Source of the DNA: Actinospica acidithermotolerans
GTDB lineage: Bacteria; Actinomycetota; Actinomycetes; Streptomycetales; Catenulisporaceae
Assembly (NCBI RefSeq): GCF_018139625.1
Contig: NZ_JAGSOH010000004.1
Coordinates: forward strand, 1-64,000
DNA: 64,000 nucleotides
Direction: 5' to 3'
Notes under the pieces: generated by a model
Told to the model about the DNA's origin: nothing
Databases searched by the model: none
The model's input: the letters and a program-made list of their open reading frames with translations, nothing else
Program-made: the position numbers and the translations under genes
Part shown: positions 1 through 64,000 of the stretch, one piece after another
Layout: every line of letters starts with the position of its first letter
How positions within the stretch are numbered: position 1 is the stretch's first letter

Positions 1-248
1 GAGCGGAAGCGCTCGACCAGTTCGGGGTAGGGGATGCGCGCGCGGGCGGAGTCCTGGACCTTCTTCGTCCAGCCGGCCAGCGGTTTGGCGACGATGCCGG
101 CCGCCGCGTCCGGCCGGCCCTCGCGCAGCACCAGGTGGGAGACGAGATCGGAGGTGCGCCAGCCGGCGCACAGGGTCGGCGCGTCCGGTCCCACCTCGGC
201 CAGGAGGTCCGCCAGGTCCTGTCGTTCCAGCGCTGCGAATCCGGTCAT
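1..248 (-). CDS. TIGR03085-type DinB-like metal-binding protein (3' part missing)
   Basis: The reading frame starts at the ATG on the minus strand at 248 and runs off the left edge, so about 82 N-terminal residues are present. They include the segment DAPTLCAGW, a later SDLVSHLVLREGRPDAA stretch and PLAGWTKKVQDSA. This is the pattern of the actinobacterial TIGR03085 family, related to DinB and mycothiol-dependent maleylpyruvate isomerases. The His in SHLV is the kind of residue that binds metal in these folds. The substrate is unknown. The gene is divergent from the ABC exporter that follows. The family call rests on the N-terminus only. Confidence 0.75.
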   Translation of the reverse strand, partial: MTGFAALERQDLADLLAEVGPDAPTLCAGWRTSDLVSHLVLREGRPDAAAGIVAKPLAGWTKKVQDSARARIPYPELVERFR

Positions 249-267
249 GCGCACAGCGTATCCGGCC

Positions 268-297
268 CTGACGCGCTGGGCCATCACGCGCTAGTGT
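268..297 (+). promoter_or_regulatory. candidate promoter for the ABC exporter
   Basis: CTGACG (268-273) and TAGTGT (292-297) are separated by 18 nt and lie about 100 nt upstream of the exporter start. This matches a group-1 sigma promoter only moderately. It is inferred from spacing and consensus. Confidence 0.3.
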
Positions 298-393
298 AAG
301 GAGTGCTCAGGGGGAATTCCGGTATACACGGAGGTTGTTCCCCGGTTAGGCTCGTCGGGCTTCCGCACCACTGAACAGGGGGACCGAGTACCC

Positions 394-2247
394 ATGCGAC
401 CCTATCCGGCAACCGCGTCGCCGACCCGCCGCGGCCTGTGGGTGTTGGGCTTGGCCATCCGCACCGAGAAGAAGGTGTTCGCGGGCGCGCTCATGGGCAG
501 CGCGCTGTACGGCGGCATGACCGTCGGCGCGGCGTCCGCCGTCGGCTGGGCGACGGACCACGTCGTGCTGCCCTCGCTCTCCGCGCACCACGTGGGCGCG
601 GCGACACTGGCGGCGGGCGGGCTGCTGATCGTCGGCGTGGCGGTTGCGAAGGTGATCGGCATCTTCGGGCGCCGGCTGCTCGCCGGCGTGCTCCAGTTCC
701 GGATGCAGGCCCGCTACCGCCACCTGGTCACGGCCGCCTACCTGCGGCTGCCGCTCGCCTGGCATCAGCAGCGGCCCACCGGACGCCTGCTGTCGAACGC
801 CAACTCCGACGTGGAGATGGCGTTCATGCCGATCGCGCCGATGCCGATGTCGCTCGGCGTCGGCGTCATGCTGATCATCGGCATCGTCGACATGCTGCTG
901 ACGAACTCGGTCCTCGCCCTCATCGGCATCCTGCTGCTCCCGGCGATCATCGTCACCAACACGATCTACGTCCGCTTCTCCGGTCCGCGCTTCGCCCGAG
1001 CGCAGGAGCTGCGCGCACACGTGGCCGAGGTGGCGCACGAGTCCTTCGACGGCGCGCTCGTCGTCAAGACCCTGGGACGCGAGACCACGGAGACCGAGCG
1101 CTTCGCCGACCGCGCCCGCGCCCTGCGCGACGCCAACATCTCCGCTGGTCGCGCGCGGTCGCTGTTCAACCCGATCCTGGAGGCGCTGCCGAACCTCGGC
1201 GTCCTGGCGGTGCTGCTCTTCGGCACCCGGGAGGTGGCCTCCGGCGCCGCGCAGCCGGGCGACGTGGTCAACGTCGCCTACCTGATCACGTTGCTGGCCT
1301 TCCCGATCCAGTCCTTCGGCTGGGTGCTCGGGGACCTGCCGCGCGCCGTCGTCGGCTACGAGCGCGTCGCGGCGGTGCTGGCAGCCGAGGACCGCACGGA
1401 GTACGGCACGGAGCCCGGCAAGCGGGACGGCTCGCCCGCCGAGCTCGTGTTCGACCACGTGGACTTCGCGTACCCGGGCGCCGAGACGGCCCCCGTGCTC
1501 CGATCGCTCACCGCCTCGATCGCGCCGGGGCGCACGGTCGCCCTCGTCGGCGCGACCGGCGCCGGCAAGTCGACGATCGCGGCGCTGCTGTCCCGGCTGT
1601 CCGACCCGACCGGCGGCGCGATCCTGCTGGACGGCGTGGAGCTCGCCGAGTACGCGAAGGGCGAGGTGTCCGACGCGGTCGCGCTCGTTCCGCAGCAGAC
1701 CTTCATCTTCGGCGACACCGTGCGCGCGAACGTGGCCCTCGGCGACGACGTCGGCGACGACCAGGTGTGGGCCGCGCTGCGTACCGCGCAGGCCGAGAAG
1801 TTCGTCAAGGCCCTGCCACAGGGCCTCGACACCGTGATCGGCGAGCGCGGCACGACGCTCTCCGGAGGACAGCGGCAGCGTCTCGCGCTGGCCCGCGCGC
1901 TCGTCCGCCGTCCGCGGCTGCTCGTGCTCGACGACTGCACGTCGGCCGTGGATCCGAGCGTCGAGGCGGCGATCCTCGACGGACTGCGCGAGCAGGGCGA
2001 CGATCCGGAAGCGGCGGCCGCGACGGTCGTCGTGATCGCGTACCGGAAGGCGACGGTCGCGCTCGCCGACGAGGTGCTGTTCCTGCAGAACGGTTCGATC
2101 GCCGCGCGCGGCACACACGATGAGCTGCTGGAACGCAGTGAGGGGTATCGCGAGTTGATCACCGCCTACGCAAGGGCCGCCGAGGAGGCAGCCGCCGAGG
2201 AAGCGGATGCGGCCGAGGACGAGCAGATGAAGGAGGTCGTCGCGTGA
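394..2247 (+). CDS. ABC exporter half-transporter, degenerate-site subunit
   Basis: A 617-residue half-transporter with an N-terminal six-helix ABC membrane domain (about 20-330) and a C-terminal ATPase domain. Walker A is GATGAGKST (386-394) and the signature is the canonical LSGGQ. The Walker B end reads VLDDCTS, with Asp514 where the catalytic Glu is expected. The H-loop reads IAYRK, with Tyr550 in place of His. The ATP site built from this Walker A/B should therefore be non-hydrolytic, as in known heterodimeric exporters. The stop overlaps the GTG start of the next gene by 4 nt, so the two are translationally coupled partners. A GGGGGA sits upstream of the ATG. The exported substrate cannot be read from sequence; actinobacterial pairs of this kind handle lipids or drugs. 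Confidence 0.9.
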
Positions 2248-4112
2248 CGGCCGTTGCTCAGGACGCCGCCGAGCGGGCAGCCGAACCGGCCGCCGAGGAA
2301 GCGGTCGAGGACTCGACTCCCAGCGTTCCGATCGTCGGCGAGGCCTCCGGCGGTCCGGTCGCCATCGTGCGCGCCGGCCTGCGGCTCTCGCCCGAGTTCG
2401 TCAAGGGCATCGGCGTCACGATGCTGCTCGCGCTGATCGCGACCACCGGCCGCATCGTCATCCCGATCGCCGTCCAGCAGGCCATGGACCACGGCTTCGG
2501 CTCGACCTCAGGCAGGGTGGACGTCGGCGAGGTGGAGCGGATGGTCGCCATCGCGGCGCTCGCCGTCATCGCCACGATGCTCTCCGCGACCGCGATGAGC
2601 CGCCGCCTCTACCAGGCGAGCGAATCAGGGCTCTCTGGCCTGCGGATCAAGGCGTTCCGGCACGTGCACGACCTGTCCGTGGCGCACCAGCAGGCCGAGC
2701 AGCGCGGCTCGCTCGTCTCCCGCGTCACCTCGGACGTCGACACGATCACCAACTTCATCCAGGAAGGCGGCCTGATGCTGTTCGTCAGCGTCGCCCAGAT
2801 GGCGCTGGCCACGATCGTGATGGCGGTCTACTCCTGGCAGCTCACGCTGCTGATCTGGGTCTGCTTCCTGCCGCTGTTCGCCACCATGCGCGTCGTGCAG
2901 CGCAAGACCGGCGCCCGGTACAGCGCCGTCCGCTCGGCCATCGGCCGGATGCTCGGCGCGGTCAGCGAGACGCTGGTCGGCGCGCCGATCGTGCGCGCGT
3001 ACGGCATCGAGGACCGGATGGGCGCGCGGATGGACGAGGCCATCGCGCGCACCCGGCGCGCCCAGGTCGGCGCGCAGCGCGTGGTCATCACGACGTTCAG
3101 CGCGGGAGAGATCGCGGCCGGACTGGCCAACGCGGGCGTCATCGTCGTCGGCACGCTGCTCGGCGTCGGCGGCCACCTGACGGCCGGCCAGATCGTCGCG
3201 ATGCTCTTCCTCGTCTCGCTGTTCATCACGCCGGTCCAGTGGGGCGTCGAGGTGCTCAACGAGGCGCAGAACGCGATCTCCGGCTGGCGCCGCGTGATCG
3301 GGCTGCTGGAGGCCGTCCCCGACGTGCCCGACCCAGGCGCCGCGGGCACCGACCTGCCGGAAGGGGCGCTCGACGTGCGCTTCGAGCACGTCGCCTTCGC
3401 CTACCCCGGCGGCGCCCGCGTGCTGCACGACGTCGACGTGACGATCCCGGCGCGCAGCCGGATCGCGGTCGTCGGCGAGACGGGCTCCGGCAAGACGACC
3501 TTCGCGAAGCTGCTGACCCGGCTGATGGACCCGGTCGACGGGGCCGTGCTGATCGGCGGCGTGGACGCGCGGCGGATCGCGTTCGCGCAGCTGCGGCGGC
3601 GCGTGGTGATGGTCCCTCAGGACGGCTTCCTGTTCGAGGGGACGCTTGCCGACAACGTGCGCTACGGCAAGCCCGGCGCGGACGACGCCGAGGTCGCGGA
3701 GGCGTTCGAGTCGCTCGGGCTCGGCGACTGGCTGGCCGGCCAGCCGCAGGGCGTGGCGACGGCGGTCGGGCAGCGCGGCGAGTCGCTCTCGGCCGGCGAG
3801 CGGCAACTGGTGGCGCTGGCCCGCGCGTACGTCGCGGACCCGGACCTGCTGCTGCTCGACGAGGCGACCTCGGCCGTGGACCCGGCCACCGAGCAGCGGA
3901 TCGCCCGCGCGCTCGAGGCGCTCACCCGCGGCCGCACGACCGTCTCGATCGCGCACCGGCTCTCCACGGCGCAGGCCGCCGACGAGGTGTTCGTGTTCGA
4001 CGCCGGACGGCTCGTCGAGCGGGGGCCGCATCGCGAACTCGTCGAGCAGGGCGGGATCTACGCGGCGCTCTACGCCTCCTGGGCGCGCACCGCGGTCGGT
4101 CACGCTATCTGA
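2244..4112 (+). CDS. ABC exporter half-transporter, catalytic subunit
   Basis: A 622-residue partner of the preceding half-transporter, starting at GTG inside its stop. After a roughly 50-residue acidic N-terminus comes the six-helix membrane domain, then the ATPase domain with Walker [10 protein letters not shown], Walker [13 protein letters not shown] (catalytic Glu present) and an IAHRLST H-loop. The signature is LSAGE rather than LSGGQ. The two subunits are therefore complementary: this one supplies a full Walker B and His, its partner supplies a full LSGGQ, giving one active and one degenerate site. The 3' end overlaps the convergent glycosyltransferase gene by 13 nt. Confidence 0.9.
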
Positions 4113-5221
4113 CGCAGGCTCATCGCCAGATCCGCGACCGAGTACATGAGCGTCAGGTTCGCGACCAGGAACGGGATCCAGACCCAGCGGCTGCGGATCA
4201 GCTCGGGCAGCGAGACGAGGAACGGCACGATCGCGGCGATGTAGCGCGGCTCGGAGGTGAACAGCGGCGAGGTGATGCCGAGCGCGAACATCACCGCGGC
4301 CCACGCCGTGAACGAGCCGGGCAGCAGGCCCCAGCAGGCGGTCAGCGCGAAGATCCCGATCACGGCGCAGGCCAGCGACGTGACCAGGATCGCCTCGTCG
4401 CCGGGCGAGTCCAGCAGCGTCTCGATCGTGGTGAACGGATTCTGCATGACGGCGCCGCGGTTGCCGCTGGAGACCTGCTGCGAGAACGGCAGGATCCAGT
4501 CGCCGAAGCGCCATTGGCAGTAGGCGAGATACGTGCCGAGGCCGACGGCCGGCGAAGCGGTCCTGGCGAGCCCCGCGAGCACGGGGCGCAGCGCCCACCG
4601 GGCCCGGCGCGCGTCGCGTACCGCCTCGTGGAAGCCGGGCAGTGCGAGCAGGATTCCGGTCGGCCGCGAGAGGCCGGCCAGCAGCCCGGCGACGATCGCC
4701 CAGCCGGTCCGCTGCCGGCGGATCGCCAGGAAGTACAGCGCGGCCAACACCCCGGCCAGCGGCTCGGTATAGCCCATGACCAGAGCGAAAGCTCCCGGCG
4801 CCAGCTGGCTGAGCCAGGCCGCGCGGCTCGCCGTCAGCCGGTCGCGGGTCTCGCGCATCGCGATCACGTGCACGAGCGCGCCGAAGAGCCAGGCGAGCGC
4901 CCAGCAGAACGCGAACATCAGGAACGGCACGGGGAGCCGGGTCACGAGTGCCAGTCCCGCGACGCACAGCGGCGTCAGCGGGAAGAAGTGCGCGAGGCCC
5001 CCGGCTCCGGTGAAGTCGGCGAACACGTTTCCGCCGTGCGCCATGCCGTTCGCCTCGGATATGTACCAGTGCGTGTCCCAGGCGTAGAGCGGCGAGAATA
5101 TGCCGCCGCCGCCGATGCGGAGACACACCGCGAGCACGATGACGTGCGCGATCAGCCAGGGCACCAGCGTGGCGCGCAGGCCGTCTCGCAGCTCGGCTCT
5201 GGCGCCCTTCGGCGCATCCAT
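4100..5221 (-). CDS. Integral membrane glycosyltransferase, PIG-V/GT-C-like
   Basis: A 373-residue polytopic protein starting at MDAPKG. The first luminal segment carries [14 protein letters not shown] followed by FFPLTPL, the WDxxWY...FPLYP arrangement of PIG-V-like mannosyltransferases and related GT-C enzymes that use polyprenyl-phosphate sugars. About nine hydrophobic segments follow. A second protein with the same architecture is encoded at 54968-56176. The gene is divergent from hisI with only 48 nt between starts. Donor and acceptor are unknown; a cell-envelope glycan or lipoglycan role is an inference. Confidence 0.7.
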
Positions 5222-5269
5222 GTGTTCCCCGTGGCATCGCGTGATCGTCTGAGCGAGACAATAGGGCAC

Positions 5270-5641
5270 ATGGACGAATCGAGGGCCGGGCGAGTGGCGT
5301 TGGACATGGACATCGCAGCGAAGTTGAAACGGAACGGCGAAGGTCTGGTACCGGCCGTGGTCCAGCAGTACGACTCCGGTGAAGTGCTGATGCTCGCGTG
5401 GATGGACGACGAGGCGCTGCGCCGCACCCTCGCGACCGGCCGCGCCACCTACTGGTCCCGCAGCCGCGCCGAGTACTGGGTCAAGGGGGAGACCTCCGGA
5501 AACTTCCAGCAGGTCAAATCCGTCGCCCTCGACTGCGACGGCGACACGCTGCTGGTGAAGGTGGATCAGACCGGCCCCGCCTGCCACACCGGCACGCACA
5601 CCTGCTTCGACGGACGCGAGCTGAGGCCGGGCACGGCGTGA
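5270..5641 (+). CDS. hisI: Phosphoribosyl-AMP cyclohydrolase
   Basis: A 123-residue HisI, the third step of histidine biosynthesis, opening the adenine ring of PR-AMP. Diagnostic segments are [18 protein letters not shown] and the metal-binding DCDGD...[10 protein letters not shown], with the three Cys that bind zinc. GACAAT at 5257-5262 lies 7 nt before the ATG, suggesting a leaderless transcript from the first ATG. An internal ATG at 5306 (MDIAAKL) would give 111 residues, also within the family range. HisI sits apart from other his genes and next to trpE, an arrangement common in actinomycetes. Confidence 0.95.
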
Positions 5642-5683
5642 TACGGCGGCCGTGATACGGCGGCGTGCTGCCACAATGTCCCC

Positions 5684-7207
5684 ATGACAACCGGTGCCAC
5701 CACCCCCGACCTGCCCGCCTTCCGCGCTCTGGCCGACTCGCGGCGGGTCATCCCGGTCACCCGCCGCTTCCTGGCCGACGGCGAGACCCCGGTCGGGCTC
5801 TACCGCAAGCTCGCGGCGGAGCGCCCTGGCACCTTCCTGCTCGAATCCGCCGAGCACGGCGTCTGGTCCCGCTACTCCTTCATCGGCGTCCGCAGCGAAC
5901 TCGCCCTGACCGAGCGCGACGGAGCCGCGGCCTGGATCGGCCACCCGCCGGCCGGCGCGCCGACCGCCGGCGAGCCGCTCGACGTCCTGCGGGCCACACT
6001 CGAACTGCTGCGTACGCCGCACGATCACGACCGCGCCGACCTGCCGCCGCTGACCGGCGGCTTCGTCGGCTACCTCGGCTACGACACGGTCCGCAGGCTC
6101 GAGAGGGTCGGCGAGCACGCCAAGGACGACCTGGACCTGCCCGAGCTGACGATGATGCTCGCCGCCGACCTCGCTGTGCTCGACCACACGGACGGCACGG
6201 TGACGCTGATCGCCAACGCCATCAACCTCAACGGCACGCCCGACGGCGTGGACGCCGCGTACCGCGGCGCCGTCTCCCGCCTCGACGCGATGGCCGCCGA
6301 CCTCGGCCGCCCGGACCGGCTGCCCCCGGCGGTGCTCGACCTGAACGTCGTGCCGACGTTCACCGGCAACCGGACGAGCGAGGACTACCGGGCCGCCGTG
6401 GAGCGCGCGAAGGAGGAGATCCGGGCGGGCGAGGCCTTCCAGATCGTCGTCTCGCAGCGCTTCGAGATGGCCACCGAGGCCAGCGCGCTCGACGTCTACC
6501 GCGTGCTCCGCGCGACGAATCCGAGCCCGTACATGTACCTGTTCCGCTTCCCGAGCGAGCGCGGCGCGTTCGACGTCATCGGCTCCTCCCCGGAGGCGCT
6601 GGTCAAGGTCGCCGACGGCGAGGCGATGCTGCACCCGATCGCCGGCACCCGGCCCCGCGGCGCCACGCCCGAGCTGGACGCGGCGCTCGCCGAGGAACTG
6701 CTCGCCGACCCGAAGGAGCGCGCCGAGCACCTGATGCTGGTCGATCTCGGCCGCAACGACCTCGGGCGGATCAGCGCTCCCGGCACCGTCGAGGTCGTCG
6801 AGTTCATGAGCGTCGAGCGCTACAGCCACGTCATGCACCTCGTCTCCACGGTCGTCGGCGAGATCGCCGAGGACCGCAGCGCGCTCGACGTGCTGCTCGC
6901 CGCCTTCCCCGCCGGAACCCTCTCCGGCGCCCCGAAGCCGCGCGCCCTGCAGATCATCGACGAGCTCGAACCCACCCGCCGCGGCGTCTACGGAGGCTGC
7001 GTCGGCTACCTGGACTTCGCCGGCAACAGCGACACCGCCATCGCGATCCGCACCGCGCTGCTGCGCGACGGCACCGCGTACGTCCAGGCCGGCGCCGGAA
7101 TCGTCGCCGACTCGGTGCCCGCGTCGGAGGACGCCGAGTGCCGCAACAAGGCCATGGCCGTGCTGCGCGCCATCGCGGCCGCCGGGACGCTGCGGGCCGC
7201 GGACTGA
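5684..7207 (+). CDS. trpE: Anthranilate synthase component I
   Basis: A 507-residue chorismate-utilising enzyme that makes anthranilate from chorismate with ammonia or glutamine via TrpG, which is not in the window. The N-terminal LLESAEHG is the Trp feedback-binding segment. The C-terminal chorismate-binding domain has [34 protein letters not shown] and the terminal [16 protein letters not shown] at 5672-5677 is 6 nt before the ATG with no Shine-Dalgarno, so the transcript is probably leaderless. It follows hisI by 42 nt. No Trp-rich leader peptide is visible in front of it. Confidence 0.97.
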
Positions 7208-7249
7208 CCCGCCGGACGATCCGGGAATCACGTTTGCGAGGATGGTCCC

Positions 7250-7918
7250 ATGGCAGCCGTAGAGACCCCCGCCGCTGAGGTCACCGAGCAGACGCACGTC
7301 GGCCCCGCCCGCAAGGCGACGCGGGCCAAGACGCTGGCCGCGCTGCTCGCCGCGGTCGGCGCCGGAATCGTCCTGCTCACCATCGGGCGGGGATGGGCCG
7401 ACGGATACGTCACCTCGCCGATCAGGTTCAAGGTCACCGCGAGCGGTTCGCAGCTGACCGGCGTGCCGTACGCGCTGGGCCTGGCCGGGCTCGCGGGCGC
7501 GCTGGCGCTGTTCGCCGTGCGCAGGATCGGCCGCTACCTCGTCGGCGCGGTCCTCGCGCTCGCCGGCGCGGGGACCGTGTACTCGATCGCCGACCGGCTC
7601 AGCCGCCTCGACGAGGCACTGCACACGCAGGCGGCCGCGCAGGGACTCGGCTCCGACACCAAGATCAGCAGTATCGACAACAGCTTCTGGCCGTACCTGA
7701 CGATCGCCGGCGGCGTCATCCTCTGCGCCGCCGGGGTCTACACCCTCGTGCGCGGCCGGACCTGGTCCGGCCTCGGCAATCGCTACGAGTCCCCGGCGAA
7801 CGCCGCGCAGGCCGCCGCGAAGCCGGCGAGCGAGGTCACCGCGCGCGACCTGTGGGACGCGCAGGGCCGCGGCAGCGACCTCACCGAGGCCGACGACGAG
7901 CCGGCGGCCGACCGGTAG
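7250..7918 (+). CDS. Trp-biosynthesis-associated membrane protein (TIGR02234 family)
   Basis: A 222-residue protein with four predicted membrane helices and an extracytoplasmic GYVTSPIRFKV segment between the first two. The tail DLWDAQGRGSDLT is typical of the actinobacterial family found between trpE and trpC. Its function is not established; constant linkage to trp genes suggests a role in tryptophan or anthranilate handling. GAGGAT (7238-7243) lies 6 nt before the ATG, another leaderless-type start. Confidence 0.88.
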   Translation: MAAVETPAAEVTEQTHVGPARKATRAKTLAALLAAVGAGIVLLTIGRGWADGYVTSPIRFKVTASGSQLTGVPYALGLAGLAGALALFAVRRIGRYLVGAVLALAGAGTVYSIADRLSRLDEALHTQAAAQGLGSDTKISSIDNSFWPYLTIAGGVILCAAGVYTLVRGRTWSGLGNRYESPANAAQAAAKPASEVTARDLWDAQGRGSDLTEADDEPAADR

Positions 7919-8021
7919 ACGTGAGATGCGTCTCCACCGGGCCTCCCGGTGACGGACCACGTCAGGCCATGAGGGACAATAGATCCAGTCATACTTTCGA
8001 CTTTTTGGGAGTCAGCGCGTC

Positions 8022-8384
8022 ATGTCCGAGGTGATCGAGGTAACCCAGGCCGAGAAGAGCCACTCCAAGGTCGGCGAAGTCGCCAGCAAGGCGGCCCTGG
8101 TCGGGATGTCCATGATGGGCTCTTCGGTGGCGCACACCGAGCCGCACGCGGACCACGGCTACGCCCCCGCCCGCTGGGCCGCCGCGGCCATCTCCGGCAT
8201 CGGCTGGCTCGTCGGCGGAATCGCCTTCCCCTTCGGGGTCTGGGCGCTGGTCGTGCTCGGCGGAGTGCTGCAGATCGTGGCCGTCATCGTGAACCTCTCG
8301 ATGAACGCCGCCGGCATGGGCGCCAAGGCCAACGACGACTGGGCCGCCGCGAAGCTCAAGGCCGCCGAGGCGCGGGCCTCCTAG
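8022..8384 (+). CDS. HGxxPAAW-like small membrane protein
   Basis: A 120-residue protein with the signature HGYAPARW at about residue 45, two transmembrane helices after it, and a basic, Ala-rich cytoplasmic end. It belongs to the actinobacterial HGxxPAAW family that is regularly encoded upstream of trpC. The canonical motif has PAAW where this copy has PARW. A GGGAG sequence precedes the ATG. Function unknown. The two strong hairpins just downstream may end its transcript. Confidence 0.85.
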   Translation: MSEVIEVTQAEKSHSKVGEVASKAALVGMSMMGSSVAHTEPHADHGYAPARWAAAAISGIGWLVGGIAFPFGVWALVVLGGVLQIVAVIVNLSMNAAGMGAKANDDWAAAKLKAAEARAS

Positions 8385-8404
8385 CCCGCCGGGCGACCGA
8401 CGTT

Positions 8405-8451
8405 CCGCCCCGGTTCCGAGCACCGTGTCAACCGTGCTCTGACCGGGGCGG
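8405..8451 (+). terminator. GC-rich hairpin upstream of trpC
   Basis: A 10-bp outer stem, CCGCCCCGGT (8405-8414) with ACCGGGGCGG (8442-8451), encloses a second 6-bp stem GAGCAC/GTGCTC. No U-run follows. It could terminate the upstream membrane-protein transcript or act in trp regulation. Confidence 0.55.
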
Positions 8452-8460
8452 ATGTGTGTC

Positions 8461-8485
8461 CGCGGACCCCGCCAGGCGGTCCGCG
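8461..8485 (+). terminator. second hairpin upstream of trpC
   Basis: CGCGGACC (8461-8468) pairs perfectly with GGTCCGCG (8478-8485) around a 9-nt loop, 9 nt after the first hairpin. The tandem arrangement is unusual for a simple terminator. Confidence 0.45.
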
Positions 8486-8585
8486 ATGTGGATCTTGGCA
8501 GCGTGCGCCGCGCGGGGCCGATAGCATGGCATGGCAAGACGGCGCCGTGTGTGGCCTGCGGATCTGAGGGGACGGTAGCGGAGCG

Positions 8586-9392
8586 ATGAACGTGCTCGAG
8601 GAGATCATCGAGGGTGTCCGCGCTGACCTCGCCGCGCGCCAGGAGGTCACCTCGCTGGACGACCTCAAGGCCCGCGCGCGGACCCAGCCCTCGGCCAAGG
8701 ACGGGGTGCGGGCGCTGCGCGGAGAGGGCGTGGCGGTCATCGCCGAGGTCAAGCGGTCCAGCCCGTCCAAGGGCGCGCTCGCCGCGATCGCGGACCCGGC
8801 CGGCCTGGCCGCCGACTACGAGCTCGGCGGCGCCAGCGTGATCAGCGTGCTGACCGAGCAGCGGCGCTTCGGCGGTTCGCTGCAGGACCTCAAGGACGTG
8901 CGCACGCGGGTGGACATCCCCGTGCTGCGCAAGGACTTCATCGTCTCCAGCTACCAGCTGTGGGAGGCCCGCGCCTACGGGGCCGACCTCGCCCTGCTGA
9001 TCGTCGCCGCGCTCGAGCAGGCCGCGCTGGTCTCGCTGATCGAGCGGGCCGAGTCCATCGGCCTGACCCCGCTGGTCGAGGTGCACGACGAGCACGAGAT
9101 CGACCGCGCGATCGACGCCGGCGCGAAGATCATCGGCGTCAACGCGCGCGACCTGAAGACCCTCAAGGTGGACCGGGACACCTTCGCCCGGCTCGCCCCG
9201 CGCATCCCCGACTCGATCGTGCGGGTGGCGGAGTCCGGCGTGCGCGGCCCGCACGACCTGATCGTCTACGCGAACTCCGGCGCCGACGCGGTGCTGGTCG
9301 GCGAGTCCCTGGTCACCGGCCGGGATCCGCGCTCCTGCGTCGCCGACCTGGTCGCCGCCGGGGCGCACCCGGCGATGCGGCGCGGCCGGTAG
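8586..9392 (+). CDS. trpC: Indole-3-glycerol phosphate synthase
   Basis: A 268-residue (beta/alpha)8 barrel enzyme that cyclises carboxyphenylaminodeoxyribulose phosphate. Catalytic segments are [11 protein letters not shown], the barrel strand [26 protein letters not shown] and VAESGV, ending in [16 protein letters not shown] lies very close to the ATG, with AGGGGA further upstream. It heads the trpC-trpB-trpA stretch; a leader-like ORF and its own -10 box separate it from trpB. Confidence 0.96.
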
Positions 9393-9420
9393 CGGCGCCC
9401 TCGCCCGCCGGGTTTCCGGC

Positions 9421-9529
9421 TAGGATGACCTCTGTGAGTACCTCGACCTCCCCGCGCGCGGCCGCCCGACGGCGTCCGTGGTGGCGCCACGCGCCCGCGG
9501 GCCGGCGATGGCCGACGGCCGCGATCTGA
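9421..9529 (+). promoter_or_regulatory. Candidate trp leader: -10 box plus WW-containing short ORF before trpB
   Basis: TAGGAT (9421-9426) is followed after 7 nt by a GTG that opens a 31-codon ORF (9434-9529); an in-frame ATG lies at 9425. The peptide has tandem Trp codons 16-17 (RPWWRH) and a third at 26. Both tandem Trp codons fall inside a small hairpin, CGTGG (9477-9481) with CCACG (9487-9491). A ribosome stalled at these codons would change the folding of the trpB leader. No clear terminator with a U-run precedes trpB, so classical attenuation is not demonstrated. Confidence 0.45.
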
Positions 9530-9595
9530 CCTTCGCGCCTGTCCCCTTCGACACAACTCACCGATCGTCAATCCTCGTCAGGAGACGAAGTCCCG

Positions 9596-10852
9596 ATGAC
9601 GGACGCCACTGTCTTTTCCGACGCCTTCTTCGCCGCGTCGTACGCCCATCCCTCGGCCCAGCCCGACCCCGCCGGGCACTACGGCCGCCTCGGCGGGCGC
9701 TTCATGCCCGAGGCGCTGATGGCCGCCCTCGCCGAGCTCACCGAGGCCTACCAGAAGTCCAAGAACGACCCGGAGTTCCAGGCCGAGCTCACCCACTGGC
9801 TGCGCACCTACGCCAACCGCCCCTCGCTGCTGACCGAGGCCAAGCGGCTGTCCGCGCACGCCGGGGCGCGCATCCTGCTCAAGCGCGAGGACCTCAACCA
9901 CACCGGCTCGCACAAGATCAACAACGTGCTCGGCCAGGCCCTGCTCACCCGGCGGATGGGCAAGAAGCGGGTCATCGCCGAGACGGGCGCCGGCCAGCAC
10001 GGCGTCGCCTCCGCCACCGCGGCCGCGATCTTCGACCTCGAATGCGTCGTCTACATGGGCGAGGAGGACACCGAGCGCCAGGCCCTGAACGTGGCCAGGA
10101 TGCGCATGCTCGGCGCCGAGGTCGTACCGGTCGCCACCGGTTCGCGCACCCTCAAGGACGCGATCAACGAGGCGATCCGCGACTGGGTGACCAACGTCGA
10201 GCACACGAACTACCTGTTCGGCACGGCCGCGGGCCCGCACCCGTTCCCCTCCATCGTCCGCGACTTCGCCCGCATCATCGGCGTCGAGGCCCGCGCGCAG
10301 CTGCTCGATCTGACGGGTGGACTGCCCGACGCGGTCGCCGCGTGCGTCGGCGGCGGATCGAACGCGATCGGCCTGTTCCACGCCTTCGTGCCCGACGAGT
10401 CGGTGCGGCTCTACGGCTTCGAGGCCGGCGGCTCCGGCGTCGAGTCGGGCCTGCACGCAGCGTCCATCACCGGGGGTGCGGTCGGCGTTCTGCACGGCGC
10501 GCGCACCTACATCCTCCAGGACGAGTACGGCCAGACCCTGCCGAGCCACTCCATCTCCGCGGGTCTCGACTACCCGGGCGTCGGCCCCGAGCACGCCTGG
10601 CTGCACGACACCGGCCGCGCGGTGTACGAGCCGGTCACCGACGCCGAGGCGATGGACGCCTTCCAGCTGCTGTGCCGCACCGAGGGCATCATTCCGGCCA
10701 TCGAGTCCGCGCACGCCGTCGCCGGCGCGCTGCGGATCGCCCCCGCGCTGCGCGAGGAGCTGGGCCGCGAGCCGGTCATCATCGTCAACCTGTCCGGCCG
10801 CGGCGACAAGGACATGCACACCGCGGCCGCGTACTTCGGAATGGAGGTCTGA
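9596..10852 (+). CDS. trpB: Tryptophan synthase beta subunit
   Basis: A 418-residue PLP enzyme joining indole and serine. The N-terminal [10 protein letters not shown] and HTGSHKINN are canonical, with Lys107 forming the Schiff base. [11 protein letters not shown], the [10 protein letters not shown] phosphate-binding loop and [14 protein letters not shown] follow. AGGAG about 10 nt before the ATG is a good ribosome-binding site. The trpA start lies 3 nt after its stop. Confidence 0.97.
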
Positions 10853-10855
10853 GCC

Positions 10856-11659
10856 GTGAGCAAGCTCTCCGCAGTCCTGGCCGCGGCGAAGGCCGAGAAC
10901 CGGGCGGCGCTGATCGGCTACCTGCCCGCCGGCTTCCCGACGGTCGAGGGCTCGATCGCCGCGTGCAAGGCGATGATCGACGGCGGCGTGGACATCGTCG
11001 AGATCGGCCTGCCGTATTCGGACCCGCAGATGGACGGCCCGGTCATCCAGCAGGCCGTGCAGGTCGCGCTCGACGCGGGGGTGAACACGCTCGACGTCCT
11101 GCGCGTCGTCGAGGGCGTCGCCGCGACCGGTGCCCCGACGCTGGTCATGTCCTACTGGAACCCGATCGAGCGCTTCGGTGCCGACCGCTTCGCCAAGCAG
11201 CTCGCCGCCGCCGGGGGAGCGGGCACGATCCTGCCCGACCTGATCCCGGAGGAGGCCGACGACTGGATCGCCGCCGCCGACGCGCACGCGCTCGACCGGG
11301 TCTTCCTCGTCGCGCAGACCTCGACGCCGGAGCGGATCACGCTGACCACCGGCGTGTGCCGCGGCTTCGTCTACGCGGCCTCCCTGATGGGCGTGACCGG
11401 CACCCGCGACGCCGTCAGCGGCAACGCCAAGGGACTCGTCGAGCGTACGAAGGCGGCGACGGACGTGCCGGTCTGCGTGGGACTCGGCGTCTCGAACGGC
11501 GTCCAGGCGGCCGAGGTCGCCGGTTTCGCCGACGGCGTCATCGTCGGCTCGGCCTTCGTGCGCCGGCTGCTCGAGGCGCCGGACGAGGCGAGCGGCCTGG
11601 CCGCCGTCCGCGAACTGGCGCGCGAACTCGCGGCCGGCGTCAGGAGCGGCCGCCGGTGA
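10856..11659 (+). CDS. trpA: Tryptophan synthase alpha subunit
   Basis: A 267-residue barrel that splits indole-glycerol phosphate and channels indole to TrpB. The active-site segment VDIVEIGLPYSDPQMDGP holds the catalytic Glu and Asp, and the GVTGTRDAVS loop binds phosphate. It starts at GTG 3 nt after trpB, so the pair is coupled. The final residues are Arg-rich. The -10-like TACGGT of the next gene overlaps the region just past its stop. Confidence 0.96.
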   Translation: MSKLSAVLAAAKAENRAALIGYLPAGFPTVEGSIAACKAMIDGGVDIVEIGLPYSDPQMDGPVIQQAVQVALDAGVNTLDVLRVVEGVAATGAPTLVMSYWNPIERFGADRFAKQLAAAGGAGTILPDLIPEEADDWIAAADAHALDRVFLVAQTSTPERITLTTGVCRGFVYAASLMGVTGTRDAVSGNAKGLVERTKAATDVPVCVGLGVSNGVQAAEVAGFADGVIVGSAFVRRLLEAPDEASGLAAVRELARELAAGVRSGRR

Positions 11660-11728
11660 GATACGGTGTGCTGAATGTGGGCAACTCACCGTAGTCATCT
11701 GATGGGGCATCCAGGAGTGAACGACTGC

Positions 11729-12211
11729 ATGGCCACCAAGTCCTCCCTCCTGGATGCCCGCAGCACCGCGTGGATCTCGCTCGTCGCCCGGCTGCTGCTC
11801 GGCGCGATGTGGCTCTACTACAGCGTCCCGAAGCTGACCCAGCCCACGCAGAACATCGCCGACGTGCGCAACTTCCAGATCGTGCCGCAGGGACTGGTCA
11901 CTCCGTTCGCCTACGCGCAGCCGTATCTGGAGCTCGCGTTCGGCATCCTGCTCGTCATCGGCCTCGGCACGCGGCTCGTCGCGCTGCTGTCCGCGATCCT
12001 GCTGCTGGTCTACATCGGAGGCATCATCTCGCTCGGCGCGCGCGGCATCTCCATCAGCTGCGGCTGCGGCGGTGGCGGCGGGCAGGTCGCGCAGGGGCAG
12101 ACCCGCTACACGCTCGATGTGCTGCGCGACACCGTGTTCCTCATCCCGGCGCTGTGGCTGATCTGGAAACCGCAGTCGAGGTTCTCCGCGGACACGGCGC
12201 TGGCGATCTGA
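11729..12211 (+). CDS. MauE/DoxX-like redox-associated membrane protein
   Basis: A 160-residue four-helix membrane protein with GARGISISCGCGGGGG between helices 3 and 4; the CGC pair is the redox-active feature of MauE-type quinone/thiol electron carriers. The neighbouring gene encodes a membrane-anchored DsbA-like thioredoxin, the usual partner. I chose the ATG after AGGAG (11713-11717). An upstream ATG at 11675 lies 7 nt after TACGGT and could be a leaderless start giving 178 residues. The role is probably disulfide formation or recycling outside the membrane. Confidence 0.82.
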   Translation: MATKSSLLDARSTAWISLVARLLLGAMWLYYSVPKLTQPTQNIADVRNFQIVPQGLVTPFAYAQPYLELAFGILLVIGLGTRLVALLSAILLLVYIGGIISLGARGISISCGCGGGGGQVAQGQTRYTLDVLRDTVFLIPALWLIWKPQSRFSADTALAI

Positions 12212-12293
12212 GTAGCCGCAGGTGAACCGACGTGCCGTGACTGTCCGCGTGTCACTGTTCACGCGACGTGACAAGTGCGGCACGATGTTCACC

Positions 12294-13106
12294 ATGCCAC
12301 CGGAGTCGAACAAGCCCAACAAGCGGGCCCAGGCGCGGGAGCGCGCCGCCGCCGCATACGCCGCCGAGCAGGCCAAGGCCAAGCGCAAGCGGCAGTACCT
12401 GATCGGCGGCCTGGTCCTGGTGATCATCGCCGCCGCGGTGGGCATCGGCATCGCGGTGCAGCACCACGTGAACCAGGTCAACTCCTCGCCCGCCAACGGC
12501 AAGCTGATCTACCCGGCGGGCACCGTCGACGGCGGCCTCGCGATCCCCTACGGCAGCAACGAGAACGCCAAGACGACGCTCACGATCTACGAGGACTTCC
12601 GCTGCCCCTACTGCAAGGAGGCGGAGTCGATGTTCAAGCCGATCTACACCTCCTACGCCGACGCGGGGAAGATCAAGGTCCGCTTCCACATCGTGAACCT
12701 GATCGACCAGAACGACGGCGGCACCGGCTCCATCCAGGCGGGCAACGCGGCCGCCTGCGCCCAGGACGTGGGCAATGCGAAGTTCAAGGCGTACCACGAC
12801 GTCCTCTTCGCGAACCAGCCGAACGAGTCGGACGACGCGTTCGCCTCGAATCCGACGCTGATCTCGTACGCGAAGCAGGTCTCCGGACTGGTCAGTTCGA
12901 GCTTTGAGTCGTGCGTGAATTCCGGCAAATACCAACCCTGGGTCGTGAAGAACTACGACGCCCTCAAGACGGCGGAGAACGGCAGCGTCTCCACTCCCGA
13001 CTACCTGATCAACGGCACCCGCTACCAGCTCACCACGCAGAGCGCGTCCGTGCAGGAAGCGGCCTTCACGGCGGCCCTGGACAAGGCGATCGCGGCGGCC
13101 GGCTGA
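12294..13106 (+). CDS. Membrane-anchored DsbA-like thioredoxin-domain protein
   Basis: A 270-residue protein with a basic cytoplasmic N-terminus rich in Ala and Lys, one transmembrane helix (about 35-56), and an extracytoplasmic thioredoxin-fold domain. Its active site is FRCPYCKE (Cys104, Cys107). The cis-Pro segment is STPDYLING near the C-terminus. It likely oxidises or isomerises exported proteins together with the adjacent MauE-like protein. The start was chosen because CACGAT (12281-12286) lies 7 nt upstream; in-frame upstream codons would add an unconserved extension. Confidence 0.88.
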   Translation: MPPESNKPNKRAQARERAAAAYAAEQAKAKRKRQYLIGGLVLVIIAAAVGIGIAVQHHVNQVNSSPANGKLIYPAGTVDGGLAIPYGSNENAKTTLTIYEDFRCPYCKEAESMFKPIYTSYADAGKIKVRFHIVNLIDQNDGGTGSIQAGNAAACAQDVGNAKFKAYHDVLFANQPNESDDAFASNPTLISYAKQVSGLVSSSFESCVNSGKYQPWVVKNYDALKTAENGSVSTPDYLINGTRYQLTTQSASVQEAAFTAALDKAIAAAG

Positions 13107-13123
13107 GCCCGCGGTGTGCGGGC
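13107..13123 (+). terminator. short hairpin after the DsbA-like gene
   Basis: GCCCGC (13107-13112) pairs with GCGGGC (13118-13123) around a 5-nt loop directly after the stop codon. There is no U-run, so this is a weak call. Confidence 0.3.
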
Positions 13124-13278
13124 AAGGTCACGGAGAGATCACGCCTTGCCGAGAATTCGCCGAGAACGGCCGGGTGGCCTGTCGGGGCGACGCGCCGCGT
13201 GATTAGGATTCTGCGGCGGGTGGCGGTCCGCTCGGGCCGGCCTGGGCCGTCTTGACGAGTGGAGCGGATGACGAGGCG

Positions 13279-13611
13279 ATGAGCAGACGGAATCGGATCG
13301 GCAAGGAGCTGGCCAGGGAGCGGGCGGCCCTCGCGAAGGCCGAGGCGGAGTACCGGGCGAAGCGCAGAAGGCGCCTCGCGATCTACGGTCCGATCGCCGG
13401 AGTCGTCCTCCTCGGCGTCACGCTGACCTTGGTGTTCACCCATCCCTTCGGATCCAACGGCACCCCCTCGGCCACGTCGACGGCCGCGGTGAAGGCCTCG
13501 GCCTCCGCCACGAAGTCGGCTTCCGCGTCGGCGAGCTCCTCAACGTCCTCGAGTGCCAAGGCCTCGGCCTCCAGCTCGGCCACCTCAAGCGCGAGTGCGA
13601 GCAAGTCATGA
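13279..13611 (+). CDS. Small single-pass membrane protein with Ser/Ala-rich tail, unknown function
   Basis: A 110-residue protein of unrecognised family. A highly basic, predicted coiled N-terminus (about 1-35, Arg/Lys/Glu/Ala) is followed by one transmembrane helix (about 38-58). About 45 extracytoplasmic residues are almost entirely Ser, Ala, Thr and Lys, a low-complexity wall-spanning type of tail. Its stop overlaps the ATG of lgt (ATGA), so expression is coupled to lipoprotein processing. An upstream in-frame TTG at 13252 is possible. It has no cysteine lipobox. Confidence 0.6.
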   Translation: MSRRNRIGKELARERAALAKAEAEYRAKRRRRLAIYGPIAGVVLLGVTLTLVFTHPFGSNGTPSATSTAAVKASASATKSASASASSSTSSSAKASASSSATSSASASKS

Positions 13612-14741
13612 CGACGACGCCTGTGGCGTTCCTGCCCAGCCCGACGACGGCCGAGATAAATCTCGGCCCCTTCCCCATCCGGTTCTACGCGCTCTGCATC
13701 ATCGCGGGCATCGCCATCGCGGTGTACCTCGGCGAGCGCCGGTGGCGGGCCAAGGGCGGCGAGCCGCACATCATCACCGACATCGCGATCTGGGCGGTGC
13801 CGTTCGGCCTGGTCGGCGGCCGGCTCTACCACGTGATCACCGACCCCGAGCTGTACTTCCCGCGCGGCCAGGACTGGGTGCGCGTCTTCTACGTGTGGGA
13901 CGGCGGCCTCGGCATCTGGGGCGCGATCGCGCTCGGCGGGCTCGGCGCCTGGATCGGCGCGCGCCGCCGCGGCGTGAAGCTGCCGCCGTTCGCCGACGCG
14001 GTGGCCCCGGGCATCGTGCTCGCGCAGGCGATGGGCCGGTGGGGCAACTGGTTCAACAACGAGCTCTACGGCGATCCGACGTCGAAGCCCTGGGGCCTGA
14101 CCATCCACTGCATGGCCACCAGCGGCACCCGCGTCGCGGTGCCCTGCTCGGGCGTGCCGGGGACGACGACCGTGCTCGGGCACTTCCAGCCCACCTTCCT
14201 CTACGAGGTGGTCTGGGACGTGCTGGTCTGCGTGGCGCTGCTGTGGGCCGACCGCCGGTTCTCGATCGGCCACGGCCGGCTGTTCGCCCTGTACGTGATG
14301 GGCTACACGCTGGGCCGCGGCTGGATCGAGCACCTGCGCAGCGACTACGCGCACCACTTCTTCGGACTGCGCGTCAATGACTGGGTATCCATCCTCTGCT
14401 TCGCCGGTGCGCTGGCCTACTTCCTGATCTCGCAGCGCGCCAAGCCGGGCAAGGAGTACGGCCCCGACCTGTACTGGCCGCACTTCAAGCCCTATGCGCC
14501 GGACGGAACCCCGCAGGGGGCGGCCGACGACGCCGACTCCGCCGACGCCGAGTCCGCGGCGTCCGCCGAGGCCGCGGAATCCGCGGATCCCGCCGGGAAG
14601 GCGCAGTCCGGGGAGGCTCCGGAGTCCGGTGCGGAGTCAGCCGACTCCCAAATCTCCACCAAAGATCATCCGGATGCTGAGACGTCGTCTCGGGCCGAGG
14701 CGGAGTCCGCGGCCGTGAAGGGTGCGGACTCACCCGAATAG
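13608..14741 (+). CDS. lgt: Prolipoprotein diacylglyceryl transferase
   Basis: A 377-residue, seven-helix membrane enzyme that attaches diacylglycerol to the lipobox Cys of prolipoproteins. The Lgt signature GRWGNWFNNELYG and the preceding GGLVGGRLYHV region are present, as is the late GRGWIEHLRSD. The C-terminal 80 residues are a low-complexity Ala/Asp/Ser/Glu tail beyond the catalytic core, commonly seen in actinomycete Lgt. Coupled by 4-nt overlap to the small membrane protein upstream. A strong terminator follows. Confidence 0.95.
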   Translation: MTTTPVAFLPSPTTAEINLGPFPIRFYALCIIAGIAIAVYLGERRWRAKGGEPHIITDIAIWAVPFGLVGGRLYHVITDPELYFPRGQDWVRVFYVWDGGLGIWGAIALGGLGAWIGARRRGVKLPPFADAVAPGIVLAQAMGRWGNWFNNELYGDPTSKPWGLTIHCMATSGTRVAVPCSGVPGTTTVLGHFQPTFLYEVVWDVLVCVALLWADRRFSIGHGRLFALYVMGYTLGRGWIEHLRSDYAHHFFGLRVNDWVSILCFAGALAYFLISQRAKPGKEYGPDLYWPHFKPYAPDGTPQGAADDADSADAESAASAEAAESADPAGKAQSGEAPESGAESADSQISTKDHPDAETSSRAEAESAAVKGADSPE

Positions 14742-15049
14742 CCGCAGCTCACAGCCTTGTCGGCACGCGAAGGCCGTCCCCGTGACCGGGGGCGGCCTTC
14801 TTCCGTTCACGGCGCTGTGACATGAGTCATAGGCCGGAAGAGTGAAAGTCGCGCAACGTGGGGAAAACAGGGTGTAGCGCGCGCCAACCGCAGGTCAGAG
14901 AAGTGCCGTCCGAATAGTGAGACAGTACCTGCCCTCATGACGGAATCTTGACCCATCGTGTAACCTCAGTTCACCGCGGCAGGGCCAGAGTCGTCCCTCG
15001 TGCGCGCACATTCACGTTGCGGCCCACACAGACGACACGGAGGACACCG
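14742..15049. other. Intergenic region before gltB
   Basis: It holds the lgt terminator and then about 240 nt of leader/promoter DNA for gltB. An imperfect dyad, GTCCGAATAGTGAGAC (14908-14923), stands out as a possible regulator site. A TTGACC at about 14948 and TAACCT just after it are too close together to form one promoter. GGAGG precedes the gltB ATG. I see no small gene. Confidence 0.4.
14769..14804 (+). terminator. lgt terminator
   Basis: GAAGGCCG (14769-14776) pairs with CGGCCTTC (14793-14800), extended inward by CCCC/GGGG, then TTCC. A good intrinsic-type hairpin 27 nt after lgt. Confidence 0.75.
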
Positions 15050-19595
<4,546 letters not shown>

Positions 19596-19603
<8 letters not shown>

Positions 19604-21074
19604 CCCGCGCGGTTTCATCACGACCCCCGTCCAGCACCCCGAGCGCCGCCCGGTCGACGAGCGCGTCAAGGACTGGAAAGAGGTCTACCCGCAGCGCGCC
19701 CTGCTGCCGTTCATCCAGAAGCAGGCCGGCCGCTGCATGGACTGCGGCATCCCGTTCTGCCACAACGGCTGCCCGCTCGGAAACCTCATCCCCGAGTGGA
19801 ACGACCTGGTCTGGCGGGACGACTGGTCCGAGGCCATCGAGCGGCTGCACGCGACCAACAACTTCCCCGAGTTCACCGGACGGCTCTGCCCGGCGCCGTG
19901 CGAGACCGCCTGCGTGCTCGGCATCAACCAGCCCGCGGTGACCATCAAGAACGTCGAGGTCTCCATCATCGACAAGGCCTGGGACGCCGGCCTCGTCAAG
20001 CCCCAGGAGATCGAGCGGCACAGCGGCAAGACCGTCGCCGTCATCGGCTCGGGGCCGGCCGGCCTGGCCGCCGCCCAGCAGCTCACCCGGGCCGGGCACA
20101 CCGTGGCCGTGTACGAGCGGGCCGACCGCATCGGCGGCCTGCTGCGCTACGGCATCCCCGAGTTCAAGATGGAGAAGCGGCACCTGAACCGCCGCATCGA
20201 GCAGATGCGCGCGGAGGGCACCAAGTTCCGCACCGGCGTCGCCGTCGGCCAGGACATCCTGGCCTCGCAGATCCGCGACCGCTACGACGCCGTGGTGCTC
20301 GCCGTCGGCGCCACCAAGGCCCGCGACCTGCCCGCGCCCGGCCGCGAGCTGGATGGAATCCATCAGGCGATGGAGTACCTGCCGCTGTCCAACAAGTCGG
20401 CCGAGGGCGACTTCGTCATCCCCCCGATCCACGCCAAGGGCAAGCACGTCGTCGTCATCGGCGGCGGCGACACCGGCGCGGACTGCGTCGGCACCGCCAC
20501 CCGGCAGGGCGCGGTCTCGGTCACCCAGCTGGAGATCATGCCGCAGCCGCCGCAGGAGCGCCCCGCGGGCCAGCCGTGGCCCACGTACCCGATGACCTAC
20601 CGGGTCACCTCGGCGCACGAGGAACTGTCCACCCTGGAGAACGGGGGCGAGCGGGTCTACGCCTCCAGCACCACGGAGTTCCTCGGCGACGAGGACGGCA
20701 ACGTCAGGGCCCTGCGCCTGACCGAGGTGAAGTTCGAGAACGGCCGCTTCGAGCCGGTGCCCGGCACCGAGCGCGAGATCCCCGCGGAGCTGGTGCTGCT
20801 CGCCATGGGCTTCACCGGCCCCGAGCAGGACAACGGCCTCGTCGCCCAGCTCGGCCTCGAGCTCGACGAGCGCGGCAACATCCGCCGCGACGCCGACTTC
20901 CGCACCAACGTGCCGAACGTCTTCACCGCCGGAGACGCCGGCCGCGGCCAGTCGCTGATCGTCTGGGCGATCGCCGAGGGCCGCTCCGCGGCGGCCGCGG
21001 TGGACCGGTACCTGGGCGGCAACTCCAACCTGGCTTCCCCCATCCAGCCCACCACGCGTCAGCTACTCGTCTGA
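19596..21074 (+). CDS. gltD: Glutamate synthase small subunit
   Basis: A 492-residue beta subunit that passes NADPH electrons through FAD to GltB. The N-terminal Cys-rich domain has [17 protein letters not shown] and CPAPCETAC, binding two 4Fe-4S clusters. [15 protein letters not shown] is the FAD motif and [15 protein letters not shown] the NAD(P)H motif. The C-terminal [15 protein letters not shown] is the usual flavin contact. Starts within the gltB stop region, so the two are coupled. Confidence 0.98.
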
Positions 21075-21107
21075 TCCACCCTCAATTCGAGTTCTGTACA
21101 CCGCTTC

Positions 21108-21141
21108 GTCAGGGGCGACTTCCGGTGAAGTCGCCCCTGAC
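21108..21141 (+). terminator. gltBD terminator
   Basis: A perfect 15-bp stem (21108-21122 with 21127-21141) closed by a CGGT tetraloop, 33 nt after the gltD stop. It is GC-rich with no long U-run, normal for actinomycetes. Confidence 0.85.
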
Positions 21142-21251
21142 TGGTGTGGTTAGGATGGTGGGTACCGGTCTGGGTGGTGCGCGCACCCGTCCGGCGTTCG
21201 ACTCCCTGGATTGGGCATAGTTACTTATGGGTAAGGGATAGGGTTGCTCAT

Positions 21252-22724
21252 ATGCGTCGCGCGAAGATCGTCTGTACACTCGGCCCCTCGGCCGGCTCTC
21301 ACGAGCAGCTGTCCGCCCTCGTGGCCGCTGGCCTCGACATCGCCAGGCTCAACCTCTCGCACGGCGCCTACGCCGAGCACGAGGAACGATATTTCAACGT
21401 CAGGAAGGCCGCGGACGACGCGGGGCGCGCGGTGGGCGTGCTCGTCGACCTGCAGGGCCCGAAGATCCGGCTCGGCCGCTTCGCGGAGGGCCCGGTCGTC
21501 GTCGAGCGCGGCGACGAGTTCACCATCACCACCGAGGACGTCCCCGGTGACCAGAAGATCTGCTCCACCACCTACAAGGGCCTGGCCGGCGACTGCAAGG
21601 CCGGCGACCGGATCCTGATCGACGACGGCCGGGTGGCCATGGAGGTCGTCGAGGTCGACGGGCCGCGGGTCAAGTGCCGCACGGTCGAGGGCGGCAAGCT
21701 CTCCAACAACAAGGGGATCAACCTCCCCGGCGTCGCCGTCTCCGTCCCCGCGCTGAGCGAGAAGGACATCGCCGACCTGCGCTGGGCGCTCGGCGAGAAC
21801 GAGGTCGGCCTGCGCGCCGACATGATCGCGCTCTCCTTCGTGCGCAGCGCCAAGGACATCGACGACGTGCACGCGGTGATGGACGAGGTCGGCGTGCGCC
21901 TGCCGGTCATCGCCAAGGTGGAGAAGCCGCAGGCGGTCGACAACCTCGACGAGATCGTCGACGCGTTCGACGGCATCATGGTCGCCCGCGGCGACCTCGG
22001 CGTCGAGATGCCGCTCGAGCAGGTCCCGCTGGTGCAGAAGAAGCTCATCACGATGTGCCGCCGGAACGCCAAGCCGGTCATCGTCGCCACCCAGATGCTC
22101 GACTCGATGATCAGCGCCAGCCGCCCCACCCGGGCCGAGGCCAGCGACGTCGCCAACGCCATCTTCGACGGCGCCGACGCGGTCATGCTGAGCGCCGAGA
22201 CCAGTGTCGGCGACTACCCGGTCGAGACCGTCGAGACCATGGCCAAGATCATCTGCGCCGTGGAGGCGGAGGTCCTGGCCAAGGGCCTGCCGCAGGCGAT
22301 CAGCAAGCCGCGCACCAAGGGCGGCGCCGTCGCCCGCGCCGCGGCGGAGATGGGCGACCACCTCTCCGCGAGCTTCCTGGTCGCCTTCACCAAGAGCGGC
22401 GACACCGCCCGCCGCCTCGCCCGGTACCGCAGCCCCATCCCGGTGCTGGCCTTCACCCCGGAGCCGATCGTCCGCAGCCAGCTGGCGCTGACCTGGGGCG
22501 TCGAGACCTTCATCGGCGAGGAGGTCGACAGCACCGACGCCATGGTCGTCCAGGTCGACCACGCCCTGCTCGAGCTCGGCCGCTGCAAGCCCGGCGAGCT
22601 CATCATCATCACCGCCGGCTCCCCGCCCGGAATCCCCGGCTCCACCAACGCCGTCCGCGTCCACCGCGTCGGCGACGCGGTCGGCGGCGCCGCCCCGGCC
22701 TACCGCAAGGCCGAGGCGCAGTAG
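21252..22724 (+). CDS. pyk: Pyruvate kinase
   Basis: A 490-residue glycolytic enzyme converting phosphoenolpyruvate and ADP to pyruvate and [17 protein letters not shown] and [12 protein letters not shown] at the N-terminus, [12 protein letters not shown], then [17 protein letters not shown] and [17 protein letters not shown] mark the active-site barrel. [16 protein letters not shown] and the C-terminal allosteric domain follow. The start is the ATG that begins the conserved RRAKIV; upstream in-frame codons extend into the terminator region and are unlikely. Confidence 0.97.
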
Positions 22725-22820
22725 GTAGGCGCAGTAGGCACGTGCAGGTGCGGTGCGTACGGTAGCCGGCCCCACCGGGCTGCCGAAGTACCGGAGTAGC
22801 CGTCCGTAGCAGCGACGCTC

Positions 22821-22860
22821 GGCGGGTGAGGCCCGGAAGCCTCGCCCGCCTTCGTCGTCT
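22821..22860 (+). terminator. pyk terminator
   Basis: GGCGGGTGAGGC (22821-22832) pairs with GCCTCGCCCGCC (22839-22850), with one T-G wobble, followed by TTCGTCGTCT. A clear intrinsic terminator. Confidence 0.8.
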
Positions 22861-22938
22861 CCGGGCCGGTTCGCTCGTGGTCACAGGTCGCGGTACGGGG
22901 TCGGCGCACACGGGAGCGCTCGTCTCTTTCTGCAGGCA

Positions 22939-23322
22939 GTTGAACGGCATCACCGCCGGGATCGCGCGCTCACACTCGTCCATCAACCCGGGCCAAGCGT
23001 CCGCGCAGGCGATGACGAGAAAGTACACGCCCTTCTCTCGCATGGCGGCGCCGTCGCTGATGCGGCCGTCGCCCAAGTAAAGGCCGAGGAGATAGGAATA
23101 CGCGTATTCATCGAAGCGCAGGAATCCGGGTTCGCAGTGCGGGCAGCGGGCGCGGCGCTTGCCGGGGAGGGTGCCGGATCGTCGGCGATCCTCGTGCTTC
23201 CAGGCGCCGATGGTGCCTGCGGGGATGCCGAGCACGCGCGCGACTTCGGCGTTGCGGACGCCTTCGCGCAGCATTGCGACGGCACGGGTTCGGGTTTCGA
23301 GAGAATGTGCGAACAGTGGCAT
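22939..23322 (-). pseudogene. Truncated HTH / LAGLIDADG-like gene next to a tRNA
   Basis: From the ATG at 23322 about 128 residues look real: an HTH domain (RTRAVAMLREGVRNAEVARV, then GTIGAWKH), a CPHC pair, and YSYLLGLYLGDGRIS. That last block is the first motif of actinobacterial HTH proteins with a homing-endonuclease-like fold. After VMPFN the reading frame degenerates into Arg/Pro-rich sequence running into the pyk terminator, so the second half of the fold is missing. Intact relatives often sit beside the same tRNA. Probably non-functional. Confidence 0.6.
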
Positions 23323-23366
23323 GTGGCCGGCGTGAACGCGGGGTTCGGGTCCGCGCCATAATAACA

Positions 23367-23398
23367 ATGCCTATTCACCTGAAGAGATGAATAGGCAT
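23367..23398 (-). terminator. tRNA terminator (minus strand)
   Basis: ATGCCTATTCA (23367-23377) and TGAATAGGCAT (23388-23398) form a perfect 11-bp stem with a 10-nt loop. On the minus strand it is followed by TGTTATTAT, giving a classic terminator 9 nt after the tRNA 3' end. Its AT content is unusual here. Confidence 0.8.
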
Positions 23399-23407
23399 GT
23401 GATATGT

Positions 23408-23481
23408 GCCCCGGGTGGGACTCGAACCCACACTGTATGGGTTTTGAATCCATCGCCTGCTGCCAATTGGGCTACCGGGGC
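23408..23481 (-). tRNA. tRNA, anticodon CAA (Leu), class I shape
   Basis: The minus strand folds into a full cloverleaf of 74 nt: acceptor GCCCCGG/CCGGGGC, T-arm GTGGG-TTCGAGT-CCCAC, and an anticodon loop TTCAAAA giving anticodon CAA, which reads UUG (Leu). The discriminator is A and CCA is not encoded. The variable region is only 5 nt (ACAGT), whereas bacterial tRNA-Leu is class II with a long variable arm. The anticodon stem ends in an A-C mismatch at 31/39 and the D-stem has only 3 pairs. The Leu identity is from the anticodon alone. Confidence 0.85.
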
Positions 23482-23646
23482 CAATGCGGTTGACCTGGCG
23501 TTTGGCGCCATTTCCGCCGCGTCGGGAGCTCAAAACCTCGGGCCCGAGCATACCGCATCGCGGACCGGCCGTGCGTGGGGGTTTACCGGTCGTCTAGGCT
23601 GGTGGCCTACCGACAGTGACGAAGTCAGCAGCAAGAGGGGCCGAAG

Positions 23647-24255
23647 ATGACCGCCGAGGACAGCAACCAGCCGCGCAAGCGCGTGGTGATCGCCGAGGAC
23701 GAGGCGCTGATCCGCATGGACCTGGCCGAGATGCTGGCCGAGGAGGGGTACGAGGTCGTCGGGCAGGCCGGGGACGGGGCCGAGGCGGTCAAGCTCGCCA
23801 CCGAGCTGCGCCCGGACCTGGTGATCCTGGACGTGAAGATGCCGGTGCTCGACGGGATCTCGGCGGCCGAGCAGATCGGGGAGGCGAAGATCGCCCCGGT
23901 GCTGATGCTCACCGCCTTCTCGCAGCGCGAGCTGGTGGAGCGGGCGCGGGACGCGGGGGCGATGGCCTACCTCGTCAAGCCGTTCTCCAAGGCCGACCTG
24001 GTGCCGGCGATCGAGATGGCGACCTCCCGCTACGACGAGCTGCGCGCGCTCGAGAGCGAGGTTGCGGACCTGCAGCAGCGCTTCGAGACGCGCAAGATCG
24101 TGGACCGTGCCAAGGGGCTGCTCCAGGCGCAGCTGGGGATGACCGAGCCGGCCGCGTTCCGGTGGATCCAGAAGACGTCGATGGACCGCCGCCTGACGAT
24201 GCGCGAGGTCGCCCAGGCCGTCGTGGACGGGACCGCCCCGACCTCCGGCCAGTAG
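23647..24255 (+). CDS. ANTAR-domain response regulator, PdtaR-type
   Basis: A 202-residue regulator. The receiver domain (10-125) has acidic residues DE at 18-19, phospho-acceptor Asp62 in VILDVKMP, and Lys111 in YLVKPF. A coiled linker leads to an ANTAR RNA-binding domain (about 135-192: RKIVDRAKGLLQ, then AAFRWIQKTSMD). ANTAR proteins bind paired hexaloop hairpins in mRNA to prevent termination. The cognate sensor kinase is not nearby. AGAGGGG lies upstream of the ATG. The gene is divergent from the tRNA. Confidence 0.93.
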   Translation: MTAEDSNQPRKRVVIAEDEALIRMDLAEMLAEEGYEVVGQAGDGAEAVKLATELRPDLVILDVKMPVLDGISAAEQIGEAKIAPVLMLTAFSQRELVERARDAGAMAYLVKPFSKADLVPAIEMATSRYDELRALESEVADLQQRFETRKIVDRAKGLLQAQLGMTEPAAFRWIQKTSMDRRLTMREVAQAVVDGTAPTSGQ

Positions 24256-24703
24256 CCGCCGGCAGGCACTCTCCGGCCGCCCCCCGCTCTGAGCGGGTGG
24301 GCGGCCGTTGCCATGCGTACCTTGAGCATGCGTACCCTGAGTATCTGGCCAAACGCATTCCGTCAGCGAGTCCGGCATGGGCGGTTTTCTGCGCTATGCG
24401 GGAATTTCGGAGCCCGGAGGCGGAAACGGATTTCGCCGGGCCGATACGACAAACGGTCGTTCGCGGCTGGTGAAGGGCGTTTTCCACGGACCGTCAGATG
24501 ACTCCGGCAAGATCAGGATTTGATCCACTTGCTGTGCGACCTGCGTGGATGCCGATGCCGCGGCAAGCACGGAGGTTTACCAAATCGCAGCACGGACAGA
24601 CTTCTCACGATGCATACGAGTCTCTAGCATGAGCGGACATGTCGGCCGTACTTGACGGCCAGTAATACCCGATCCGTCGCCTGACGCGAGTGAAGGATTC
24701 CGA
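24256..24703. other. Intergenic region before the APC permease
   Basis: After the terminator comes a 15-bp tandem repeat (24312-24326 and 24327-24341, differing at one base). A stretch lower in G+C than its neighbours follows, with a short hairpin GATCA-ggatt-TGATC (24511-24525). TTCTCA (24602-24607) and TAGCAT (24625-24630), 17 nt apart, are a possible promoter. GAAGGA (24692-24697) is the ribosome-binding site. No convincing small gene. Confidence 0.4.
24275..24306 (+). terminator. terminator of the ANTAR regulator gene
   Basis: GGCCGCC (24275-24281) pairs with GGCGGCC (24300-24306), with CCCGCT/AGCGGG pairing inside. It sits 20 nt after the stop. Confidence 0.7.
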
Positions 24704-26353
24704 ATGGCAGCAGAGACCGCTCCGGCCACCGCCGGGGTCAGCAATCATCTGAAGCGGAACGTAGGCCTGATCGGCCTGCTGTGGGCTTCGGAAACGTCGA
24801 TCATCGGTTCGGGATGGCTTAAGGGAGCCGAGCGGGCACTGGTGACGGCCGGGCCCGCGGCGATCATCGCCTGGGGTATCGGCTCCGTCGCGATCATCAT
24901 TCTGGCACTGGTGCACGCCGAGCTCGGCGGCATGTTCCCGGTCGCCGGCGGCTCCGCCCGGTTCGCCCACTACGCCTTCGGCGGCGCGGCGGGCGCGTCC
25001 TTCGGCTGGTTCGCCTGGCTGCAGGCGGCGTCGGTGGCGCCGATCGAGGTCGAGGCCACGCTGAGCTACACCGGCCACTACTCGTTCGCCTCGAACTGGA
25101 CCACGGCCAGCGGCACGCTGCACGGCTGGGGCTACGTGGTCGCGATCCTGGCGATGGCCCTGTTCGTGGGCGTGAACTTCGTCGGCATCGGCGCCCTGTC
25201 GCGGATCAACAACGCGATCACCTGGTGGAAGATCGCGATCCCGCTCGCCACGATCCTGATCGTGGCCGTCACGCACTTCCACCCGTCCAACTTCACGGGT
25301 GGCAACGGCTTCATGCCGTCCGGCATCGAGGGCGTCTTCGCCGCCATCAGCGGCAGCGGCATCATCTTCTCGCTGCTCGGCTTCGAGCAGGCGATCCAGC
25401 TCGGCGGCGAGTCGTCCAACCCGAAGCGGGACATCCCGCTCGCGACGATCCTGTCGATCCTGATCGGCGCCGCGATCTACATCCTGCTGCAGGTGTTCTT
25501 CATCGGCGCGATCCCGGCCGCGAACATCCCGCACGTCTGGGCCGACCTGAACTTCCCGGGCATCTCCGGACCGTGGGCCGGCATCACGACGCTGGTCGGC
25601 CTCGGCTGGCTGGCGAAGGTCCTGTTCTTCGACGCCGTCGTCTCGCCGTTCGGCACGGGCATCATCTACACCACCGCGACCTCGCGCTACTCGATCGCGA
25701 TGGACAAGAACGGCTACTGGCCCAAGGGCGCGGGCAAGCTGAACAAGAACGGCATTCCGTGGGTCGGCCTGATCCTGTCGTTCATCGTCGGCTGCGCGTG
25801 CTTCATCAACTACTCCAACTGGAACAACTTCGTCGGCTTCATCACCTCGGCGAGCGTGCTGATGTACGCGGGCGCGCCGCTGGCCTTCGGCGTGTTCCGC
25901 AGCAAGCTGCCGGAGTGGGAGCGGCCGTACCGGCTCTTCGCCGGCGGCGTGATGGCCCCGCTGGCCTTCGTGGTCGCGAACCTGGTCATCTTCTGGTCCG
26001 GCTGGCCGACGCTCGAGGGCCTCGGCCTGGCGATCCTCCTCGGCTACGTTGTCATCGTTGTCACCCAGGTGTTCAAGCTGAACCCGACCTCGCTGATCCT
26101 GGACCTGAAGGCCGCCTCCTGGCTGCCGGTCTACCTGGTCGGCATGGGCGTCATCTGCTGGATGAGCGACTTCGGCCCGGGCCACAGCTTCGCGTTCAAG
26201 ACGCCGTGGATCCACGCCTGGTGGTCGGACATCCTCGTGGTGACCCTCTTCAGCCTGGCGATCTACTACTGGGCGCAGGCCGTGTCGCTGGCGCCGGACC
26301 GGCTGCGCGAGGCGATCGACTCCACGTCGGTCGAGGAACTGCCTTCGCACTGA
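24704..26353 (+). CDS. APC-family amino acid/polyamine permease
   Basis: A 549-residue transporter with about 12-14 predicted helices. TM1 reads ASETSIIGSGWL, a variant of the substrate-binding GSG motif of APC transporters, and a long ESSNPKRDIP segment after TM6-7 is typical of the family. It is longer than bacterial prototypes because of two extra C-terminal helices. Substrate not predictable. It stands alone, with its own GAAGGA ribosome-binding site and a strong terminator downstream, so it is probably monocistronic. Confidence 0.88.
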   Translation: MAAETAPATAGVSNHLKRNVGLIGLLWASETSIIGSGWLKGAERALVTAGPAAIIAWGIGSVAIIILALVHAELGGMFPVAGGSARFAHYAFGGAAGASFGWFAWLQAASVAPIEVEATLSYTGHYSFASNWTTASGTLHGWGYVVAILAMALFVGVNFVGIGALSRINNAITWWKIAIPLATILIVAVTHFHPSNFTGGNGFMPSGIEGVFAAISGSGIIFSLLGFEQAIQLGGESSNPKRDIPLATILSILIGAAIYILLQVFFIGAIPAANIPHVWADLNFPGISGPWAGITTLVGLGWLAKVLFFDAVVSPFGTGIIYTTATSRYSIAMDKNGYWPKGAGKLNKNGIPWVGLILSFIVGCACFINYSNWNNFVGFITSASVLMYAGAPLAFGVFRSKLPEWERPYRLFAGGVMAPLAFVVANLVIFWSGWPTLEGLGLAILLGYVVIVVTQVFKLNPTSLILDLKAASWLPVYLVGMGVICWMSDFGPGHSFAFKTPWIHAWWSDILVVTLFSLAIYYWAQAVSLAPDRLREAIDSTSVEELPSH

Positions 26354-26403
26354 TCACCTTGATGTAAGAGCACGACCGTTCCTCCCGTTGCGGGACGGTA
26401 TGG

Positions 26404-26440
26404 GCGGGGCCTCGGCGGCGCAGAGTCGCCGGGGCCCCGC
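26404..26440 (+). terminator. permease terminator
   Basis: GCGGGGCC (26404-26411) pairs with GGCCCCGC (26433-26440), extended by CGGCG/CGCCG. It lies 50 nt after the permease stop. Confidence 0.75.
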
Positions 26441-26555
26441 TCTGCGTGTTCGCCGCCCCTTCCACTCCTGTGGTTTCCGTGATAGAAACGCGCCCGAGTC
26501 GCTGTGTTTTCTCTGGGGGATAGTCGTCTGTCGCGGGACGAAGGCAGGGTAGTTG

Positions 26556-27689
26556 ATGCAAGGTCCGCCGTTGCCGGATACCACTTACTGGTCGGGGCAC
26601 AAGGTGCTCGCACTGGCCGAGCAATACGAGCACGATGGCTTCGTCGCGGAGTCCTTCGAGCTTTATCGGCGTGCCGCGCACCTGGTGGCGACCACGCTCC
26701 CGGTGGACCGGGCGGCCGCCCTGCTGGGGCACATGATGGCTTCCGGGGCGGTCGGGCCCGCCGAGGAGATATTCCACGAAATGGTGGAGACGTGCGGCCC
26801 CCACCCTTCTTCGACGGCCTATGCCGCCAGTGCTCTGATGACAGCCCACGTTCCGGACTTGGCCTATTACTTCCTCGACGCCGTACTCGCGAAATACCAG
26901 AGTTCTGAAGGGGAGTTGGAGTCTCTCGCGGCTTATCTGAACGCCGGCCGGCGTTCCGAGTTGGCCGTGTACGCGTTCACCGCGGCCGCCCGGAACAAGC
27001 CGGTGGCGACGGTGCTGCGTTACAGTGCCCTGCTGCGCAAGCGCGGACATTCGAACTCTGCGGTCGACCTGCTGGTGTCGGTCGCCGCGGGCCGTCCGGA
27101 CGACGCGGCGGAGCTGCTGACGGCGCTGCGCAGGGCGGGCCGCGAGCGCGAGGTGGAGCCGGTCCTCGCGGGCATGGCGGCGACCGGGGACGCGGCGTGC
27201 GCGGCGCTGCTGAACGCCCTGCAGGGCCAGGGCGGGGCCGAGGAGATCGCGGTCCTGATCCGCCTGCTGTCGGTACGGCCGTTCGCGAACCTCGCCGCGA
27301 TCGCCGGCGCGGTGACCTCGGCGGAGGTCGCGCAGCAGCTGGTGCCCGCGCTGCTGGCCTGCTCGGAGCAGGAGCAGGCGGCCTACTTCCTGTCCGAGCA
27401 GGCCGAGCTGTCCTCCGCGCAGCGCGGCCGGCTCGCGGCGCTGCTGGTCTCCGCGGCGCCCGCGCAGTGCCCGGACGCCGTGCTGTCCTGGTACGCGGGC
27501 TGGGTCGATCCGGCGGGCCTGGTGTGGCTCTCCGAGCAGTTGACGGAGGCGGGGATGCCGCTGGAGCCGATGCTCGGCGCCGCGGCGGGGCGCCGGGACT
27601 TCGAGCCGCTGCGCGAGGCGCTGCACCGGCTGGGCAGCCACCAGCTGGCCTACCGGCTCGCCGGAATGCGCTCCGAATTCGGGCTCTGA
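26556..27689 (+). CDS. Helical-repeat (TPR/PPR-like) protein, unknown function
   Basis: A 377-residue soluble protein made almost entirely of short Ala/Leu-rich helix pairs of about 33-36 residues (for example FVAESFELYRRAAHLV, then ELAVYAFTAAARNKPVATVL). This is a TPR- or PPR-like solenoid. It has no signal peptide, membrane span or catalytic motif. A TTG directly before the ATG could also serve as start; GCAGGG is the likely ribosome-binding site. The stretch before it is less GC-rich than the gene's second half. No recognisable partner gene; function unknown, possibly a protein-binding scaffold. Confidence 0.65.
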   Translation: MQGPPLPDTTYWSGHKVLALAEQYEHDGFVAESFELYRRAAHLVATTLPVDRAAALLGHMMASGAVGPAEEIFHEMVETCGPHPSSTAYAASALMTAHVPDLAYYFLDAVLAKYQSSEGELESLAAYLNAGRRSELAVYAFTAAARNKPVATVLRYSALLRKRGHSNSAVDLLVSVAAGRPDDAAELLTALRRAGREREVEPVLAGMAATGDAACAALLNALQGQGGAEEIAVLIRLLSVRPFANLAAIAGAVTSAEVAQQLVPALLACSEQEQAAYFLSEQAELSSAQRGRLAALLVSAAPAQCPDAVLSWYAGWVDPAGLVWLSEQLTEAGMPLEPMLGAAAGRRDFEPLREALHRLGSHQLAYRLAGMRSEFGL

Positions 27690-27861
27690 CGGCGTTCTAA
27701 CGGCTTTCGGGGCGCCTCGGGGACCGCACCTAGGGGACTCATCCCCCGGGGGGAGGCCGGGCGGATGACTCGGTCCGCGGGATGAGTCGCGGAAATCGAT
27801 CCCGCAGGCGATTCGCTTCGAGTTCTGCGACGGCATCGTGGAGAGCGTCGCAGAACGCTCG

Positions 27862-28257
27862 ATGAGTGAGGCCGCCGTGATGATCCGATTCCTGTCCCGA
27901 CAGCGCGAGACCCAGCTGCTCGCGGGATGCGCCGTGCTGCTGGTGCCGTGGATCGTGGTGCTGGCCCTGACGCTGCCCGCGCACACGGTGGCGCGCAACT
28001 GGTCCGTCGCTTGGTCCGGCTTCGACGTGCTGCTGGCGATCATGCTCGGCGCGACCGCCTGGCTCCGCCGCACGGGGGATCCGCGGGTGGGGGCGCTGGC
28101 GGGGGCGAGCGCGGCGATGCTCGTGGTGGACGCCTGGTTCGACACCTCCACCTCCGCGATCGGCATCGACGCCGCGATGGCCTGGGCGAGCGCCGTCTTC
28201 GTGGAGCTGCCGCTGGCCTTCGTCTGCGCCCGGATCGCGCTGCGCAGGCAGCGCTGA
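27862..28257 (+). CDS. Four-helix membrane protein, unknown function
   Basis: A 131-residue protein with four predicted transmembrane helices: LLAGCAVLLVPWIVVLAL, a second after SGFDVLLAIM, a third at ALAGASAAMLVV, and a fourth at LPLAFVCARIAL. The loop DAWFDTSTSAIG between helices 3 and 4 holds acidic residues within the membrane region. No family was recognised. Several starts are possible; GAGG (27867-27870) favours the GTG/ATG at 27877-27880, which would trim six residues. It lies 94 nt before the EamA transporter gene. Confidence 0.6.
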   Translation: MSEAAVMIRFLSRQRETQLLAGCAVLLVPWIVVLALTLPAHTVARNWSVAWSGFDVLLAIMLGATAWLRRTGDPRVGALAGASAAMLVVDAWFDTSTSAIGIDAAMAWASAVFVELPLAFVCARIALRRQR

Positions 28258-28351
28258 GGTCCGTACTGTCCGACTGTCGGTGGCGCCAGTTACATTGGTG
28301 CTGCGCGGACGTTTCGGGTTCCGCACATTCGGGCTGGAAGAGGGTTGGCGG

Positions 28352-29266
28352 ATGACTCGGCGGGCGTGGCTGCTGTTCGCGGCGATGGGGGTTATCTGGG
28401 GCATCCCCTACCTGATGATCAAGGTCGTGGTGGACGCCGGCGTGTCGCCGGGCTTCCTGGTCTTCGCGCGGACCGCGATCGGCGCGCTGCTGCTGCTGCC
28501 GGTCGCGATACATCAGGGCGCGGTGCGCCCGGCCCTCGCGCACTGGAAGCCGGTGCTGGCGTTCGCCGCGATCGAGCTCGGCTTCACCTGGTATCTGCTG
28601 AACTCGGCGGAGGAGAAGCTGAACAGCAGCGTCGTCGCGCTGCTGATCGCGATGGTCCCGCTGATCGGCACGCTCATCGCCTGGCGTCTCGGCGACCGCT
28701 CGGTGCTGCGGCCGGCGCGCCTCGGCGGCTTGGCGGTCGGGCTCGGCGGCGTCGGTGTCGTGGTCGGCGCGAACCTGACCTCGGGCGGTACGCCGGTGTG
28801 GGCGATCGGCGCCGTCGTGCTGACCTCGATCGGCTACGCGGTCGCGCCGATGATCGCGGACCGCAAGCTGGCCGGTGTGCCCGGGATCGGCGTCACGGCG
28901 GTCGCACTCAGCGTCGTCGCACTGGCCTACCTGCCCTTCGGCGTACTCGACGCTCCCGCGCACCTGCCGAAGTTCAACGTGCTCGCCTCGATGTTAGGGC
29001 TGGGCGTGATCTGCACCGCGCTGGCGTTCGTCTGCTTCTTCGAGCTGATCGCCGAGGCGGGCGCGGTGCGCGCGACGGTGATCACGTACGTGAATCCGGC
29101 CGTCGCGCTGCTGTGCGGCGTCGCGGTGCTCGGCGAGAAGCTGACGGCCGGTATCGCCGTCGGCTTCCCGCTCGTGCTGATCGGCAGCTACCTCGCGACC
29201 CGCCGGGACCGGCCGGTCCCGCTGGCCGAGCCCGCCCCGGTGGAGGAGGTCAGCTCTCCGGCGTGA
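28352..29266 (+). CDS. EamA/DMT-family transporter
   Basis: A 304-residue drug/metabolite transporter with ten helices in two EamA repeats. The first repeat begins LLFAAMGVIWGIPYLMIKVV, the second around VLTSIGYAVAPMIA, and it ends with EKLTAGIAVGFPLVLIG, the typical closing segment. Such proteins export amino acids or small metabolites; substrate unknown. GAAGAGGG lies upstream of the ATG. The 3' end overlaps the convergent thioesterase gene by 17 nt. Confidence 0.9.
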   Translation: MTRRAWLLFAAMGVIWGIPYLMIKVVVDAGVSPGFLVFARTAIGALLLLPVAIHQGAVRPALAHWKPVLAFAAIELGFTWYLLNSAEEKLNSSVVALLIAMVPLIGTLIAWRLGDRSVLRPARLGGLAVGLGGVGVVVGANLTSGGTPVWAIGAVVLTSIGYAVAPMIADRKLAGVPGIGVTAVALSVVALAYLPFGVLDAPAHLPKFNVLASMLGLGVICTALAFVCFFELIAEAGAVRATVITYVNPAVALLCGVAVLGEKLTAGIAVGFPLVLIGSYLATRRDRPVPLAEPAPVEEVSSPA

Positions 29267-29681
29267 TGATCATGCAGGTGATCCGCGAGGTGCACACGCG
29301 GCGGCCGTCCTCGTCCGTGACGACGACCTCGTAGGTCGCCGTGCGCCGGCCGAGGTGCAGCGGCCGCGCGATGCCGGTGACCCGGCCGGAGACTGCGGCC
29401 CGGTGGTGGGTGGCGTTGATGTCCACGCCGACGATGAGCTTGTCCGGTCCCGCGTGCAGCGCGGCGCCGATCGAGCCGAGCGTCTCGGCGAGGGCCACCG
29501 AGGCGCCGCCGTGCAGCAGTCCGGCGGGCTGCCGGTTCCCGTCCACGGGCATCGTCGCGACCAGCCGCTGGGCGTCGAATTCGACGAATTCGATGCCGAG
29601 CCGCTTCGAGAGCTGGCCGCCGCCGTCGTGCACGGCCTCGTACAGCTTCTCGAATCCGGCGGGCAGTGTCGGGTCGCCCAT
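29250..29681 (-). CDS. Hotdog-fold thioesterase (PaaI-like)
   Basis: A 143-residue acyl-CoA thioesterase. The motif LLHGGASVALAETLGS corresponds to the PaaI/ComA HGG..xxxAE segment with the catalytic acidic residue, followed by VGVDINATHHRAA. It probably hydrolyses aromatic or small acyl-CoA esters in the cytoplasm. AAAGGAG precedes the ATG on the minus strand. It is divergent from polA, whose start is only 68 nt away. Confidence 0.9.
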   Translation of the reverse strand: MGDPTLPAGFEKLYEAVHDGGGQLSKRLGIEFVEFDAQRLVATMPVDGNRQPAGLLHGGASVALAETLGSIGAALHAGPDKLIVGVDINATHHRAAVSGRVTGIARPLHLGRRTATYEVVVTDEDGRRVCTSRITCMIITPES

Positions 29682-29749
29682 GGAGACTCCTTTCGGCGGT
29701 CACGTCTGTCGGGCCCGAAGATGTCGGTGCCTGCGCCTAGGATTCAAGC

Positions 29750-32530
29750 ATGGCGACAAGCGTGCAGCCCGCCGGGGCCGACAGCGACGACAAGACCCGC
29801 GGGCGGAAACTGCTCCTGCTGGACGGGCATTCCATGGCTTTCCGGGCGTTCTACGCGCTGCCGGCGGAGAAGTTCACGGTGGCCGGCGGGGACCAGTCGA
29901 CGAACGCGGTGTACGGATTCACGTCGATGCTCGCGAACGTGGTGCGGGACGAGGCCCCGACCCACCTCGCGGTGTGCTTCGACGTGTCCCGCTCGGCGCT
30001 CAGGCGCACGGCGCTCTACCCGGAGTACAAGGCGCAGCGGGCCGCCGCGCCGGACCAGTTCCGCGGCCAGATCGACCTGATCGCGGAGCTGATGGAGGCG
30101 CTGCGGGTCCCGGTGTTCCGCAAGGAGGGCGCCGAGGCGGACGATCTGATCGCCACCCTCGCCACCCAGGCCGCAGCCGAGGGCTACGAGGTCGCGATCG
30201 TCACCGGCGACCGGGACGCGCTGCAGCTGGTGACCGACCGGGTGACGGTGCTCTACCCGAAGAAGGGCGTCGGCGACCTGACCAGGTTCACGCCCGAGGC
30301 GGTGGAGGAGAAGTACGCGCTGACCCCGCAGCAGTACCCGGATTTCGCGGCGCTGCGCGGGGACCCGTCGGACAACCTGCCGTCCGTGCCGGGCGTGGGG
30401 GAGAAGACGGCGGCGAAGTGGATCCGCGAGTACGGCTCGCTGGAGGCGCTGCTGGCGGCCGTGGACGAGGTCAAGGGGAAGGTGGGCGAGAGCCTGCGCG
30501 CGAACGTGGAGGCGGTGCGGCTCAACCGCGAGCTGACCGAGCTGGACCGCGGCGTGGAGCTGGATCGCGGCCCGGGCGACCTGGTGCGGGTCGACGGGGA
30601 CGCGGAGGCGGTGGACCGGCTGTTCGAGACGCTCCAGTTCCGGGTGCTGCGCCCGCGGGTGGGCGAGGTCTTCGGGCTCACGGCCGGCGCGGCCGAGGGC
30701 GCCGCGGTGGTCGCCCCGACGGATCAGAGCGTGGATATCGTCGGGCAGCGGCTGGCGACCGGTCAGGTCGCGGGCTGGCTCGCCGAGCACGCGGCCGGGA
30801 CGGAGCCGCTGGGCGTGGCGCTGCGGGGCAGCTGGGGCCGGGGGACCGGCGACGTGACCGCGCTGGCGCTGGCGGCCGCCGGCGGCCCGGCCGCGTGGCT
30901 GAATCCGACCGAGCTCGATCCGGCGGACGAGAACGCGCTGCGCGCCTGGCTGGGCGACGCCGACAGGCCGAAGGTGCTGCACGACGCGAAGGGCCCGCTG
31001 CTCGCGCTCGACGCGCGCGGTCTCGAGCTCAAGGGCCTGGCCGGGGACACGGCGCTGGCCGGCTACCTGGTCAACCCGGGGCAGCGCGGCGTCGAGCTGG
31101 CCGATCTGGCCAGGCGGTTCCTGCACCGCGAGCTGGGCGCGGCCGAGGAGCCCTCGGGCCAGCTCTCGCTGGACTCGCTCGCCGAGGAGGCGGACGGCGC
31201 CAGAGCGGCCGATCAGCTGATGGCCGAGGCCCGCGCGATCCTCGACCTCGGCGCGGTGCTCGTGGCGAAGCTCGCCGAGATCGGCGAGGACCGGCTGCTG
31301 GCGGAGGTGGAGCTGCCGCTCGTCGGCCTGCTGGCCCGGATGGAGCGGCGCGGCATCGCGGCCGACCGGGACTACCTCGGCGAGCTCGAGGGCATGTTCG
31401 CGGCGGACGTGAAGCACGCGATCGAGGAGGCGCACTCGGCGGTCGGCACGCAGTTCAACCTCGGCTCGCCGAAGCAGCTGCAGGAGGTGCTGTTCGACCA
31501 GCTGGCGCTGCCGACCAAGGGCATCAAGAAGACCAAGACCGGCTACACCACCGACGCCGACGCATTGCAGTCGCTGGTGGAGAAGGCGAGCACCGACCAG
31601 CAGCGCGCCGCGCTGGCGGCGATCCTGCGGCACCGCGACGTGAGCCGGCTGCGCAGCACGGTCGAGGGCCTGATCAAGACCGTCGGCGAGGACGGCCGGA
31701 TCCACTCCACCTTCAACCAGATGATCGCGGCGACGGGCCGGCTCTCCTCGACCGACCCGAACCTGCAGAACATCCCGGTGCGCACGGACGAGGGCCGGCG
31801 CATCCGGAAGGCGTTCGTCGCCGGTCCCGGCTACGACTCGCTGCTGACCGCCGACTACAGCCAGATCGAGATGCGCGTGATGGCGCACCTGTCCGGGGAC
31901 GAGGCGCTGATCGAGGCGTTCAACTCCGGCGAGGACCTGCACTCCTCGGTGGCCGCGCGGGTCTTCGGCGTGTCGCCGAAGCAGGTGACCCCGGAGCTGC
32001 GCCGCCGGGTCAAGGCGGTGTCCTACGGCCTCGCCTACGGCCAGTCCGCCTACGGCCTGGCGAACGGCCTGGGGATCTCGAACGCCGAGGCGACGAAGAT
32101 CATGGAGGACTACTTCGCGCGCTTCGGCGGCGTGCGCGACTACCTCCACCAGGTGGTCGACGAGGCGCGGCGGACCGGCTACACCGAGACGCTGCTCGGC
32201 CGGCGCCGGTACTTCCCCGACCTGACGTCGACGAACGTGCCGCGGCGTCAGATGGCCGAGCGGATGGCGCTGAACGCGCCGATCCAGGGTTCGGCCGCGG
32301 ATATCATCAAGGTGGCCATGCTCCGGGTGGAGGCCGCGCTGGCCGCGGCCGAGCTGAAGTCCCGGCTGCTGCTGCAGGTGCACGACGAACTCGTCCTCGA
32401 GCTCGTGGACGCCGAGCGCGAGCAGGTCGAGCGGCTCGTCCGCGCGGAGATGGCCGGTGCTTACGAGCTACGCGTCCCCCTGGACGTGTCCGTGGGCGTC
32501 GGCGGCGATTGGCGTTCGGCGGGTCACTGA
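29750..32530 (+). CDS. polA: DNA polymerase I
   Basis: A 926-residue repair and Okazaki-processing polymerase. The 5' nuclease domain (about 18-320) has LLLDGHSMAFRAF, EADDLIATLA and GDRDALQL. The 3'-5' exonuclease-like region keeps the fold (KVLHDAKGPLLAL) but lacks the DEDD catalytic acids, so proofreading is absent. The polymerase domain has motif A TADYSQIEMRVMAHLS, O-helix RRRVKAVSYGLAYGQ and motif C LQVHDELVLE. The O-helix residue is Tyr where E. coli has Phe762. TAGGAT (29738-29743) lies 6 nt before the ATG, suggesting a leaderless mRNA. Confidence 0.97.
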   Translation: MATSVQPAGADSDDKTRGRKLLLLDGHSMAFRAFYALPAEKFTVAGGDQSTNAVYGFTSMLANVVRDEAPTHLAVCFDVSRSALRRTALYPEYKAQRAAAPDQFRGQIDLIAELMEALRVPVFRKEGAEADDLIATLATQAAAEGYEVAIVTGDRDALQLVTDRVTVLYPKKGVGDLTRFTPEAVEEKYALTPQQYPDFAALRGDPSDNLPSVPGVGEKTAAKWIREYGSLEALLAAVDEVKGKVGESLRANVEAVRLNRELTELDRGVELDRGPGDLVRVDGDAEAVDRLFETLQFRVLRPRVGEVFGLTAGAAEGAAVVAPTDQSVDIVGQRLATGQVAGWLAEHAAGTEPLGVALRGSWGRGTGDVTALALAAAGGPAAWLNPTELDPADENALRAWLGDADRPKVLHDAKGPLLALDARGLELKGLAGDTALAGYLVNPGQRGVELADLARRFLHRELGAAEEPSGQLSLDSLAEEADGARAADQLMAEARAILDLGAVLVAKLAEIGEDRLLAEVELPLVGLLARMERRGIAADRDYLGELEGMFAADVKHAIEEAHSAVGTQFNLGSPKQLQEVLFDQLALPTKGIKKTKTGYTTDADALQSLVEKASTDQQRAALAAILRHRDVSRLRSTVEGLIKTVGEDGRIHSTFNQMIAATGRLSSTDPNLQNIPVRTDEGRRIRKAFVAGPGYDSLLTADYSQIEMRVMAHLSGDEALIEAFNSGEDLHSSVAARVFGVSPKQVTPELRRRVKAVSYGLAYGQSAYGLANGLGISNAEATKIMEDYFARFGGVRDYLHQVVDEARRTGYTETLLGRRRYFPDLTSTNVPRRQMAERMALNAPIQGSAADIIKVAMLRVEAALAAAELKSRLLLQVHDELVLELVDAEREQVERLVRAEMAGAYELRVPLDVSVGVGGDWRSAGH

Positions 32531-32670
32531 CCGAGCATGCGCGGTGACGCGCCCGGCAGGCGTGCGACCGGCGGTGAACCGCCGTGTCACAGGTCTGTCA
32601 CCGACTTACCCGGCGTTCATGAGGGGACTATAGGGTGACTCCGCAGAGCAGACCAGGAGAGCAGGTGACC

Positions 32671-33585
32671 ATGGAGTCCACGGCGGTACCGGCGGCGGGA
32701 GATCCCGCGACGACCCCGATGTCCAAGGAGCAGCGCGAGCAGTTCGATCGCGACGGCTACCTCGTCATCCCGAACGCGCTGAGCGCCGAGGAGGTGGCGC
32801 ACTACACCGAGGTCATCGACCGGATCTACGCCGAGGAGCAGGCGAAGCAGGCGCTCTCGCCCGAGGGCGCGATGCACGTGCTCTCCGCGGTGCACCGCAG
32901 CCAGGAGGTGGCCCCGCTGCTGGACCACCCGACGACCTTCCCGCTCGTCTGGTCGATCCTCGGCTGGAACGTGCACGTCTACCACTCGCACCTCGACGTG
33001 CACCCGAAGATCACCGTGCCGAAGCCCTACCGCTTCGAGTGGCACCAGGACGGCGGCCGGCAGAACCGCGAGCTCGAGACCGACCCGCGTCCGCGCATCT
33101 CGGTGAAGCTCGCCTACTGGCTCTCCGACGTCTCCGTCGCGGGCCGCGGCAACTTCAAGGTCGTGCCGGGCAGCCACCTGCAGAACTGGATCGAGGGCCC
33201 GCCGCGCCGCGACGTCGAGTGGCCGGAGCCGGAGGGCGCGATCGAGGTCTGCGCCAACCCGGGCGACGCCGTGTTCTTCGACCGGCGGATCTGGCACACC
33301 CGGACGAACAACTACTCGGACGTGACGCGCAAGGCGATGTTCTTCGCGTACACGCTGCGCTGGATCGCGATCCGCGACGAGGTCGAGGAAGTTCGCGCGC
33401 GCCCCGAGTTCGCGTCGCTGAACCCGGTGCAGCGCCAGCTGCTCGGCGAGTCGCTGCACCAGCCGCGCCCGGGCCACACCATGGGCGACCACCAGTGGGG
33501 CCACTACCCGGAGACCACTCCGCTGCACGGCTTCCTGAAGGAGAACGACCTGTTCGACAACACGTGGCCGCCGCTGAAGCCGTAG
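32671..33585 (+). CDS. Phytanoyl-CoA dioxygenase (PhyH) family protein
   Basis: A 304-residue Fe(II)/2-oxoglutarate dioxygenase. The metal triad is visible as His and Asp in FEWHQDGG and the distal His in FFDRRIWHTRTNN, and RKAMFFAYTLRW supplies the 2-oxoglutarate-binding Arg region. EQFDRDGYLVIPNALS is the usual N-terminus. It hydroxylates a small molecule or side chain; the substrate is unknown. AGGAG with a second AGCAGG precedes the ATG. An in-frame GTG at 32635 is less likely. Monocistronic, ending in a shared terminator. Confidence 0.85.
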   Translation: MESTAVPAAGDPATTPMSKEQREQFDRDGYLVIPNALSAEEVAHYTEVIDRIYAEEQAKQALSPEGAMHVLSAVHRSQEVAPLLDHPTTFPLVWSILGWNVHVYHSHLDVHPKITVPKPYRFEWHQDGGRQNRELETDPRPRISVKLAYWLSDVSVAGRGNFKVVPGSHLQNWIEGPPRRDVEWPEPEGAIEVCANPGDAVFFDRRIWHTRTNNYSDVTRKAMFFAYTLRWIAIRDEVEEVRARPEFASLNPVQRQLLGESLHQPRPGHTMGDHQWGHYPETTPLHGFLKENDLFDNTWPPLKP

Positions 33586-33606
33586 CGTCCACCTCGGGCG
33601 ACGTGA

Positions 33607-33646
33607 AACGGCCCGCACGCTCTCGTGAGCGTGCGGGCCGTTTTCC
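33607..33646. terminator. bidirectional terminator between the PhyH and scoB genes
   Basis: A perfect 16-bp stem (33607-33622 with 33627-33642), tetraloop TCGT, flanked by TTTT on one strand and TTTC on the other. It serves both convergent genes. Confidence 0.9.
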
Positions 33647-33652
33647 GCGGTG

Positions 33653-34288
33653 CTAGAGCTCGATCTTGAGCGGTACGGCGGTGGCCGCGACGACCTGCTC
33701 CTCGGTGACGCCCGGCGCGAGCTCGCGCAGCACCAGGCCGCCGGGCTCGACGTCGATCACCGCGAGGTCGGTGATGATCCGGTGCACGACGTGCTTGCCG
33801 GTCAGCGGCAGCGAGCAGGACTCGACGATCTTGGGCTCGCCGTCCTTGGCGGTGTGCTCCATCAGCACGATCACGCGCTTGGCCCCGTGCACGAGGTCCA
33901 TCGCGCCGCCCATGCCCTTGACCATCTTGCCGGGGATCATCCAGTTGGCCAGATCCCCGTCCTTCGAGACCTGCATGGCGCCGAGCACGGCGACGTCGAT
34001 CTTGCCGCCCCGGATCATCGCGAAGGAGGCCGCGGAGTCGAACAGCGCCGCGCCGGGCAGCAGCGTCACCGTCTCCTTGCCCGCGTTGATCATGTCCGGG
34101 TCCTCGTCCCCGTCGAAGGGGTACGGCCCGGTGCCGAGGATGCCGTTCTCGGACTGGAGCACCACGTGCACGCCGTCGGGCACGTGGTTCGGAATCAGCG
34201 TAGGCAGGCCGATGCCGAGATTCACGTATTGGCCGTCGGCGAGTTCCCGCGCGGCGCGCGCGGCCATCTGGTTGCGGTCGAGCGGCAT
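33653..34288 (-). CDS. scoB: 3-oxoacid CoA-transferase subunit B
   Basis: A 211-residue beta subunit of a succinyl-CoA:3-oxoacid or 3-oxoadipate CoA-transferase. Catalytic Glu47 is in LQSENGILG, preceded by [13 protein letters not shown], and [18 protein letters not shown] follows. It transfers CoA from succinyl-CoA to acetoacetate (ketone-body use) or to oxoadipate. A 3-hydroxybutyrate dehydrogenase encoded at 43711 favours acetoacetate. It follows subunit A by 5 nt. Confidence 0.93.
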
Positions 34289-34293
34289 GGTCT

Positions 34294-35055
34294 TCAGGCC
34301 CCCACTTCCGTGCGCGGACGTACGGTACGCCGCTCGATGCGCTTCTCGGCGACCGTGGCCTCGACGACCCGGTGCACGTGGACGCCCGGCAGGTGCACCG
34401 CGCTCGGCGGGATCTCGCCCGGTTCGACGATGCGCTCGGCCTCCAGGACGCAGGTGCGGCCGGCCATCGCGGCGAGCGGGTTGAAGTTCATCGCGGAGCC
34501 GTTGAACACCGCGTTGCCGTGCCGGTCCGCGATCGCGGCCCGGACGAGCGCGAAGTCGGTGACGATGGCCTGCTCGAGGATGTACTCGCGGCCGTTGAAC
34601 GTGCGCACCTCCTTCTCCGGCGAGGCGAGGGCCACGGTGCCGTCCGCGTGGTACTTCCACGGCAGCCCGCCCTCGGCCACCTGCGTGCCCACGCCGGTCG
34701 CGGTGTAGAAGGCGGGAATGCCGGCGCCGCCCGCGCGCAGCCGCTCGGCGAGGGTGCCCTGCGGCGTCAGCTCGACCTCCAGTTCGCCGTGCAGGTACTG
34801 CCGCGCGAACTCCTTGTTCTCGCCGACGTAGCTGCTGGTCATCCGGGAGATCTGGCCGGACTCGAGCAGCAGGCCGAGGCCCCATCCGTCCACGCCGCAG
34901 TTGTTGGACACCACGCGCAGGTCTCGTGAACCCTTGGCGAGGAGCGCGGCGATCAGCGTGGAGGGGATCCCGCAGAGTCCGAACCCGCCGACGGCGATCG
35001 TGGCGCCGTCCGGGATGTCGGCCACGGCGTCCGCCGCGGCCACCACCTTGTCCAT
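34294..35055 (-). CDS. scoA: 3-oxoacid CoA-transferase subunit A
   Basis: A 253-residue alpha subunit. [17 protein letters not shown] is the CoA-binding glycine-rich signature, with [13 protein letters not shown], the [14 protein letters not shown] block and a late NPLAAMAG also typical. AAGGAA precedes the ATG on the minus strand. Three 11-bp direct repeats of TGTCGA type lie 16-48 nt upstream and probably overlap the promoter. It is divergent from the Liv-type binding-protein gene. Confidence 0.93.
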
Positions 35056-35070
35056 AGGTATCTGACTTCC

Positions 35071-35103
35071 TTGTCGATGCCATGTCGATGTGTTGTCGAG
35101 GAC
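35071..35103. promoter_or_regulatory. Three 11-bp direct repeats upstream of scoA
   Basis: TTGTCGATGCC (35071), ATGTCGATGTG (35082) and TTGTCGAGGAC (35093) share TGTCGA with an exact 11-bp period, so all face one side of the helix. This is the geometry of direct-repeat operators such as those of SARP-type activators. The binding protein is unknown. Confidence 0.5.
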
Positions 35104-35309
35104 GCCGTAGCCGACGGTCGCTCTCCCTGAACTGTAGTCTCGCGCGTCCCCCGCGGGTGATCAGATGTCCCGTGCGCACACGAGGGCGGGTCGGATTGTG
35201 TACGCGGCTCACATGGGTGCGCGGCGGCGCAGTTCCTAGGGTCTGCTTCATCCACCGATCGGGCCGCCGCCGCGGCCCGGTCCCGTGCCCTCCGGAAGCA
35301 GGTACCGCA

Positions 35310-36554
35310 ATGACGCGTTCCGTACCGCACCCTTCCCGGCCCCAGCGCGCGCTGGCCGCCGTGGCCCTCGCCGCTGCCACCGGGCTCGTCGCCGCGGCGT
35401 GCGCCTCGCCGACGAGCGCCGCCTCGCCGGCCGCGGCGAGCGGATCGGCTACTGTCAAGATCGGCATCATCACCGCCGAATCAGGGCCCTATGCGCCCTA
35501 CGGTGAGGAATACCTGGCCGGCCTCAAGGCGGGCCTGGACTATCTGAGCCACGGCACCGGCGTGATCGACGGCCGCAAGGTGCAGCTCGTGATCGACGAC
35601 GACGCGGACAGCCCGGCGACGGCCGTCAACGACGCCAAGGACCTGATCGGCCAGGGCGTGACGCTCATCGGCGGCACGGTGGACTCGGCGATCGCGCTGC
35701 AGGTGGCGGCCGTGGCCGCGCAGAACAAGGTGCTGTACATCGCCGGCCCGGCCGCCGTGGACCAGCTCGACAACCTGAACCGGTACACCTTCCGCTCCGG
35801 CCGCGAGTCGTATCAGGACATCGCGACGGCCGGCAGCTTCGTCGGGGATCTGACGGGCAAGAAGGTCGTCGTGCTCGCGCAGGACAGCGAGTTCGGCACC
35901 GCGAACGCGACCGGCGTGAAGGCCGTGCTCGGCGCGAAGGGCGCGTCGGTCTCCAGCGTGCTGGTGCCGCTGTCGGCGACCGACTTCACGCCGTTCACCG
36001 CGAAGATCCTCGCCGCGAAGCCGGACCTGCTGTTCGTGGCGTGGGCCGGCACCAACGCCAACGCGCTCTGGACCGCGCTCAACCAGCAGGGCGTGCTGGG
36101 CGCGACGCAGGTCGTCACCGGTCTCGCCAACGTCGCGACCTACCCTGCGACCGGACCGGCGGGCTCGAAGATCACGTTCCTCGCGCACTACTTCCCCGGC
36201 GCCGGCGCCGGCAACGCCTACGAGACGGCGATGACCTCGGCCGTGAAGGCCGCGGGCGGCCAGGTCGACCTGTTCACTCCGGACGGCTTCACCGCGATGC
36301 AGATGTTCGCGCACGCCTTCGAGGCCTCGACCGGCGACGTGAACGCGCAGATCAAGGCCCTGGAAGGCTGGTCGTTCGCGGGCGTCGAGGGCACCTACAC
36401 CGTCCGTGCCGCCGACCACGCGCTGCTGCAGCCGGAGTTCGAGGCGAAGCTGACGGGGTCCGGGACGACGTGGACGCCGCAGCTGGTCAAGGCCGTCGCG
36501 CCGGACCAGATCGCGCCGCCGCTGCCGAGCACCCCGGCCTGGTCCACCTCGTGA
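35310..36554 (+). CDS. ABC transporter substrate-binding lipoprotein (Liv type)
   Basis: A 414-residue type-1 periplasmic-binding-fold protein. The N-terminal signal has Arg residues, a hydrophobic Ala/Leu core and the lipobox AAAC ([10 protein letters not shown]), giving a lipid anchor. [31 protein letters not shown] and [15 protein letters not shown] are characteristic of LivJ/LivK and amide or urea binding relatives. GGAAG lies before the ATG. It heads the importer operon; its stop overlaps the next start (GTGA). The ligand may be a branched-chain amino acid, short carboxylate or amide. Confidence 0.92.
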
Positions 36555-37336
36555 CGACTCTCCGACCGGAGACCGCCGCCGCCCTCTCGCTGACCGGAAT
36601 CGGTTGGCGGGTGGGCGGCCGCACGGTGCTCGAGGACATCGATCTCGCCGTCCGCGACGGCGAGCTGCTGGCCGTGATCGGGCCGAACGGCGCGGGGAAG
36701 ACCTCGCTGTTCAACCTGGTCACCGGTCTGACCCGGTCGAGCGCTGGCCGCATCGAGCTGCACGGGCGCGACGTGACCACGCTGCCCGCGCACCGCCGCG
36801 TGCGCCACGGCCTCGGCCGAACCTTCCAAACCTCCAGCGTGCTGCCCGGAATGACGGTCGCCCAGAACGCCGAACTGGCCGCACAGGCGGCGATCAGCGG
36901 ACCGTACGGCAGCCTCAAGCCGTGGAGCCGCATCGGTGCGCGGGCCCGAGCCACGGCGGCCGAGGCCCTGGAACGCACTCGCCTGTCCGCCGACGCCACC
37001 CGCCGCGCGGGATCCCTCTCGCACGGCGGGAAGCGCAAGCTCGAGCTCGCGATCCTGCTCGCCGGCCAGGCGTCGCGTCCGCAGCAGATCCTGCTGCTCG
37101 ACGAGCCGATGGCCGGCATGGCGGTCGAGGAGGTGCCCGAACTGACGGCGCTGATCCGGGAGATCCACGCCTCGGGCGCCACGATCCTCATGGTGGAACA
37201 CCACATGGAAGTCGTGCTGGGACTGGCGGAGCGAATCGCGGTGCTGCATCACGGCGCGCTGCTCGCGTGCGACGTGCCGTCCCTCATCACCGAGAACCCG
37301 ACCGTGCGCGAGGCCTACCTCGGGGAGCCACTATGA
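36551..37336 (+). CDS. Liv-type ABC transporter ATP-binding protein (LivG-like)
   Basis: A 261-residue ATPase with Walker A GPNGAGKTS, the LivG-type GLGRTFQTSSVLPGMTV Q-loop region, signature LSHGGKRKLELA and Walker B ILLLDEPMAGM, then VEHHMEVVL. Note the LSHGGKR spelling where LSHGEQR is more usual. It starts at GTG overlapping the upstream stop and overlaps livF by 4 nt, so the cassette is tightly coupled. Confidence 0.93.
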   Translation: MTTLRPETAAALSLTGIGWRVGGRTVLEDIDLAVRDGELLAVIGPNGAGKTSLFNLVTGLTRSSAGRIELHGRDVTTLPAHRRVRHGLGRTFQTSSVLPGMTVAQNAELAAQAAISGPYGSLKPWSRIGARARATAAEALERTRLSADATRRAGSLSHGGKRKLELAILLAGQASRPQQILLLDEPMAGMAVEEVPELTALIREIHASGATILMVEHHMEVVLGLAERIAVLHHGALLACDVPSLITENPTVREAYLGEPL

Positions 37337-38049
37337 GTCTGCTTGAGATAGCCGACCTCCGAGTTTCGCTCGGCGGCAGCGCGATCCTGCACGGCGTCAC
37401 GTTCGACGTCGCCGCCTCGGGCGTCACCGCGCTGCTCGGCCGCAACGGTGTCGGCAAGACGACGACCGCGAAGGCGATCCTCGGGCTGTACGCGTCGGCC
37501 GGCTCCATCCGCTTCGACGGGCGCGAACTGATCGGCCTGCCCACGTACGCCGTCGCGCGCCTCGGTATCGGCTACGTGCCCGAGGACCGGGGCGTGTTCT
37601 CGGCGCTGACCGTCGCGGAGAACATGCGGCTCGCCGAACCGCGTGACCGGGCCACGGCCGCGTACGACTACGTGTACGAGCTCTTCCCCGTGCTCAAGCA
37701 CCGTGCCGCGCAGTCCGCGGGGACGCTCTCCGGCGGCGAGCAGCAGATGCTCGCGATCGGCCGGATCCTGTTGCGCCCCAACCGGCTGCTGGTCGTGGAC
37801 GAGCCGACGAAGGGCTTGTCGCCGAAGGTCGCCGCTGAAGTCGCGCACGCGCTCAAGGAGGTGGCGCGGACAGTGCCGATCCTGCTGATCGAGCAGAACC
37901 TAGGCGTCGTGCGCACGATGGCGGGCCGCTCGGTCGTGCTCGACACCGGCCGCGTCGCTCATCGCGGCGAGACGCGCGACCTGCTCGCGAATCCGGTGCT
38001 CACCAACCAGCTTCTCGGCGTCTCGACCGCGAACGGAGTGAGCTCATGA
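37333..38049 (+). CDS. Liv-type ABC transporter ATP-binding protein (LivF-like)
   Basis: A 238-residue second ATPase of the importer. Walker A is GRNGVGKTTT, GYVPEDRGVFSALTVAEN is the LivF-type Q-loop stretch, the signature is LSGGEQQMLAIGR and Walker B is LLVVDEPTKGL, with LIEQNLGVVRTMAGR as H-loop region (Gln in the position usually His). It overlaps both neighbours by 4 nt. Confidence 0.93.
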   Translation: MSLLEIADLRVSLGGSAILHGVTFDVAASGVTALLGRNGVGKTTTAKAILGLYASAGSIRFDGRELIGLPTYAVARLGIGYVPEDRGVFSALTVAENMRLAEPRDRATAAYDYVYELFPVLKHRAAQSAGTLSGGEQQMLAIGRILLRPNRLLVVDEPTKGLSPKVAAEVAHALKEVARTVPILLIEQNLGVVRTMAGRSVVLDTGRVAHRGETRDLLANPVLTNQLLGVSTANGVSS

Positions 38050-38915
38050 CGACGCTCGTCCTGCTCACGGCGACCGGACTCGGACTCGCCGCGCTCTACT
38101 TCCTCGTCGCGTCCGGCCTCTCGCTGATCTTCGGCCTGATGGACGTGCTCAACTTCGCGCACGGCGCGTTCGTCTCGATCGGCGGCTACGTCGGCTGGAC
38201 CGTCGCCGACCATCTCTCCGGCACGTTCGGCCTCGTCGGCTCCCTGCTCGCGGGAATCGCCGCCGGCGCCGCGGTCGCCGCGGCGACCGAACTCGCCGTC
38301 ATCAGACCGCTGTATGGTCGCCCGCTCGACCAGGTGCTGGCCACGGTCGGCCTCGGCCTCGCGATTCCGGCGCTGCTGCAGGCGATCTGGGGTGCCGACT
38401 CGCGCACGTGGCTCCTGCCCGGCTGGCTCGCCGGGACGGTGAACGTGGCCGGGGCGCACGTGCCGACCGTGCGTTTCCTGCTGATCGGAATCGCCGTCGC
38501 GCTGCTCATCGCTCTTCGGCTGCTGCTCGGCCGCACGCGCGCCGGACTGATCGTGCGCGCGGGCGTCGAGGACCGCGAGATGGTCACCGCGCTCGGCATC
38601 GACGTGCGCCGCGCGAACAGCGCGGTCTTCGCGCTCGGCGGCGCAGCGGCCGGCCTGGCCGGCGTCCTCTACGGCCTGTATCAGGGCTCGGTGTCACCGG
38701 GCGACGGCACCTCGCTGCTCGTGTTCGCGTTCGTGGTCGTCGTCCTCGGCGGCGCCGGCTCGATCACCGGAACCGCCGTCGCCGCGATCGCCGTCGGCCT
38801 CGTCCAGCAGTACGCCGACTACGCGTCGGCCAGCCTCGGCGACGAATCCGTTGTCATCCTGCTCGCGGCGGTACTCCTGCTGCGCCGCCGCAACCTGCAA
38901 GGGAGGCCCGCGTGA
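38046..38915 (+). CDS. Liv-type ABC transporter permease (LivH-like)
   Basis: A 289-residue inner-membrane permease with about eight helices. GLSLIFGLMDVLNFAHGAF at the N-terminus and TALGIDVRRANSAVFALGGAAAGLAGVL near the middle are LivH hallmarks. It pairs with the following LivM-like subunit. Overlaps of 4 nt on both sides show one transcription unit. Confidence 0.93.
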   Translation: MTTLVLLTATGLGLAALYFLVASGLSLIFGLMDVLNFAHGAFVSIGGYVGWTVADHLSGTFGLVGSLLAGIAAGAAVAAATELAVIRPLYGRPLDQVLATVGLGLAIPALLQAIWGADSRTWLLPGWLAGTVNVAGAHVPTVRFLLIGIAVALLIALRLLLGRTRAGLIVRAGVEDREMVTALGIDVRRANSAVFALGGAAAGLAGVLYGLYQGSVSPGDGTSLLVFAFVVVVLGGAGSITGTAVAAIAVGLVQQYADYASASLGDESVVILLAAVLLLRRRNLQGRPA

Positions 38916-39991
38916 CCCGCGCACGTTTCTCAGCGCCGCCGGTACGTTATCGGCGCATCTGGCGAAACAACTGGCTTCGCGCCCTCATCGTCTTCGCCGT
39001 CCTGTACTTCCTGCCGTACTCGACGATCTCCATCCCCGGAGTCTTCGACGGCCCCCTCGACGCGCCCGGCGTGCTGCAACTGCTCGCCGTCTGTCTCGTG
39101 TTCGCGGGCCTCGCCGTCAGCTACGACCTGCTGTTTGGCCACACCGGCGTGATGTCCTTCGGCCACGGCATGTTCGTGACCGCCGGCATGTACGTGACCA
39201 CGATCCTGGTGAACCACGCGGGCTACGCGCTGTTCACGTCGGCAGCGCTGGCGCTCGCGGTCACGCTCATCGCATCGCTGCTCCTCGGCGCCGTGGCACT
39301 CCGCGTCGGCGGGATCGGCTTCGCGATGGTGACGCTCGCATTCGGCCAGGCCGTATCGATCCTCGTCATCTCCGGATCGCCACAGCTCACCGGAGGCGAG
39401 CAGGGCCAGACGCTGAACAGCTCGGCGGTCCCCGCCGCGCTCGACGGCGTGCGCAACACCGCGAACCTGTACTGGATCGCGCTGGCATACCTCGTTCTGT
39501 GCGCCGCCGCGGTCTGGGGCCTGACCGCCTCGACGCCCGGCCGCGTCATGCGCGCCATCCACGAGAACGAACGCCGCGTCGAGGTGCTCGGCCTCAACCC
39601 GTACCTGTTCAAGCTGCTCGCGTTCATCGTCTCGGGGCTGCTGGCGGCGGGTGGTGGAATCGTCTACTTACTGCTCCTCGGTGGCGCCACCCCTACCGTA
39701 TCGACCTCGAATTTCACCCTGAGCCTCTTGGTGATGGTCGTGCTCGGCGGCGCGGGCAGACGCTGGGGCGCGATCGTCGGCGGACTCGTCTACGGCTACG
39801 CGAGCCAGTCCCTCACGCGTGTTTCCGGTTCCTCCGCCATCGCGGGGCTGCCCGGAATCCTCCGCGGACCGCTGGAACAGCCGCTTTTTCTCCTCGGCGC
39901 GGCGTTCGTGCTCATCGTGTTCTTCGCCCCCGGCGGTTTGGCCGGGCGCCTCGCGGCGAAGACGACTACTACGGGTATCAAGGAGGGCTGA
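38912..39991 (+). CDS. Liv-type ABC transporter permease (LivM-like)
   Basis: A 359-residue permease with about ten helices. SYDLLFGHTGVMSFGHGMFV, LRVGGIGFAMVTLAFGQA and RRVEVLGLNPYLFKLLAFIVSG are LivM signatures. It starts at GTG inside the upstream stop. The hydrolase gene begins 6 nt after its stop, so that enzyme is likely part of the same operon. Confidence 0.93.
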   Translation: MTRARFSAPPVRYRRIWRNNWLRALIVFAVLYFLPYSTISIPGVFDGPLDAPGVLQLLAVCLVFAGLAVSYDLLFGHTGVMSFGHGMFVTAGMYVTTILVNHAGYALFTSAALALAVTLIASLLLGAVALRVGGIGFAMVTLAFGQAVSILVISGSPQLTGGEQGQTLNSSAVPAALDGVRNTANLYWIALAYLVLCAAAVWGLTASTPGRVMRAIHENERRVEVLGLNPYLFKLLAFIVSGLLAAGGGIVYLLLLGGATPTVSTSNFTLSLLVMVVLGGAGRRWGAIVGGLVYGYASQSLTRVSGSSAIAGLPGILRGPLEQPLFLLGAAFVLIVFFAPGGLAGRLAAKTTTTGIKEG

Positions 39992-39997
39992 GATCGT

Positions 39998-40960
39998 ATG
40001 ACGGCGACCTGGCTGGATTACACCGAGTCAAGCATCCCGGTGCCCGGCGGCGACCTCAGCGTGCTGCGCTGGCGCGCCACCGGCCCGGGCGACGAGCCCG
40101 CAGCGACGGCGAGCCGGGCCTCGCACCCGGCACCGCCCCCCGGCACGCCCCAGCCGCAGTCGCACCCCCCGATCCTGCTCGTCCACGGGATCACCGGCAA
40201 CGCGCTGGCCTGGGCCGGAGTAGCCGAAGCCGTCGCCGGCCGCGCCGAACTCATCGCCGTGGACCTGCGCGGCCGGGCCGGCTCGCGGGAGATCCAAGGC
40301 CCCTGGGGCATCGACCAGAACGCCGCCGACCTGATGGACGTCCTCGACGCACTGCACATCGACGAAGCAGTCCTCGCAGGTCACTCCCTCGGCGCGTTCG
40401 TCGCGGCGGAAGCGGCGGCGACGTACCCCAAACGCGTCACCCGCCTCGTCGCCGTCGACGGCGGCCTGGGCTTCCCCCTCCCCGACGGCTCCGACGCCGA
40501 CGCCATCCTCGAAGCCGTCGTGGGCCCGGCGGTGAAGAAGCTCTCCATGACCTTCGCCGACCCCGAGGCCTACCTCGACTTCCACCGCGCCCACCCCGCC
40601 TTCGCCGACAACTGGACCCCTCAGCTCACCGCCTACCTGGTCCGCGACACCCGCCTGCTCCCCACCGGCGAGGCCGTCAGTTCCTGCCGCGAAGACGCCA
40701 TCCGCAGCGACGGCAAGCAGGTGCTGCTGGAAGACCGCATCCGCACCAATATCACCGCCCTCACCTGTGACGTCGACTTCCTCTACGCCGCCCGCGGCCT
40801 CCTCGACGAGCCCCAGGCCCTCTACGACCCGGGGCGCCTCGCCCTCGCCGGCTTGGACCGCACCCCGGCCCGCATCGAGTTCGTCCCCGACACCAATCAC
40901 TACACAATCCTCGCTCCGGGCGCCGGCGCCGAGGCGGTGGCGAGGGCGCTGCTGCGGTAG
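39998..40960 (+). CDS. Alpha/beta hydrolase
   Basis: A 320-residue serine hydrolase with the oxyanion motif LLVHGITGNALAW, nucleophile elbow VLAGHSLGAFVA, and a late DTNHYTIL carrying the catalytic His. There is a Pro-rich insert at about 35-55 before the first core strand. No secretion signal. Position as last gene of the Liv-type importer operon suggests that it cleaves the imported compound, for example an ester or amide; this is inference. Confidence 0.88.
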   Translation: MTATWLDYTESSIPVPGGDLSVLRWRATGPGDEPAATASRASHPAPPPGTPQPQSHPPILLVHGITGNALAWAGVAEAVAGRAELIAVDLRGRAGSREIQGPWGIDQNAADLMDVLDALHIDEAVLAGHSLGAFVAAEAAATYPKRVTRLVAVDGGLGFPLPDGSDADAILEAVVGPAVKKLSMTFADPEAYLDFHRAHPAFADNWTPQLTAYLVRDTRLLPTGEAVSSCREDAIRSDGKQVLLEDRIRTNITALTCDVDFLYAARGLLDEPQALYDPGRLALAGLDRTPARIEFVPDTNHYTILAPGAGAEAVARALLR

Positions 40961-41063
40961 GCGCTGGGTTGCCAGGCGGCTCGATGCCGTTGGTCCGAAC
41001 TCAGGCTTGGACGCGGTGAAAAGCCATGGCGACGTCCGTGCCGGTCCGGTGAGGATGGGCGGC

Positions 41064-41840
41064 ATGGAATCTGAGCGGGTGGAGGTCGTCGTCGCGCATC
41101 GTGATTGCGCGACGCTGCGTGTCGGGGACGTATTCCTGAAGGTCGACGGCCATCAGGCGCGTTCGGACATCGAAGTGGAGGCCATGGCCTTGGCGCCGGT
41201 GCCTACGCCGGAGGTGTTGTGGCGTAGGCCGCCTGTCCTGGCGCTTGCGGCTGCTCGGGGCACCGCGCTGGGGCGGCTGGGGGAGCCGTCGACGGCTTCC
41301 GCTGCGGCGTGGAGGGCCACTGGGGCTGCGGTGCGTAGGTTGCATGAGGCTCGGCTGCCGCCTTGGCCAGGGCGGACGGTTGACGGCCTAGCGGCGGAGC
41401 TTGAGCGCGAGTGCGACGCGTTGGTCGCGGACGGGGTACTGCCTGCCGACCTCGTCGCGTGCAATAGGCGGATCGCTGAGCTTGCGCTGCGGCCGTGGAG
41501 GCCGGTGTTCGTGCACGGAGATCTGCAGATCACGCATGTGTTCGTCCAGGGTGACGAGGTCACCGGGATCATCGACTGGACTGAGGCTGCGCACGGGGAC
41601 GCGCATGCCGACATCGCCTCGTTGACGCTGGGGCATGAGGAGCGGCTCGACGACGTCGTCGCTGGTTACGGCGACGACGCGGGCCTAGACGTCGACGTGA
41701 TTCGTGCCTGGTGGTCGTTGCGGAGCTTGCTGGCGATCCGGTGGTTGGCGGAGCACGGGTTCGATCCTGCGGCGCCGGGATGTGAAGTTGATGTGCTTCG
41801 GGCGCGGATGCGCGAGGCACGGGCCATACATGGCAGCTAG
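41064..41840 (+). CDS. APH-family phosphotransferase
   Basis: A 258-residue kinase-like protein. FVHGDLQITHVFV holds the catalytic HGD Asp and GIIDWTEAAHGDAHADIASL the metal-binding Asp. Members include aminoglycoside, macrolide and choline kinases; the substrate here is unknown. Codon choice is less GC-biased at third positions than the adjacent operon, so the gene may be a later arrival. Its stop overlaps the convergent regulator gene. Confidence 0.8.
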   Translation: MESERVEVVVAHRDCATLRVGDVFLKVDGHQARSDIEVEAMALAPVPTPEVLWRRPPVLALAAARGTALGRLGEPSTASAAAWRATGAAVRRLHEARLPPWPGRTVDGLAAELERECDALVADGVLPADLVACNRRIAELALRPWRPVFVHGDLQITHVFVQGDEVTGIIDWTEAAHGDAHADIASLTLGHEERLDDVVAGYGDDAGLDVDVIRAWWSLRSLLAIRWLAEHGFDPAAPGCEVDVLRARMREARAIHGS

Positions 41841-43726
41841 CGCAGTCGATGTAGGCGGAGCGCTAGTTGCAGTTCCAGGGCGCGGTCTGGGGACTGCCAC
41901 TCGGGGCCGAGCAGCTTGGCTATGCGGTCCAGACGTTGGGTGACGGTGTTGACGTGGACGTGCAGGATGTCCTTGGCGCGCATGAGGTTTCCGCCGCAGG
42001 CGAAGTAGGCCTCCAGGGTGCGCAGCAGGTCGGTGGAGCGTCTCGCGTCGTAGTCGATGACGGGACCTAGCGTGCTCTCGACGAAGCCGGGGACCTGGCC
42101 GCCGCCCAGCAGCAGGCCGACGTATCCCAGGTCAGCCGCGCTGGCGGCGTCGCCGATGCGGCCTAGGGCCAGCAGGGCGCTGAGGCAGTGTTCTGCTTCG
42201 GCGAAGAGTTGCGCGGGCTTGAGGGGGCCGTGGCCGGGGCCCGCGGCTCCGGCGGTCACGGGGCGCTGGATGGCGGCGTGGAGTTGGTGGACTACGTCGC
42301 GGGCGATGGCGGTCGGGTCTGTGCCGGGGAGCAGCAGGACGATGGTGCCCGCGCGTTCGCCGGCCAGGCCGTGCTTCGTCGCGGCGAGGTGTGCGGCGGC
42401 GGACGTCAGGCGCCTGCGATCGGCGTCTTCGGCGCGGGCTACGACGATGACGTGTGCGGCGTCGAGGTCGGCGTTCAGACGGCGGGCCCGTTCGCGCAGC
42501 GCGGCGGAGTCCGGGTCGGGGCGGTCGGCTGCGTCTAAGAGGTCTGTCAGGAGTTCGCCGCGCACCTGGTACTCGGCGTCGCGGACCGAGCGCTCGGTGA
42601 GCAGTCTGAGGGCGGTGACCATCGCGGCTCGTTCGAGGATGCGCTGGTCGGAGGGGTCGAGGCTGGCGTCCGCGCGCACGGCGAGGGTGCCGAGGCGTTC
42701 GCCGCCGGCCTGGACCGCCGCTATCCACAGGTGCTGGCGTGCGGCGAAGACCGCCTTGCCGGTTCGCTCGGACTCCACGACGGCCGCCTGGACTTCGGGC
42801 GTGTTCGCGTCGGCCGCGGAGCCCTGCAGCACCTGGCCCTGGGCGTCCAGCAGGCAGACCGCGCCGCCGAGGATCTCGCTGACGGAGTCCGCCAGCTCGC
42901 ACAGGCCCGCGCCCCGCAGCAGCAGGCTGGTCAGCGCTTCGTGCGCCTCCGCCGCGCGCTCGACGGCCACGCTGTGTTCGCGGATGACGCGGCTTGCCTC
43001 GGCGAGTTCGGCGAGTGCGGCCTTCGTCTCAGCGAGCTGATTCGCGGATTCGATGGCGATGGCGGCGTGGGTCGCGAGCGAACTGAGGAGCGCGACTTCG
43101 TCGCGGGTGTACGGCCTGACCTTGCGGTCTGAGGCGAACAGCACGCCGATGACCTCGCCGCCCGCCAGCAATGGAACGCCGAGGATGGCGACCAGGCCCT
43201 CGTCGTGCACGGCGCTGTCGATGGGCCGCGTGTGCCGGAAGCGGTCGTCGTTGAAATAGTCGGCGGTCGCGTAGGGGGACGCGGTCTGCGCGACGAGGCC
43301 GCCGAGGCCTTCGCCCATCCCGAGGCGCACGCGCTGGAACTCGGCCGAGACCGAGCCGGCGGTCACGCGCATGTACGTGTCGCCGGCCTTCTCGTCGTGC
43401 AGCGAGAGGTAGGCGACGTCGGTGCCGAGCAGCTTGCGGGCGCGCAGGACGATGGCGCGCAGCACGTCGTCGAGGTCGCGAAGTCCTGCCAGGTCGCCCG
43501 CCGTCTCGAAGAGAGCGGCGAGTTCGTTCTCGCGCCTGCGCTGGTCCCTGATCGTCGTGCGCACGCGCAGGGCGAGGGCGCGTGCCTGTTCCAGGGCCGC
43601 GATGCGTTCCGGCGACGCGCCGGCCTGGCGGGCGAAGCGGACCGGCTCGTCGTATTCGACGGCGGGCGCGTCGCGGGCCAGCAGCGACAGGAAGACGATG
43701 TCGTCGACGGCTACTGAGCTGTCCAT
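41837..43726 (-). CDS. GAF-domain transcriptional regulator with PucR-type HTH
   Basis: A 629-residue regulator. A predicted helical region (about 45-75) precedes a GAF ligand domain (about 80-230: DVAYLSLHDEKAGDTYMRV, VLFASDRKVRPYTRDEVALL). A second sensor-like region follows (about 270-400), and the C-terminus is a PucR/CdaR-type HTH_30 domain (TLEAYFACGGNLMRAKDILHVHVNTVTQRLDRI). Its ATG lies 15 nt inside the end of the 3-hydroxybutyrate dehydrogenase gene, so the two are co-transcribed. It probably senses a metabolite and controls that operon. The conserved HTH phrase supports the family firmly; the ligand is unknown. Confidence 0.9.
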   Translation of the reverse strand: MDSSVAVDDIVFLSLLARDAPAVEYDEPVRFARQAGASPERIAALEQARALALRVRTTIRDQRRRENELAALFETAGDLAGLRDLDDVLRAIVLRARKLLGTDVAYLSLHDEKAGDTYMRVTAGSVSAEFQRVRLGMGEGLGGLVAQTASPYATADYFNDDRFRHTRPIDSAVHDEGLVAILGVPLLAGGEVIGVLFASDRKVRPYTRDEVALLSSLATHAAIAIESANQLAETKAALAELAEASRVIREHSVAVERAAEAHEALTSLLLRGAGLCELADSVSEILGGAVCLLDAQGQVLQGSAADANTPEVQAAVVESERTGKAVFAARQHLWIAAVQAGGERLGTLAVRADASLDPSDQRILERAAMVTALRLLTERSVRDAEYQVRGELLTDLLDAADRPDPDSAALRERARRLNADLDAAHVIVVARAEDADRRRLTSAAAHLAATKHGLAGERAGTIVLLLPGTDPTAIARDVVHQLHAAIQRPVTAGAAGPGHGPLKPAQLFAEAEHCLSALLALGRIGDAASAADLGYVGLLLGGGQVPGFVESTLGPVIDYDARRSTDLLRTLEAYFACGGNLMRAKDILHVHVNTVTQRLDRIAKLLGPEWQSPDRALELQLALRLHRLR

Positions 43727-44475
43727 GCGCCATCCATCGTCAGTGAGGCGCCGTTGATGAACGCCGCGGCCGGCGAGCAGAGGTAGAGCACCAATTCGGC
43801 AACCTGTCCGGGTTCGATCAGCTGCTTCGTCGCCGAGCGTGCCAGCAGCACCTGTTCCACGACCTCCTGCTCCGGAATTCCGTGCGCCGCAGCCTGATCC
43901 GCGATCTGCTTCTCCACCAGCGGCGTGCGCACATAGCCGGGGTTGACGCAGTTCGATGTGACGCCGTGCGGGCCGCCCTCCACGGCCGCCACCTTCGACA
44001 GCCCCTCCAGCGCGTGCTTCGCGGTCACGTAACCGGCCTTGAACGCCGACGCGCGCAGGCCGTGCACCGAGGACACGTTCACGATCCTGCCCCAGTTCTG
44101 GGCGTACATGTGCGGCAGAGCGGCGCGCATCAGCTGGAACGGCGCCTCGACCATCACCGCGAGCATCTGGTGGAAGGTGGCCGGCGGGAACTCCTCCAGC
44201 GGACGCACCACCTGGAAGCCCGCGTTGTTGACGAGGATGTCCGCGTCGTCGGCCACCCGGATGCCGCCGTGCGGATCCGTCAGGTCCACGACGTGAGCCT
44301 CGCCGCCGATCGCCGCCGCGACCTCGTTCGCGCGTTCCGCGTCGAGGTCGAGCACCCGCACCTTCGCCCCGGCCTCGGCCAACACCGTCGCGCACGCCCG
44401 GCCGATCCCGCTCGCCGCACCCGTCACCACCGCTGTGCGGCCCTGCAGGTCGACGCTATCCACGCTCCTCGTCAT
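43711..44475 (-). CDS. bdhA: 3-hydroxybutyrate dehydrogenase
   Basis: A 254-residue short-chain dehydrogenase that oxidises D-3-hydroxybutyrate to acetoacetate with NAD. VVTGAASGIGRACA binds NAD; Ser135, Tyr149 and Lys153 (YVTAK) form the catalytic set. NVSSVHGLRASAFKAGYVTAKHALEGL, NPGYVRTPLVEKQI and ADQAAAHGIPE are typical of BdhA rather than generic SDRs. The product acetoacetate would feed the scoAB transferase 9 kb away. A palindrome at 44511-44527 lies just upstream of its start. Confidence 0.92.
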   Translation of the reverse strand: MTRSVDSVDLQGRTAVVTGAASGIGRACATVLAEAGAKVRVLDLDAERANEVAAAIGGEAHVVDLTDPHGGIRVADDADILVNNAGFQVVRPLEEFPPATFHQMLAVMVEAPFQLMRAALPHMYAQNWGRIVNVSSVHGLRASAFKAGYVTAKHALEGLSKVAAVEGGPHGVTSNCVNPGYVRTPLVEKQIADQAAAHGIPEQEVVEQVLLARSATKQLIEPGQVAELVLYLCSPAAAFINGASLTMDGAWTAQ

Positions 44476-44510
44476 GGGTTCGACCGTAAAGCCACGACCG
44501 GGGGTAGCGC

Positions 44511-44549
44511 ATGTGGTCCGGCCACATACGTCGGTCGAAGATCATGTGG
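44511..44549. promoter_or_regulatory. ATGTGG/CCACAT operator-like sites upstream of bdhA
   Basis: ATGTGG (44511-44516) and CCACAT (44522-44527) form a perfect dyad with a 5-nt spacer, and a third ATGTGG lies at 44544-44549, 33 nt from the first. The cluster sits 36-74 nt upstream of the bdhA start and abuts the flippase stop, where a promoter and operator are expected. The adjacent GAF/PucR-type regulator is the natural candidate to bind it. Confidence 0.5.
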
Positions 44550-45819
44550 CCGGCAGGCACTCGGCCTTCCGCAGCTGAAGGCCCGACTCGTGCTTGGACC
44601 GCGCGGCCAGCAGCAGGCCGCCGGCCGCCGTCGCCGTGGCGATGACCGCCGCGACGGAGATCAGCTGCACCGGATCGTGGTGCGCCACCGTCATGATGGT
44701 CGCTAGCTCCGTGCCGGTGCCGCACAGCACCAGCCATCCGACCGCCGCCGAGCCACGTGCCACGGCGTCGAGCTGGGCGAGCTGTACGAGCGACTGCATC
44801 GCTCCCGCGTATGCGAAGATCCACGCCACCTTGCTCAACTCGAAGGCCGAGCCGTCCGTGTAGTGCTCCCCGAACGCGAAGTCGATCAAGGGACCGGCGG
44901 AGAGCGCGGAGACGACGATCACGAACGCGCCGATCGCCACCGAGGCCGCGACGCCCGCGCGCAACGCTTTCTTGCGCGTTTCCGGCACGGCGAGCCTCGG
45001 ATAGACCAGAATTCCGATGAACTGCGGGCCGAAGTAGCCCGCCCGAGTGAACAGCGCTCCCGCCTGGTAGCTGCCGAGCGTTGGGCCACTGTAGTAATGC
45101 GCGGAAAGAAGGCCGTCGAGCAGCGAAAGCAGCAGGGCGACGCCCATGCCCCACGAGGCCCTGCGCAACTCCAGCAGGTAGCCGTCACCGCGAATCAGGG
45201 TCCTCACCGTGACCGTGTCGCGCAGAACGTGGTGGCAGACGGCGCAGGCCGGGAACCACGACAGCGCCACCGCGGCCATCACCAGCGTCGGGTTCTCGAG
45301 CGTTCGGCCGACGATCACTCCGGCGGCCAGCTTCATGCCGTAGACCAGGATGAACAGCATGGTGAAGTCGCGGAAGCGGCTCGCTCCCTGGGACAGGCCG
45401 AAGTAGCCGGAGATCACCGAGAACGGGAGCAGCGAGACCGCGGTCCACGCCACCTGCGCGGTGGAGATCGCGGGCAAGGCGGCGGAGATCACGGGGGAGA
45501 GCAGTACGAACGCCACTGCCTCGCCGAGGCCGACGACCACCGACCAGCGCAGCAGCGGGCCGGCTATGGCGTGCACGCGGTCGCCGGCCCTGCCGCCGTC
45601 CTGCGCCTTCGCGGCCGCGATCCGGCGCGCGGTCACGGCCTGCAGGGACGTCGCCGGGATCGACGCGATCAGGAACAGCGCCAGCAGCGTGCCGATCTGG
45701 CCGTAGTCGGCGGATCCGAGCCGGTGGGAGAGGTAGAAGCTGAATCCGTACGACAACGCGTTGCCGGCGAGCATGCCGACCGCGACGGTCGCGCTGTCGG
45801 CGAGCAGCTTCCTGGCCAT
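44542..45819 (-). CDS. Polysaccharide flippase-like (MOP superfamily) membrane protein
   Basis: A 425-residue polytopic protein with about 12 helices. GNALSYGFSFYLSHRLGSADYGQIGTL at the N-terminus is the start of Wzx/oligosaccharide flippase proteins (polysaccharide synthesis domain). LLSLLDGLLSAHYYSGPTLGSYQAGALFTRAGYF in the second half fits the same fold. It would flip a lipid-linked glycan, but no glycosyltransferase operon adjoins it. Confidence 0.78.
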   Translation of the reverse strand: MARKLLADSATVAVGMLAGNALSYGFSFYLSHRLGSADYGQIGTLLALFLIASIPATSLQAVTARRIAAAKAQDGGRAGDRVHAIAGPLLRWSVVVGLGEAVAFVLLSPVISAALPAISTAQVAWTAVSLLPFSVISGYFGLSQGASRFRDFTMLFILVYGMKLAAGVIVGRTLENPTLVMAAVALSWFPACAVCHHVLRDTVTVRTLIRGDGYLLELRRASWGMGVALLLSLLDGLLSAHYYSGPTLGSYQAGALFTRAGYFGPQFIGILVYPRLAVPETRKKALRAGVAASVAIGAFVIVVSALSAGPLIDFAFGEHYTDGSAFELSKVAWIFAYAGAMQSLVQLAQLDAVARGSAAVGWLVLCGTGTELATIMTVAHHDPVQLISVAAVIATATAAGGLLLAARSKHESGLQLRKAECLPAT

Positions 45820-45915
45820 GGCGCCTGACTCTAGACGGCGGTGCCGAGGCTCACCATTCGCCGCACCGGACGCCAGGTGAACCGGAACCGACTTCCGGAC
45901 CGCGCAAGCCGTCGG

Positions 45916-46809
45916 TCACCCGGGCGACTGCGCGCCCGTCTTCCGGGTGACGAAGATGGCGGTGCCGGGTACGAGCCGGCCGCGCTGCGCGGACCAGCCG
46001 CCGCCCCAGCGGTCGCCGAGCTCCTCCGGGTACTCCGGCTCGACCAGGTCGCGCACGGCGAGCCCGGCGGCCGTCAGCTCCCTGATCCGGTCGCCCAGCG
46101 TGCGGTGGTGCTCGACGTACGTGGCCTCGCCGTCCTCGTCCTGCTCCACGTAGGGGCGCCGGTCGAAGTACGAGTGCCGCACCACCAGCCCCTCCGCGTC
46201 CGGCAGGTCGGGCAGCGCCCAGCGCAGCGGATGCGGCACCGAGAACACCCAGCCGCCTCCCGGGCGCAGTACCCGCGCGACCTCGCGCATCAGCAGTCCC
46301 GAGTCGCTGACGAACGGCACCGCGCCGAACGCCGAGCACACGACGTCGAAGGATGCGTCGGCGAAGGGCAGGGCGGTCGCGTCGGCCTGGACCAGCCGCA
46401 GCGCGGGCCGGTCCAACTGCGCGTCGATCCGCCGCGCGTGCTGCAGTTGCCGCAACGAGAGGTCGAAGGCCACGACGCGCGCCCCCTGGCCGGCCAGCCA
46501 GCGCGCGCACTGCGCAGCGCCGCAGCCGACTTCCAGCACGTCACGACCGGAGACCTCGCCGAGCAGTCCGGCCTCGTCCTCGTAGACCCCCTCGGGGCAC
46601 CACAGGAAGCGCGCGTCGCCGAGGTACTCGCCGTGTTCTGCCTGGTAGTCGTCGGCGTTCGCGTCCCACCACGAGCGATTCGCGCGAGCGGTCTCCGGCT
46701 GCGCGGACTCGCGGCGCGTGACGAGGTCCACAGAAGCGGCGTCGTCCCAGTCCGCGGGCGGCTGCTCGGGCGAATGCCCGCCGCCGCCCCTCGACTCAGC
46801 GTCCTGCAC
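45916..46809 (-). CDS. Class I SAM-dependent methyltransferase
   Basis: A 297-residue methyltransferase. DVLEVGCGAAQCARWLAGQGARVVAFDLS is motif I with the acidic ribose-binding residue, QADATALPFADASFDVVCSAFGAVPF is motif II-III, and RVLRPGGGWVFSVPHPL follows. NRSWWDANADDYQAEHG at the N-terminus is typical of the actinobacterial subgroup. I prefer the GTG at 46809, which has AAAGGA 6 nt upstream. The ATG at 46878 would lie in the rpsA promoter. Substrate unknown. Confidence 0.85.
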   Translation of the reverse strand: MQDAESRGGGGHSPEQPPADWDDAASVDLVTRRESAQPETARANRSWWDANADDYQAEHGEYLGDARFLWCPEGVYEDEAGLLGEVSGRDVLEVGCGAAQCARWLAGQGARVVAFDLSLRQLQHARRIDAQLDRPALRLVQADATALPFADASFDVVCSAFGAVPFVSDSGLLMREVARVLRPGGGWVFSVPHPLRWALPDLPDAEGLVVRHSYFDRRPYVEQDEDGEATYVEHHRTLGDRIRELTAAGLAVRDLVEPEYPEELGDRWGGGWSAQRGRLVPGTAIFVTRKTGAQSPG

Positions 46810-46870
46810 CCCATATCCTTTCGTGACCCGTGTGCCGGTCCCGCCGAGCGCACGCCGCTGGCGTGCGCGA

Positions 46871-46900
46871 TTGACCATGGCTGCGAGCAGAGCCTATCCT
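46871..46900 (+). promoter_or_regulatory. Candidate rpsA promoter
   Basis: TTGACC (46871-46876), 18-nt spacer, TATCCT (46895-46900): a good housekeeping-sigma match. Transcription from here would give a leader of about 165 nt before the rpsA ATG. Confidence 0.6.
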
Positions 46901-47070
46901 GGCTTTTGCGCTGCGGAACCCGTGTGGTTTCAGACCGAGGGAACCGCACCGACTGAACCGCTGTTCTCGCACCGCTCGACTTGTCAGGACGGAAACAGAC
47001 AGCCACCCGAGTCAGGCCTCCGCCGCGTGCATACTGCCGATCCCATAATCCGCCCGGAGCCCTTTCCCTC

Positions 47071-48564
47071 ATGACGAGCAGCACCGAGACCCCCCGAACC
47101 CCGCAGGTCGCCATCAACGACATCGGTTCGGCGGAGGACTTCCTCGCCGCTATCGACGAGACCATCAAGTACTTCAACGACGGCGACATCGTCGACGGCA
47201 CCATCGTCAAGGTGGACCGCGACGAGGTCCTGCTCGACATCGGCTACAAGACCGAAGGCGTCATCCCCTCCCGCGAGCTGTCGATCAAGCACGACGTCGA
47301 CCCGCACGAGGTTGTCTCGGTCGGCGACCACGTCGAGGCTCTCGTCCTCCAGAAGGAGGACAAGGAGGGCCGGCTGATCCTGTCCAAGAAGCGCGCCCAG
47401 TACGAGCGCGCCTGGGGCACGATCGAGAAGATCAAGGACGAGGACGGCATCGTCACCGGTACCGTCATCGAGGTCGTCAAGGGCGGCCTCATCATCGACA
47501 TCGGCCTGCGCGGCTTCCTGCCCGCCTCGCTGGTGGAGATGCGCCGCGTCCGCGACCTGCAGCCGTATGTGGGCAAGGAGCTCGAGGCCAAGATCATCGA
47601 GCTGGACAAGAACCGCAACAACGTGGTCCTGTCCCGCCGCGCCTGGCTCGAGCAGACCCAGTCCGAGGTCCGCCAGACGTTCCTCACCACCCTGCTCAAG
47701 GGCCAGGTCCGGTCCGGTGTGGTCTCCTCGATCGTCAACTTCGGCGCGTTCGTCGACCTGGGCGGCGTGGACGGCCTCGTGCACGTCTCCGAGCTGTCCT
47801 GGAAGCACATCGACCACCCCTCCGAGGTCGTCGAGGTCGGCCAGGAGGTCACGGTCGAGGTCCTGGACGTCGACATGGACCGCGAGCGCGTCTCCCTGTC
47901 GCTCAAGGCGACCCAGGAAGACCCGTGGCAGCAGTTCGCCCGCACGCACCAGATCGGCCAGGTCGTGCCCGGCCGGGTCACCAAGCTGGTGCCGTTCGGC
48001 GCGTTCGTCCGGGTGGACGAGGGCATCGAGGGCCTGGTGCACATCTCCGAGCTGGCCGAGCGCCACGTGGAGATCCCGGAGCAGGTCGTCCAGGTCTCGG
48101 ACGAGATCTTCGTCAAGGTCATCGACATCGACCTCGAGCGCCGGCGCATCTCGCTCTCGCTCAAGCAGGCGAACGAGGGCCTGACCGGCGACTCCTCGGT
48201 CGACCAGTTCGACCCGACGCTGTACGGCATGGCCGCGTCCTACGACGCCGAGGGCAACTACGTCTACCCCGAGGGCTTCGACCCGGAGACCGGCGAGTGG
48301 CTCGAGGGCTTCGACACCCAGCGCGAGGCCTGGGAGGCGCAGTACGCCGAGGCCCAGGCGCGCTTCGAGCAGCACCAGAAGCAGATCGCCGAAGCCCGCA
48401 AGGCCGACGCGGAGGCCGCGGCCAACGGCGGCGCCGCCGCCGCCGAGGGCGGACCGGCTCCGTCGAGCTACTCGTCGAACCAGTCCAGCGAGGCCACCGG
48501 CACGCTGGCCTCGGACGACCAGCTCGCCGCGCTGCGCGAGAAGCTGGCCGGCGGCCAGAGCTGA
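47071..48564 (+). CDS. rpsA: 30S ribosomal protein S1
   Basis: A 497-residue S1 with four S1 RNA-binding repeats (about 35-105, 120-190, 207-275 and 292-362: GDIVDGTIVKVDRDEVLLDIGYK, then VVSSIVNFGAFVDLGGVDGLVHVSELSWKH). The tail carries a FDPETGEWLEGFD segment and a low-complexity Ala/Gly/Ser end, as in actinomycetes. It helps bind mRNA to the ribosome. The Shine-Dalgarno is weak (GGAG, about 11 nt away), and the leader is long. The last 15 nt are part of a tandem repeat. Confidence 0.97.
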   Translation: MTSSTETPRTPQVAINDIGSAEDFLAAIDETIKYFNDGDIVDGTIVKVDRDEVLLDIGYKTEGVIPSRELSIKHDVDPHEVVSVGDHVEALVLQKEDKEGRLILSKKRAQYERAWGTIEKIKDEDGIVTGTVIEVVKGGLIIDIGLRGFLPASLVEMRRVRDLQPYVGKELEAKIIELDKNRNNVVLSRRAWLEQTQSEVRQTFLTTLLKGQVRSGVVSSIVNFGAFVDLGGVDGLVHVSELSWKHIDHPSEVVEVGQEVTVEVLDVDMDRERVSLSLKATQEDPWQQFARTHQIGQVVPGRVTKLVPFGAFVRVDEGIEGLVHISELAERHVEIPEQVVQVSDEIFVKVIDIDLERRRISLSLKQANEGLTGDSSVDQFDPTLYGMAASYDAEGNYVYPEGFDPETGEWLEGFDTQREAWEAQYAEAQARFEQHQKQIAEARKADAEAAANGGAAAAEGGPAPSSYSSNQSSEATGTLASDDQLAALREKLAGGQS

Positions 48565-48714
48565 GTGCGCGGAGCGCTGCGCGAACTGTGAAGCCGAACG
48601 GCGGCCAGAGCTGAGCGCGGAGCGCTGCGCGAACTGTGAAGCCGAACGGCGGCCAGAGCTGAGTGCGCGGAGCGCTGCGCGAACCGTGAAGCCGAACGGC
48701 GGCCAGAGCCGAGG
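48550..48714 (+). repeat. Tandem repeat spanning the rpsA stop codon
   Basis: A unit of about 50 bp starting GGCGGCCAGAGCTGAG occurs at 48550-48599, 48600-48647 (2 nt shorter) and 48648-48697, with a partial fourth copy from 48698. The first copy contains the last codons and stop of rpsA. Each unit contains a GCGC..AGCGCT..GCGC fold-back. It looks like local tandem duplication of the gene's end. Confidence 0.9.
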
Positions 48715-48758
48715 CTCGCACCGCTGAACTGAATCAGCACAGCCGCTAGGCTGACGTG

Positions 48759-48790
48759 GCAGGGGACCCGATCGGGTCCCCTGCTTCGTT
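48759..48790 (+). terminator. rpsA terminator
   Basis: GCAGGGGACCC (48759-48769) pairs perfectly with GGGTCCCCTGC (48774-48784), GATC loop, followed by TTCGTTT. Confidence 0.9.
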
Positions 48791-48821
48791 TCATCCGGGC
48801 TCGGAAGGGAACTGCGGACGG

Positions 48822-49430
48822 ATGCGTACGCTTCACGTGGGACTGACCGGCGGGATCGGAGCGGGCAAGAGCACCGTGGCCCGCCTGCTCGCCGGGCACG
48901 GCGCGATCGTGCTGGACGCGGACCTCGCCGCGCGGGCCGTGGTCGAGCCGGGCACCGAGGGGCTGGCCGAGGTGGTCGGCGCCTTCGGCCCGCGGGTGCT
49001 GCGGGAGGACGGCTCGCTGGACCGGGCCGCGCTGGCCTCGGTGGTCTTCAGCGACGAGGAGCGGCGCAAGCGGCTCAACGCGATCGTGCATCCCAGGGTC
49101 CGCGCGTGGATGGCCGAGCGCGCCGCCGCCGCGCCCGAGGGCAGCGTCGTGGTCCAGGACATCCCCCTGCTGGTCGAGGGCGGCCTCACGCCGCTGTTCG
49201 ACGTCGTCGTGGTGGTGGACGCCGACGACGACATCCGCGTCGGCCGGCTGATCCGGGACCGCGCGATGACCGAGCCGGAGGCACGGGCCAGGATCGCGGC
49301 GCAGGCGCCGCGCGAGCAGCGCAACGCCGCGGCCGACCGGCTGATCGACAACAGCGGAGGCACAGAAGAACTGAACGAAGCCGTTGCCGATCTGTGGCAT
49401 GAGCTAGAAGGCAAAAGCAAGCAATCCTGA
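48822..49430 (+). CDS. coaE: Dephospho-CoA kinase
   Basis: A 202-residue kinase making CoA from dephospho-CoA and ATP. The P-loop is VGLTGGIGAGKSTVARLL near the N-terminus. DADLAARAVVEPG, HPRVRAWM and VVQDIPLLVEGGL are the conserved CoaE blocks, ending with QRNAAADRLIDNSG. It is the single-domain form, without the C-terminal GrpB-like extension found in mycobacteria. The start follows the rpsA terminator; the ATG is preceded by GGACGG. Confidence 0.96.
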   Translation: MRTLHVGLTGGIGAGKSTVARLLAGHGAIVLDADLAARAVVEPGTEGLAEVVGAFGPRVLREDGSLDRAALASVVFSDEERRKRLNAIVHPRVRAWMAERAAAAPEGSVVVQDIPLLVEGGLTPLFDVVVVVDADDDIRVGRLIRDRAMTEPEARARIAAQAPREQRNAAADRLIDNSGGTEELNEAVADLWHELEGKSKQS

Positions 49431-49514
49431 TAAAGTTCCCAAGCCGTTATCGAATCGGGCTGGGCGCGGTATCTAACCGTTGCCGTACTGCGGTCACTTG
49501 TGAGGGAGAACGCC

Positions 49515-50498
49515 GTGTCGTCGTTCCCGGCGCAACAGGAGCAGAATGAGGCGGCCGAACCCGGCGTCACCGGCATCGACGAAGGGACGCTCGCCGGCGC
49601 ACGCGACCGGTCCGCCCGGCGCGCGCTGGTCGCCGGGCTGATCCAGGAGGCCCGCCCCAAGCAGTGGATCAAGAACGTCCTGGTCCTCGCGGCTCCGCTG
49701 GCGTCCGGCACGATCACCCACGCCGGCACCCTCCGCCCGGTCGCGATCGCGTTCATCGCCTTCTGCTTCGCGGCCTCGGCGGTCTACTACGCGAACGACG
49801 CGCTCGACGTCGCGGCGGACCGGGCGCACCCGACGAAGTGCCGCCGGCCGATCGCGGCCGGGATCGTCCCGATCAGGCTGGCGTGGGTCGGCGTGGTCGT
49901 GCTCTCCGTCGTGGCACTCGCCGTCGCCTCGATCGACAACGGCGCGACGGTCGCCGTGATCACGGTCTACCTCGCCATGCACCTGGCCTACAGCCTCTGG
50001 TTCAAGCACGTGCTCGTGCTCGACCTCGCGCTTGTGGCCAGCGGTTTCCTGCTGCGCGCGATGGTCGGCGGCGTGGCGGCGGGCATCCCGCTGTCGCAGT
50101 GGTTCCTGCTCACCACCGGCTTCGCCTCGCTGTTCATGGTGTCCGGCAAGCGGTACTCGGAGCTGCTGCTGATGGGCGACGACGCGGCCGTCACCCGACG
50201 CTCGCTCGTCGGATACACGCCGTCCTACCTGCGGTTCATCTGGCAGACGATGGTCGGACTGACGATCCTGACCTACAGCCTGTGGGCCTTCGAGCTCGGC
50301 GCCACGGACCGCGGCGTGCGCTGGCACGAGCTGTCCATCGTGCCCTGGGCCTTCGTCTTTCTGCGCTACGCGATGTTCGTCGACGCGGGCCAGGCGGGTG
50401 AGCCGGAGGACGTGGTGCTCGGAGATAGGGTCATCATGGGCATCGGGCTGACCTGGTTGATCTTGTTCGCGCTGGGAGTTTTCGTCAATGGGCACTGA
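49515..50498 (+). CDS. ubiA: Decaprenyl-phosphate phosphoribosyltransferase (UbiA family)
   Basis: A 327-residue, nine-helix prenyltransferase-fold enzyme that couples PRPP with decaprenyl phosphate, first step to decaprenylphosphoryl-arabinose. RPKQWIKNVLVLAAPLASG and the metal-binding YYANDALDVAADRAHPTKCRRPIA are diagnostic, and SGKRYSELLLMG follows in the second half. Start GTG at 49515 is 6 nt after GAGGGAG; the in-frame GTG at 49500 lacks a site. It overlaps dprE1 by 11 nt. Confidence 0.94.
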   Translation: MSSFPAQQEQNEAAEPGVTGIDEGTLAGARDRSARRALVAGLIQEARPKQWIKNVLVLAAPLASGTITHAGTLRPVAIAFIAFCFAASAVYYANDALDVAADRAHPTKCRRPIAAGIVPIRLAWVGVVVLSVVALAVASIDNGATVAVITVYLAMHLAYSLWFKHVLVLDLALVASGFLLRAMVGGVAAGIPLSQWFLLTTGFASLFMVSGKRYSELLLMGDDAAVTRRSLVGYTPSYLRFIWQTMVGLTILTYSLWAFELGATDRGVRWHELSIVPWAFVFLRYAMFVDAGQAGEPEDVVLGDRVIMGIGLTWLILFALGVFVNGH

Positions 50499-51888
50499 GA
50501 GTCTCGCCGGCCCGGAGTCAGCGGGGCGCACCTCGCCCCCGACTCGGGAACGGCTGTCGGGTTGGGGACGCACCTCGCCGTCCGTCGCCGAGGTGCTGCG
50601 GCCGCGCAGCCGCGAGGAGATCGCCGAGGCCGTAACCACGGCGGGTCCGCGCGGGATCGTCGCGCGCGGGCTCGGGCGCTCCTACGGCGACCCGGCGCAG
50701 AACGGCGGCGGCCGGGTGCTCGACCTGACCGGGATGAACCGGATCCTCGCCGTCGACCTCGACACCGGCCAGGTCGTCGTCGAACCCGGCGTCAGCCTGC
50801 ACCAGCTGATGGAGGCGATGCTGCCCTTCGGCTACTTCGTCCCGGTCACCCCAGGGACTAGGCACGTCACCGTCGGCGGGGCGATCGCGTGCGACATCCA
50901 CGGCAAGAGCCACCACGCCGACGGCTCCTTCGCGCAGCACGTCGTCTCGATGGACCTGCTGCTCGCCGACGGCGGCGTCCGGACCCTGACCCCCGAGTCC
51001 GAGCCCGAGCTGTTCTGGGCGACCGCCGGCGGCATGGGCCTGACCGGCGTCGTGCTGCGGGCCACGCTGCGGATGCTGCCCGTGGAGACCTCGCGGATCC
51101 TCGTCGAGACCAAGCGCGTCGCCGACCTCGACGAGGCGATGGCGCGGATGACGGAGACGGACGCCGACCACCGGTTCTCCGTCGCGTCGCTCGACAACCT
51201 CGCCACCGGGCCCTCGCTCGGCCGCGGCTGGGTGGAGAGCGGGAACTTCGCGACCGTCGCCGACCTGCCGGCCAAGCAGCGCGAGAACCCTCTCGCGTTC
51301 CACCCGAAGCCGGTCGCCTCGATGCCGGACCTGTTCCCGAGCGGTCTGCTCAACCGGCGCACGATCCGGCTGATGAACCTGGCCAACTTCCGCCGCGCGC
51401 CGCAGAACTCGCACACGCACATCGCCAGCATCGGCGGCTTCTTCCACCCGCTGGACGCGATCCACGACTGGAACCGCGTGTACGGGCCCGCCGGATTCCT
51501 GCAGTACCAGTTCGTCGTGCCCTTCGACGCCGCCTCCACGCTGCGCCGGATCGTCGAGCGGGTCGCCGTGCAGCGCGCGCCCTCGTTCGTCACCGTGCTC
51601 AAGCGGTTCGGGCCGGCCAGCCCCGGTTACCTGTCCTTCCCGACCGAGGGCTGGACCCTGACCTACGACTTCCCGACCGGCACCCCGGGGCTGCCCGGCC
51701 TGCTGCGCTGGATGGACGGCAAGGTGCTGGAAGCCGGCGGCCGCCTCTATCTGGCCAAGGACTCGCGGATGTCGGCCGCGGACCTCGAGGCGATGTACCC
51801 GCGGCTCGAGGCCTTCCGCAAGGTGCGCGCCGCGGCCGACCCGCAGGGCGTCTTCGTCTCCGACCAGTCCCGTCGACTCAGCCTCTAA
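50488..51888 (+). CDS. dprE1: Decaprenylphosphoryl-beta-D-ribose oxidase
   Basis: A 466-residue FAD oxidoreductase oxidising the 2'-OH of decaprenylphosphoryl ribose. The FAD domain shows ARGLGRSYGDPAQNGGG and VTPGTRHVTVGGAIACDIHGKSHH; C-terminal LYLAKDSRM contains Lys424, equivalent to M. tuberculosis Lys418. The residue matching Cys387, target of benzothiazinones, is Thr392 (GWTLTYDF), so covalent inhibition is not expected. It works with the adjacent reductase DprE2. Confidence 0.95.
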   Translation: MGTESLAGPESAGRTSPPTRERLSGWGRTSPSVAEVLRPRSREEIAEAVTTAGPRGIVARGLGRSYGDPAQNGGGRVLDLTGMNRILAVDLDTGQVVVEPGVSLHQLMEAMLPFGYFVPVTPGTRHVTVGGAIACDIHGKSHHADGSFAQHVVSMDLLLADGGVRTLTPESEPELFWATAGGMGLTGVVLRATLRMLPVETSRILVETKRVADLDEAMARMTETDADHRFSVASLDNLATGPSLGRGWVESGNFATVADLPAKQRENPLAFHPKPVASMPDLFPSGLLNRRTIRLMNLANFRRAPQNSHTHIASIGGFFHPLDAIHDWNRVYGPAGFLQYQFVVPFDAASTLRRIVERVAVQRAPSFVTVLKRFGPASPGYLSFPTEGWTLTYDFPTGTPGLPGLLRWMDGKVLEAGGRLYLAKDSRMSAADLEAMYPRLEAFRKVRAAADPQGVFVSDQSRRLSL

Positions 51889-51898
51889 GGATCGTGAC

Positions 51899-52663
51899 AT
51901 GAAGGACTCCCTCGGCTCGGTGCAGTCGCTGCTGGTGCTCGGCGGCTCCTCCGACATCGCCGTGGCCACCGCGCGCAAGCTGGCCCAAGACAAGACCAAG
52001 CGGATCATCCTGGCCGCGCGCCCCTCGGAGCGGCTGGACGCCGCCGTCACCCTGCTGCGCTCGCACGGCGCCGACGTGCGCACCGTGGACTTCGACGCGC
52101 TCGACTTCTCCTCGCACGAGAAGGTGCTCGCGCCGCTGTTCGAGGAGGGCGACATCGACGTCGTGCTGCTTGCCTTCGGCGTGCTCGGTGAGCAGGCGAG
52201 GGACGAGCGCGACCCCCTCTCCGCGGCGCAGGTCGTGCAGACGAACTACGTCGGCGCCGTCACCTCGTCGCTGGTCTGCGCGGAGGCGCTCAGGAAGCAG
52301 GGGCACGGCTCGCTCGTCGTGCTCTCCTCGGTCGCCGCGGAGCGGGCGCGCAAGGCGAACTTCATCTACGGCTCGAGCAAGGCCGGCCTCGACGCCTTCG
52401 CGCAGGGGCTCGGCGATTCGCTCGAGGGTACCGGCGTGCACGTGATGATCGTGCGGCCGAGCTTCGTCGAGACGAAGATGACGACGGGCCGGCCCAAGGC
52501 GCCGATGTCCACGACCGCCGAGGCCGTGGCCGACGGGATCGTCGAGGGGCTGCGCAGGAACGCGGAGATGATCTGGGTGCCGGCCCCGGTGCGCTTCGCG
52601 ATGTCGGCCGTGCGCCACCTGCCTCGGCCGGTGTTCAGGAAGGTCGCGGAGAAGCAGGGCTGA
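51899..52663 (+). CDS. dprE2: Decaprenylphosphoryl-2-keto-ribose reductase
   Basis: A 254-residue short-chain dehydrogenase that reduces the keto intermediate to decaprenylphosphoryl-arabinose. LLVLGGSSDIAVATARKLA is the NAD(P)H motif, VVLSSVAAERARKANFIYGSSKAGLDAFAQGL contains catalytic Ser, Tyr and Lys (YGSSK), and VRPSFVETKMTTG follows. It is 10 nt after dprE1. The operon supplies the arabinose donor for wall arabinan. Confidence 0.95.
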   Translation: MKDSLGSVQSLLVLGGSSDIAVATARKLAQDKTKRIILAARPSERLDAAVTLLRSHGADVRTVDFDALDFSSHEKVLAPLFEEGDIDVVLLAFGVLGEQARDERDPLSAAQVVQTNYVGAVTSSLVCAEALRKQGHGSLVVLSSVAAERARKANFIYGSSKAGLDAFAQGLGDSLEGTGVHVMIVRPSFVETKMTTGRPKAPMSTTAEAVADGIVEGLRRNAEMIWVPAPVRFAMSAVRHLPRPVFRKVAEKQG

Positions 52664-52708
52664 CCTGCGGGGACGAGATTTGTCGGCGGTCGCGTTTAGA
52701 TTGGCATC

Positions 52709-54802
52709 ATGACGCGACCGACGACGGACCTGGAACGCAGCGTGGCCCCCTTCGAGGTGGTCAGCGAATACAAGCCGTCCGGTGACCAGCCGGAGGCGAT
52801 CGCGCAGCTCGAGCGGCGGGTTCGCGCCGGGGAGAAGGACGTCGTGCTGCTCGGTGCCACCGGTACCGGCAAGTCCGCGACGACCGCTTGGCTGATCGAG
52901 AAGCTGCAGCGTCCGACGCTGGTGCTCGCGCCGAACAAGACGCTGGCCGCGCAGCTGGCCAACGAGTTCCGCGAGCTGCTGCCGAACAACGCCGTCGAGT
53001 ACTTCGTCTCGTACTACGACTACTACCAGCCCGAGGCGTACGTCGCGCAGACGGACACGTACATCGAGAAGGACTCCTCGATCAACGAGGAGGTCGAGCG
53101 GCTGCGCCACTCGGCGACCAGCTCGCTGCTGACCCGCCGGGACTGCATCGTCGTCGCGTCCGTCTCCTGCATCTACGGCCTGGGCACGCCGCAGGAGTAC
53201 GTCGACCGGATGGTCAGGCTCCGCGTCGGCGAGGAGTTCGGGCTCGACCAGCTGCTGCGCAAGCTCGTCGCCGTGCAGTACGCGCGCAACGACGTCGCGT
53301 TCACCCGCGGCACCTTCCGCGTCCGCGGGGACACGGTCGACATCTTCCCGATGTACGAGGAGCACCCGGTCCGCGTCGAGATGTTCGGCGACGAGATCGA
53401 GCGGCTGATGACGCTGCACCCGGTCACCGGCGAGATCCTGACGGACGATCGGGAGATCTACGTCTTCCCGGCCACGCACTACGTCGCCGGCCCGGAGCGG
53501 ATGGAGCGGGCCATCGCCGGCATCGAGGCGGAGCTCGCCGAGCGTCTCGAGGAGCTGGAGCGGCAGGGCAAGCTGCTGGAGGCCCAGCGGCTGCGCATGC
53601 GCACCACGTACGACGTCGAGATGATGCGCGAGGTCGGCTTCTGCTCGGGCATCGAGAACTACTCGCGCCATATCGACGGCCGCGAGGCTGGCAGCGCGCC
53701 CAACACCCTCCTGGACTATTTCCCCGAGGACTTCCTGCTGGTCATCGACGAGTCGCACCAGACGGTGCCGCAGATCGGCGCGATGTACGAGGGCGACACC
53801 TCGCGCAAGCGCAACCTCGTCGACTTCGGCTTCCGGCTGCCCTCGGCGCTGGACAACCGGCCGCTCAAGTGGGAGGAGTTCGTCGAGCGGATCGGCCAGA
53901 CGGTCTACCTCTCGGCGACCCCGGGCCCGTACGAGCTCGCGCAGGCCGGCGGCGAGGTCGTCGAGCAGGTCATCCGCCCGACCGGGCTGGTCGACCCCGA
54001 GGTGATCGTCAAGCCGACGCAGGGTCAGATCGACGACCTGGTCCACGAGATCCGGCAGCGCGCCGAGAAGAACGAGCGCGTGCTGGTCACGACGCTGACC
54101 AAGAAGATGTCCGAGGATCTGACCGACTATCTGCTCGAACTCGGCGTCAAGGTGCGCTACCTGCACTCCGACATCGACACGCTGCGCCGCGTCGAGCTGC
54201 TGCGTGAGCTGCGCCTGGGCGTGTTCGACGTGCTGATCGGCATCAACCTGCTCCGCGAGGGCCTGGACCTGCCCGAGGTCTCCCTCGTCGCGATCCTGGA
54301 CGCCGACAAGGAAGGGTTCCTGCGCAGCCCGACCTCGCTGATCCAGACGATCGGCCGCGCGGCGCGCAACGTCGGCGGCCAGGTGCACATGTACGCCGAC
54401 AAGATCACCCCGGCGATGGCCAGGGCGATCGACGAGACCAACCGCCGCCGCGCGAAGCAGATCGCCTACAACACCGAGAACGGCATCGACCCGACGCCGC
54501 TGCGCAAGAAGATCGCCGACATCACCGACTCGCTGATCCGCGAGGACGAGGACACCCGCAACCTGCTCGGCCGCCCGCAGGGCAAGGGGCGTGCGCCGGT
54601 GCCGGGAGTCGGGGCGAAGGGCGTGACCAGCGTGGACTTCGTCGGCAAGCCCGCGGAGGAGCTCGAGGCGCTGATCGAGGACCTGTCCCAGCAGATGCAC
54701 ACCGCGGCCGCCGAGCTGCAGTTCGAGCTCGCCGCGCGCTTCCGCGACGAGATCTCCGAGCTCAAGAAGGAGCTGCGCGGAATGCGCGCGGCGGGCGTCT
54801 GA
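52709..54802 (+). CDS. uvrB: Excinuclease ABC subunit B
   Basis: A 697-residue nucleotide-excision-repair helicase-like protein. Walker A is [13 protein letters not shown], the beta-hairpin region includes [20 protein letters not shown], the DEAD-like box is VIDESHQT, and motif VI is QTIGRAARN. The C-terminal UVR domain that contacts UvrC is present ([30 protein letters not shown]). TAGATT (52697-52702) lies 6 nt before the ATG, suggesting a leaderless transcript. Confidence 0.98.
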
Positions 54803-54890
54803 TCCGCCTTCCCCGAGGGCGCGCAACTGAGGTTGTAGGATCCGGCGTCAGTTGAACGGAAGTCGGGTGCGGAACGGACGGGCGGTTACC

Positions 54891-54971
54891 GTGAGCGAGC
54901 TTGCGAGCGAACCAATGAGCACAGTGCACTTGCGAGCGCGCCTGACGAGCGCCAGCGAGGCAGGCGCGTGA
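54891..54971 (+). repeat. GCGAGC-rich element with a 26-codon ORF before the glycosyltransferase gene
   Basis: The stretch is rich in GAGCGAGC/GCGAGCG words and includes CGCGCCTG (54938-54945) and CAGGCGCG (54961-54968), an 8-bp inverted repeat. It also reads as a GTG-started 26-codon ORF whose TGA overlaps the next start codon. It resembles short GCGAGC-type dispersed repeats of actinomycete genomes. Repeat, leader peptide or both cannot be settled here. Confidence 0.4.
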
Positions 54972-56176
54972 GCAGTATGACCGGGCAACAGGTGACCGCG
55001 CGGGAGGCAGGCGCCCCGGGCGGCTTCGCCGCGGTCCGCGAGCGCGCGGTCCGCTCGGCCGGGCGCGCCTGGCCCGCGATGGCCGCCTACCTGCTCGTGC
55101 GGCTCGTCGGCACGCTGGTGTTCGGGCTGCTCTCCAGCGGCCACGGCTACGCGGCGCGCGGCGTGTTCGTGTTCGTCGACTCCGGCTGGTACGAGAAGAT
55201 CGCCGAGCGCGGCTACGACACGAAGATCTCGCCCGCCCTCTCGCCCTTCGCCTTCGACCCGCTCTACCCGGGCCTGATGGCGCTCGGGCACGCGATCACC
55301 GGCGGCCTGCTCAGCGTGACCGCGGTCGGCCTGGCGATCACCTGGGTCGCGGCCGTCGCGTGCTCCTGGGCGCTGTTCGAGATCGGCCGCCTGGTGCGCG
55401 ACGCCCGGACCGGCCTGATCTTCGCCGTGCTCTGGGCGCTGATGCCCTCGGCCGTGATCGAGGGCGCGCTCTACGCCGACACCCTCGCCATCTGCCTCAC
55501 CGCGTGGGCGCTCTACGCGCTGCTGCGCCGCTCCTGGATCACCGCGGGAATCCTCGCCTGCCTCGCCGGAGCCACCCGGCCGACCGCCGACGCCGTCGTG
55601 CTGACGGTCTGCGTCGCGGCGGTCGTCGAGATCGTCCGCGCGCGCCGCGCGGGGCAGCCGTTCACCTGGCGCCCGCTGATCGGCGCCGTCATCGCGCCGA
55701 TCGGAGCGATCGGCTTCCTGGCGTACGTCGCGTACCGCATGGGCAGCATCGGCGGCTACATGAAGGCGCAGAAGAAGTGGGGGACCGGCTTCGGCAACGC
55801 CGGCCAGGTCTTCCACCGGATCAAGCTCGGCATCGAGGGCACCGCGCACGGCTACGCCAACGGCCAGGCGCACGTCACGACGGCCGTCCTGCTGATCGTG
55901 CCGCTGCTGATCATCGTGATGCTCGTGCAGCGGCAGCGCTGGGAGCTGACGTTCTACACGATCGTGGTGGCCGCGATCGTCTACACGGCCATTCACGACT
56001 ACACGGTCGTGCCGCGCGAGATGCTCGCCGCGTTCCCGATCCTGCTCGCCCCCGCCGGATGGCTCTCGAAGATCAAGCGCCAGTGGATCGTCTGGGCGCT
56101 GATCGCGGTGCTCGCCGTGGCCGCCGGCTGGTATGCGCACTTCATCACCGTCGACGGCGGCCCCGGCTTCCCCTAG
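54968..56176 (+). CDS. Integral membrane mannosyltransferase-like protein (PIG-V family)
   Basis: A 402-residue protein with about nine helices. FVDSGWYEKIAERGYDTK followed by FAFDPLYPGLMALGHAI is the WDxxWY...FPLYP-type active-site loop of PIG-V/GT-C transferases (here with Ser before Gly-Trp-Tyr). WALMPSAVIEGALYADTLAI is also family-like. It probably uses a polyprenyl-phosphate sugar donor at the membrane. Starts at GTG overlapping a short upstream ORF; an in-frame ATG lies 9 nt later. The mobile element is inserted 9 nt after its stop. Confidence 0.75.
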   Translation: MSSMTGQQVTAREAGAPGGFAAVRERAVRSAGRAWPAMAAYLLVRLVGTLVFGLLSSGHGYAARGVFVFVDSGWYEKIAERGYDTKISPALSPFAFDPLYPGLMALGHAITGGLLSVTAVGLAITWVAAVACSWALFEIGRLVRDARTGLIFAVLWALMPSAVIEGALYADTLAICLTAWALYALLRRSWITAGILACLAGATRPTADAVVLTVCVAAVVEIVRARRAGQPFTWRPLIGAVIAPIGAIGFLAYVAYRMGSIGGYMKAQKKWGTGFGNAGQVFHRIKLGIEGTAHGYANGQAHVTTAVLLIVPLLIIVMLVQRQRWELTFYTIVVAAIVYTAIHDYTVVPREMLAAFPILLAPAGWLSKIKRQWIVWALIAVLAVAAGWYAHFITVDGGPGFP

Positions 56177-56181
56177 CCCGC

Positions 56182-56185
56182 CTAG
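56182..56185. repeat. Target-site duplication, left copy (CTAG)
   Basis: CTAG directly abuts the left terminal repeat and is repeated at 59646-59649. IS701-family elements characteristically duplicate a 4-bp CTAG-like target. Confidence 0.85.
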
Positions 56186-56240
56186 TACGGCAGTCGGACT
56201 TCGTGATCTGGCATTGGGCTGTGTGATGAGTGCGTAGCGG
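56186..56240 (+). repeat. Left terminal inverted repeat
   Basis: It begins TACGGCAGTCGGACT. Its match to the right end continues inward, weaker, to a shared GCGTAGCG word, giving a long two-part end that may contain separate transposase contacts. Confidence 0.88.
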
Positions 56241-56312
56241 GCTGCGTCGTCTCGCCGTGTCGGCGCCGAGTTGGCGCCATAGGCGGTGCTCGTCTGATCG
56301 CTCGTCTGTGCG

Positions 56313-56993
56313 TCAGTTTGAGATGCGGGCTTCGATGCCGTCGAGGAGGAACTCGAGGCCGATCCGGAAGGTCTCATCGGCGCTCAGGTGGGGGCCGCTG
56401 CGTACTGCCATGGCCAGCGCGGGGAATCGCCCTGTTGCGAAGGTCCGTTCCAGATACGGCCCGTAGGCGGTCTGGAACTGCTTGATGTCCATCCCGCTGG
56501 CCCGTTCGGCGCGTCGCTCGGCGATCTCCCGGCGTACCGCGCCGACCACGTACGCTCTGACCGCGGCGACCGCTGGGACGACGGTGTCTAGGTCGACACT
56601 GCCCATGGCGGCGAGCACGGCGTTCCCGGTGGCCAGCGTGTTCGGTCCGAGCTGGGGGCGCCCACCGATCAGGTCGGCGAGCCATTCGTGCTGATGGGCG
56701 GCCTGTCGGGTGGCTTCGGCAAGGGAGCGCAGTACCTGGCGCCAGTCGTCTCCGGTCGGCTGGATCTCGGCGTAGACCGTATCGAGCATCAGGTCGAGCA
56801 GTTCCTCTTTGGTGGCAATGTAGCCGTACAGCCGCATCGGTCCGACGTCCAGCGCCGCAGCCACCTTGCGTAGCGACACCGCGTCCAGGCCGTCCGCGTC
56901 GGCCAGTTGGATCGCCGCCCGGACGAGCCGCGCCCGGTTCAGCGGGGCCGGCACCGGTCGATCCGGCGGCTCCGGCCGCTCCCACACCACCAT
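56313..56993 (-). CDS. TetR-family transcriptional repressor (passenger gene)
   Basis: A 226-residue regulator. The N-terminal HTH (about 18-65) reads NRARLVRAAIQLADADGLDAVSLRKVAAALDVGPMRLYGYIATKEELLDLM, here cited by its key words LRKVAAALDVGPMRLYGY. The remaining helices form a TetR_C-type ligand domain (VRAYVVGAVRREIAERRAER). It is divergent from the monooxygenase with 85 nt between starts, and a perfect palindrome lies between them. This layout predicts repression of itself and the enzyme, released by the enzyme's substrate. Confidence 0.9.
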   Translation of the reverse strand: MVVWERPEPPDRPVPAPLNRARLVRAAIQLADADGLDAVSLRKVAAALDVGPMRLYGYIATKEELLDLMLDTVYAEIQPTGDDWRQVLRSLAEATRQAAHQHEWLADLIGGRPQLGPNTLATGNAVLAAMGSVDLDTVVPAVAAVRAYVVGAVRREIAERRAERASGMDIKQFQTAYGPYLERTFATGRFPALAMAVRSGPHLSADETFRIGLEFLLDGIEARISN

Positions 56994-57044
56994 GCCGCCG
57001 ACCCTACCGCGGCCCGCGTCTTACAGCGGCTTCAACCGATACGG

Positions 57045-57060
57045 TGTATTGATCAATACA
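57045..57060. promoter_or_regulatory. Operator palindrome between tetR-type gene and monooxygenase
   Basis: TGTATTGATCAATACA is a perfect 16-bp palindrome, AT-rich against a GC-rich background. It sits 18 nt before the monooxygenase GTG and 51 nt before the repressor ATG, over the expected promoters. The TetR-family protein next to it is the likely ligand. Confidence 0.8.
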
Positions 57061-57078
57061 GTGAATCGGGAGGGAATC

Positions 57079-58188
57079 GTGGACATCGCCATCGTCGGAG
57101 CAGGCTTGGGGGGCCTGGCCCTTGCCCGCGTGCTGCACGTCAACGGCATTGACGCCGTCGTATACGAACGAGAAGCGTGGCGCGGTGCGCGCGGCCAGGG
57201 CGGCATGCTCGATATCCACTCCGGCCAGCGGGCGCTGCGCGCGGCCGGTCTGATCGACGAGTTCTACGCGATCGCCCGTGGTGAAGGCCAGGACATGCGT
57301 CTTCTCACCCCTGATGGCACCCTGCTGCTCCAGGAGGACACGCCCGACGACGCCCCGCTTCTGCGACCCGAGGTCGACCGCGCCGATCTGCGCAACCTGC
57401 TGCTCGATTCCCTCCCCGAAGACGTGGTGCGCTGGGGGCACGCGTTCGCATTCGCCGATAAAGGCCTGCTGCACTTCGCCGACAGCAGCAGTGCGGCCTA
57501 TGACCTGCTGGTCGGCGCGGACGGCGCGTCCTCCCGGGTCCGCGCGCTGCTCACCGACGCCCGCCCGGTGCACATCGGCAAGAACGTCGTCGAGATCGGC
57601 ATTCCCGATATCGACCGCACGCACCCCGACCTCGCGGCGATGGTCGGGCGCGGCACCTACTGGGTGCTCGGCGACGGAATATCCCTGGCGGCGCAGCGCA
57701 ACGGCGACGGTCGCGTTCGCATCGGCGTGAGCTTCTACAACACCGCAGAGGATTGGTTCGCCACCAGCGGGATCCCGTTCGACGACCCCGCCGCCGCCCG
57801 GGCGCGGCTGATCGAACTTCTCCCCGGCTGGGACCCACGGATCACCGCGCTGATCGAGTCCTGCGACGACACGATCATGCCGCGGTCGAGCACCTCTCTC
57901 CCGATCGGCCTGACCTGGCCGTCGACGCCAGGCGCCACGCTGCTCGGCGATGCCGCGCACCTGATGCCGGCGGTGGGGCAGGGCGCCAACATGGCGCTGC
58001 TCGACGGCGCCGTGCTCGGTCTCGCACTGGCCGCGCACCCGCACGACTTTCCCGCCGCCGTCAAAGAATACGAACGCGAGATGTTCGAACGCACCGGCGC
58101 CGCCGCCCGGAAGTCCGCGGACATGCATGAACTGCTGAGCTCGCCGGACGCCGCCCAGAAGATGCTCGCATTCTTCCAACCCGGCTGA
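57079..58188 (+). CDS. TetX-like FAD-dependent monooxygenase (passenger gene)
   Basis: A 369-residue class A flavin monooxygenase. IVGAGLGGLALARVL (GxGxxG at 7-12) with Glu30 binds FAD, LVGADGASSRVR is the DG motif, and LLGDAAHLMPAVGQGANMAL (289-308) is the GD motif. Beyond generic features it matches TetX-type enzymes in GGMLDIHSGQRALRAAGL, RPEVDRADLRNLLLDSL, RIGVSFYNTAEDW, GWDPRITALI and YEREMFERTG. TetX is 388 residues. It probably hydroxylates an aromatic polyketide-like or xenobiotic compound; tetracycline is only a candidate. GGGAGGGA precedes the GTG. Confidence 0.88.
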   Translation: MDIAIVGAGLGGLALARVLHVNGIDAVVYEREAWRGARGQGGMLDIHSGQRALRAAGLIDEFYAIARGEGQDMRLLTPDGTLLLQEDTPDDAPLLRPEVDRADLRNLLLDSLPEDVVRWGHAFAFADKGLLHFADSSSAAYDLLVGADGASSRVRALLTDARPVHIGKNVVEIGIPDIDRTHPDLAAMVGRGTYWVLGDGISLAAQRNGDGRVRIGVSFYNTAEDWFATSGIPFDDPAAARARLIELLPGWDPRITALIESCDDTIMPRSSTSLPIGLTWPSTPGATLLGDAAHLMPAVGQGANMALLDGAVLGLALAAHPHDFPAAVKEYEREMFERTGAAARKSADMHELLSSPDAAQKMLAFFQPG

Positions 58189-58190
58189 CG

Positions 58191-59612
58191 ATGACCAGAC
58201 ACGACCAGGAAACCGGTCGTCCAGCCCGGCCGCCCCGTGATCATCATGGTGCGATTCACGCTGAATGCGGGGCGGCCCACACCGCCAGCGCCGAGTTAAG
58301 CGGGTTCGAGGCGCACCTCGCGGAACTGTCCGGACTGATCGCGCCGTGCTTCTCCCGACGCGACCTGCGCTCGAACGCGAGCGCGTACATCCTTGGGCTG
58401 CTGTGCCCGGGCACGGCCGGCAACTGCTGGTCGCGCGCGCAGGCGGCCGGACACTCCCGACCCCACCGGCTCCAGCACCTGTTGTCCGGGGCGGTGTGGG
58501 ACGAGGACGAGGTGCGCGATGCCGTGCGCAGCTTCGTCGCCTGCCACCTGGGCGAAGGCGGCGTGCTGATCTTCGACGAGACCGGCGATCTGAAGAAGGG
58601 CACGGCCACGGCAGGAGCCGGCCGACAGTACACCGGCACCGCGGGCAGGATCGAGAATGCGGTGGTCGCGGTCTACGCGACCTACGCCACGCCGCTCGGG
58701 CACGCCCTGATCGACCGGGAGCTGCACGTGCAAAAGGAGTGGTTCGCAGATCCCGAGCGGATGGCGAAGGCCGGGTTCGAGCCCGACCACGCGTTCGCCA
58801 CCAAACCGCAACTCGCCAAGACGCAGGCCGAACGCGCCCTCGAAGCCGGGCTCGCCCCCGCCTGGGCCACCGGCGACGAGGTCTACGGACGCAGCAGCGA
58901 ACTACGCGCACTGTTCGAGGCACGCGGCATCGGCTACGTCTTCGCCGTCGGATGCGACTTCCAGCTCACCACCTCCGGACACCGGAAGATGCGCGCCGAC
59001 CAGGCCCTACACCTAGTCGAGCCGCACGGGTGGAACCGGCGCTCGGCAGGCGCCGGATCGAAAGGGCCGCGCCACTACGACTGGGCGCGGTTCGCAACCG
59101 CCTCCCACCGCCACCAGTTGCTGATCCGTCGCTCGATCAGCACCGGCGAGCTCGCCTACTACCTCGCGTTCGTGCCCGACCACTATGTCTGTTCCCTGAC
59201 CGACCTGGTCAAGGCCGCCGGCGCGAGATGGGCGGTGGAAGACGACTTCCAAGACGCCAAGCAGGCCGTCGGCCTCGACGGCACCCAGGTGCGCGCCTAC
59301 CGGGCGTGGAAACGCCACGTCACCCTCGTGATGGCCGCCTACGCGCTCCTGGCCGTCACCGCCGCAAAGGCCAGGGCCGCGCACCCGGCCCCCGTACTGC
59401 CGGAGAACGACGAGCAGCATGCACCGGAAGACTGCGGCATGATCGCGCTGACCGTTCCCGAGCTCCAGCGGCTACTGCCCGTCCTGCTACCCGAGCATAA
59501 CCACGGGAGAACCGATAGAAGCGTCTGTCTTGCCTGGTCCACCTGGCGCCGACGCCACCAGGCCCGAGCCCGCTGGCACCACTACCGCCGACGCTACGCG
59601 CTGATTGCGTAA
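58191..59612 (+). CDS. IS701-family transposase
   Basis: A 473-residue DDE transposase. The catalytic triad is Asp129 (LIFDETGDLKKGTATAG), Asp229 (WATGDEVYG) and Glu350 (RWAVEDDFQDAKQAVGLD), and RQYTGTAGRIENAVVAVY is the family signature. Length is slightly above the usual 400-440; the first 30 residues are not family-like. Its ATG is 2 nt after the monooxygenase stop with no good ribosome-binding site, so translation is probably coupled. The 3' end runs into the right terminal repeat. Confidence 0.95.
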   Translation: MTRHDQETGRPARPPRDHHGAIHAECGAAHTASAELSGFEAHLAELSGLIAPCFSRRDLRSNASAYILGLLCPGTAGNCWSRAQAAGHSRPHRLQHLLSGAVWDEDEVRDAVRSFVACHLGEGGVLIFDETGDLKKGTATAGAGRQYTGTAGRIENAVVAVYATYATPLGHALIDRELHVQKEWFADPERMAKAGFEPDHAFATKPQLAKTQAERALEAGLAPAWATGDEVYGRSSELRALFEARGIGYVFAVGCDFQLTTSGHRKMRADQALHLVEPHGWNRRSAGAGSKGPRHYDWARFATASHRHQLLIRRSISTGELAYYLAFVPDHYVCSLTDLVKAAGARWAVEDDFQDAKQAVGLDGTQVRAYRAWKRHVTLVMAAYALLAVTAAKARAAHPAPVLPENDEQHAPEDCGMIALTVPELQRLLPVLLPEHNHGRTDRSVCLAWSTWRRRHQARARWHHYRRRYALIA

Positions 59613-59645
59613 CCCGATGTCAGATCACGAAGTCCGACTGCCGTG
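59591..59645 (-). repeat. Right terminal inverted repeat
   Basis: Reverse complement begins CACGGCAGTCGGACT and matches the left end at 24 of the outer 25 positions. Its inner part overlaps the last codons of the transposase. Confidence 0.88.
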
Positions 59646-59649
59646 CTAG
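59646..59649. repeat. Target-site duplication, right copy (CTAG)
   Basis: Second CTAG copy, next to the right inverted repeat. Removing the element plus one copy restores a short palindrome, CCGCCTA-ggccgc-TAGGCGG, between two convergent genes. Confidence 0.85.
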
Positions 59650-59653
59650 GCCG

Positions 59654-61105
59654 CTAGGCGGACGGGGTGATCTTCAGCACCGGGAACGGGATCTCCTTAA
59701 GGTGCCCGTTCTCCCAGCTCTCCGGCAGGCGCACGCTCAGCAAGTCGGCGCGCTGCTCGTACTCCAACGGGATCGGATCCCACTCGCCGCTGTGCCCGAG
59801 CAGTTCGATCCGCTCGATCCGGCGCTGGTAGAGCGTCAGGTCCGCGCCGAGCGAACGGATGTCCATCCGGCCGTTCTCCGGCGCGGCCAGCCCGATCACG
59901 TACAGGCACTCCTCCCGCGTCGTGAACCGGAAGTCGTGCGGACCGTACTGCTGCCGCTTGAACTCGGAGAAGCCGCCGTCGGCCGTCTTCGTCGGTCCCT
60001 CGCCGAACACGGCCCAGGGGCGCGACGCGTAGATCGCCTCGCCGTTCACGGCCAGCCAGGAGCCGAGCGTCCGCAGCAGCTCGGCCTCGTACTCGACGAT
60101 CGAGCCGTCTGCCTTCGGGCCGACGTTCAGCAGAAGGCTGCCGTTCTTGGACACGACGTCGATCAGTGTGCCCGCGACCTCCTGCGCGGTCTTGTACTCC
60201 TGGCCCTCGACGTGGCACCAGGCGTTGCGTGCGATCGACGTGCATGCTTGCCACGGCTCCGGCCGCAGCACCGCGCTGGAGCCGCGCTCGATGTCCGCGA
60301 CGGCCGTCCCGGCCGGGAACGCGCCGTCCTTGTACGAGATCACCGAGCCGAGCCCGGCGGCCTCCAGCCGGTTGTAGTAGTGCGCGGCGAGGCGCGGCAG
60401 GTAGGGCCGGTACGCCGGCCGGTGGATCCACCAGTCGAAGTAGAGCATCTGCGGCTGGTACGCGTCGATCAGCTCGATCGTGTGTGCGGCCCACTCATCG
60501 AGGAACTGCTTGCTCGGCGGCATCTCCTGCGGTTGCGCCGGGCCGTAGAGCGAGGCGTACCTCCCCGAACGCACGTCCGAGTCGAAGGTCATGCCGCCGT
60601 TGAGGAACCACCACAGCTCGGCGCGGTGCCAGGAGACGCCGAAGACCATCGACCGGTCCCGTACCGCGCGCGAGAGCTCGCCGACGACGTCCCGCTTCGG
60701 GCCCATCCGGGCCGCGTTCCACGGGTTGAGCTCGCTGCGGTACATCGCGAAGCCGTCGTGGTGCTCGGCGACGGGGACGACGTACTGCGCCCCGGCCGAG
60801 CGGAACAGCGTCGCCCACGCGTCCGGGTCGAAGTTCTCCCCGGTCAGCATCGGGATGAAGTCCTTGAAGCCGAACTCCGACTGCGGGCCGTAGGTCTTCC
60901 GGTGGTGCTCGTACTCCGGCTTGCCGGCGCGGTACATGTTGCGCGCGTACCACTCGTTGCCGAACGCGGGCACGCTGTACGGACCCCAGTGCACGAAGAT
61001 GCCGAGCTTGGCGTCGCGGAACCAGTCAGGAACCCGGTACCCGGCCAGCGATTCCCAGGTCGGCAGGAACGGCCCCCCGGGGACTTCGGGTCCGGGGGCG
61101 GTCAT
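59654..61105 (-). CDS. GH29 alpha-L-fucosidase
   Basis: A 483-residue glycoside hydrolase. WFRDAKLGIFVHWGPYSVPAFGNEWYARNMY, the YVVPVAEHHDGFAMY block (His115-116) and MLYFDWWIH with nucleophile Asp224 are GH29 hallmarks; GSLLLNVGPKADGSI follows, then a beta-sandwich domain. There is no signal peptide, so it should act in the cytoplasm on imported fucosides. It is coupled to the upstream GH3 gene by an ATGA overlap. The transposable element lies 8 nt beyond its stop. Confidence 0.93.
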   Translation of the reverse strand: MTAPGPEVPGGPFLPTWESLAGYRVPDWFRDAKLGIFVHWGPYSVPAFGNEWYARNMYRAGKPEYEHHRKTYGPQSEFGFKDFIPMLTGENFDPDAWATLFRSAGAQYVVPVAEHHDGFAMYRSELNPWNAARMGPKRDVVGELSRAVRDRSMVFGVSWHRAELWWFLNGGMTFDSDVRSGRYASLYGPAQPQEMPPSKQFLDEWAAHTIELIDAYQPQMLYFDWWIHRPAYRPYLPRLAAHYYNRLEAAGLGSVISYKDGAFPAGTAVADIERGSSAVLRPEPWQACTSIARNAWCHVEGQEYKTAQEVAGTLIDVVSKNGSLLLNVGPKADGSIVEYEAELLRTLGSWLAVNGEAIYASRPWAVFGEGPTKTADGGFSEFKRQQYGPHDFRFTTREECLYVIGLAAPENGRMDIRSLGADLTLYQRRIERIELLGHSGEWDPIPLEYEQRADLLSVRLPESWENGHLKEIPFPVLKITPSA

Positions 61106-63531
61106 GAAAGCTCCACGCGCGCCACGGCCGCCGCGTCCTCGCTCGACCGGGCGAACTCGAACACGTATTCACCCGGGGGCAGGAAGCGCTCGGACCTCTC
61201 CGGGGACCACTGCGCGAACCGCTCCCGCGGCACGTCGAACGCGATGCGGCGGCTCTCGCCGGGCTCCAGGCGGATCCGGTCGAATCCGACCAGCGCCCGC
61301 CGTGCCTCACCGCCCTCGCGGCGGACGTAGAGCTGCACGACTTCGTGCCCGGCGGTACCCGAGGTGTTGGCCACGGAGACCTCAGCGGATAATGTGAGCG
61401 ATCCCGGCAAAATCTCCCGAACAGCCACGGCCGGGGTGCTGTAGTCGAAAGTCGCGTAGGTAAGACCATGCCCGAAGGGATACACGTGTGCCCGCCGCGA
61501 GTAGCGGTAGGTCCACCCGGATCCGATCACGTCGTAGTCCTCGCGTCCGGGCAGTTCCGCGTCACCGGAGTACCAGGTCTGCGGGAGCCGGCCGGACGGA
61601 TTGTGCCGTCCGCTGAGCACCTGCGCGATCGCCGTGCCGAGCTCCTGGCCCGCGTGCGAGCTCCACACGATGGCCGGGACGTTCTCCGCGGCCCAGTCGA
61701 TGGCGTACGGGTAGCTCGAGACCACGACCAGCACGGTGCCGGGGTTCGCCGCGACGACCGCGTGCAGCAGGCGCTCCTGCCCGGGCGGCAGCGCGAGGCT
61801 GTCCCGGTCGACCGTCTCCCGGCCGTTGATGTGCGGGTCGTTGCCGAGCACGAGCACGACGCGGTCCGCGGCGGCGGCGAGCTCGGCCGCCTCGCGCAGG
61901 CCCGAGGCCACGGTCTCCAGACGGAAGCGGGTGGCCTGCTCGGGAGTCTCGGCGTCCGCGACGAGGCGGCCGGTGGCGCGCTCGACCCGCGCGTACTTCC
62001 GGCTATGCGGGGCGTTCGAGCGCAGCAGCAGCTCCCCGTGCGCGAGGTCGGCGGCGGCGTTGCCGGAGACGGTCTCGAACTCCCAGAGTTCCTTGACGAA
62101 CCATCCGTCCGGCGTCGCGGCCGCGGCCTCGATCTCGGTGTCGCCCTCGCCGGTCAGTGTCAGATACCTGCCGTTGTCGACCGACTGCAGCGTGTGCACG
62201 GGGATCGGGCATTGGACGCTCGTTCCCCAGTCCTGGTGCCGGAACGGGCCGAACTCGCCGATCCCGCCGGCGTCCCGCAGCACGACGAGGTCGGCGCCGT
62301 CCGCGACGTCGACGGCGGCCGAGGGGAATTCGGCGCGCAGGCCGTCGGCGACGGACACCTCGTAGGGGAGGGTCCCGCTGTACCAGTCGGTCATCACGCG
62401 CGAGCCGAGGTGGCCGATCACGGCGACCCGGCCAGGCTCGGCCAGCGGCAGCGCGCCGCCCTCGTTCTTGAGCAGCACGACGGAGGCGAGTGCGGCTTCG
62501 CGGGAGAGCTCGCGGTGCTGCGCGCAGTCGATCACGTCGGCGCGGATGCCCGCGTACGGGTCGTCCTCGGGCGCGAACTCGCCGCTGCGGGCGCGCATCA
62601 GCAGCACCCGGCGCACGGCGGCGTCCACGTCAGCCTCGGTGATCAGGCCGCGATCGAGCGCCTCGGTGAACCGCTCGATCGTCGGCTGCGAGTCGGCGCT
62701 GTTGTCGGTGTAGCTGTCGACGCCGGCCTTCAGCGCGGCCGCGTGCGACTCGGCGTGCGTGGCGAAGAACTTCTCGCGATCGACGAGGTTCGACGGGGCC
62801 TGCGCGTCCGAGCAGATCGCGAGCTCCGGGTCCCACGCGTGCAGTACGTCGTTGATCAGCGGGTGCACGTGGTTCGGCACGCCGTTGGTGAGGTTGTAGC
62901 CCGGCATCACGCCCGCGGCCACGCCCGCCTCGATCGGTCCGCGGAAGGCCTCGAGCTCGTACTCGCGCAGCACCCGCTCCGGCACCTGGATGTCCACCAG
63001 GTCGCGGTCGGTCTCGGTGTTGTAGGCGAGGAAGTGCTTGAGCACCGGCGTCGTGCGCCACACCGTCGGGTGCTCGCCGCGCAGGCCGGTGCAGTACGCG
63101 GTGGCCAGCTCGGACGTCGCGTACGCGTCCTCGCTGTAGCCCTCTTCGTTGCGCCCCCAGCGCGGGTCGCGCAGCGGGTTGACCACCGGCGCCCAGACGT
63201 TCAGGGAGACCATCGGGAACTTCTCCGTCTGGGCGCTGAGCTGGAAGGCGTTCGCGGTGTCCTGCTTGAACGCCCGCACCTCGGTGGAGACGGCCGCGCC
63301 GACCCGGCGCAGCAGGTCCCGGTCCCAGGTCGCGCCGAGGCCGACCGCCTGCGGGTACACCGTCGCCTTGCCGATCCACGCGACGCCGTGCAGCGCCTCG
63401 CAGCCGGTGTGGAATTTCGCGAGGCCGAGGCGGTCGACGGCGGGCTGGTGCTGGTGAAGAAACGCGATCTTCTCCGCGACGGTCAGCTCGGCCAGCAGCG
63501 CTGCGGCCTGGTCTTCGGGTGCAGGGGTCAC
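61102..63531 (-). CDS. GH3 beta-glycosidase with inserted beta-trefoil-like domain
   Basis: An 809-residue GH3 enzyme. The barrel domain (1-325) carries LKHFLAYNTETDRD and nucleophile Asp242 in ICSDAQAP. The second domain begins VVLLKNEGGALPL and supplies the likely acid/base Glu572 in NGRETVDRDSL. Between them, at about 415-542, an extra domain reads VHTLQSVDNGRYLTLTG...WEFETVSG, a fascin/ricin-type beta-trefoil rather than the usual PA14. A fibronectin III-like domain ends the protein. No signal peptide, hence cytoplasmic. It starts at GTG. Specificity (glucoside, xyloside or other) is not fixed. Confidence 0.92.
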   Translation of the reverse strand: MTPAPEDQAAALLAELTVAEKIAFLHQHQPAVDRLGLAKFHTGCEALHGVAWIGKATVYPQAVGLGATWDRDLLRRVGAAVSTEVRAFKQDTANAFQLSAQTEKFPMVSLNVWAPVVNPLRDPRWGRNEEGYSEDAYATSELATAYCTGLRGEHPTVWRTTPVLKHFLAYNTETDRDLVDIQVPERVLREYELEAFRGPIEAGVAAGVMPGYNLTNGVPNHVHPLINDVLHAWDPELAICSDAQAPSNLVDREKFFATHAESHAAALKAGVDSYTDNSADSQPTIERFTEALDRGLITEADVDAAVRRVLLMRARSGEFAPEDDPYAGIRADVIDCAQHRELSREAALASVVLLKNEGGALPLAEPGRVAVIGHLGSRVMTDWYSGTLPYEVSVADGLRAEFPSAAVDVADGADLVVLRDAGGIGEFGPFRHQDWGTSVQCPIPVHTLQSVDNGRYLTLTGEGDTEIEAAAATPDGWFVKELWEFETVSGNAAADLAHGELLLRSNAPHSRKYARVERATGRLVADAETPEQATRFRLETVASGLREAAELAAAADRVVLVLGNDPHINGRETVDRDSLALPPGQERLLHAVVAANPGTVLVVVSSYPYAIDWAAENVPAIVWSSHAGQELGTAIAQVLSGRHNPSGRLPQTWYSGDAELPGREDYDVIGSGWTYRYSRRAHVYPFGHGLTYATFDYSTPAVAVREILPGSLTLSAEVSVANTSGTAGHEVVQLYVRREGGEARRALVGFDRIRLEPGESRRIAFDVPRERFAQWSPERSERFLPPGEYVFEFARSSEDAAAVARVELS

Positions 63532-63863
63532 GGGGCAACACTCTCACTCGAGGGATTGATCGAAGCGCTTCGAAAGTCGCAGCGAAACCGGGTTCATGTC
63601 AACCCCAGGCATGGCAAAGGACTGCGGGCGTGCGGCCAAGTCTTAGCGATTGTGCAGATCAACTGGGGTGGACGGCGGATGCCCCTGGACCATGGCGGAC
63701 GCGGTGGCCGCGACCGGAAGGCAGGCTGCTCGTAACCGAACCGTAATCGAAGCCCCTTGCCTGGCTCGAACCGCTGTCCTAACCTCAAGCCATCATTGAA
63801 GCGCTTCGACGACTCCATCTCGCGCGGGTCGTGAAGAGCGACCCCACAATCCTGGAGAGTTCA
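63532..63863. promoter_or_regulatory. Divergent control region of the sugar locus with two LacI-type operators
   Basis: TCGAAGCGCTTCGA (63560-63573) lies between a minus-strand TTGACA (63602 to 63597) and the GH3 start. TTGAAGCGCTTCGA (63796-63809) lies just after a plus-strand promoter, TTGCCT (63757-63762), 17-nt spacer, TAACCT (63780-63785). The shared core GAAGCGCTTC, with central CG, is the LacI-family operator type. One repressor would block both directions until an inducing sugar appears. The repressor gene is outside the window. Confidence 0.8.
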
Positions 63864-64000
63864 ATGCCGAGCTCCACCGCTTTCACCCGCCGCGGGTTCG
63901 TGACCGCGACGGCGGGTGTCGCCGGCGCGATAGCCGCCACGCCACTGCTGTCGGCCTGTGGCAGTTCCGCCGCCAACAAGGGCGGCGTCACCACGTCCAA
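63864..64000 (+). CDS. Sugar ABC transporter substrate-binding lipoprotein (5' part)
   Basis: Only the first 45 residues are in the window. They form a twin-arginine-type lipoprotein signal: FTRRGFVTATAGVAGAIA, then the lipobox LLSAC followed by GSSAAN. CTGGAGAG precedes the ATG. Divergence from the GH3-GH29 operon and a shared operator type suggest the binding protein of an oligosaccharide importer feeding those glycosidases. The family cannot be confirmed beyond the signal. Confidence 0.75.
   Translation, partial: MPSSTAFTRRGFVTATAGVAGAIAATPLLSACGSSAANKGGVTTS

Follow-up and report, generated by a model that had tools for sequence, protein, structure and literature searches.

A short-armed tRNA-Leu(CAA) in an actinobacterial locus shared with a LAGLIDADG endonuclease-like gene

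Results

The tRNA and its surroundings

The window analyzed here is a stretch of 64,000 nucleotides from the draft genome of Actinospica acidithermotolerans (G000; 7.9 Mb in 422 contigs). ARAGORN finds a single tRNA in it, a tRNA-Leu(CAA) on the reverse strand at 23406-23481, and Rfam RF00005 matches the same gene with 55 bits, against a gathering score of 29 (E 4.1e-9). The tRNA begins with G1 at 23481 and reaches its discriminator, A73, at 23407; CCA is not encoded. The acceptor stem has 7 bp and the D-stem 3 bp, the 7-nt anticodon loop reads UUCAAAA, and pair 31-39 is an A.C mismatch. The variable loop, ACAGT, is 5 nt long and falls short of the 10 nt or more expected of the variable arm of a class II tRNA-Leu; we refer to the gene as class I. 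Directly 3' of it and on the same strand, a hairpin can be read by eye at 23367-23398 (repeat arms 23367-23377 and 23388-23398), probably the terminator of the tRNA. Then follows, again on the reverse strand, a truncated helix-turn-helix (HTH)-LAGLIDADG endonuclease-like gene (22609-23322) with homology to its intact relatives only over 22933-23307. Two forward-strand genes mark the locus: a pdtaR-like response regulator (receiver plus ANTAR; 23647-24255), the divergent neighbor of the tRNA at a conserved locus, and on the other side a pyruvate kinase gene (21144-22724).

The first-pass annotation had described a well-folding CAA tRNA with a 5-nt variable region in place of the long arm and an A-C pair at 31/39, and each of these observations holds. 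The mismatch is a lineage trait: of 135 distinct class I CAA genes, 37 share it, and most of the rest have U-A, G-C or C-G. A search for similar DNA retrieved 30 loci, counting that of the window, and all of them carry a CAA tRNA of 74-77 nt. To the ARAGORN and Rfam calls can be added a pairing test, in which 21 class I tRNAs with Leu anticodons (20 distinct) were aligned and 21 pairs scored, comprising the cloverleaf and the 15-48 tertiary pair. Standard pairs fill 98.3% of the cells across the 20 distinct homologues, both sides have changed in 17 of the 21 pairs, and the observed values were reached by none of 500 shuffles. Covariation is clearest in the D-stem (GCC/GGC, UUC/GAA, AUC/GAU), in variants of the anticodon stem, and at 15-48 (A-U or G-C). 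The comparative pattern thus indicates that the gene is under selection as a tRNA, and the compensatory changes rule out a pseudogene or a chance fold.

A class I gene in place of class II at a shared site

Among 60 relatives, own genome counted, 44 carry a class I tRNA of this kind, with the anticodon CAA in every one. Fifteen of the remaining 16 have a class II tRNA-Leu(CAA), and the last, G013, has neither (a draft, 81% complete). No genome with both was found among the 60. Searched with a class II Leu(CAA) pattern, the genomes yielded 14 true genes, none of them in a genome with class I CAA, and one extra match, in G045, that is not a tRNA; the 15th gene, in G011, escaped the pattern and adjoins pdtaR. 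For 39 of the class I genomes (44 in all), class II CAA counts as absent by pattern search only, and the looser form of the pattern missed the G011 gene. A class II Leu covariance model run on 13 genomes found class II CAA in all eight that lack class I CAA and none in G000, G003, G042, G051 and G054, with one GAG-scoring match left unread in each of the last three. The class II model R2 also hit class I Leu tRNAs, but its alignment includes two long-armed GAG genes with a C13 D-arm and is biased by them, and these hits were not counted as proof. Since the draft G000 apparently lacks several common tRNAs, its own lack of class II CAA would say little by itself.

The position of the gene is as constant as its anticodon. 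The tRNA is divergent from pdtaR, at a distance of about 100-200 nt, in 57 of 58 loci, 43 of them class I and 14 class II; the remaining locus, L095, is short and has no pdtaR match, so that all 57 testable loci share the arrangement. The first-pass annotation had proposed counting the other CAA tRNAs and checking the locus for conservation. No second CAA tRNA was found in the carrier genomes, and the idea of an additional gene alongside an ordinary CAA tRNA is rejected on that ground; the pdtaR-divergent position is kept. Class I or class II CAA occupies the same site, no genome having been found with both, and class I CAA therefore replaces the normal UUG reader, one for one at the same locus.

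Breadth across actinobacteria

A class I model matches 360 of 394 genomes of the class at E<=3e-13, and 29 of 30 loci read from these matches are CAA, the other being UAA; at the level of the phylum, 113 of 396 genomes match. A DNA pattern hits at least 119 named stretches, in 118 of which ARAGORN calls a class I CAA tRNA, and pdtaR was found in 113 of those 118. Among the matches listed, the 80 titles are all actinobacterial and include Streptomyces, Kitasatospora, Nocardioides, Cellulomonas, Nocardiopsis, Glycomyces and Alloscardovia. Judged by these matches, class I tRNA-Leu(CAA) is near class-wide in Actinomycetes, and it appears to be the only dedicated UUG reader in much of the class. 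In a 2023 review, the long arm is said to be present in tRNA-Leu everywhere except animal mitochondria (PMC9976931). A mycobacterial study names M. tuberculosis tRNA-Leu 2, 3 and 5 as long-looped, a hint that a short tRNA-Leu exists there too (PMC11541572), and another mentions a short-looped extra tRNA-Leu(TAG) in a mycobacterial tRNA cluster (PMC6582537). We found no description of a class-wide short-armed tRNA-Leu in the open-access literature searched.

Other short-armed leucine tRNAs

Further class I tRNAs with Leu anticodons occur in G000. Near-identical GAG/CAG tandems lie at C419:18917-19110 and C122:68176-68357 (loci L048, L050, L071 and L072), the latter in the neighborhood of a gyrB-like gene, an SMC-type ATPase and a phosphoesterase. 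For UAG, the genome yielded a single tRNA-Leu, at C378:114610-114684 (L049), which is class I as well, so that CUA may also have a short-armed reader. In another genus of the same family (L098, L100, L112, L114, L115), the tandem pairs a short CAG tRNA with a long-armed GAG tRNA, the D-arm of which has C13 and is the same as that of its short-armed partner; in the window's own genus the tandem GAG is short-armed. The long-armed GAG with a C13 D-arm is a possible intermediate of arm loss. Class I UAA exists too, at L223 and in nine of 24 further loci from the phylum, and G053 has a class I tRNA-Leu(UAA) at locus L127. In G035, a class I tRNA-Leu(CAG) (L133) sits within an array of Pro, Gln, Thr and His tRNAs that looks like a mobile or phage island.

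Leucine identity and charging

According to the review, E. coli LeuRS requires A73, the A15-U48 pair, G18G19 and A20a; the sequence and folding of the long arm are uncorrelated with charging, and versions that lack it stay active (PMC9976931). By that list the window tRNA retains A73, U8-A14, A15-U48, G18G19 and A20a, and none of the tested elements (A73, U8/A14, A15-U48, G18G19) involves the long arm. U8, A14, A73 and G18G19 are present in 135 of 135 distinct class I CAA genes, with the 15-48 pair being A-U in 113, G-C in 21 and G-U in one. UUG codons were also examined in conserved genes of the 118 named class I CAA loci and the window: 165 of 201 UUG columns have a Leu consensus from other codons, compared with 181 of 217 for CTT and 1813 of 2471 for CTG. 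A single LeuRS gene is present in 59 of the 60 relatives. The exception, G053, has a second at C1:1377837-1380266 (924.9 bits), possibly a resistance synthetase; a second, dedicated LeuRS was considered and rejected, the extra gene occurring only in this one genome of the 60, which carries class II CAA.

On the strength of the identity elements, the UUG codons in Leu columns and the single LeuRS, we infer that the window tRNA is charged with leucine by the ordinary LeuRS. It has a leucine anticodon and, as judged from sequence, is the genome's reader of that codon, as expected of a functional tRNA-Leu. A leucine tRNA without the long arm means in turn that LeuRS must accept an armless tRNA. 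The statement that bacterial tRNA-Leu is class II is accordingly breached, as the first-pass annotation had noted. The same annotation had gone on to suggest that the molecule might not be charged with Leu, or might have a non-translational role, and neither idea finds support: the class II CAA gene is replaced one for one at the same locus, UUG aligns with Leu, the identity elements are kept and there is a single LeuRS. That the tRNA carries some other amino acid, or acts outside translation, would suit its class I shape and the failure of plain similarity to single out Leu, the nearest tRNAs of its own genome being class I tRNA-Leu(CAG) at 26.5 and tRNA-Lys(UUU) at 26.0. We nevertheless consider it highly improbable, given that this is the sole CAA tRNA found in the carrier genomes, that UUG is aligned with Leu and the LeuRS identity elements are conserved, and that the GAG partner of a tandem class I CAG tRNA has the long arm in one genus and a short one in that of the window.

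The HTH-LAGLIDADG neighbor gene

Intact relatives of the neighbor gene lie on the same strand just 3' of the tRNA; their product, of about 250 residues, carries an HTH at its N-terminus, cysteine pairs and two LAGLIDADG motifs. The window copy retains homology to residues 4-123 of 262; it keeps the first LAGLIDADG motif and has lost the second, and so has neither the intact frame nor the two motifs of a homing endonuclease. PF14528 (LAGLIDADG_3) was tested on eight proteins and scored above its cut-off in two, below it in five and not at all in one. NCBIfam and PHROGs gave no meaningful family, and a sequence search of the PDB returned weak matches only, to HTH parts and I-AniI (best E 0.0034). 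An AlphaFold2 model built from 10 sequences (pLDDT 86.4) matches I-Tsp061I (2dch) at E 9.8e-9, with Z 15.9 over 172 residues at 2.8 A, and reaches the same Z with I-DmoI. Both motif aspartates are present in 67 of 67 matches of >85% coverage, and the median dN/dS is 0.195 for pairs of the same type (160 non-independent pairs). The intact relatives thus have the LAGLIDADG fold and two motifs with catalytic acidic residues, and are putative nucleases on the basis of the model and these residues.

The association with the tRNA is close. The gene is on the tRNA's strand and no more than 400 nt 3' of it in 80 of 82 matches; 42 of 60 relatives have exactly one endonuclease match and none has two, and the listed positions coincide with the CAA locus wherever that locus is known. 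Of 43 class I loci, 19 lack the nuclease gene or have only part of it, and it is therefore not needed for the tRNA; L015 has the 3' tail only. Searches of 50,697 phage records and 72,556 plasmid records found nothing that matched the gene. Six distant relatives were found in IMG/VR (L392-L397; 33-36% identity), every one directly 3' of a tRNA gene, three times tRNA-Leu(UAA) and three times tRNA-Met, although several resemble near copies; their placement suggests a wider family of tRNA-linked endonucleases. Class I tRNA-Leu(CAA) itself also occurs in viral tRNA arrays, as called by ARAGORN in 13 of 14 pattern-matched stretches. We found no description of such a tRNA-endonuclease pair in the open-access literature searched.

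The fold leaves room for a second assignment, since WhiA (8dy7_I) ties with the homing endonucleases at Z 15.7. The neighbor might then be a WhiA-like DNA-binding regulator, as its N-terminal HTH would also suit, and the tRNA, an operator and the HTH half would travel together by linkage and co-adaptation. WhiA, however, is not known to have the catalytic residues, whereas both motif aspartates are kept in all 67 of the relatives above; identity is 8-11% to WhiA and 16-19% to I-DmoI, I-Tsp061I and the TliVMA intein. Moreover, the gene is patchy in distribution and shows decay, and its viral relatives adjoin tRNA genes. We therefore regard a regulator as improbable, and treat the gene as a putative endonuclease in what follows.

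Exchange of the tRNA with half of the endonuclease gene

Mapped onto a tree of pdtaR from 57 loci, tRNA class has to change 13 times, and well supported branches force 11 of these changes; the nine tRNA sequence types need 30. The extent of the exchanged DNA was read from six sister pairs that differ in tRNA class and have the endonuclease gene in both members (L020/L141 and L021/L138 were left out, one partner having no endonuclease gene). From -700 to -100, identity per 100-bp bin is 73-100%. It drops to 55-69% over the final 100 bp upstream of the tRNA and to 34-52% within the tRNA itself, is 29-66% for 500 bp beyond it, and recovers to 72-93% between +500 and +700, a stretch that lies inside the endonuclease gene. 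Where both members are of one type, the control pairs (L030/L031, L096/L097, L111/L118) have tRNA identities of 96-100%; L348/L352, in which two class II types are paired, has 75%. As delimited by these identity profiles, the exchanged unit is shown to be the tRNA, the spacer and the 5' half of the endonuclease gene, about 700 bp. HTH types, assigned by simple expressions to loci with the full gene only, follow the tRNA: type Y is found in 12 of 13 class II loci as against four of 24 class I loci, with type Z in the other class II locus. Across 10 phylogenetically independent pairs, the HTH type switches with tRNA class in about seven and against it in none (median p 0.016).

Such a pattern could also arise from ordinary homologous recombination, with the diversity kept by selection, for example by arm-recognizing toxins or defense nucleases. 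The arm-dependent toxin MenT3 is reported to prefer the long variable loops of tRNA-Ser (PMC11541572), and Septu is described as cleaving the variable loop of tRNA-Tyr (PMC13096335). Exchange between short-armed subtypes, which also takes place, would fit as well, as would the number of types and changes on the tree. Recombination of this sort leaves unexplained why half of an endonuclease gene lies in the exchanged block and why that gene occurs in single copy at one locus, and we think it somewhat unlikely.

Discussion

The reading that we favor, with good though incomplete confidence, is that the window encodes a functional short-armed elongator tRNA-Leu(CAA), presumptively charged by LeuRS, which is the only C34 reader of UUG and resides in an exchange cassette. 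The ordinary LeuRS would charge the armless tRNA by reading A73 and the D-loop/T-loop corner, as in E. coli. Class II and class I CAA genes have displaced each other at the same site many times over; the nuclease would cut alleles of the other type, with repair copying nuclease and tRNA allele together. Whether homing in fact drives the exchange we judge to be evenly poised; the nuclease gene of the window is truncated, so that its allele may be the relic of a homing event. An extension of this idea, toward which we are tentative and on balance doubtful, is a natural "cleave and rescue" element, in which the LAGLIDADG endonuclease would target the tRNA-Leu(CAA) locus and spread by bringing along a cleavage-resistant, recoded tRNA of its own.

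Known systems resemble parts of this arrangement. The window tRNA shares with the E. coli type of class II tRNA-Leu its Leu anticodon, A73, U8-A14, the 15-48 pair, G18G19 and a Leu-like D-loop, but has C13 and no long arm. Human mitochondrial tRNA-Leu(UUR) likewise has no long arm, with identity given as A73 and A14 in the review (PMC9976931); it belongs to an organelle with its own LeuRS, whereas here a single LeuRS of free-living bacteria also serves class II tRNA-Leu. The tRNA of PMC8450103 also has a CAA anticodon and no long arm, but is a Met-derived extra gene; ours is the sole CAA tRNA found, and is not known to be Met-like. The mycobacterial short-loop tRNA-Leu appears in two papers as extra cluster copies or in passing (PMC6582537, PMC11541572), whereas here the short-armed form replaces a housekeeping tRNA.

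As to the nuclease, free-standing homing endonucleases, SegB of phage T4 among them, are described as lying beside tRNA genes and causing co-conversion of neighboring DNA (PMC2988022, PMC13096335). The present gene is similarly free-standing beside a tRNA, but it has a LAGLIDADG fold in place of the GIY-YIG domain; SegB is phage-borne, whereas this HTH-LAGLIDADG gene is chromosomal and is exchanged with one housekeeping-type tRNA gene. I-Tsp061I and I-DmoI have the same double-motif fold and both motif Asp positions as the relatives of the neighbor gene. They are intron-encoded, in contrast to a free-standing gene with an N-terminal HTH and cysteine pairs.

A functional-looking armless tRNA-Leu as the standing UUG reader of a bacterial class contradicts the review statement on the long arm (PMC9976931). 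Class I tRNA-Leu should be reckoned with in tRNA annotation, in isotype classifiers and in work on tRNA-targeting toxins of actinobacteria, the mycobacteria among them. Close species pairs with short- and long-armed forms are natural material for testing the function of the arm, and, with a tRNA gene repeatedly exchanged together with an endonuclease-like gene, homing-driven tRNA evolution becomes directly testable. If the locus is a cleave-and-rescue element, an arms race would have produced the deep remodeling of the tRNA, in which even the whole variable arm may be lost or regained, and the indifference of LeuRS to the arm would have made such remodeling tolerable.

Follow-up and report, generated by a model that had tools for sequence, protein, structure and literature searches.

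How a repressor gene and a flavoenzyme gene came to lie within a bacterial insertion sequence is the question that this locus raises. In the window, namely the whole 64,000-nucleotide stretch of DNA analysed, an IS701-type element spans 3460 bp (56186-59645), and the first-pass annotation, which had described inverted ends, a CTAG duplication, and a repressor, a flavin monooxygenase (FMO) and a transposase inside, agrees with the coordinates and with the Pfam and NCBIfam matches (Table 1). All three reading frames are open, and the element looks intact. The genes that are not for transposition, TetR and FMO, lie between inverted ends, which is the feature of a cargo or transporter IS. With a probability of roughly 0.8, we consider the element to be a cargo IS701 that originated from a shrunken composite transposon, is arranged as R'-tetR-FMO-tnp-R with a single transposase, and was inserted at CTAG.

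Table 1. Features of the IS701-type element and its flanks, in coordinates of the window.
Feature	Position	Strand	Basis
Left CTAG flank, half of the 4-bp target duplication	56182..56185		sequence
Left element end, 54-bp relic of an inverted IS701 right end, with C-terminal transposase codons (RYALI)	56186..56239	+	end typing
Captured passenger DNA, TetR-FMO cassette with short flanks	56240..58227		85.6% nucleotide identity to G049 (L134) over element 55-2041
TetR-family repressor (TetR_N + TetR_C_1), 226 aa	56313..56993	-	Pfam 1.8e-20, 1.7e-6
Tandem operator-like boxes CCGATACGGTGTATTG-ATCAATACAGTGAATCGG, between tetR and FMO	57036..57069		conserved boxes in relatives and palindrome
Class A flavin-dependent monooxygenase (FMO), 369 aa	57079..58188	+	FAD_binding_3 2.6e-15; solved-structure matches
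New ATG of the transposase frame, 2 nt past the FMO stop, in passenger DNA	58191..58193	+	TGACGATGACC in the window against TGAAGGTAACC in L134
IS701-family DDE transposase, 473 aa, intact; IS-derived from about 58228	58191..59612	+	NF033540 348.7 bits (cut-off 150), DDE_5 1.7e-37
IS701 leader hairpin over the native start codon, retained	58228..58277	+	folding z
Right (R) inverted end	59592..59645	-	inverted-arm pairing and end typing
Right CTAG flank	59646..59649		sequence

The two arms (56180-56239 and 59592-59651) are complementary at 83% over 60 nt; no other inverted pair in the region approaches them in length. A 4-bp target duplication of the YTAR type is also present, with CTAG on either side, but this tetranucleotide is palindromic; it occurs 27 times in the 64-kb window. 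Because CTAG is its own reverse complement, the flanks alone cannot tell the insertion of one unit from two separate IS insertions, and a direct CTAG repeat was hence rejected as proof of a unit insertion.

These two readings are better separated by the empty site in relatives. The window belongs to a 7.9-Mb draft genome, and in both of the two congeners with which it was compared the insertion site is empty, a state that the first-pass annotation had proposed to look for; the flanking gene order (uvrB and a membrane protein on the left, an alpha-L-fucosidase and a glycosidase on the right) is conserved with only a short gap between, and the repressor-FMO pair was not found at this locus without the element. 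In our reading, the element was inserted at a CTAG between genes once this lineage had parted from its two sisters. It is improbable, therefore, that two separate IS701 insertions flanked a pair already resident at this locus and both decayed, with nothing ever having moved as a unit. Each copy would indeed leave a palindromic CTAG outside, and a locus of Streptomyces minutiscleroticus (L063, 1309-5228) looks exactly like such a state: an R-type end, a divergent pair of TetR and zinc alcohol dehydrogenase genes, a transposase, and an R end lie between flanks, CTAA and TTAG, that are in inverted and not direct order, as expected from two independent insertions. The locus in question is, however, conserved and empty in both sisters, whose own pairs sit at two other places, and the passenger stops within tens of bases of the tetR and FMO genes. 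The exact element was found in one copy; unit mobility was observed for its relatives, and only empty sister sites speak for that of the window element, which may still be mobile at present. A search of viral contigs for the exact element ends gave no match, a scan for sigma-70 promoters and terminators gave nothing above chance, and an Rfam search gave no match. Downstream of uvrB in the window (54870-54975), furthermore, we noticed a short sequence that recurs about 50 times in the genome G002, often in tandem with a spacing of ~77 bp, and represents an intergenic repeat family.

The junctions within the element are sharp to the base: an IS end of 54 bp is followed by a passenger of about 1988 bp and then by the transposase. 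Homology to IS covers element positions 1-54 and 2043-3460, restarting at 2043 in the comparison with a solo IS701 of the same genome (77% identity, CTAG flanks, 1513 bp), and the right junction was viewed at the base level. As the borders of the passenger homology and the IS homology coincide, we take the outer parts, 54 bp on the left and 1418 bp on the right, as IS-derived and the middle as the passenger. A stretch of ~72 bp downstream of tetR (56240-56311) is counted with the passenger mainly because of one relative, L134, the sequence most like a donor. The right IS lacks the first ~90 bp of the solo copy, and with them the true left end.

For typing the ends, the first 18 bases, which are shared, were excluded. 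The left end then resembled the four R-ends of its own subtype (the right end in the window, two on contig C399 and one on contig C117 of the congener G001) with z of 5.8-7.3, against z of 1.4 or less for all L-ends, and it reads C-terminal codons of the transposase in reverse. Both ends in the window are of the R type, while solo copies of the subtype have distinct left and right subterminal sequences. The earlier description of the ends as complete thus holds for the long inverted arms and the CTAG flanks but not for the left side, where the end is R-type and no true left end exists. An R-type left end is the remnant expected from a composite transposon with inverted copies once the left copy has shrunk. 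We infer such a composite origin, in which two inverted IS701 copies would have enclosed a resident divergent TetR-FMO cassette; of the left copy, nothing but 54 bp from its right end would have survived, and the right copy would have been trimmed by about 90 bp on its left side, leaving a one-transposase unit between two R-type ends.

Alternatively, a single IS701 might have gained the cargo directly by deletion or recombination beside its left end, which was later converted to the R sequence. Elements with PemK-like cargo retain L-type left ends and may have arisen in this way, and near-perfect short ends are seen in many cargo elements; in the window, however, the R-type similarity spans 54 nt and reaches into transposase codons with no L-type trace, so that we regard a direct gain as improbable here. 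The composite origin preferred for the window may nonetheless be one of several routes, as most cargo elements of the clade lack R/R ends. Besides the window and C399 of G001, R-type left ends were found in L063, L219, L192 and L194, whereas those of L203, L205 and L209 are L-type and the remaining cargo elements are undecidable; R/R ends as a general rule for cargo IS701 were thus rejected.

Several other loci show related stages. On C399 of G001, two R ends enclose an unrelated 234-aa frame and a broken transposase, and in L199 an outer end, R-type by eye with z of only 1.3, is followed by a DUF5946 gene and a complete L-tnp-R IS. The TetR/dehydrogenase layout of L063 is an independent parallel to the TetR/FMO layout in the window. 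In the genus of the window, SMI1/KNR4 genes occur inside or beside such IS701 elements. In the window's own genome, a stretch of contig C307 (L010, 2865-5176) holds a complete solo IS701 with CTAG flanks, an SMI1/KNR4-like gene, and a second, L-type IS end that carries the 5' part of a transposase and has CTTG as its outer flank, an arrangement that resembles cargo being acquired in a nested or tandem fashion. Two species share the same SMI1/KNR4 gene and, some 55 bp from it, the same IS701-type end, namely on C288 of G001 (L036, 2814-4857), where the gene lies within CTAG-flanked ends and the transposase is interrupted by an IS110-like gene, and on C111 of the window's own genome (L102, 4022-4633).

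The passenger itself is a free-standing, divergent cassette that is resident in the order and was picked up by the element, as judged from the sister species and the FMO homologues, which carry the pair without IS701. Indeed, both congeners have a tetR-FMO pair (82-83% nucleotide identity) at other loci, with the sites differing between them, and no IS701 ends or transposase were found at these loci. One congener's FMO is broken into two frames (L033; G001 C268:874-2751), by either a frameshift or an assembly error. When 246 genomes of the order were drawn, FMO at least 64% identical was found in more than 20 further genomes, in all but ~4 of which TetR adjoins it; at least 18 of the closest FMO homologues have the TetR neighbour and no IS701 transposase, and a transposase stands beside FMO in none of these further genomes. 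The best two matches on plasmids (82% and 80%) are likewise located beside TetR, with no transposase annotation within 5 kb. TetR orthologues at 72-86% identity adjoin FMO within the order, and operator-like boxes, CGATACaGTGTATCG, are kept between the two genes in most copies, the window included. Far from being specific to the element, the pair is thus an ordinary cassette in many Streptomycetales. In the TetR tree and the FMO tree alike, the window copies group with cassettes of their own family; a Streptomyces donor, considered because of an 88% FMO match in G049, was accordingly rejected. TetR would repress FMO through the conserved boxes, and the pair is most likely a ligand-sensing cassette for detoxification or tailoring, the substrate presumably being a small aromatic or polyketide compound.

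In terms of the flavoenzyme, the nearest solved relative in the PDB is AbsH3 of the abyssomicin pathway (1.6e-93, 48% identity), described as a putative reductase (PMC10327574), followed by SmTetX (1.2e-55, 39%) and TetX7 (1.5e-45, 32%), with TetX matches of 1e-43 to 1e-45. In another genome (L160, G171), an FMO was nearly identical to AbsH3, and that genome may hold an abyssomicin-type cluster. The FAD motifs of FMO are intact by inspection, and P318 and G321 on the flavin side of TetX are kept, but all six tetracycline contacts differ (N190, Q192, R213, F224, N226 and H234 of TetX correspond to V, E, T, A, Q and R). The NCBIfam models gave 148.8 bits for Tet(X) (cut-off 750) and 32 bits for rifampin monooxygenase (rif_monoox, Rox; cut-off 800), neither cut-off being reached. 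FMO thus shares the class A FAD monooxygenase fold family with Tet(X), SmTetX and AbsH3 by sequence but stands in its own clade, with 64-88% orthologues next to TetR and without the ligand contacts of TetX. The resemblance to TetX that the first-pass annotation pointed out therefore stands at the superfamily level and not beyond it, considering the score, the 32% identity and the ligand residues, and the proposed spread of drug inactivation is speculation on the same grounds. SmTetX also diverges from TetX at these contacts and yet modifies and degrades oxytetracycline (PMC10327574), so that the residues would neither support nor exclude a tetracycline activity of FMO. That FMO is a true tetracycline or rifampicin destructase and the element a drug-resistance transposon is, despite the class A fold, the TetX matches, the TetR partner and the precedent of SmTetX, the least likely reading given the two low scores, the six changed contacts and the closeness to AbsH3.

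The capture would also have changed how the transposase is expressed. The native GTG start now reads GCG (58251-58253), and the ATG that opens the frame in the window is missing from relatives; the transposase may be expressed by read-through from FMO. Because the native start is lost and the new one lies just behind the FMO stop, the transposase would be made from the TetR-controlled transcript, and an inducer of FMO might then also trigger movement of the element. We put forward such ligand-inducible transposition only as a tentative and rather doubtful extension. The leader hairpin, with z of -2.1 in the window and -3.5 and -4.0 in solo copies, could silence the translation of read-through transcripts.

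To place the element among its relatives, paired ends (YTAR and TAC..., at least 15 of 24 positions matching) were sought around the transposase in 88 IS701 loci, and were resolved at 53, the window counted, and unresolved at 35. The sizes are bimodal, with 28 solo elements of 1372-1583 bp and 25 cargo elements of 1698-3920 bp in which additional DNA of more than 200 bp (280-2500 bp) lies to the left of the transposase; the 4-bp flanks are identical in 21 of the 25. According to Pfam, the cargo includes PemK/MazF-like proteins (L100, L200), TetR with or without DUF6069 (L061, L066), an AAA_33 kinase-like protein (L196), DUF5946 (L199), Glyoxalase_6 (L201), GNAT (L211), YdhR (L192), a methyltransferase (L195), zinc alcohol dehydrogenase (L063) and DUF5958 (L072); further PemK/MazF-like cargo was judged by eye in L203, L205, L208, L209, L212 and L248. 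In the transposase tree, the branch of the window comprises 21 cargo and 2 solo elements, its support, 91/87, being modest for joining the window with the Streptomyces cargo elements; a second branch has 4 cargo and 4 solo elements, and the classical branch has 22 solo elements. The cargo state need change only 5 times on the tree, against 18 times with shuffled labels, a contrast that near-copies inflate.

Several cargo IS701 elements of the clade move as whole units. Indeed, L203 and L205 of G049, both with PemK-like cargo and 1951 bp in length, occupy different sites and share 99.9% identity across the element and 4-6 further bp; relatives of cargo elements share 95-99% identity that stops at the element ends; and true, non-palindromic duplications, TTAG (L196, L198) and CTAA (L206, L209), were found. 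G049 also contains a third, near-equal transposase match to L203/L205, which makes it a sequenced Streptomycetaceae genome with a recently active cargo IS. The window element is thus one member of a cargo-bearing IS701 branch and not a singleton: the first-pass annotation, in calling it a new type of cargo IS, was right in substance, and the ends of the family, far from being confined to the transposase alone, recur around other cargo.

IS701 elements have been described as transposase-only, whereas most members of this Streptomycetales branch with resolved ends carry passengers. The branch serves as a vehicle by which accessory genes (toxin-like, acetyltransferase, glyoxalase, regulators, immunity-like and oxidases) move singly within the order from which most antibiotics come. 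Its intermediates show a route from a plain IS to a gene carrier; discussions of this question usually have none to draw on. In the literature searched, with most subscription journals and ISfinder outside the search, we found no report of cargo IS701, which suggests that the branch is apparently unrecognised.

Compared with known systems, the element shares with the IS701 family the transposase (NF033540, DDE_5), the 4-bp YTAR duplication and short inverted ends. A 2008 survey gave the family as 1400-1550 bp with 4-bp duplications (PMC2266710), and a 2024 survey again listed one ORF (PMC11092175); this size with a single gene describes most members and is not a strict criterion, but the window element has 3460 bp, two R-type ends and three genes, two of which are passengers. 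In 2008, IS231 was the only case noted with passengers left of the transposase (PMC2266710), and the IS231-type "transporter IS" of the IS4 family indeed have the same placement, from the left inverted repeat to the transposase, while differing in transposase family and target size. As in composite transposons, finally, the passenger lies between inverted IS sequences with outer ends of one type; here, however, there is one transposase gene, the left copy is down to a 54-bp end, and the inner end of the right copy is missing.

Follow-up and report, generated by a model that had tools for sequence, protein, structure and literature searches.

A TetR-monooxygenase gene pair captured by an IS701-family element of Actinospica acidithermotolerans and its possible link to transposase expression

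We analysed a 64,000-nucleotide stretch of the Actinospica acidithermotolerans contig NZ_JAGSOH010000004.1 (hereafter the window), in which a gene for a TetR-family repressor stands divergently from a gene for a FAD-dependent class A monooxygenase, itself followed at once by a transposase gene. A sequence-only reading of this locus had proposed that a small molecule releasing the repressor would raise both detoxification and transposition. We found that a single IS701-family element of 3460 bp (3.46 kb; 56186-59645) encloses all three genes (Table 1). The transposase scored 348.7 bits against the IS701 model (cut-off 150), and its ORF is full length with D129, D229 and E350 in place. The Y of the YREK signature is absent (AGARWAVEDDFQDAK, with A at the Y position, R346, E350 and K357), as is usual in the IS701 family (PMC2266710).

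Table 1. Coordinates of the features identified in and around the element (positions in the window).
Feature	Position	Strand	Evidence
Left target-site duplication CTAG	56182..56185	.	Direct reading; same as right-border CTAG
Left end, inverted copy of the element's right end	56186..56239	+	Inverted repeat and blastn
Cargo: tetR-monooxygenase pair with native 3' flanks at both sides	56240..58226	.	Flank matches to L013, L014
TetR-family repressor, 226 aa, TetR_N + TetR_C_1	56313..56993	-	Pfam
Predicted operator O1, CGATACGGTGTATTG	57037..57051	.	15-bp consensus
16-bp palindrome TGTATTGATCAATACA (O1 right half + 2 nt + O2 left half)	57045..57060	.	
Predicted operator O2, CAATACAGTGAATCG, 17 bp from O1	57054..57068	.	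15-bp consensus
FAD-dependent class A monooxygenase, 369 aa, GTG start, GGGAGG upstream	57079..58188	+	Pfam PF01494
TGA-CG-ATG junction, monooxygenase stop / transposase start	58186..58193	+	Direct reading
IS701-family DDE transposase ORF, 473 aa	58191..59612	+	NF033540, Pfam DDE_5
Conserved leader hairpin, 10-bp perfect stem, ancestral start in loop	58228..58277	+	Folding, covariation
Ancestral GTG start position, now GCG	58251..58253	+	Alignment A1 with C307, L043, others
Right terminal inverted repeat	59592..59645	-	Repeat search
Right target-site duplication CTAG	59646..59649	.	Direct reading

The ends of the element form an inverted repeat identical at 26 of 28 positions, with CTAG on both sides; the 4-bp target duplication expected of IS701 was found here and also, as CTAG, at a simple IS701 copy in the same genome (C307). 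Insertion took place at CTAG between two convergent host genes. In the congeners G015 and G019 these two flanking genes adjoin each other and the element is absent; the comparison was one of gene order, not of individual bases. With the element removed, joining 56170-56185 to 59650-59665 gives CCGCCTAG-gccg-CTAGGCGG, whose arms pair perfectly over 8 bp between the convergent genes, and the target of insertion may have been a terminator-like hairpin.

Could an ordinary IS simply have come to lie beside a host tetR-monooxygenase pair? Such pairs are a common chromosomal unit in the same order, and many Streptomyces-like and same-family genomes hold the TetR-FMO pair with the same operators and without a transposase. 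Chance neighbourhood is nevertheless contradicted by the terminal repeats and CTAG copies that enclose all three genes, by the left repeat, which copies 53 nt of the right end, and by the empty locus in the two congeners, and we consider it very improbable. Since the terminal repeats and CTAG of one IS enclose a passenger TetR and a passenger monooxygenase that are not needed for transposition, the element is an IS701-family insertion sequence of the transporter type (tIS), loaded with a TetR/monooxygenase detoxification pair. Regulator and enzyme are transposon cargo, not genes neighbouring an IS. As to its movement as a unit, we found only one copy of the cargo element in the genome, besides the empty locus in congeners. 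A transposase scan of 84,980 species genomes returned no relative above 52% identity, and the exact element is therefore known only here. Relatives retrieved in a plasmid search were all below 60% identity, and an Rfam search of the element gave no match.

The repressor scored above the Pfam gathering thresholds for both TetR_N (28.2 bits, cut-off 24) and TetR_C_1 (73.7 bits, cut-off 21), and its closest PDB match was SimReg2 (2y2z, E = 4e-38), followed by 5ojx, ActR and TetR. By sequence similarity, it is nearest to ligand-responsive, antibiotic-sensing repressors (SimReg2, ActR, TetR). The exact 16-bp palindrome described earlier at the divergent promoter was confirmed, and is the sole AT-rich one among the seven perfect 16-bp palindromes in the window. 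It lies in the divergent promoter, but is not itself the operator unit: it is best read as the junction of two predicted 15-bp operators. The TetR-type operator unit, drawn from 72 sites in the window and relatives, is a 15-bp imperfect palindrome with the consensus CGATACAGTGTATCG. In about 25 cargo-only relatives, the intergenic region has two or three copies of it spaced by 17 bp, sometimes 18. Twin predicted operators are thus conserved between the divergent tetR and monooxygenase genes.

The monooxygenase is closest in the PDB to AbsH3 (6n04, E = 1.6e-93), with Tet(X7) at E = 1.5e-45. Membership in the Tet(X) tetracycline destructases was rejected, the score against the NCBIfam Tet(X) model being 148.8 bits for a cut-off of 750. 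A hairpin 3' of the monooxygenase gene was considered as a terminator and dropped, as it folded at -9.1 kcal/mol with a z of 0.46, no better than shuffles.

The left end of the element reveals how the cargo was probably acquired. An ungapped count (20/35) was at most suggestive of its origin from the right end; blastn then supported this origin, with 83% identity between 56187-56239 and the inverted right end over 53 nt (E = 1.2e-9). The copy includes the last transposase codons, which give RYALIT on its minus strand where the right end has RRYALIA; the simple C307 IS has a short terminal repeat only. Inside this end, 56240-56330 matched the TetR 3' flank of the chromosomal relative L013 (69%), and from 56248 that of the chromosomal relative L014 also matched (73%). 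On the other side of the cargo, 58189-58226 is the native 3' flank of the monooxygenase gene, 33 of its 38 bases being identical in L013 by hand count, and IS homology begins at 58228. With its left end a right-end copy and native flanks at 56240 and 58226, the element is bounded by two right-type ends. We infer that a chromosomal tetR-monooxygenase pair was probably once bracketed by two IS copies in inverted orientation, and that one IS copy then shrank to its end. Furthermore, the old left end persists, decayed or intact, just upstream of the leader in five relatives (L054, L219, L075, L061 and L105), which fits capture through use of an outer end. We regard the anatomy, an IS701 transporter element with a captured TetR-monooxygenase cargo and twin operators, as close to certain.

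The transposase start had been placed 2 nt past the monooxygenase stop, and the junction indeed reads TGA (58186-58188), CG, ATG (58191-58193). The accompanying claim, that the transposase has no clear ribosome-binding site or promoter of its own, fared less evenly. No Shine-Dalgarno sequence was found at ATG 58191, and a scan that covers Streptomyces-type promoters poorly found no sigma70-like promoter for the transposase. However, the ORF start at 58191 is itself misleading, because 58189-58226 is monooxygenase flank and 58227-58253 is IS leader, which is normally untranslated. In C307 and nearly all aligned relatives the transposase starts at a GTG, which is GCG in the present element, leaving ATG 58191 as the sole canonical start before the core domain; no in-frame ATG, GTG or TTG substitutes for the lost GTG ahead of that domain. 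This ATG is absent from the homologous monooxygenase flanks compared, and it may be accidental, as the 21-codon extension into the leader would be open by chance in most GC-rich sequence.

The leader of this IS701 subgroup holds a conserved hairpin. An alignment of 25 leaders yielded an 11-pair stem with the GTG start in the loop, in which 91% of cells were paired (32-55% in slid controls) and six pairs had changed on both sides, and the motif is kept in 104 of 133 distinct transposase 5' regions. In the present element the stem is kept and the loop GTG has become GCG; the hairpin folds at -30.8 kcal/mol with a folding z of -2.4, the values of z being -3.5 for C307 and -6.4 for L057. The hairpin may work as DNA, or else as RNA, where it would hide the start codon on messages that read through. 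The genome also holds a second IS701 left end, L009 (G000:C307:30937-31086), truncated to about 150 bp and including the leader hairpin; unrelated sequence adjoins it, and the intact simple IS is about 650 bp away.

These features can be assembled into the following sequence of events. The TetR on its twin operators would hold the monooxygenase gene off until a small molecule released it; transcription of the monooxygenase gene would then start and continue into the IS body. After stopping at the monooxygenase TGA, ribosomes would re-initiate 2 nt on, at ATG 58191, and pass through the leader hairpin, the site of the transposase start in relatives. With its own GTG lost, the transposase would be made solely on the monooxygenase message, in which case mobility would follow exposure to the inducer. 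In native gene pairs, re-initiation works at spacings of -4, -1 and +2 nt and is lost by about 20-38 nt (PMC10666635); the +2-nt junction falls within these distances. We judge it an even chance that synthesis of the transposase depends on re-initiation on the monooxygenase message and so responds to the ligand of the repressor. Chemically conditioned transposition, as read from the sequence, is plausible but unproven.

Two further elements, both enclosed by matching target duplications (CTAA and CTAG, respectively), also have a fused transposase start. In L209, the order is TetR, a 22-bp perfect palindrome, SDR and transposase; the SDR stop overlaps the transposase GTG by 4 nt (GTGA), the hairpin is gone, and the transposase, at 388 aa, has a shorter C-terminal end. 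In L185, a patatin gene precedes the TetR gene, whose TGA is followed immediately by the transposase ATG (TGAATG), and the hairpin is lost. The two fusions are independent of each other and of that in the 56186-59645 element. Stop-start spacing is within the range of termination-reinitiation in all three (+2 nt here, a 4-nt overlap in L209 and 0 nt in L185), and most other plus-strand cargo genes stop further upstream, e.g. at -47 to -60 nt. Although the numbers are small, each of the three elements comes from a different genome, encodes a TetR and has its transposase start joined to a cargo gene that is associated with TetR. Against coupling, the hairpin and an uncoupled start are kept in most cargo elements, so coupling is not the rule of the family; the L209 transposase is short; ATG 58191 has no Shine-Dalgarno and is possibly accidental; and a single copy of the element is known, so selection on the fused start is not evidenced. 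Only tentatively, then, do we extend the proposal to several actinobacterial IS701 lineages in which loss of the start and fusion to TetR cargo would have wired the transposase to a chemical-sensing operon.

The main rival to coupling is a silent, trans-mobilised copy, in which the ancestral start was lost at or after capture, the ATG is accidental and the unit is, or was, moved in trans by a simple IS701. The change of GTG to GCG and the finding of the cargo element in one copy only agree with this, and the same genome offers a candidate: C307, an intact simple relative of 1513 bp with CTAG duplications, a similar end (TACGGCAGTCGGGCTTCGCGG) and a transposase 72% identical, could have moved the unit. 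A full-length ORF with its DDE residues present speaks against silence, as do the two independent elements that fuse the start to a TetR-associated gene, which suggest that such fusions are tolerated or useful. We hold a silent transposase to be possible, though we would not favour it.

We also weighed expression of the transposase independently of the cargo promoter: transcription would begin within the IS leader or the 3' end of the monooxygenase gene, and translation at an internal or non-standard codon. In several relatives, just ~60 bp lie between the end and the hairpin region of simple copies, and this stretch must hold a promoter; part of this leader is kept here, and the poor coverage of Streptomyces-type promoters by our scan leaves room for one. 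The left-end-proximal part of the leader is missing from the 56186-59645 element, however, and neither a sigma70-like promoter nor an in-frame replacement for the lost GTG before the core domain was found, which makes this explanation unlikely.

Relatives of the transposase were surveyed across the order and, within one genus (Streptomyces, by named relatives), in 393 genomes. By its transposase, the IS701 subgroup is present in 73 of these 393 genomes. Simple elements measure about 1.4-1.5 kb and cargo elements 1.7-4 kb (ends were located for many), the cargo slot lying between the left end and the transposase gene. We catalogued 59 cargo elements, some of which are copies within one genome; 47 have identical 4-bp flanks, a figure that is somewhat favourable because the end finder rewards matching flanks. 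Independently of flank matching, whole-unit movement in relatives follows from identical or same-size copies at different sites in four genomes (G049, G235, G361 and G510): L101/L102 and L194/L195 are identical with different duplications, L050/L130 are identical, and L196/L197 are of the same size.

According to Pfam and NCBIfam, the cargo comprises about 20 gene families plus several unknowns: PemK-like, YdhR/ABM, methyltransferase, AAA_33 kinase, DUF5946, glyoxalase/VOC, GNAT, TetR + DUF6069, TetR + zinc alcohol dehydrogenase, mycothiol transferase-like, DUF5958, SUKH, APH(6)-like and CPT-like kinases, LysE, TetR + SDR, patatin + TetR, HxlR + DoxX, and pentapeptide repeat. The APH(6) and CPT matches fall below NCBI naming cut-offs and far above Pfam gathering thresholds, and are thus superfamily members, not proven resistance genes. 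Different cargo was found on transposases 85-94% identical, so cargo turns over faster than the transposase, an argument that rests on pairwise transposase identities. The subgroup appears to be a large, apparently undescribed actinobacterial group of carriers of exchangeable, often detoxification-type genes.

Several members of the subgroup show further peculiarities. PemK/MazF-like genes are the commonest cargo, in divergent orientation (L043, L057, L101, L168, L182, L224 and others), with no antitoxin gene evident alongside. In G510, L196 and L197 are 2297-bp SUKH-cargo copies, and L198 is a shorter, 2023-bp copy with its cargo gene partly deleted, possibly a step to cargo loss. L169 (G313) consists of two adjoining cargo elements that together resemble a 4.25-kb CTAA-flanked unit, possibly a cargo doubling. 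The simple relatives L114, L115 and L126 have unusually long, near-perfect inverted arms (at least 95 bp at each end), and in L212 (G314), which measures 3.7 kb, the cargo slot is occupied by another transposase gene that looks unrelated to the first.

Compared with known systems, the regulatory region recalls tetR-tetA, in which a repressor gene and an efflux-pump gene diverge from the adjacent palindromic operators tetO1 and tetO2. Both have a divergent repressor/detoxification gene arrangement, two adjacent palindromic operators and a TetR_C_1-family repressor; the operator sequence differs, and the present element encodes a monooxygenase, not an efflux pump. This monooxygenase belongs to the same class A flavoprotein group as AbsH3 and Tet(X), unlike the latter scoring far below the Tet(X) model cut-off. 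Known resistance transposons usually keep control of the resistance gene and control of movement separate. If the coupling proposed here is true, one repressor would act over both; exposure to the compound would raise detoxification and the mobility of the detoxification gene together, and the gene would spread when needed.

ISPpu9 likewise has a structured leader where translation of its transposase begins, and this 5'-UTR structure is reported to control the transposase (PMC8450116); the IS701 hairpin differs in being predicted by covariation alone. Within the IS701 family, the element shares the transposase family, the 4-bp CTAG duplication and the missing Y of YREK, whereas at 3460 bp with cargo it departs from a published range of 1400-1550 bp without reported passenger genes, a range that describes earlier members and is not a strict criterion (PMC2266710). 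Passengers between the left terminal repeat and the transposase gene, the same slot as here, are known from the modular elements (tIS) and mobile insertion cassettes of IS231, which carry resistance, virulence or metabolism genes (PMC2266710). IS231, however, is a subgroup of the IS4 family, duplicates 10-12 bp of its target and is nearly confined to the Bacillus cereus group (PMC2266710), whereas the present elements are IS701, duplicate 4 bp, reside in actinobacteria and, in three cases, have the transposase start fused to the cargo. A 2008 survey knew modular cargo from no IS family other than IS231 and remarked that nobody had searched for it systematically (PMC2266710), and cargo carriage by IS701 is apparently undescribed in the literature consulted. 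Filled by some 20 or more gene families, including APH(6)-, CPT-, GNAT-, VOC- and LysE-like members, the IS701 cargo slot may be one of the ways in which resistance-type genes travel among antibiotic-producing soil bacteria.
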